From: Acrasis kona
Lineage: Eukaryota; Heterolobosea; Eutetramitea; Acrasida; Acrasidae
NCBI GenBank assembly: GCA_026419775.2
Contig: JAOPGA020001497.1
Coordinates: 1-21,382 of the forward strand
Direction: 5' to 3'
Length of the DNA stretch: 21,382 nucleotides
Part shown: positions 1 through 21,382 of the stretch, in pieces
Layout: every line of letters starts with the position of its first letter
Numbering within the stretch: the first letter of the stretch is position 1
Program-made: the position numbers and the translations under genes
The notes under the pieces: generated by a model
What the model was told of the DNA's origin: nothing
Database searches by the model: none
Seen by the model: only the letters and a program-made list of their open reading frames with translations

Positions 1-52
1 TAGACATGTTATCAGATGGCACAAGTTTTACTCCATTTATTTTTAAAGAAGA

Positions 53-58
53 TTTATT
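53..58 (-). terminator. AATAAA poly(A) signal overlapping the stop codon of the orphan gene
   Basis: The minus strand reads TAATAAA from the stop codon (57-59) onward, so the AATAAA starts inside the stop codon. Bases 1-56 hold no other recognisable feature. Confidence 0.5.
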
Positions 59-803
59 AAGAACAATAAGCCCACACTCCAGGAAGCACTTCACACTCAG
101 TAATTTGATCAAAAGTACAATAGACCCTGCCAGATCGTTCTTGAATGGCAAACGTAATATCTGTGTATCTTGAGCGTACGTTGCCACCAAATATTCCGTT
201 TCCATTTCCATGATCCCTATCATACCACTTAGTACCATCACCAAGATTTGGCATTGTGTTTGTTGGGAATTTGTAGTAGAACCGCCTGTCTGCTCTTCCA
301 AAACCATCCTCGTCACACCAGTATACGTTGTGGTACCGTGATACACTCTCTTGGCGACTGAAGTGGTAATCAAATAACACAAATGGGCATTGGCCAACAC
401 ACCAATTTTCATTGTGTTTGGAAAATCCGGGCTGGAGTCGGTCGCTCATGATTTGTATGAGAGATGTCAAGAATTCTTTTAAGCGGGCTTTAGCGTATTC
501 TTGTTCACTTGGTGTGGTATAGTGTTTCCAAGGGATACTTATAGGTACTTTCTTCCTTGCCTCAGCTTTTAATTGTTTCTTTTTTCGCGAGAGATCTGAC
601 AAATGTTCAAGCTCGTGTGGTTGTGTGTTGGTCTGTTGTTCTTGTGTTGTAGTTTGCTTTTCCTTATCCTCTACAATAGGTGCATCCTCCACAGCAGGCA
701 CTTCGTTACGCTCTTCCACTGGTACATCATCCACGACGGGTTCGTAAACTATCTCGTAGGGAGTTGCTGGCTTGTATATAGTACGTGTCGGTCTAACTTT
801 CAT
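57..803 (-). CDS. Hypothetical orphan protein with acidic N-terminus and cysteine-containing C-terminal domain
   Basis: I do not recognise this 248-residue protein. The first ~60 residues are acidic and rich in V, P, E and Q, and look disordered. A basic patch follows (SRKKKQLKAEARKK, about residues 72-85) that could be a nuclear localisation signal. From about residue 90 the protein looks folded: it is rich in aromatic residues (W, Y, F), holds the pairs WCVGQC and VYWCDEDGFG, a G/N-rich loop (HGNGNGIFGGN), and ends in WAYCS. There is no signal peptide or membrane segment. The ATG at 801-803 is preceded by a TATAAAAG box at 844-851, which supports this start. The stop is TAA at 57-59, and an AATAAA signal (53-58) overlaps it. 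The gene is divergent from the prion-like gene at 1245. That it is a real gene is fairly sure; its function is unknown. Confidence 0.75.
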   Translation of the reverse strand: MKVRPTRTIYKPATPYEIVYEPVVDDVPVEERNEVPAVEDAPIVEDKEKQTTTQEQQTNTQPHELEHLSDLSRKKKQLKAEARKKVPISIPWKHYTTPSEQEYAKARLKEFLTSLIQIMSDRLQPGFSKHNENWCVGQCPFVLFDYHFSRQESVSRYHNVYWCDEDGFGRADRRFYYKFPTNTMPNLGDGTKWYDRDHGNGNGIFGGNVRSRYTDITFAIQERSGRVYCTFDQITECEVLPGVWAYCS

Positions 804-843
804 ATATTTCTTTGTTCATTGGCATCTGGTCATCATCGTTTTG

Positions 844-851
844 CTTTTATA
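844..851 (-). promoter_or_regulatory. TATA box of the orphan gene
   Basis: The minus strand reads TATAAAAG, 41-48 bp upstream of the ATG at 803. This is the same spacing as the TATAAATAG upstream of the divergent gene, so it is a likely core promoter element. Use as a TATA box is inferred from sequence and position. Confidence 0.6.
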
Positions 852-1120
852 GTGGCCGTTTCAAAATGGAATATTCAATAATTTATTTGGGAAGAGGATA
901 ATATTTTATTTAAAACATAGACCATATTGGGCCTTCAATAGAGGAATACCAAATTACTGGGTCTGTATTGTTTTGTAATGCACGTCCCATTTAAAGCCTC
1001 TTATTTACAATAAATTGCTCTAGTCTTTAAAATTCAGACATTTACTATAAACCATAAATTGAAGCAACCAATATTATCAATATGTTAATGGCCCTTCTAC
1101 AAATTCTTACAACGCTGCTT

Positions 1121-1159
1121 CTCATTACACCGATCTACATAGCCTCGTGTTGTAATGAG
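1121..1159. repeat. Inverted repeat in the divergent intergenic region 804-1244
   Basis: CTCATTACA (1121-1129) and TGTAATGAG (1151-1159) form a perfect 9-bp inverted repeat with a 21-nt loop. An outer pair, GGCCCT (1090-1095) and AGGGCC (1158-1163), overlaps the inner right arm, so the two pairings exclude each other. It lies about 85-155 bp upstream of the ATG at 1245. It could be a transcription-factor site, a small structured RNA or chance. The rest of 804-1244 is AT-rich and shows nothing else beyond the two TATA boxes. Confidence 0.4.
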
Positions 1160-1201
1160 GGCCAAATAAGGTTTAATCTAAATTCAAAGTCAACGCGTTG
1201 T

Positions 1202-1210
1202 TATAAATAG
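1202..1210 (+). promoter_or_regulatory. TATA box of the prion-like EF-hand gene
   Basis: TATAAATAG lies 35-43 bp upstream of the ATG at 1245, followed by an A-rich leader free of ATG. Position and sequence fit a eukaryotic TATA box and imply a very short 5' UTR. Confidence 0.65.
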
Positions 1211-1244
1211 ATCTTAAAAATATAACAACAAACTAGAAAACAAC

Positions 1245-2003
1245 ATGAACAATCAAGGATACGGACAAGGATACAACCAACAACAAGGTGGATATAACCA
1301 ACAAGGCGGATATGGCCAACAACAAGGATACGGCCAACAAGGCTACGGTCAACAAGGTGGATATGGCCAACAACAGGGACATAACCAACAGCAAGGAGGA
1401 TACAATCAAGGAGGATATAATCAGCAACAGCAACCTGGCTATGGACAACAACAAGGGGGCTATGGTGGCCAACCTGGCTATGGACAACAACAAGGATACA
1501 ATCAACAACAGGGTGGATTCAACCAACAACAAGGAGGATATGGGCAACAAGGTTTTGGCGGCCAACAGAGCTTCGGTCATCAACAAAGTTATGGCCAACA
1601 AGGCTACGGACAACAAGCACATATGGGAGGAATGGGTGGTGGCTACAACAATGCACCCCAAATGAACTATGGCCAAAATGGCGCACCCGATCTTATGACC
1701 CTATTTAGGATGGCAGATGCCAATGGTGATGGAAAACTAGACATGCAAGAAATGCAAACGCTGATGGCACTTCACGATTTCATGAATGGAAAGAAACCAA
1801 ACATACAATCATCACAAACACTTCAGAGTCCCAACGCCGTCATGGCGATGGTACAAAGCATCATCGGTAAGGTAGGTCCATCAGGACAATCAGGATACGG
1901 CCAACAACAATCGTCAATGGGCGGAATGGGCGGAGGATTCCAAGGAATGCTCATGCAAGCAGCACAAAGTTTTATAGCGAGTCAATTTACCGGAAAAAAA
2001 TAA
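1245..2003 (+). CDS. Prion-like Q/G/Y-rich protein with a single EF-hand
   Basis: This 252-residue protein has three parts. Residues 1 to about 145 are a low-complexity tract of [12 protein letters not shown] and similar units, with many Tyr and Gln and almost no charge, like FUS/Sup35-type prion-like domains. Residues 149-182 hold a canonical EF-hand loop, [12 protein letters not shown] (158-169), with Asp/Asn/Asp/Asp/Glu at positions 1, 3, 5, 9 and 12. A helical segment follows (to ~211), then a short G/Q/S/M-rich stretch and a helix (SFIASQF). There is no signal peptide or membrane span. The expected behaviour is calcium-tuned self-association or condensation in the cytoplasm, but that is inference. 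EF-hands usually work in pairs, so a lone one suggests dimerisation or a cryptic partner. The start is fixed by the TATA box 43 bp upstream. The gene converges on PAAF1, with 20 bp between stop codons. Confidence 0.85.
1251..1664 (+). repeat. Coding low-complexity repeat, CAA/GGA/TAT-rich
   Basis: This is an imperfect tandem array of short units built on CAACAA and GGATA/GGCTA (Gln-Gln, Gly-Tyr). It encodes the prion-like domain. The same composition opens long spurious frames on the other strand and in another plus frame. Unit number is likely variable between strains through slippage; that is an expectation for this repeat type and is not seen here. Confidence 0.85.
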
Positions 2004-2004
2004 A
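1999..2004 (+). terminator. AATAAA overlapping the stop codon of the prion-like gene
   Basis: AATAAA contains the TAA stop at 2001-2003. Only 20 bp separate this stop from the stop of the convergent PAAF1 gene, so cleavage must occur inside or beyond the opposing gene's end. Confidence 0.5.
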
Positions 2005-2023
2005 ATGATTTAAAAAAAAACTT

Positions 2024-3355
2024 TTACGCCAAATGATATCTTCTAATTCGTCCATCCTTGCAACAAGTGTACACATTCTTGTTATTACATGCCACCTTGC
2101 TCAACTTCGAATCAGGGCCAGTCAAATCACACAAAACGCTCTTGTTATTAATGTCCAGTAAATAGCAGGATCCATCTCCACTCGCACACCAAATTTTCTC
2201 ATTTCCATCATAAGCCAAACTGTAAATAGCAGTATCACCTCTCTTAAAGTCAAACACATTCTGCACTTGCTTGCTGTCACTTTGAATGTACCTCAGATCG
2301 TAGTGAACCAAGTGTCCGTCGTTGGATCCAGCAAAGGCATTGTATCCATTAAAAAGTCCACATGTAGTGAGTGTCTTGTTGTATAAGGCGTTGAATACTA
2401 ATGTACGCGAACGAATGTCAACTGCTTTGATTGATCCATTTGCTGATGCGCATAGTAAAATCTTTCCTTGTGTTGAAAAATCCTTTTCGCTCAAACTTGG
2501 TTGATCTGTTGGTGAAAGTGAAGTGTTAATGTCCACACAACATTCCACGACTGCTGATGAGGTGTGATTTTTGACTAGCGTTGAAATCTCAGATTGTGTC
2601 GCGCAGTCCCATAAACGAACGGTTCCATCTCTTGAAGAGGCTTTTTTGATTAATGTTGACTACATGTGATTGAATGTGACTTACATGTGAAATTCCTTCC
2701 TCTGTCAATGAACGAAAGTGATAGGACACCAGCGGAATGACCTTTGAGGGTAGCAGCACATAGTCCGTCCGATAATCTCCAAATTTTTATTTGTGTGTCC
2801 GCTGAGGCGCTCATGGCTACTTCACTGCTTGGTAGAATTTTTGCAACGTAAATGTCACCAACATGTCCTTGCAGATCCCTCCTTAGTGTTCCACTTCTTG
2901 CATCCCATACTCTTAATTTTCCATTCTGACTGCCGGTGATTGCAATGTTACCACCAGCGGAAAGTCCTATGCATTCTACTGCTTCACCAGTATGAACTTT
3001 TTCATATGTATCAACAGGGGCGTGGAATTTTGTAGTAACATCGTCTACTTTGACTTCTATCCAACGGCCCTGCGCAAGAATGTTAATTTTGATAAAATAA
3101 ATTCCTTACGTAAGGATCGTAACTTGTAATATCAAACTGCTCGGGATGAGATAGTTTAAGCTTGAATTTGTGATCTGGTTGTCTTGTTACTTCAACTTCC
3201 GAGTACGTGGGTTTTTTATTTGATCTGTGGATGTTGATCCAAAATTTTGAGCTGGATGTTTCTTTCTGCTTGAAGCTATATTCCCAATCGCATTGAATTT
3301 GTACTGAGGGCTTTTGTATACTTGCTGTATTTGAAGTGTTGAGTTCCTGTGTCAT
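2024..3355 (-). CDS. PAAF1: Proteasomal ATPase-associated factor 1 (Rpn14-like WD40 protein), three exons
   Basis: PAAF1/Rpn14 is a chaperone that binds Rpt ATPases during assembly of the 19S proteasome base. The model joins exons 3355-3110, 3069-2685 and 2640-2024, giving 415 residues (human about 390) with all phases matching. The N-terminus (VQIQCDWEYSF) resembles the family's short opening motif. WD40 repeats follow, including GKLRVWDARSGTLRRDLQGH, TQIKIWRLSDGLCAATLKGH and, across intron 2, FIDRGRNFTSSSRDGTVRLW. The C-terminal blade has DGSCYLLDINN and ends NVYTCCKDGRIRRYHLA, very close to the family's terminal CCRDG.VRRY motif; this settles PAAF1 over other WD40 proteins. The start is the ATG at 3355, the only sensible in-frame ATG, with a TATTATAG element about 50 bp upstream. 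No AATAAA follows the stop, and its 3' UTR must run antisense into the prion-like gene. Confidence 0.9.
2641..2684 (-). other. PAAF1: PAAF1 intron 2 (44 nt)
   Basis: The donor is GTAAGT and the acceptor is CAAAAAAG, with no pyrimidine tract before it. A nearer AG (in CATGTAG) gives the wrong frame. Splicing at the second AG restores GRNFTSSSRDGTVRLWD, the conserved WD40 strand. CATTAAT close to the end is a possible branch point. Confidence 0.88.
3070..3109 (-). other. PAAF1: PAAF1 intron 1 (40 nt)
   Basis: The donor is GTAAGG after the codons for SYDPY and the acceptor is TTGCGCAG before GGC CGT TGG (GRW). It lies in phase 0. TTAAC about 16 nt before the acceptor is a possible branch point. 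Removal joins the frame that runs to 3355 with the WD40 frame. Confidence 0.88.
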
Positions 3356-3668
3356 TTGTATTTTTGATTTTCTTGTCAACCGAACAACAAGTCCACAAAC
3401 TATAATATGTATTACTCCATCAAACAATTAACTACTTACTAAAGAACCAGTTGTGGTGGCTTAGAAATTTTAAAGATTCAATTCTATAAGCACCCAACCC
3501 AAGCTCTGAAACCATGGACAGGGAGTGAGGGCTTGGAGGTATAGAAGAAAATCAATACAATACCAAAGAAGATCAAACTAGCACGGTGGAAGTTGTATTT
3601 CGAAGAGAACAATGCACCCAAAAAACAATACACATTTAACACTAAATGTCAAATACTTTACTAACCCC
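3356..3668. other. Intergenic: PAAF1 promoter and 3' end of the secreted-protein gene
   Basis: No gene is supported in these 313 bp. On the minus strand TATTATAG near 3403-3410 is a plausible TATA element for PAAF1. The open frame over 3578-3790 is an alternative frame of the secreted-protein gene and its 3' UTR. No AATAAA follows the stop at 3669. Confidence 0.6.
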
Positions 3669-4247
3669 TTAAAGTTCGTTTTTGCATTCATATTGAATGT
3701 TAAGATAGGATGCACATACGTCTGCCTTTTCTTTACTGTACAAAAAAACAATATCTCCATTTGGTATGGGAATGCCTGCTTGTAATCCAAACTCCCTGCG
3801 TCCCTGCTCTAAAGAAGAAACCACCGCACTGGTGATGTCGAGTGGAGCTGGTACAAAGGCCGGGTTTAGTAGGTCACCAACCACAATCTGTCCAAGTGGA
3901 GGCCCTACAGTCTTTGGTCTTTTGTCTAATGCAATGGAACCCTCCGTCCAATTGCTTCCGTCTAACTTTGAAATTAGAAGAACCGCTTGACCAGATCCCG
4001 CAGAAGATACAAACGCTTTTTGAGGAAACCACAACTCCGCGCTAGTTATCGAACATTCACTGGGTAATACAGGAAGCAAATATTCAAAAAGACCATATGA
4101 TTCCGCGTGGTTGGATCCAATGTTAATGGATAGATCAGGTCCTTTCCTCCCTCCTACCAGTGCTTCTCTGTTTACTTTGATTTGTATGTTTTCGGCAAAC
4201 GCGGCTCCAATCATCAACACAACTACGAACACTAGTGTATTCTTCAT
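3669..4247 (-). CDS. Secreted DNRLRE/CBM96-like beta-sandwich protein with C-terminal KNEL
   Basis: This 192-residue protein starts at the ATG at 4247; two further in-frame codons upstream contain no ATG. Residues 1-18 (KNTLVFVVVLMIGAAFA) are a typical signal peptide with AFA^EN cleavage. The mature part follows the order seen in DNRLRE/CBM96-type domains: a strand LFEYLLPVL, then ITSAELWF, then NWTEGSIALDKRP (compare W.E..ITW..RP), then PLDITSAV (compare W..FDVTS), then FLYSKEKADVCASYLNIQY (compare FYSRE....PYL.V.Y). The family is extracellular, and several members bind polysaccharide. Target and role here are inferred only. Two Cys near the end and one in PSECSIT could form disulfides. The last four residues, KNEL, resemble an ER-retrieval tetrapeptide, which would change the location from secreted to ER-resident. 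Assignment is by motif order, so moderate. Confidence 0.65.
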   Translation of the reverse strand: MKNTLVFVVVLMIGAAFAENIQIKVNREALVGGRKGPDLSINIGSNHAESYGLFEYLLPVLPSECSITSAELWFPQKAFVSSAGSGQAVLLISKLDGSNWTEGSIALDKRPKTVGPPLGQIVVGDLLNPAFVPAPLDITSAVVSSLEQGRREFGLQAGIPIPNGDIVFLYSKEKADVCASYLNIQYECKNEL

Positions 4248-4310
4248 CGTCAAACTTAAAAGTCTTTTGATGGTGATGAATATTAATATCTTTCTCGGAC
4301 TTTGAGTAAA

Positions 4311-4322
4311 TAATTTTTATGG
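4311..4322 (-). promoter_or_regulatory. Candidate TATA-like element of the secreted-protein gene
   Basis: The minus strand reads CCATAAAAATTA, 64-75 bp upstream of the ATG at 4247. A near-identical CCATAAAAAATT precedes the M13 peptidase gene. The whole spacer to the NUP210 stop is only 140 bp. Confidence 0.4.
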
Positions 4323-4386
4323 TATGTTGGCGTCCCGGGGATTTTCAAGGAATAAAACACTCTGATTACAAAAAACCTTTACAAAC

Positions 4387-4392
4387 TTTATT
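4387..4392 (-). terminator. NUP210: AATAAA overlapping the NUP210 stop codon
   Basis: The minus strand ends CAA AAA TAA AG, so the AATAAA includes the stop codon (4388-4390). Confidence 0.5.
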
Positions 4393-7300
4393 TTTGATAT
4401 CTTAAAGACGATTGTTGTTCTCTCCTCACTAATTTAGCATTCCTAAATACAGAATCTTGACTATGGTGGAAATTATCATGAGCCAAATAATGACGATCAT
4501 CCTGGTTAGTGTGATCGATCACATGTGATGGACCGCTCACATGTGCCATTCTTACGTTAGAAACAGAAGACTCGCCGCTCATTAAATTCTTTATTACATA
4601 ACCCAACAATGTAGCCATAACAGTAGCAAACAACATGATGGGTAACATTTTAACGTTTTCATCATCTCCACCACCATCGCCACCCTTTGTAGAAGATCCA
4701 CCTCTACTCTTTTCACCACCAAAAGTACCAATATTCTTACTAGTATCAATACTAATGACACCAGAAGAAGGCCTGATGGTAACAGGAGGAATACCAGAAG
4801 CAGAATCATTTTCAATTTGAACAGCAACGTCAACATCCATGCGACCACCATCGCCACGTGGTTGCACCCTCAACAAACAATTATTTTTATTAGCTACATC
4901 ATTTTTCAAAACGGTAACACTACCAACATCATTGCTCACTTTACTATTAAAACTATTTCCGCCCAAACTCAACAAACATTTTATTTTTGAATTTCTAGAA
5001 ATTAACGCATCGTTACTTTCCAATTCAACTTTTCTACCTCTGGCGTCATAAAGCACAACAGGCACTTGATGATCTCCCTTTCCAAGCACAGAATGCTTTG
5101 GTGACAATTTCGCATTGTTGATTTGATTTATAAATAATGACATTTTGTGATTCGAATCATCACCGCGATAATTCACCTCCACATTTCCAGATTGTTTACA
5201 AATGGCTTTTCCAGATTGTGAATCGATGGTCATGACCGACGGTTGATCGGTGCTCCATTTGCCATCTCTCACCACGTGTTGAGAATCTAATTTAAAATTC
5301 ACGACATCTCCAATCAGTAATTGATTGGCCTGATTTGAAGATGACGAAATGTGACTCGGTTCGATGGCACTGCTGACCTGTACCATCAAGTAATAAGCGT
5401 GCTTGCTTGCATTGGTTTTGATTTCCAACAAGACGCTTCCCACATTCTTTCCACTAATTTCCAAATTCAAATCAGATGGATCGAATGATGCCGATTTGAT
5501 TACTTTGGCATCACAAATGTGAATTTTGGAAAATGAGATGGATGGCAATTCCATACCATTCGTACTCACGAATGCATTTCCTAACAAATCTTTGGCAACG
5601 AACGGAACGTTTATCGTTGCGCCGGCGCCTACTTGAATCGCTTGTTGATGTTTGGAATCGAATGGACTCAACGTGTCGATCGATTTCAAAATGATTTGTG
5701 TGCCCGTGATTTGTGAATTGAGTAATTCTTGCGCCAATACAACAGTGACTCTTTCAGTGTTGCTCGACGACGATGAGCTGGTGCGTATCAAACCCGATGA
5801 CGAAGAAACTGATTCGATGGCTGGTTGGTATTGATCAGATTGAGCAATGCTGAATTTCACATTGGAATGTGAAGAATCGTAATTGGTCGATAGATGGAAC
5901 CAACTATTACTCATGGCCACCAACGTTGATTTTTTACAATTCTTGGTGTAATAAATGGGTTCCACCACGCTAATCATTACAATCGTTTCGAACGATTCGA
6001 AATCGCTCATTTGTAATTTGATGTTGATTTGGGTGATGCCGGTGACGTGTTTGGAATAAACGTGTATGCTGGTACAATTGAGTTGATTGGTGGTAGATGT
6101 GCTGATTAGATCCGAATCATCAACATTGTAATGAATTCGAATTCGATTCGATTGTAATGACATTGGTGATAATTGACCATGAGTAGATGTTGCATAAATG
6201 TGTATGGGTAAGGATTCATTTGTGTTCAAAGTGACGCTCGGGTGAGATGATTTGATTCCGGTGATCTTCACGACGTGAATTTGAATCTTGACGCTCGCGA
6301 GTAATTGATTCGAATTGGGCAATTGACAAGAAACGATCAAATCGGTATGACCGATCGAATGTGCGGTGACTAATCCTTCTTGGTCGACCGATGCAATTTG
6401 TGAATCTCCGCTCGCGAATTGATAAATGGTCGATCTAGATTTGGGTCCGCCCATCACATGGACCTGACGAGAAGCTCCTTGAACCAACAACAATTGTTCG
6501 GGAGATGCTCTCAATGGTTCGTAAATTTGAATGGAATGAGATGTGCCGATGATTCGTTTTGATTTGGCATCGAGTGCAGATGGAGTCACGCTGATCACTC
6601 CTGGTTTGTTGCCAGTGATTTTGAACGAATTGCCGATGGGGTCGATCGAAATCATTTCAAAATCTCTGGTGGTGATTTGTGCACCTTTGATCGCATCGTG
6701 TGAAATTTGATCGTTGCGATCTGTAGTCGCGCTTACGTTGAGCAAGATGGAATTTCCAATTTGTACGAATTGATCGCCCTGGATGTACACCTTGCTCACG
6801 TCCGAAATTCTAATGATTGATTTTACCAATTCGTTGGTGATCGAATCAATCACGTGAATGGTGACTTGACCTTGTTCTAGGGCATGAACCGTGATTTGAT
6901 CTCCAGATTGATTTTCGATGGATCCGATCAATGTGTCATTGGTTTGGAATTTAAATGTGCCGCTTCCTCCTCTGGCTTGAATTTGAATGGAAGAATCCGG
7001 TAAGATTACCGAATGAGTTGGATACACGCTTAATGGTTGCGTCACCACCAATTTCAAAGAATCTCTCAAATTGCCGCTGGCGACCGTTACGGTACTATCG
7101 GAACGAGCATCTTGATTGATTTGTACATTGATGTGATTTGATTGATTCGAATCAATCAGCGATGCGTCGGATCCTTGAATCGACCAATTGTATTTTCTGG
7201 TGGGATTTTCGGAATGTAGCGAATTCATTTGAGAATCATAAAGAATTGCACGTAGGGGCACATTTGATTTACTTTTGGTGTACCATTTATCACCTGTCCA

Positions 7301-9556
7301 ATTGGGTGATGCATGGGATGGGAAAATTTTGATGAAATGTGGTTTTTTGCAAGTGATGGTCACGTCGATTTGTTCGTGCGTTGGATCGGCTCCTTGTGAT
7401 GGTACCTTGTGTTTGATTTTAAATGTAATCACGTGGGGCGCATGATCATCGTGATGACCGCATGAAATCAAAAATGAATTTTGATGTGGTTGTTTGATTT
7501 GTAAATGGTGATGAGATGGATCGAAATGATGGAATGTAATTTGCGAATGGTCATTAGTCGAAATGAATGATTTTGGCCATGGTTTGGGACCACCCGTAAT
7601 GTTCACCAATACGCTCGATCCTTCGGCAACGCTCAGTTCTTGTCCTGGAGATGCAATTAATTTTGGATAAGCAGCGATGCTAGTCTGGCTCGTTATTTTA
7701 TCGTATTGGACTCGAACGCGAGTGAATCCTTCTCGAATGGCCATAAATGTTTGACTGTCGTTTGATGTTGGATCGTCGTGGGAGAAGAATTCAGAATCCA
7801 AAACGGTCCATTTCAAAGGTAAGCTGCTCGTGTCCGAAAATGAATTTCCTTTCGAGTCCTTGATGTGAATGTTTAATGTGAGATCGGATCCGATGCGTGC
7901 TTCTCTTGGACCAGGCGTGAATTCTAATGAGGACGGGATGCCCACCGCTACTTTGATGGAATCCAAATTGTAAACATTTTTCGAATCAATCACGATGAGT
8001 TGATCGTGAGTGGGTTCGCTTCCGGTTCTTAATGTGTTTTGATCAATGATGCGCATTCCTCCATCATCTTGTTCTAGGATGAAACTGTAATGTCCGCTTC
8101 CTCCGTTGACTTGTGGTTTGTAGGTTGATTGGATGGGTAGGTATAGTGGACCATTCAAATGAACGGGTTTGTCGACGATGAGAGGTACTAATGTTTGTAT
8201 AATGTGACGATCGGTGACGGAAGTACGTTTCTTGGAATGATGTAATGACACCATGAGAGAGGTCGGTCCCGTTCTTGATAGTGCGTCCAAGAAGAAGACT
8301 TCGTTCTTAATGTTCGTAATGTCTCTTCTGATCTTGACTAGGTGTCCATCTTGAGCATGTTCTTCTTGTATTTTGTATTCGTAATCATTGGTCACTGTGA
8401 TTTCTTGATCCAAATCATCGTACAATGTAACTTTTACGTGGTAGCTAACGTCAGTGATCAATCGATGTAAATTATCATCGATATGTAGGGTCAAGTCTTC
8501 TTTGTGTGCATTTCTAACCAACATTAAAAGACGAATCATTCTTTCGTGTTGAGCAGAGTCATGGGGAACGATTTTTACTTCGATTCTTTTTGGCGTTACA
8601 ACTTCAATGCTTCCTCTGGCTTCGTTGATGGCTAGTGCATTATCGCTTGCGACCACATCCGATCGACCAACGGTTGATCCTGCTTCAAAATGTCCGTTGC
8701 TTCTTACTGAACCAACGGCCTTGTTACTTAGGCTCCATGTGTATTTTTGGTTGGGCATGGGAATGTGGATTTGCTTCTTGTCTTCTACTCTGTAGAGTTC
8801 ATAGTCAATGGTACTGAATGGAAGTATGCGCAGGTGAGCAGATGGTTTTATTAAAAAGTTATCAACGACATTGAGGACGACTCTGTCTGAGATGGTAATG
8901 TCTCTGGTCAGTGTCACACTAACGGGTGCGTGTCCGACATGAATTCCTTTGACTGCGACTTGATGTGTATTTTCATCTTCATTCTTGTGTGGAGCGTCTT
9001 GGTCGATGGTCATGTTCACACTGCTTAATTTCTCAAACTTGATGATGGGACCCGTGGTATCGTCGGTTTTTCTCCACGTGAAACCTAAACCTGCGACGCT
9101 TGTAAACACATTTCCCTCTTCGTCATATGCTTGAACGTGAAGGGTTTCTACTTCTCCGACAACTAATTTTCTAATTGTGGTTTGTAGTTTAATGTTATTG
9201 ATCAGATCAATAAAAACTTCGCATGAAAGCTTAGAGCTACCGTGTTGAGCAGTAATTGTTGCAGTTTGTCTTGAAAAATCAGAATTTGATACAGGAAGTA
9301 CCTGCGCCAAGCGAGTACATCCGGATGAAGCACCCTCTCCAAAAGGTATCACTTTAACGACGGAGGGATATGATGACTTCCAATGGAAACAAGGTGCGCC
9401 AGTTGCTTTGAGAACGTAACCTTCTTTTGTGTGCCAGTCGAGGAGTACATTGACTTTACTTAATGTTGGCTTTTCTTGTGCGTTAATAAATATTATATGT
9501 GCGATTAGTAGCGTGATTGAGGCCAAACATCTCAACGCGCTTTTATTGATCATCAT
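4388..9556 (-). CDS. NUP210: Nuclear pore membrane glycoprotein 210 (gp210)
   Basis: This 1,722-residue single-exon protein (human about 1,890) is the integral membrane nucleoporin of the pore's lumenal ring. Residues 1-26 are a signal peptide (ITLLIAHIIFINAQ). The opening (VNVLLDWHTKEGYVLKA, then GAPCFHWKSSYPSVVKV) and FIDLINNIKL...LHVQAYDEEGNVF...LGFTW match the conserved N-terminal gp210 pattern (C..W.S..P.V, DLI..I, A.D.EGN.F..L.GL.F.W). The middle is a long series of Ig-like/BIG2-type repeats (for example SQIASVDQEGLVTAHSIGHT). A single C-terminal membrane segment (MLPIMLFATVMATLLGYVI, about 1637-1655) is followed by a ~67-residue tail that would face the pore. The middle is unusually rich in Ser, Asn, His and Gln. 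ATG codons at 9551-9556 give MM. Divergent from syntaxin by 83 bp. Confidence 0.92.
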   Translation of the reverse strand: MMINKSALRCLASITLLIAHIIFINAQEKPTLSKVNVLLDWHTKEGYVLKATGAPCFHWKSSYPSVVKVIPFGEGASSGCTRLAQVLPVSNSDFSRQTATITAQHGSSKLSCEVFIDLINNIKLQTTIRKLVVGEVETLHVQAYDEEGNVFTSVAGLGFTWRKTDDTTGPIIKFEKLSSVNMTIDQDAPHKNEDENTHQVAVKGIHVGHAPVSVTLTRDITISDRVVLNVVDNFLIKPSAHLRILPFSTIDYELYRVEDKKQIHIPMPNQKYTWSLSNKAVGSVRSNGHFEAGSTVGRSDVVASDNALAINEARGSIEVVTPKRIEVKIVPHDSAQHERMIRLLMLVRNAHKEDLTLHIDDNLHRLITDVSYHVKVTLYDDLDQEITVTNDYEYKIQEEHAQDGHLVKIRRDITNIKNEVFFLDALSRTGPTSLMVSLHHSKKRTSVTDRHIIQTLVPLIVDKPVHLNGPLYLPIQSTYKPQVNGGSGHYSFILEQDDGGMRIIDQNTLRTGSEPTHDQLIVIDSKNVYNLDSIKVAVGIPSSLEFTPGPREARIGSDLTLNIHIKDSKGNSFSDTSSLPLKWTVLDSEFFSHDDPTSNDSQTFMAIREGFTRVRVQYDKITSQTSIAAYPKLIASPGQELSVAEGSSVLVNITGGPKPWPKSFISTNDHSQITFHHFDPSHHHLQIKQPHQNSFLISCGHHDDHAPHVITFKIKHKVPSQGADPTHEQIDVTITCKKPHFIKIFPSHASPNWTGDKWYTKSKSNVPLRAILYDSQMNSLHSENPTRKYNWSIQGSDASLIDSNQSNHINVQINQDARSDSTVTVASGNLRDSLKLVVTQPLSVYPTHSVILPDSSIQIQARGGSGTFKFQTNDTLIGSIENQSGDQITVHALEQGQVTIHVIDSITNELVKSIIRISDVSKVYIQGDQFVQIGNSILLNVSATTDRNDQISHDAIKGAQITTRDFEMISIDPIGNSFKITGNKPGVISVTPSALDAKSKRIIGTSHSIQIYEPLRASPEQLLLVQGASRQVHVMGGPKSRSTIYQFASGDSQIASVDQEGLVTAHSIGHTDLIVSCQLPNSNQLLASVKIQIHVVKITGIKSSHPSVTLNTNESLPIHIYATSTHGQLSPMSLQSNRIRIHYNVDDSDLISTSTTNQLNCTSIHVYSKHVTGITQINIKLQMSDFESFETIVMISVVEPIYYTKNCKKSTLVAMSNSWFHLSTNYDSSHSNVKFSIAQSDQYQPAIESVSSSSGLIRTSSSSSSNTERVTVVLAQELLNSQITGTQIILKSIDTLSPFDSKHQQAIQVGAGATINVPFVAKDLLGNAFVSTNGMELPSISFSKIHICDAKVIKSASFDPSDLNLEISGKNVGSVLLEIKTNASKHAYYLMVQVSSAIEPSHISSSSNQANQLLIGDVVNFKLDSQHVVRDGKWSTDQPSVMTIDSQSGKAICKQSGNVEVNYRGDDSNHKMSLFINQINNAKLSPKHSVLGKGDHQVPVVLYDARGRKVELESNDALISRNSKIKCLLSLGGNSFNSKVSNDVGSVTVLKNDVANKNNCLLRVQPRGDGGRMDVDVAVQIENDSASGIPPVTIRPSSGVISIDTSKNIGTFGGEKSRGGSSTKGGDGGGDDENVKMLPIMLFATVMATLLGYVIKNLMSGESSVSNVRMAHVSGPSHVIDHTNQDDRHYLAHDNFHHSQDSVFRNAKLVRREQQSSLRYQK

Positions 9557-9639
9557 TCAACCTGTTGAGGTTTTTCACAAATTGTTTACAATATAATAAG
9601 GTTGACCTCAATTTGTATAACTCTAACGGCCAAGCTACG
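9557..9639. promoter_or_regulatory. 83-bp divergent promoter between NUP210 and syntaxin
   Basis: Only 83 bp separate the two start codons. The minus strand holds an AT-rich TTATTATATTG stretch near 9589-9600 that could serve NUP210. No clear TATA is visible for syntaxin. Both core promoters and both 5' UTRs must fit here or overlap the neighbouring coding sequence. Confidence 0.6.
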
Positions 9640-10675
9640 ATGCCTGTAAACCGCCTCAAGGAGCTGAAGGTTCGATAAATAAACTTGCGTATTTTTAAAA
9701 TTAGTTTAGGCCACTAGGTATGATTCTGGGAATGACTTGGATAATATAGAACTCCAAGAGAATTTAAAAGATCTAGAACTTCAAACACCAGAAGATAGTG
9801 TTCCAGAAGACTCTAAATTTGTTGACACTTTTTACGCGGAGGTTGGAGTTGTTAGACATTTGCTGGACGATATCGACACCAATGTGAACGCTCTAGAAAA
9901 GACCTATACAAAGTCTTTTACTAGCATAAAGAACGAGAAGAGAGTACAAGAAAATAAGAACAAAATAGATGAACTTACCGAAAGAATAAATTCAGCCTTG
10001 AAGGACTGCAAAGAAAGGCTAAACCTAATGGCACAACAAAATAAAGAATTAAATCAAGAGAATTCTAGAAGCGCAGAGGTTCGTCTAAGAGAAAATCAAC
10101 ACACCCAACTTGCGAATGCCATGTTGAAATCGGTTGCCACATACAACGAAGTGCAGGCCGAATGCAAGAAAAAGTACGAGGAGACATTGATCCGTCAGGT
10201 TAAAGTGGCAGCTGGTGACCAAATTACAGAGGCTGAAGCAGAGCACATGGTGCACTCGGGACAAATCCAGGAAGGAAACATTTTCATGAACAAACTTTTG
10301 GACATAAAAAAACATACCGCCACCGGACATACTGTCACAACATATGAAGCCGAAACCAAGGAAACCCTAGAGGATTTAAAACGCCTCGAGAGTTCCATGA
10401 ACGAGCTGCAAGAAATGTTCCAAGATCTACACACAATGATCATGATGCAAGGAGACTTGCTGGACAACATTGAAATCAATGTTGAAAAGAGCATAGACTA
10501 CATGGAAAAAGGAATAGAAAACATCAAAAGTGCGAAAAAGTATGGAAACAAATCCAGAAAATTAAATGTTGCATCATCATGTTGGTGGTGGATCGGTATA
10601 GTGGTGGCTATTGCTATCGTTTTGGCTGTTGTTTTAGGAGCTGGATTTGGAACCAGATGGGGACAAATTGGTTAA
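9640..10675 (+). CDS. Syntaxin (Qa-SNARE, plasma-membrane type), two exons
   Basis: Qa-SNAREs of this type pair with partner SNAREs to fuse secretory vesicles with the plasma membrane. The long frame alone has no usable ATG. Exon 1 (9640-9669) encodes MPVNRLKELK and splices to GCC ACT AGG at 9710, giving 331 residues with the N-terminal D/N-R-x-x-EL motif of syntaxins. Residues ~47-170 form the Habc coiled bundle (SKFVDTFYAEVGVVRHLLDD). HMVHSGQ marks the linker. The SNARE motif spans ~224-284 (SMNELQEMFQDLHTMIMMQ, then GDLLDNIEINVE), with Gln257 as the ionic zero-layer Q. The C-terminus is a membrane anchor (WWWIGIVVAIAIVLAVVLGAGFG, about 302-324) with a seven-residue lumenal tail. It converges on XPO6, with 30 bp between stops. 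Confidence 0.92.
9670..9709 (+). other. Syntaxin intron (40 nt)
   Basis: The donor is AAG|GTTCGA and the acceptor is GTTTAG|GCC; phase 0. It is AT-rich. An alternative donor, GTAAAC at 9646, would also keep frame but leaves only MP from exon 1 and loses the syntaxin-like RLKELK, so it is less likely. The earlier AG at 9703-9704 leads to a stop. Confidence 0.8.
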
Positions 10676-10701
10676 AATACCTGAGTTCATAATACAAAAA
10701 T

Positions 10702-10707
10702 TTTATT
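10702..10707 (-). terminator. XPO6: AATAAA overlapping the XPO6 stop codon
   Basis: The minus strand reads GTA TAA TAAAATTTT. The AATAAA begins inside the TAA stop (10706-10708). The spacer to the convergent syntaxin stop is 30 bp. Confidence 0.5.
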
Positions 10708-13700
10708 ATACGACATTAGAACTTTCTTTTATGGTGTTCATCTTGACGTGGTAGCAGTAATCGTTAATAAAGTTTCCAAATGCCTTTGTGTGCGTACTAT
10801 GGTTTGCGCTCTTGTGGTCATCATCTTCTATCAACAAAGTTCTTAGTGATGATGCCTGGTCATCTCTTAACCCACCTTCTTTAAGGAATGAAGGCAAGTA
10901 GATATCCTCAAATGACTTCCACTTTGGATTTGAATCATTCTTTCCTCCACAAACTTCAAACAATAGAGAAATCACTTCATCATCAAGCGAAGCGCATCTC
11001 CGAGTAAATCAAGAGTTGAAGTAGTGCGAGAAGGAAGCGAGGATACAACATTTCGACAAATTGTCTAGTCTCAAACATTTTATGACTATGATTCAAAGTT
11101 AACAAGAAGGAGATGTTCTCTCTAAGAGAATCAAAGTTTAAAAGTACGAGAGGTGGTTGAAGAGAGTACAAGAAACTTTCCATTACAGAACAAAAATCAG
11201 ACAAACTTTGTGGAGAGCACGGAACTTGTTCTCTTGAAAAAGTAGGGCCATCATCCTCCAAATCTTCGTCTTCCTCATCTTCCTCCTCCTCTTCTTCGTC
11301 ATCATAGTTTGGTCTCTCCTGTTTATAGAAATATTCCCATCCATACTCCAGAACAGTATTTAATAAGGCATAATACAAGGGTAGTAGATCAAGAGCAAAA
11401 TAAGACATTTCAGCGTCGCTCGCCAACGCTTGAATGAGAGGATAGAAACGATCCCTACACATTCTAACAGTTTTTTCTTTACTTGTATCATCGGCTTCAG
11501 CCTCTTCATTTATTACTTTTAATAGTTTTAAAAATCTCTGATATCAAAAATACTTCCTTCTGTGCTGGAACACCAACTTTGCAACAACGCGGTGCCGTTT
11601 GGAGCGAACAATGTGCCATACAAAACATTTACAATGGAGTTCAAGAAATCAGTTCCCTCCGAATAAAGTCCAGAGTCCAAACTAGAAGAAACAAATTCAA
11701 AAGCACTGCCTGCAATTTTTGCATCTGGAGATTGCATCAAGGAAGGAACCATCTGAAGAGCAGGACTGCTTGCTTCAATTACTTTATTCCACTCGTCGTC
11801 TTCATTATCTAGGTATTGGCCCGCAATCGTTATGACTTTGGAACCTAACTTCAAGAAACGAACGGCCTGAGTAGCATCCTTCTTGTTGACGGCATTGATG
11901 AATGGATTGATTACAACAGGAACAAGGAAATCACCACAAAGAGTATTTTCTTCACATTTAAAGACTGCAACAGAAGAATACAATTTATCAATTAACTCCT
12001 CATGTTCTTTGTATTTTGTAACGAACATTTCGGAAAAAGAAAACAAATTCTTAAACAAGTCATTTTGAAGAGATGCACAATCTTTCAAGTACTTGAATTC
12101 AATTTCACAACACAATCTATGAATGGCACTCAATGCCGATTTGCAAATTTCAAAAGATTTTGCATTCATCATGGTGGTGGTGGCCATACAAATTAAAGAA
12201 TTTATTAATTGTTTAAAAAAAGATTCGAACTGATTTGGAACTTGACCAGAAATCATGACCAAAATCTCCGCACAAGCAGCATAACACTCCACGCATACAA
12301 AAGAATCATCATTGCTACCAATATTGATCAAATCAGTGACCACCTTGAATGCATGTTCGCCAAATTCATCAAATTCGCCACTCGCGAAACTAGCTATACG
12401 GTGATAAACTCTCACGAGGAATCGTAAATCACATCGTACGGCCCAATCTTGCTTCGTTTCGAAAAACATTCGAGTTACATTTGTGAAATTTTCGTAAATT
12501 TCGGATAATGCTTTTTTTTGATAAATGGCAACCATGGCCTCTATCAATTCCAAACAATGTTCTTGATGGATTTCGAGTTCGGAATGACCTCTTTTTTTCG
12601 AATCAAAATTCAATTGTGTCACGAAAACATCATGACCGCTCTTGTATTGAGCAAATCGTAACGCCTTCTTCAAAACGCTCGATAAACCAATTTCACATTC
12701 GTCAATTAAGGATGGACGATGATCATCTTCCATGAGAGATTGTAAAAAATACATGAACGTGATCCAAGTATCTAATAACGAGGTATATTGTTCGGAATCA
12801 ATTTGTACGAATGTGAATCGATACATTTGAGATAATAATGCATGGATCGGAATTCGATCGGAATGATTGGGGAGATGAACTTGGACGATCGTGTGTAGAC
12901 AATTACTGATGGTTTCAATGTAATGTGAATCCAAATCTTGATTCGATTTTTTTGTAATGGAATCCATCAGGTACATTACAATTTCGAATATTTGCATCAA
13001 AAGATTCACATCAAGATTTTCCAACGAAAGTAATTGATTGAGGCATTTGATTGCATAAAGTGCAATTTGTTGATTTGAATGTCGAGAATCATTTGTGCTG
13101 ATGGATGCATAATGGAACAAGGTAGTTGCCAACGAGTTGTAATTTGCATCTTTGCTCAAATCGACCCAACTCGCGTACTGATCCAAAACTTCCAAACATG
13201 CGCATGCGACGCTCGAGAGATGTGATTGGCTCGAGAAGAATGAATTGTTGCTCGAGTGTTGTTGGTAGAGATTCGAAAGTAATGATTCGATCACGTTGAA
13301 TATGGATTTGATTTGATTGGTTAAATGTTTTTTTAATTCTTTTTTACGAATGGTCGGTAAATCATTTCTGTCATCAATGACCTCTTCTGATAACATTTTT
13401 AAAATGTTGAGCCCTACTAATACCGTGTCGGCATTAGAACATAATTTGAAAATGGCATCCATTAGTTCGGGGAATTGTGAGGGCCATTCGACTTTTGCAA
13501 TCTCTACAATGATGGAGCACATTTTGTTCATGATTGGTTGTTGAAGGGATGTGACTTTTGTTGATTCGAAAAGAATGTTTTTGATTTGAATTTTCGACTG
13601 TGCGTCAATTTTCGATATCCAATACTCTCTGTCCCTTACGCATTCTAATAAGATGGACAGTGAAAACCACTGTACGAAGAATGCGTTGGGCTCTTTTGAA

Positions 13701-13887
13701 TGAATTGAATTTGAAAGTAATAATAAACCATGTTGATATCTGAGATCTCCAGAGTAGCGTTCTGAAAGCCACTTTTCTAATTAAAGTTAACATTCAACAT
13801 TTAGTTTTACTTACGTATGCTCAAACGTTTGTTTTGATCGGTGTGGGTGTAGAACTCATGTAAAATGTTGCTTAACTCGGTATCCAT
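10706..13887 (-). CDS. XPO6: Exportin-6 (karyopherin-beta), three exons, apparent +1 shift near the 3' end
   Basis: Exportin-6 carries profilin-actin out of the nucleus with Ran-GTP. Exons are 13887-13815, 13776-11554 and 11515-10706, giving 1,034 residues if one base is skipped at 10985 (human about 1,125). The N-terminus (MDTELSNILHEFYTHTDQNK, then KWLSERYSGDLRYQ) is the expected importin-beta-like opening. NKMCSIIVEIAKVEWPSQF, then LVGLNILKMLSEEV, then RKKELKKHLTNQI is strikingly like the XPO6 series NKLCKVIVDIGRQDWP / LGLIMLKTTSEEL / RKEELRKLL; this distinguishes it from CRM1. Near the C-terminus an acidic run (NYDDEEEEEEDEEDEDLEDD) interrupts helical repeats. QFVEMLYPRFLLALLQLLIY and SFEDIYLPSFL also fit XPO6. 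At 10983-10985 the frame meets GCT TGA, and the remaining 92 codons lie in the +1 frame. Confidence 0.88.
11516..11553 (-). other. XPO6: XPO6 intron 2 (38 nt)
   Basis: The donor is GAAGGAA|GTATTT and the acceptor is ATTAAAAG|TAATAAAT. Phase 1: the join reads STEG-IINEEAEADDTSKEK and continues in the downstream frame. The unspliced frame ends at TAA inside the intron. Confidence 0.82.
13777..13814 (-). other. XPO6: XPO6 intron 1 (38 nt)
   Basis: The donor is GTAAGT after codon 24 and the acceptor is TTTAATTAG. Phase 1: C plus AA gives Gln, then KWLSERYSG. TTAAC near the 3' end is a possible branch site. Without it the frame has no start codon for the conserved N-terminus. Confidence 0.88.
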
Positions 13888-14151
13888 CACGTTTTAACAG
13901 TATGTTAGGTTGACTACTTTTGTAAGGAGAGTTTGTCACTGGAACTTGTCAAGCAGAGATAACATTTAGAAATCGTATGTTTCGAATTGTAAAAAGCGAT
14001 TGGGCGAAAGATGTTTACATTATTACATATCCATATTTGATGATGTAGTTCTTTCAATTGAATCGTACTCCGATCGGAGCACCAGAAAATTTCGGAGTTC
14101 GAAGCCCATAAAAAATTTTTTTGGTATCGTGACAACAATAAAATAATCAGA
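13888..14151. promoter_or_regulatory. Divergent promoter region between XPO6 and the M13 peptidase
   Basis: This 264-bp spacer holds no gene. On the plus side CCATAAAAAATT (14106-14117) sits 35-46 bp upstream of the peptidase ATG and is a good TATA-like element. No clear TATA is seen for XPO6. The minus-strand open frame over 13914-14234 has no coding signs and crosses the peptidase signal peptide. Confidence 0.55.
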
Positions 14152-16167
14152 ATGAACACGTTGATTGTATTGTCAGCACTCATATTATCAATTACCCAAG
14201 TGCTTTGTGTTAGTATTAAAGTCTCCGCGCACAACGACTTTGCACAGAAGGTTCGAAGTGCGATGGACTTCTCAGTTGATCCATGCGAAGATTTCTATCA
14301 GTATGCTTGTGGAGGTTGGATCAAAAACACTACTATGACAGACGATAAGAGTATACTAGTAATGGCCGATGATGCAATTGTGGAAGCCAGCAAACAATTT
14401 TATAACAAACTATTCTCGGACACATCTAAACTAGATACCAAACTTGCTTCTTTCTGGACCTCATGTATGAATGAAGGAGAGATTGAAAGTAAACAACACC
14501 AACAGTTATTATATCATACTATTCAAGAAATAAACTCAATAGCTTCTTCGTTCCCCCAATCACTTTTCAAAGTGATGGGTAAATTACACCAGAGTCGTTA
14601 CGATGTGTTATTCAACTTAGATGTCTCTGTGGACTCTAAGATTCCTGAACAATATCTTGCACAACTTAGTCAAAGCGGGTTGCAATTACCTGATAAGAGT
14701 TATTATCAAGATACTGAGACCGTTGATCGCTACACCATACATATCAAAAATATGTTCGACTTGTATTCCTTGGATAACGCCCATGACAGGGCAGTAAGGG
14801 TGATTGCGTTTGAAAAACATCTGGCATCCATTACAATCGATAATGATGAGCTCCGTGACCCGATAAAGACTTTTAATAAAATGTCAGTAGAGGAGCTAAA
14901 AGTAAATACACCAAGTATCCATTGGGAAGATTACTTTGTTTCTGTTGGTATTAATATTAGTGAAGTAAATGTCATAACACCCAAATACTTCAAATCACTT
15001 GACAAAATATTTACAAACAAGACATTGACCCCACAACATTATATTGACTACCTTCTATTCTCAGTAATACACTCTACGTCATCTTATATGAACAAAGTCG
15101 TTAATCAAGAAACTTTCGAGTTTTATGGAAAGTTTCTCAGTGGTGCAAAAGTGCAACTTGAGCGCAAGGTCGTATGTATAAAGTCCACTGACGAGAGTCT
15201 CGGCATGCTTCTCTCAAAGTACTTTGTTGAAGGAATGTTTCCTGGGAAGAGCAAACAACAAGTCTCCAATCTTGTGGAGAAGCTCTTAATTCAGTACAAC
15301 AAGACTCTTTCAGAGGCTAAATGGATGGATGAAGCCACTCGAGAGAGGGCACTTAAAAAACTATCCCTATTCAGTGCAATGGTCGGACATCCCGACAAAT
15401 GGCCCACTTATGACTCTTTGCAAGTAGATTCTCATGAATACTTTACAAACAAGATGCAGGCAAGATTATATCAATGGAAAAACACAGTAAATAAAATAAA
15501 GAACAAGAAAGTAGATCATGAAGAGTGGCAGATGACTCCACAGACTATCAATGCATACTATGATCCAACACTCAACCAAATCGTATTTCCAGCTGGAATA
15601 CTACAAACACCCTTCTTCTCTAGTGAACAACCACTAGCCTACAACTACGGTGGTATAGGTTGTGCAATGGGCCATGAAATCTCTCATGGCTTTGACGACC
15701 AAGGTAGACTCTACGATGGAACTGGAAAGATGGAAGATTGGTGGACTCCAAAAGTAGCTTCCTTGTTCAAAGAAAAAGCAAAATGTTTATCAGACCAATA
15801 TTCACAGTTCGAGCCTCTTCCAGGTGTGTTTGTGAATGGTAATTTGACTTTAGGAGAGAATATTGCTGATAATGCTGGAACAAAGAGCGCTTATTTTGCG
15901 TACCGAGAAGCGGCTGGAAGTGACGCTGATGCGAAATCTGTAGTTCCGGAACTAACCAATTCCCAATTGTTTTATGTGGCTTATGCTCATAGTTGGTGTG
16001 GAAAGGAACGTGACCAAGTTATAAAAATGAGAGTAAAGACGGATGTACACTCTCCTCGAAAATATCGAGTAATTGGCGTTTTGCAAAATGATCCTTATTT
16101 TTCGAAACTGTACTCCTGCGCTCCAAAGTCATACATGAATCCCTCTAATAAATGTGTAGTCTTTTAA
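14152..16167 (+). CDS. Secreted M13 (neprilysin/ECE-type) zinc metallopeptidase
   Basis: This enzyme family cleaves short peptides on the amino side of hydrophobic residues, outside the cell. The 671-residue length suits the ectodomain of the family (human neprilysin about 750 with its anchor). The N-terminus MNTLIVLSALILSITQVLCV is a signal peptide, not a type II anchor, so secretion is expected. The M13 N domain is marked by DPCEDFYQYACGGWIKN. The catalytic domain has NAYYDPTLNQIVFPAGILQ, the zinc motif HEISH (508-512, Glu509 catalytic) followed by GFDDQGR, and the third ligand Glu569 in GENIADNAG with Asp573. The C-terminal part has YAHSWCGKER, SPRKYRVIGVLQNDPYF and the end KCVVF, matching the usual C.vW terminus with Phe in place of Trp. 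All expected catalytic residues are present and no intron is needed. The stop TAA at 16165 has no AATAAA nearby. Confidence 0.93.
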   Translation: MNTLIVLSALILSITQVLCVSIKVSAHNDFAQKVRSAMDFSVDPCEDFYQYACGGWIKNTTMTDDKSILVMADDAIVEASKQFYNKLFSDTSKLDTKLASFWTSCMNEGEIESKQHQQLLYHTIQEINSIASSFPQSLFKVMGKLHQSRYDVLFNLDVSVDSKIPEQYLAQLSQSGLQLPDKSYYQDTETVDRYTIHIKNMFDLYSLDNAHDRAVRVIAFEKHLASITIDNDELRDPIKTFNKMSVEELKVNTPSIHWEDYFVSVGINISEVNVITPKYFKSLDKIFTNKTLTPQHYIDYLLFSVIHSTSSYMNKVVNQETFEFYGKFLSGAKVQLERKVVCIKSTDESLGMLLSKYFVEGMFPGKSKQQVSNLVEKLLIQYNKTLSEAKWMDEATRERALKKLSLFSAMVGHPDKWPTYDSLQVDSHEYFTNKMQARLYQWKNTVNKIKNKKVDHEEWQMTPQTINAYYDPTLNQIVFPAGILQTPFFSSEQPLAYNYGGIGCAMGHEISHGFDDQGRLYDGTGKMEDWWTPKVASLFKEKAKCLSDQYSQFEPLPGVFVNGNLTLGENIADNAGTKSAYFAYREAAGSDADAKSVVPELTNSQLFYVAYAHSWCGKERDQVIKMRVKTDVHSPRKYRVIGVLQNDPYFSKLYSCAPKSYMNPSNKCVVF

Positions 16168-17351
16168 ATAATCTTATTTTGACTTGTATTCTGATCTTCC
16201 GAATCATAGAGAGCTCTTTTCATATCTTAATGAATATTTTATCGTCGGTGTGCATTCTTTTGAGAAGTGGTTGACTCATTTACAATCGACTACGAAATAC
16301 CATGATTACTTATAAAGTTGATGTCAAGACCAAGAACAAGACTGCAGAGAGACCTCGATCGTATAAATTCATCGAGGCGCTCAAATAATTATCATAAATC
16401 ACTAAACAATCTCAGAATCACCCCTACGAGCGTGGGAGAACTGGGATCACCAAGAGTGCAATAAAAGTAACTTTGATTGATCAAATTTCGTAGTTCGAGG
16501 AACAGCGGACTACAATTCTTGTGAATTTGTGTCGAAGGTTTAATTTAAAGTTGAATTGCCTGAAATTAGTCTTGGACATGCGACAGAAGATGAGTTCCAT
16601 ATATATTGGAAGGTATTCAAAATACCAAAGAGCTGAAGAATCAAATGAAGTGACGATTACCATCCACGGATTGCAAAATATAATGTACACAGCAAAAAAG
16701 AAGTTCTGTAATGATTTATTAATGAAATTTCAACAAACGTTAGCTGGACATATTTCCATGGAGCTATAGATGAACTAAGGTGTTTCTGAGTGGAAAAAAC
16801 TCAGCGCATCATGAACCAAGGTGTTTCTGAAGTAGCTGCTCAGATGATAGCTCACAAGAAGAACAAAACAGAAAAATAGCATGGAATATTACAAGAGCTA
16901 GGCATTAAACTTTGTCGGTCCTGACCTTGATCTATTAATTGACTTGTTCAAGTCTAGTGACACTGGGAAAGTAATTGGAATGATCAAGTTTATTATGAAA
17001 AGTAAATCTGAATTAATTAAGAATGCCAAATTTGATGAAGAGAAAAATCATTGAAAGTAAGTTATTTAAGAGTAAATTTGTTTAACGTCTTCAAAGAAAA
17101 AGGTTTTATGTAAAATTTGGATTAATAAATTAAAAGCGTGTGTATTGAGGAGTCACGCTTTTGTTGGCTTTTGCAAAAATCTACGAGATGCAATGGAAAG
17201 TGATGGGTACAGAGCTTAAAATTGTGTTTCTTCACCAATGGAAATGAAGAGTACATCATAGAGACTGACGCTGATGTAAGAGCTCTTGTTGTGAACGACA
17301 GAATCAGAAGAATAATGATATTTTGTAATTCAAACTTTAGAGAACCACAAT
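16168..17351 (+). pseudogene. Broken coding-like strips, possible decayed gene(s)
   Basis: No intact gene lies here, but several plus-strand stretches read like protein and are broken by stops or one-base shifts. They are LNEYFIVGVHSFEKWLTHLQ (about 16224-16283); a single frame from ATG 16302 to TAG 16767 broken at TAA 16386, TAA 16395 and TAG 16491, with NHPYERGRTGITKSAIKV and a final 82-codon open part; a 22-codon frame from ATG 16811; FVGPDLDLLIDLFKSSDTGK in another frame (about 16913-16972); and HAFVGFCKNLRDAMESDGY, which continues one frame over as LKLCFFTNGNEEYIIETDAD, ending at TAA near 17351. Several breaks could be fixed by one base in an A or T run. I recognise no family. It may be a decayed gene, a mobile-element remnant, a real gene with assembly indels, or chance. 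Confidence 0.4.
16770..16830 (+). repeat. Short direct repeat, two 20-bp copies 41 bp apart
   Basis: ATGAACTAAGGTGTTTCTGA (16770-16789) and ATGAACCAAGGTGTTTCTGA (16811-16830) differ at one base. The first has an in-frame TAA where the second has CAA (MN*GVSE versus MNQGVSE). This looks like a local duplication inside the broken region. Confidence 0.7.
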
Positions 17352-17373
17352 AAAGACTTTTATTGATTGCAAT

Positions 17374-17380
17374 TACATAA
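17374..17380 (+). promoter_or_regulatory. TATA-like element upstream of tRNA-Sec
   Basis: TACATAA lies at -33 to -27 relative to the first tRNA base. Metazoan tRNA-Sec genes use an upstream TATA box at about this distance. Here the match is weak and the assignment is inferred. Confidence 0.3.
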
Positions 17381-17406
17381 TCAACTAGCATTTCCACATA
17401 CTCTAT

Positions 17407-17492
17407 GCCGGAATGATTCGGACTGGGGTTCGAAATGGACTTCAAATCCATTGACCACAGTGTGGTAGCAGTTCAATTCTGCCTTTCTGGTG
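17407..17492 (+). tRNA. Selenocysteine tRNA, anticodon TCA
   Basis: The 86-nt gene folds exactly into the eukaryotic tRNA-Sec 9/4 shape. The acceptor stem is GCCGGAATG (17407-17415) with CTTTCTGGT (17483-17491): nine positions, two G-U pairs and one U-U mismatch at the position where the human gene also has U-U. The D stem is long, TTCGGAC (17417-17423) with GTTCGAA (17428-17434), around a four-base loop TGGG. The anticodon stem is ATGGA/TCCAT with loop CTTCAAA, anticodon TCA at 17442-17444. The variable arm is ACCAC/GTGGT (17454-17466). The T arm is GCAG-TTCAATT-CTGC (17468-17482), a four-bp stem. The discriminator is G17492, and CCA is not encoded. A TTTT terminator follows. This tRNA is charged with Ser and converted to Sec to decode UGA in selenoprotein mRNAs that carry a SECIS element. 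No selenoprotein gene is visible in this window. Confidence 0.93.
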
Positions 17493-17501
17493 ATGCCTTA
17501 C

Positions 17502-17505
17502 TTTT
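17502..17505 (+). terminator. Pol III terminator of tRNA-Sec
   Basis: A TTTT run starts 10 nt after the discriminator base, as expected for RNA polymerase III termination. Confidence 0.65.
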
Positions 17506-17515
17506 AAAGCATACA

Positions 17516-17533
17516 ACAAGATTCAAATCTTGT
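17516..17533 (+). repeat. Hairpin downstream of tRNA-Sec
   Basis: ACAAGAT and ATCTTGT pair perfectly (7 bp) around a TCAA loop. The rest of 17493-17665 holds no gene; another TTCAA-loop arm-like sequence lies near 17568-17584. Confidence 0.55.
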
Positions 17534-17665
17534 GTTATTACTGCCGATAATGTTGTAGATAGTTGGGTATCAAGGTTCAAATTTGATTTTGTAACACGCT
17601 TCTGATGTCGCCATCAAGATACTCATACAAGAGAGCAGAAACAGAAATGATCTAATTAAGTACAA

Positions 17666-17671
17666 TTTATT
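17666..17671 (-). terminator. AATAAA poly(A) signal of polyubiquitin
   Basis: The minus strand reads AATAAA 8 nt after the TAA stop at 17680. Confidence 0.5.
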
Positions 17672-17679
17672 ACAGGTAA

Positions 17680-18464
<785 letters not shown>

Positions 18465-18523
18465 TTAAAAATTAGATCATTGTAACAGTTCCAAATAAAT
18501 CAAAAATTAAGTAAAAAGGAATT

Positions 18524-18529
18524 TTTATT
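18524..18529 (-). terminator. AATAAA poly(A) signal of the TH1 gene
   Basis: The minus strand has AATAAA 10 nt after the TAA stop at 18540-18542. Confidence 0.5.
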
Positions 18530-18539
18530 ATTGTAAGAA

Positions 18540-21382
18540 TTATAAACCTGATTTCACTTCGTAAACAAAACGCAACACAAAAATAGTTCTACCGACCGGA
18601 TCAACCATCTTACACTTGACTCTAGTTTTGCTCAACAACGACCTCTGTACCTTTCTCTCTGGCATACTTATGGAATAACGGTCGCCTCTTGGTTGTAAAG
18701 TGCTCACGTCGCTCACATATTGCTTTCTCTTGCTGGTGGTGTCGATCTTTTCGTAGAATTTGTAACCAATCAACGCCCTGTTGTTTACAAAGAATCGAAT
18801 CTCGACGTTGTACTCCCAATTCTTGCCCATTTGGATTGTAACGGGTTCCGTTCCGATGGGAATTGGCCTCTGTTGATTCTTGACGAACACAAAGCTCTCT
18901 TCAAGGACCAAATGAGGTTGTTCGTAGTGCACATGCACCGTGATTCTATTCGTGGGCGCAATGTACTCGAAACGAGTTTCTCTCGACGCATGGTCCATTA
19001 CAAAATTGACCTTTCTTTGTTCCTGTTGATTGTTCTTGTCAATTTCCGCACGGTACGCAAATTCATCACAAACGTTAATCTGTAAAGGTTTGCCGCCCAA
19101 TTGTCTATTCTTGTTATTGACTGCTGCATAAATCTGTTCGATCAATTCTGTTTTCTTTTCGCACTCCAACAACATGTCCTTGATGATTTGTTGAGCGGCG
19201 TTGTTGTCGTCGTCCTTGATGTGCAAACAAACAACGTTATCTTGTAGCGTGCTCACGCTCACTGCACGAATCAAGTGAATGGGAACCTTCTTTTCAATCT
19301 TGTAATCGCTCTTTGGATCGATTCGATACAAGTGAGCATCGGTGATTAACAACATGAGATCTTTGCCCTTTACTACTTGTTCGGTGACTTTGTTGACCGT
19401 TAATTTGTGTAAATGCTCGTTCGTGCTGCTGCTGCAGTAATAGATGATTGCGTCCTTGTTCTTGTTCATGATCTTTGTTTTATTTCTGCTCGCGTCCGTT
19501 CCTGTACCGCTGTAATCACCAATGTGTTCTCTGCTTATGCTAGCTCTTCTTCTAGCTTTTCTTCCGTTGTAAATATCTACGGTTGATCTTTGAGATAAGC
19601 GCAAATCAGCAGAATCTACCAAATCGTTATTGACTTTGATTAGAATACCAGTAAGCGTTCTGTGTAGAGTCGCTAATACTTCTTGGGTGTTATCTTCTTG
19701 GAACTCTACCGTCCTCGATTCATCCACGCTTACGTTCGTAAACGATGCCGTTCTTCTCTTGACGGTTAGGTCGTTATTGGTGTGAGTTGCAGTGGATGCA
19801 GGAGTCACATTATCCGAGGAATCCATCGTGGTGTCGTCCTCTTGTTTGAACGTGATTTGTCCGAATGGATTTACCGAAATTGCATTTCCATTTGCATGCT
19901 CCATTTGTTTTTTCTTGGCTGCTGGACAATAATATAAACGATTTTCGACCACCAATTCCAAACCAATAATGACGCTAAGGTCATGTTCAGGTTTGACTCC
20001 TCCAGAGTCCATATCCGAATTGCGAATCATGTCGCGTCCTGCAAGAGCTTGACTATTCAACACTCTTTTTTGTTGTTCGATTATGATTTTGATCAATTCG
20101 GTTTTGTCGAGTGGAGAATTGATTAGGTAATCGGAATGCGAATCCAAATTTAGAACCAAGAATCCATCTCTAAACGTAGAAACACCAATGCTCATCACGC
20201 TGGTGAGCTCTATGGTGCGTTTGATTTTCATATCTGCGCTACATAAGTAAATGTTTTTTTCGGTGACGATTAATTTGCGTTCTCTGATTCTCAAATTGTG
20301 ATCGACCTTATCGACCGTCGCACTAAATAACACATTGCAATCATCGGATGGTAATTTCCTGATGAACGATTCGTGTTGGTTGAGTCGCAAGTAATCACCA
20401 GCGTACCACTTTAGTAAGCTGGCTCTTCTGCGGAGCTTTTCGCCGCGGTAAACGTCCATTACTCTGGATCGCATGGGAGTGGGAGTGCCGCTTTGTAGTA
20501 ACAAATCAGATCTGTTGATTCTGACCAGAATGTCGGCACCTAATTCGGTACGTATCACTTGTGTTTCGGTACGTACTGCAGCTAATCCTTGATCGTGGTC
20601 CTCTGTTCCGCGATAATCGGGTGTTCCTACGGTTAATGCAGGAGTGACGGCGTCATGGAACGTCTTGATGGGCAACCTTCTTCTTGTTTCTATAAAGTGC
20701 AAGATTTTGGATCCGCTCACATTCTTGATTCGAACGTTAATTTCGTCGCTCACTCTGAATTTCAATTTGACCCTCTGCGATGTGATTTTGACCAAAATGG
20801 TCTTTAATGCAGATTCCAAGACAATGTCGAATTGAATCGCGTGGAAGATTACGAATCCATCCGGTAATGTGCTGAGCGATACGGATTGAATTTCGACGAA
20901 TGGGATCGTCTTGAGAATCAAGTACCCGTGTTGATCCACAATGTAAAATGCACGATCGGTGATCAAAATCATGACGTCTCTTCTGTTCAAGCGATCGTCG
21001 CTCGTGCTGTATTGTCTCATCACTGCGCTAAAGTAAACTTTGAAATCACCATTTTCGTGATGTAATTGATCCATCAAATCCGAAAATTGCATCCTCATGT
21101 AATCATGTTTTCCATTATCGGTATTCATTCTGCTCTGTTGATCGAAACTAGCTCTCCTTCTTAATTTCTGACCAGAGAATGGATCGGGCGAATCAGGAAT
21201 GACGACCTGGACCATCTTTCCACGATTTGTTTTTGTGTACTTGATCATGGATATGGGAGTCAATTGATCGACGTTACCCTTGTACACGACGGGTGCATTT
21301 AACATTTCTTGATGTTCCTGACGGAATCTCAATTTGTCCAAATCTTGATATACTTGATTTCTAGCTTCTTGTTCGATCCTGG
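18540..21382 (-). CDS. Protein with three tandem myosin-I tail (TH1) domains, 5' end outside the window
   Basis: The frame is open from the window edge to TAA at 18540: 946 residues without an intron. No true start is visible; the first residues (RIEQEARNQVYQDLDK) are still inside the protein. Numbering from the Leu codon at 21341, three segments match TH1 domains, which bind acidic phospholipids in class I myosin tails. TH1-1 is ~59-225 (QKLRRRASF, ILITDRAFYIVD, VSLSTLPDGFVIFH), TH1-2 ~300-430 (EKLRRRASLLKWYAGDYL, LIVTEKNIYLC, IGVSTFRDGFLVLNL, DKTELIKII) and TH1-3 ~592-745 (RKARRRASI, LLITDAHLYRID, VSVSTLQDNVVCLHI, KKTELIEQI). Between them are linkers, one low in complexity (~480-545). Residues ~750-933 form a beta-rich C-terminal domain I do not recognise. 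A motor domain could lie upstream; if so this is a long-tailed myosin I, if not a membrane-cytoskeleton adaptor. Confidence 0.8.
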   Translation of the reverse strand, partial: RIEQEARNQVYQDLDKLRFRQEHQEMLNAPVVYKGNVDQLTPISMIKYTKTNRGKMVQVVIPDSPDPFSGQKLRRRASFDQQSRMNTDNGKHDYMRMQFSDLMDQLHHENGDFKVYFSAVMRQYSTSDDRLNRRDVMILITDRAFYIVDQHGYLILKTIPFVEIQSVSLSTLPDGFVIFHAIQFDIVLESALKTILVKITSQRVKLKFRVSDEINVRIKNVSGSKILHFIETRRRLPIKTFHDAVTPALTVGTPDYRGTEDHDQGLAAVRTETQVIRTELGADILVRINRSDLLLQSGTPTPMRSRVMDVYRGEKLRRRASLLKWYAGDYLRLNQHESFIRKLPSDDCNVLFSATVDKVDHNLRIRERKLIVTEKNIYLCSADMKIKRTIELTSVMSIGVSTFRDGFLVLNLDSHSDYLINSPLDKTELIKIIIEQQKRVLNSQALAGRDMIRNSDMDSGGVKPEHDLSVIIGLELVVENRLYYCPAAKKKQMEHANGNAISVNPFGQITFKQEDDTTMDSSDNVTPASTATHTNNDLTVKRRTASFTNVSVDESRTVEFQEDNTQEVLATLHRTLTGILIKVNNDLVDSADLRLSQRSTVDIYNGRKARRRASISREHIGDYSGTGTDASRNKTKIMNKNKDAIIYYCSSSTNEHLHKLTVNKVTEQVVKGKDLMLLITDAHLYRIDPKSDYKIEKKVPIHLIRAVSVSTLQDNVVCLHIKDDDNNAAQQIIKDMLLECEKKTELIEQIYAAVNNKNRQLGGKPLQINVCDEFAYRAEIDKNNQQEQRKVNFVMDHASRETRFEYIAPTNRITVHVHYEQPHLVLEESFVFVKNQQRPIPIGTEPVTIQMGKNWEYNVEIRFFVNNRALIGYKFYEKIDTTSKRKQYVSDVSTLQPRGDRYSISMPERKVQRSLLSKTRVKCKMVDPVGRTIFVLRFVYEVKSGL

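Follow-up and report, generated by a model that had tools for sequence, protein, structure and literature searches.

A genuine selenocysteine tRNA gene in the protist Acrasis kona, with genes that indicate selenocysteine use and a possible snRNA-type upstream element

Here, we ask whether an 86-base sequence in Acrasis kona that has the outline of a selenocysteine tRNA (tRNA-Sec) is a working gene, whether this protist uses the selenocysteine (Sec) that such a gene implies, and from what kind of promoter the gene might be transcribed. The window, i.e., the whole stretch of DNA analysed, comprises 21,382 nucleotides of contig JAOPGA020001497.1 (here C779). We confirm that positions 17407-17492 are a genuine eukaryotic-type tRNA-Sec and an ordinary member of its family. 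The gene and its downstream surroundings are as follows:

17407..17492, + strand: tRNA-Sec gene, by ARAGORN, Rfam RF01852 and minimum-energy fold
17502..17505, + strand: TTTT, the first 3' of the tRNA-Sec and a likely Pol III terminator
17687..18368, - strand: neighbouring polyubiquitin repeats, by translation; an ambiguous base at 18011 breaks the frame

Several lines of evidence support this identification. First, ARAGORN calls a tRNA-SeC (tca) at 17407-17492 on the plus strand. The preliminary description had held that standard scans often miss or misname this gene; however, a standard scan found and correctly named it here. Second, RF01852, the Rfam family for eukaryotic tRNA-Sec, matches 17407-17491 with 62.3 bits (E 9.6e-11), above the family cut-off of 47 bits, so that the covariance check proposed in the preliminary description came out in favor of the gene. 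Third, the 86-mer folded by itself adopts the 9/4 Sec cloverleaf at minimum energy. The acceptor comprises nine positions, with 7+1 pairs and a U-U mismatch (17414/17484) at position 8; the D stem (6 bp) closes a loop of 4 bases, and the anticodon stem, variable arm and T stem have 6, 5 and 4 bp, respectively. The acceptor, T stem, D stem and variable arm had been described from the letters alone, as had the mismatch, a TCA anticodon, a G discriminator and a TTTT terminator, and all of them are present, with the UCA anticodon at 17442-17444 and discriminator G73 at 17492. The folding energy of −28.1 kcal/mol (z −2.14; 3 of 200 shuffles equally stable) is not extreme, and the strong evidence is the covariance score.

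The gene shares the 9/4 fold, the UCA anticodon, G73 and the long D stem with eukaryotic tRNA-Sec as represented by RF01852 and human TRNAU1, and we take the U-U acceptor mismatch to be as in human tRNA-Sec. By contrast, its first acceptor pair is G-U (17407/17491), a feature absent from the preliminary description, and two distinct loci carry the identical tRNA. G73 has been termed essential in tRNA-Sec (PMC5330540, in excerpt). Two stretches within 17495-17600 that resemble T arms by eye were considered as remnants of further tRNAs and rejected, as an Rfam search to E 10 gives only the tRNA-Sec in 17250-17750.

To what extent does the genome encode the remainder of the Sec pathway? A search for the machinery genes recovered SecS (PF05889, 346 bits), SPS (TIGR00476, 257 bits), for which the search gave one locus, and eEFSec, of which domain III lies above its cut-off, while the adjoining exon has eEFSec as its best solved match at 94 bits, with EF-Tu next at 29. 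Of the machinery genes for which the preliminary description proposed a search, these three are present, and PSTK is represented by a PSTK-like ORF with 35 bits, far under the NCBIfam cut-off of 382. This ORF exceeds the Pfam cut-offs for KTI12 and AAA_33, and both of the solved proteins that it matches are L-seryl-tRNA(Sec) kinase. Read by eye, the SPS frame (C835, L028 2371-4500) has a NifS-like C terminus in the active-site frame and a NifS-like start upstream, and SPS is apparently fused to a NifS-like cysteine desulfurase. SPS itself was considered as a UGA-encoded selenoprotein and rejected, since the TGA that follows THGLG fits better within a short intron, with the frame resuming at CGCK, the Cys form (splice inferred by eye).

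Sec machinery was reportedly described in Naegleria gruberi by da Silva et al. in 2013. A NifS-SPS fusion has been reported in N. gruberi and Acanthamoeba (PMC4561486, in excerpt), and its apparent presence here points to a heterolobosean or an amoebozoan. N. gruberi has the Sec machinery and, apparently, this fusion in common with A. kona. N. gruberi also has an SPS2 fused to a polypeptide with a methyltransferase domain according to the same excerpt, in contrast to the one SPS locus from our search. In the main text of PMC11589745, which concerns A. kona, the string "seleno" is absent. A search with the exportin-like protein matched nothing but that protein. Retrotransposon-like polymerase frames (by eye) lie beside the eEFSec gene at L044 4088-5986 (C540). 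Separately, two tRNA genes (L028 812-894 and L049 2263-2350) are found by Rfam and not by ARAGORN as run; they possibly contain introns.

Four genes have TGA at the Sec position. Two encode thioredoxin reductases (C457 and C423), both of which end in GC-U-G-stop; the third encodes SelW (C560), with CTAUGY, and the fourth Sep15 (C29), with CSUKL and a match to solved Sep15. We take these three motifs to be diagnostic of Sec. There is no internal TGA in the six genome matches to the glutathione peroxidase family and no internal stop in two more matches to the Sep15/SelM family. Together, the machinery genes and the four TGA-bearing genes support, at the sequence level, the earlier claim that this protist recodes UGA and has selenoproteins, and they indicate that A. 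kona uses selenocysteine. The outcomes named beforehand as refuting, i.e., a poor covariance score or a lack of both Sec machinery and SECIS-bearing genes, were for the most part checked, and the claim withstood them. At least these four genes would be truncated by standard annotation.

Both thioredoxin reductase genes (L015 on C423 and L041 on C457) have a hairpin after the Sec TGA, with a stem core of ACCTGTC/GACAGGT that starts at the seventh base past this codon. The 50-nt folds have energies of −23.4 (C423) and −18.3 (C457) kcal/mol, with z-scores of −7.2 and −5.5. In a set of 79 folded ORF stops to which both belong, they are the strongest, and the next is at −12.5. The folds past the SelW and Sep15 TGA are at −9.8 and −14.1. 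The thioredoxin reductase hairpin resembles the selenocysteine redefinition element (PMC8704476, in excerpt).

The preliminary description also proposed a search for SECIS elements, and the outcome was divided: Rfam returned none above cut-off, and candidates came from a scanner of our own that looks for ATGA/GTGA, an apical AA or CC, a 3' GA and a helix. Genome-wide, 133 of 895 first-look candidates were scored with the Rfam model SECIS_1, and the one match reached 22.7 bits, short of the cut-off of 35. Rfam to E 10 gave no SECIS in the three stretches searched, those of the C457 thioredoxin reductase, SelW and Sep15. In its strict form, our scanner finds candidates in two of the four 3' regions, i.e., ∼75 nt past the stop codon of the C457 thioredoxin reductase (−12.1) and 84 nt beyond the matched stretch of SelW (−12.4). 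The strict background is 28 candidates, three of them at −12 or better, in 230.7 kb with both strands counted; this sequence takes in L016, on which the C457 gene lies, as well as some loci that overlap. The relaxed form finds candidates in three of the four regions by adding the C423 thioredoxin reductase (86 nt past the stop, −14.6), against a background of 0.26 per 500 nt, or 0.017 at −12 or better. The Sep15 3' region has no candidate by either form. That the tRNA is instead a nonsense suppressor or a serine tRNA with a UCA anticodon is exceedingly improbable: the own tRNA-Ser genes of A. kona do match RF01852 weakly, near 41 bits, but the 9/4 fold, the 6-bp D stem, the far higher-scoring match of the window locus, the Sec machinery and the genes with TGA at Sec positions all argue against it.

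Is the copy in the window the working one? The RF01852 search of the own assembly (37,352,617 bases in 1021 contigs; 53 of 2120 first-look candidates scored) gave nine matches. Three are above the cut-off, each at 62.3 bits, namely the copy in the window and those on contigs C912 and C279, and they are identical at 86 of 86 tRNA bases. The other six were considered as further Sec genes and score near 41 bits; five of them were fetched (the exception being C380), and these are tRNA-Ser-TGA. Because the three copies above the cut-off are identical and the five fetched lower-scoring matches are tRNA-Ser-TGA, a chance match is excluded. Window positions 14132-21382 are 98.8% identical to C912 1-7295 over 7.3 kb, and the two contigs are probably alleles or duplicate contigs of the assembly. 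By contrast, the C279 copy is a distinct locus, with a methyltransferase-like frame ending ∼115 bp upstream and a kinase-like frame downstream on the opposite strand (both named by eye); it shares 88 identical bases with the window copy.

The presence of the gene at two separate loci, with a further copy on the sister contig, raises the alternative that the window locus is a pseudogene or dead copy of tRNA-Sec and that the working gene lies elsewhere, e.g., on C279. The DNA upstream of the window gene, which the preliminary description called pseudogene-like, has many stops in the six-frame translations viewed, and a hominid tRNA-Sec pseudogene that arose by retrotransposition has been described (PMC5330540, in excerpt). 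On the other side of the gene, translation bore out the polyubiquitin neighbor named in the preliminary description. However, all 86 tRNA bases have been kept in the three copies while the flanks of the two loci diverged, which argues for selection or conversion acting on both loci. Moreover, the window copy retains G73, the T run and the upstream elements discussed below. We, therefore, regard a dead copy as very unlikely.

Altogether, the window almost certainly holds a functional nuclear tRNA-Sec gene that serves Sec insertion at UGA, with its transcription, charging and UGA decoding predicted from sequence. We suggest a model whereby the transcript would be charged with serine, the seryl-tRNA-Sec would be phosphorylated by PSTK, and SecS would convert it to Sec-tRNA with selenophosphate from SPS. 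Subsequently, eEFSec would deliver Sec-tRNA to the in-frame UGA of mRNAs with a 3' SECIS hairpin, the predicted targets being those for the two thioredoxin reductases, SelW and Sep15. More tentatively, transcription may be driven in part by an upstream element common to snRNA genes. The features that bear on this last step are as follows:

17314..17381, + strand: upstream stretch that aligns between both tRNA-Sec loci, with 51/70 columns identical
17321-17328, + strand: TTTTGTAA, within the aligned upstream stretch
17343..17351, + strand: AACCACAAT, a candidate PSE/USE-like upstream element at −64, in the same place in C279
17359-17366, + strand: TTTATTGA, within the aligned upstream stretch

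When the 300-bp upstream pieces of the window and C279 loci are aligned alone, this stretch (73% identity) has an E of 2e-9; the last 25 bp 5' of the tRNA-Sec fall outside it. The downstream flanks of the two loci give no alignment past the first bases, save for a T run in each. ACCACAAT lies at −63 in both tRNA-Sec loci and at −65 in U6, for which the search, with 48 of 3607 first-look candidates scored, recovered a single gene. Among five U2 matches, three have CCCACAT at −71, a fourth (L051) has CCCATATT, and all four strong copies (L048-L051) have ATATAA at −31; of these, L049 and L050 do not count as independent, their upstreams being almost the same. The fifth match (L052, weaker at 57.8 bits) has neither the element nor ATATAA in its upstream as read by eye. 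The core common to these sequences, CCACAWT, is at −62 in both tRNA-Sec loci, at −64 in U6 and at −70 in three U2 genes. None of the seven ordinary tRNA upstreams has it (tRNA-Ser accounts for five, two of which come from near-identical contigs), and among background windows of 32 nt it is present in 20 of the 5506 that are AT-rich and in 42 of 10938 overall; as the core was chosen with the sequences already in view, these figures are not clean probabilities. The strong U2 copies also have a TTCAAYCAACT in common further upstream.

These observations lead us to propose, as a possibility that falls a little short of probable, that the tRNA-Sec gene is transcribed from a gene-external promoter of the snRNA type that it has in common with U6 and U2, with an element that in Pol III genes lies some 6-8 bp nearer the start than in U2. 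An equally serious contender, and likewise not quite a probable one, concerns the promoter only: the upstream block could be a remnant of segmental duplication, with transcription proceeding from the internal boxes alone. The two tRNA-Sec loci are related by descent and, thus, not independent; the motif was chosen post hoc; and the TATA hexamer [TA]TA[TA]A[AT] is absent at −40 to −22 of tRNA-Sec and U6. Local alignment of the snRNA cores against the region from −90 to −45, ranked by how many of 2548 AT-rich windows score as well, also lends weight to a remnant. For the U6 core, 54 windows score as well as the window copy, 413 as well as C279, and 886 to 2315 as well as the four U2 copies. The corresponding numbers for the U2-L048 core are 3 for the window copy, 194 for C279 and 557 for U6, and those for the U2-L049 core are 34, 34 and 567. 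Thus, the U2 and U6 upstreams are unlike each other by local alignment, and the support for the promoter rests on the short core. A remnant is, however, harder to reconcile with upstream likeness that persists where downstream likeness is lost, with the nearly constant place of ACCACAAT in two tRNA-Sec loci and U6, and with the scarcity of CCACAWT in ordinary tRNA upstreams and AT-rich background.

The proposed snRNA-type promoter has counterparts among the type 3 Pol III promoters, i.e., those with the vertebrate PSE, the plant USE and the dictyostelid DUSE (elements compared with excerpts of PMC9845283). Here, as in these promoters, the element has a C-rich core and lies 60-70 bp upstream; it occurs in U6, a Pol III gene, as well as in U2, with a shorter distance to the start in U6. 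CCCACAT of the U2 genes is like the plant USE (RTCCCACATCG), and plants place the upstream element one helical turn nearer the start in Pol III genes, similar to the 6-8 bp shift here. The dictyostelid DUSE lies ∼60 nt upstream and has two or three consecutive Cs (PMC7919456, in excerpt). By contrast, A. kona U6 and tRNA-Sec are without a canonical TATA near −30, and the candidate element is known from sequence. Xenopus tRNA-Sec transcription uses a TATA box, a PSE, an activator element and box B (PMC2695483, in excerpt). Trypanosomatids resemble A. kona in having several tRNA-Sec gene copies, two in Trypanosoma brucei and eight in T. cruzi (same excerpt); however, they transcribe them by Pol II (T. 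brucei) or Pol II and III (Leishmania major; PMC11894013, in excerpt), unlike the snRNA-type external promoter suggested here.

The tRNA-Sec gene itself is of a known kind and Sec machinery is already published for N. gruberi; the promoter is a new lead and is suggestive only. Among the matches listed, the titles and abstract beginnings of open-licence articles in PMC contained none on snRNA-type promoters of heterolobosean tRNA-Sec. If true, the promoter reading would mean that tRNA-Sec belongs to the snRNA promoter class in a lineage far removed from vertebrates, unlike in trypanosomatids, and would bear on whether the link between tRNA-Sec and snRNA promoters is old in eukaryotes or an animal invention.
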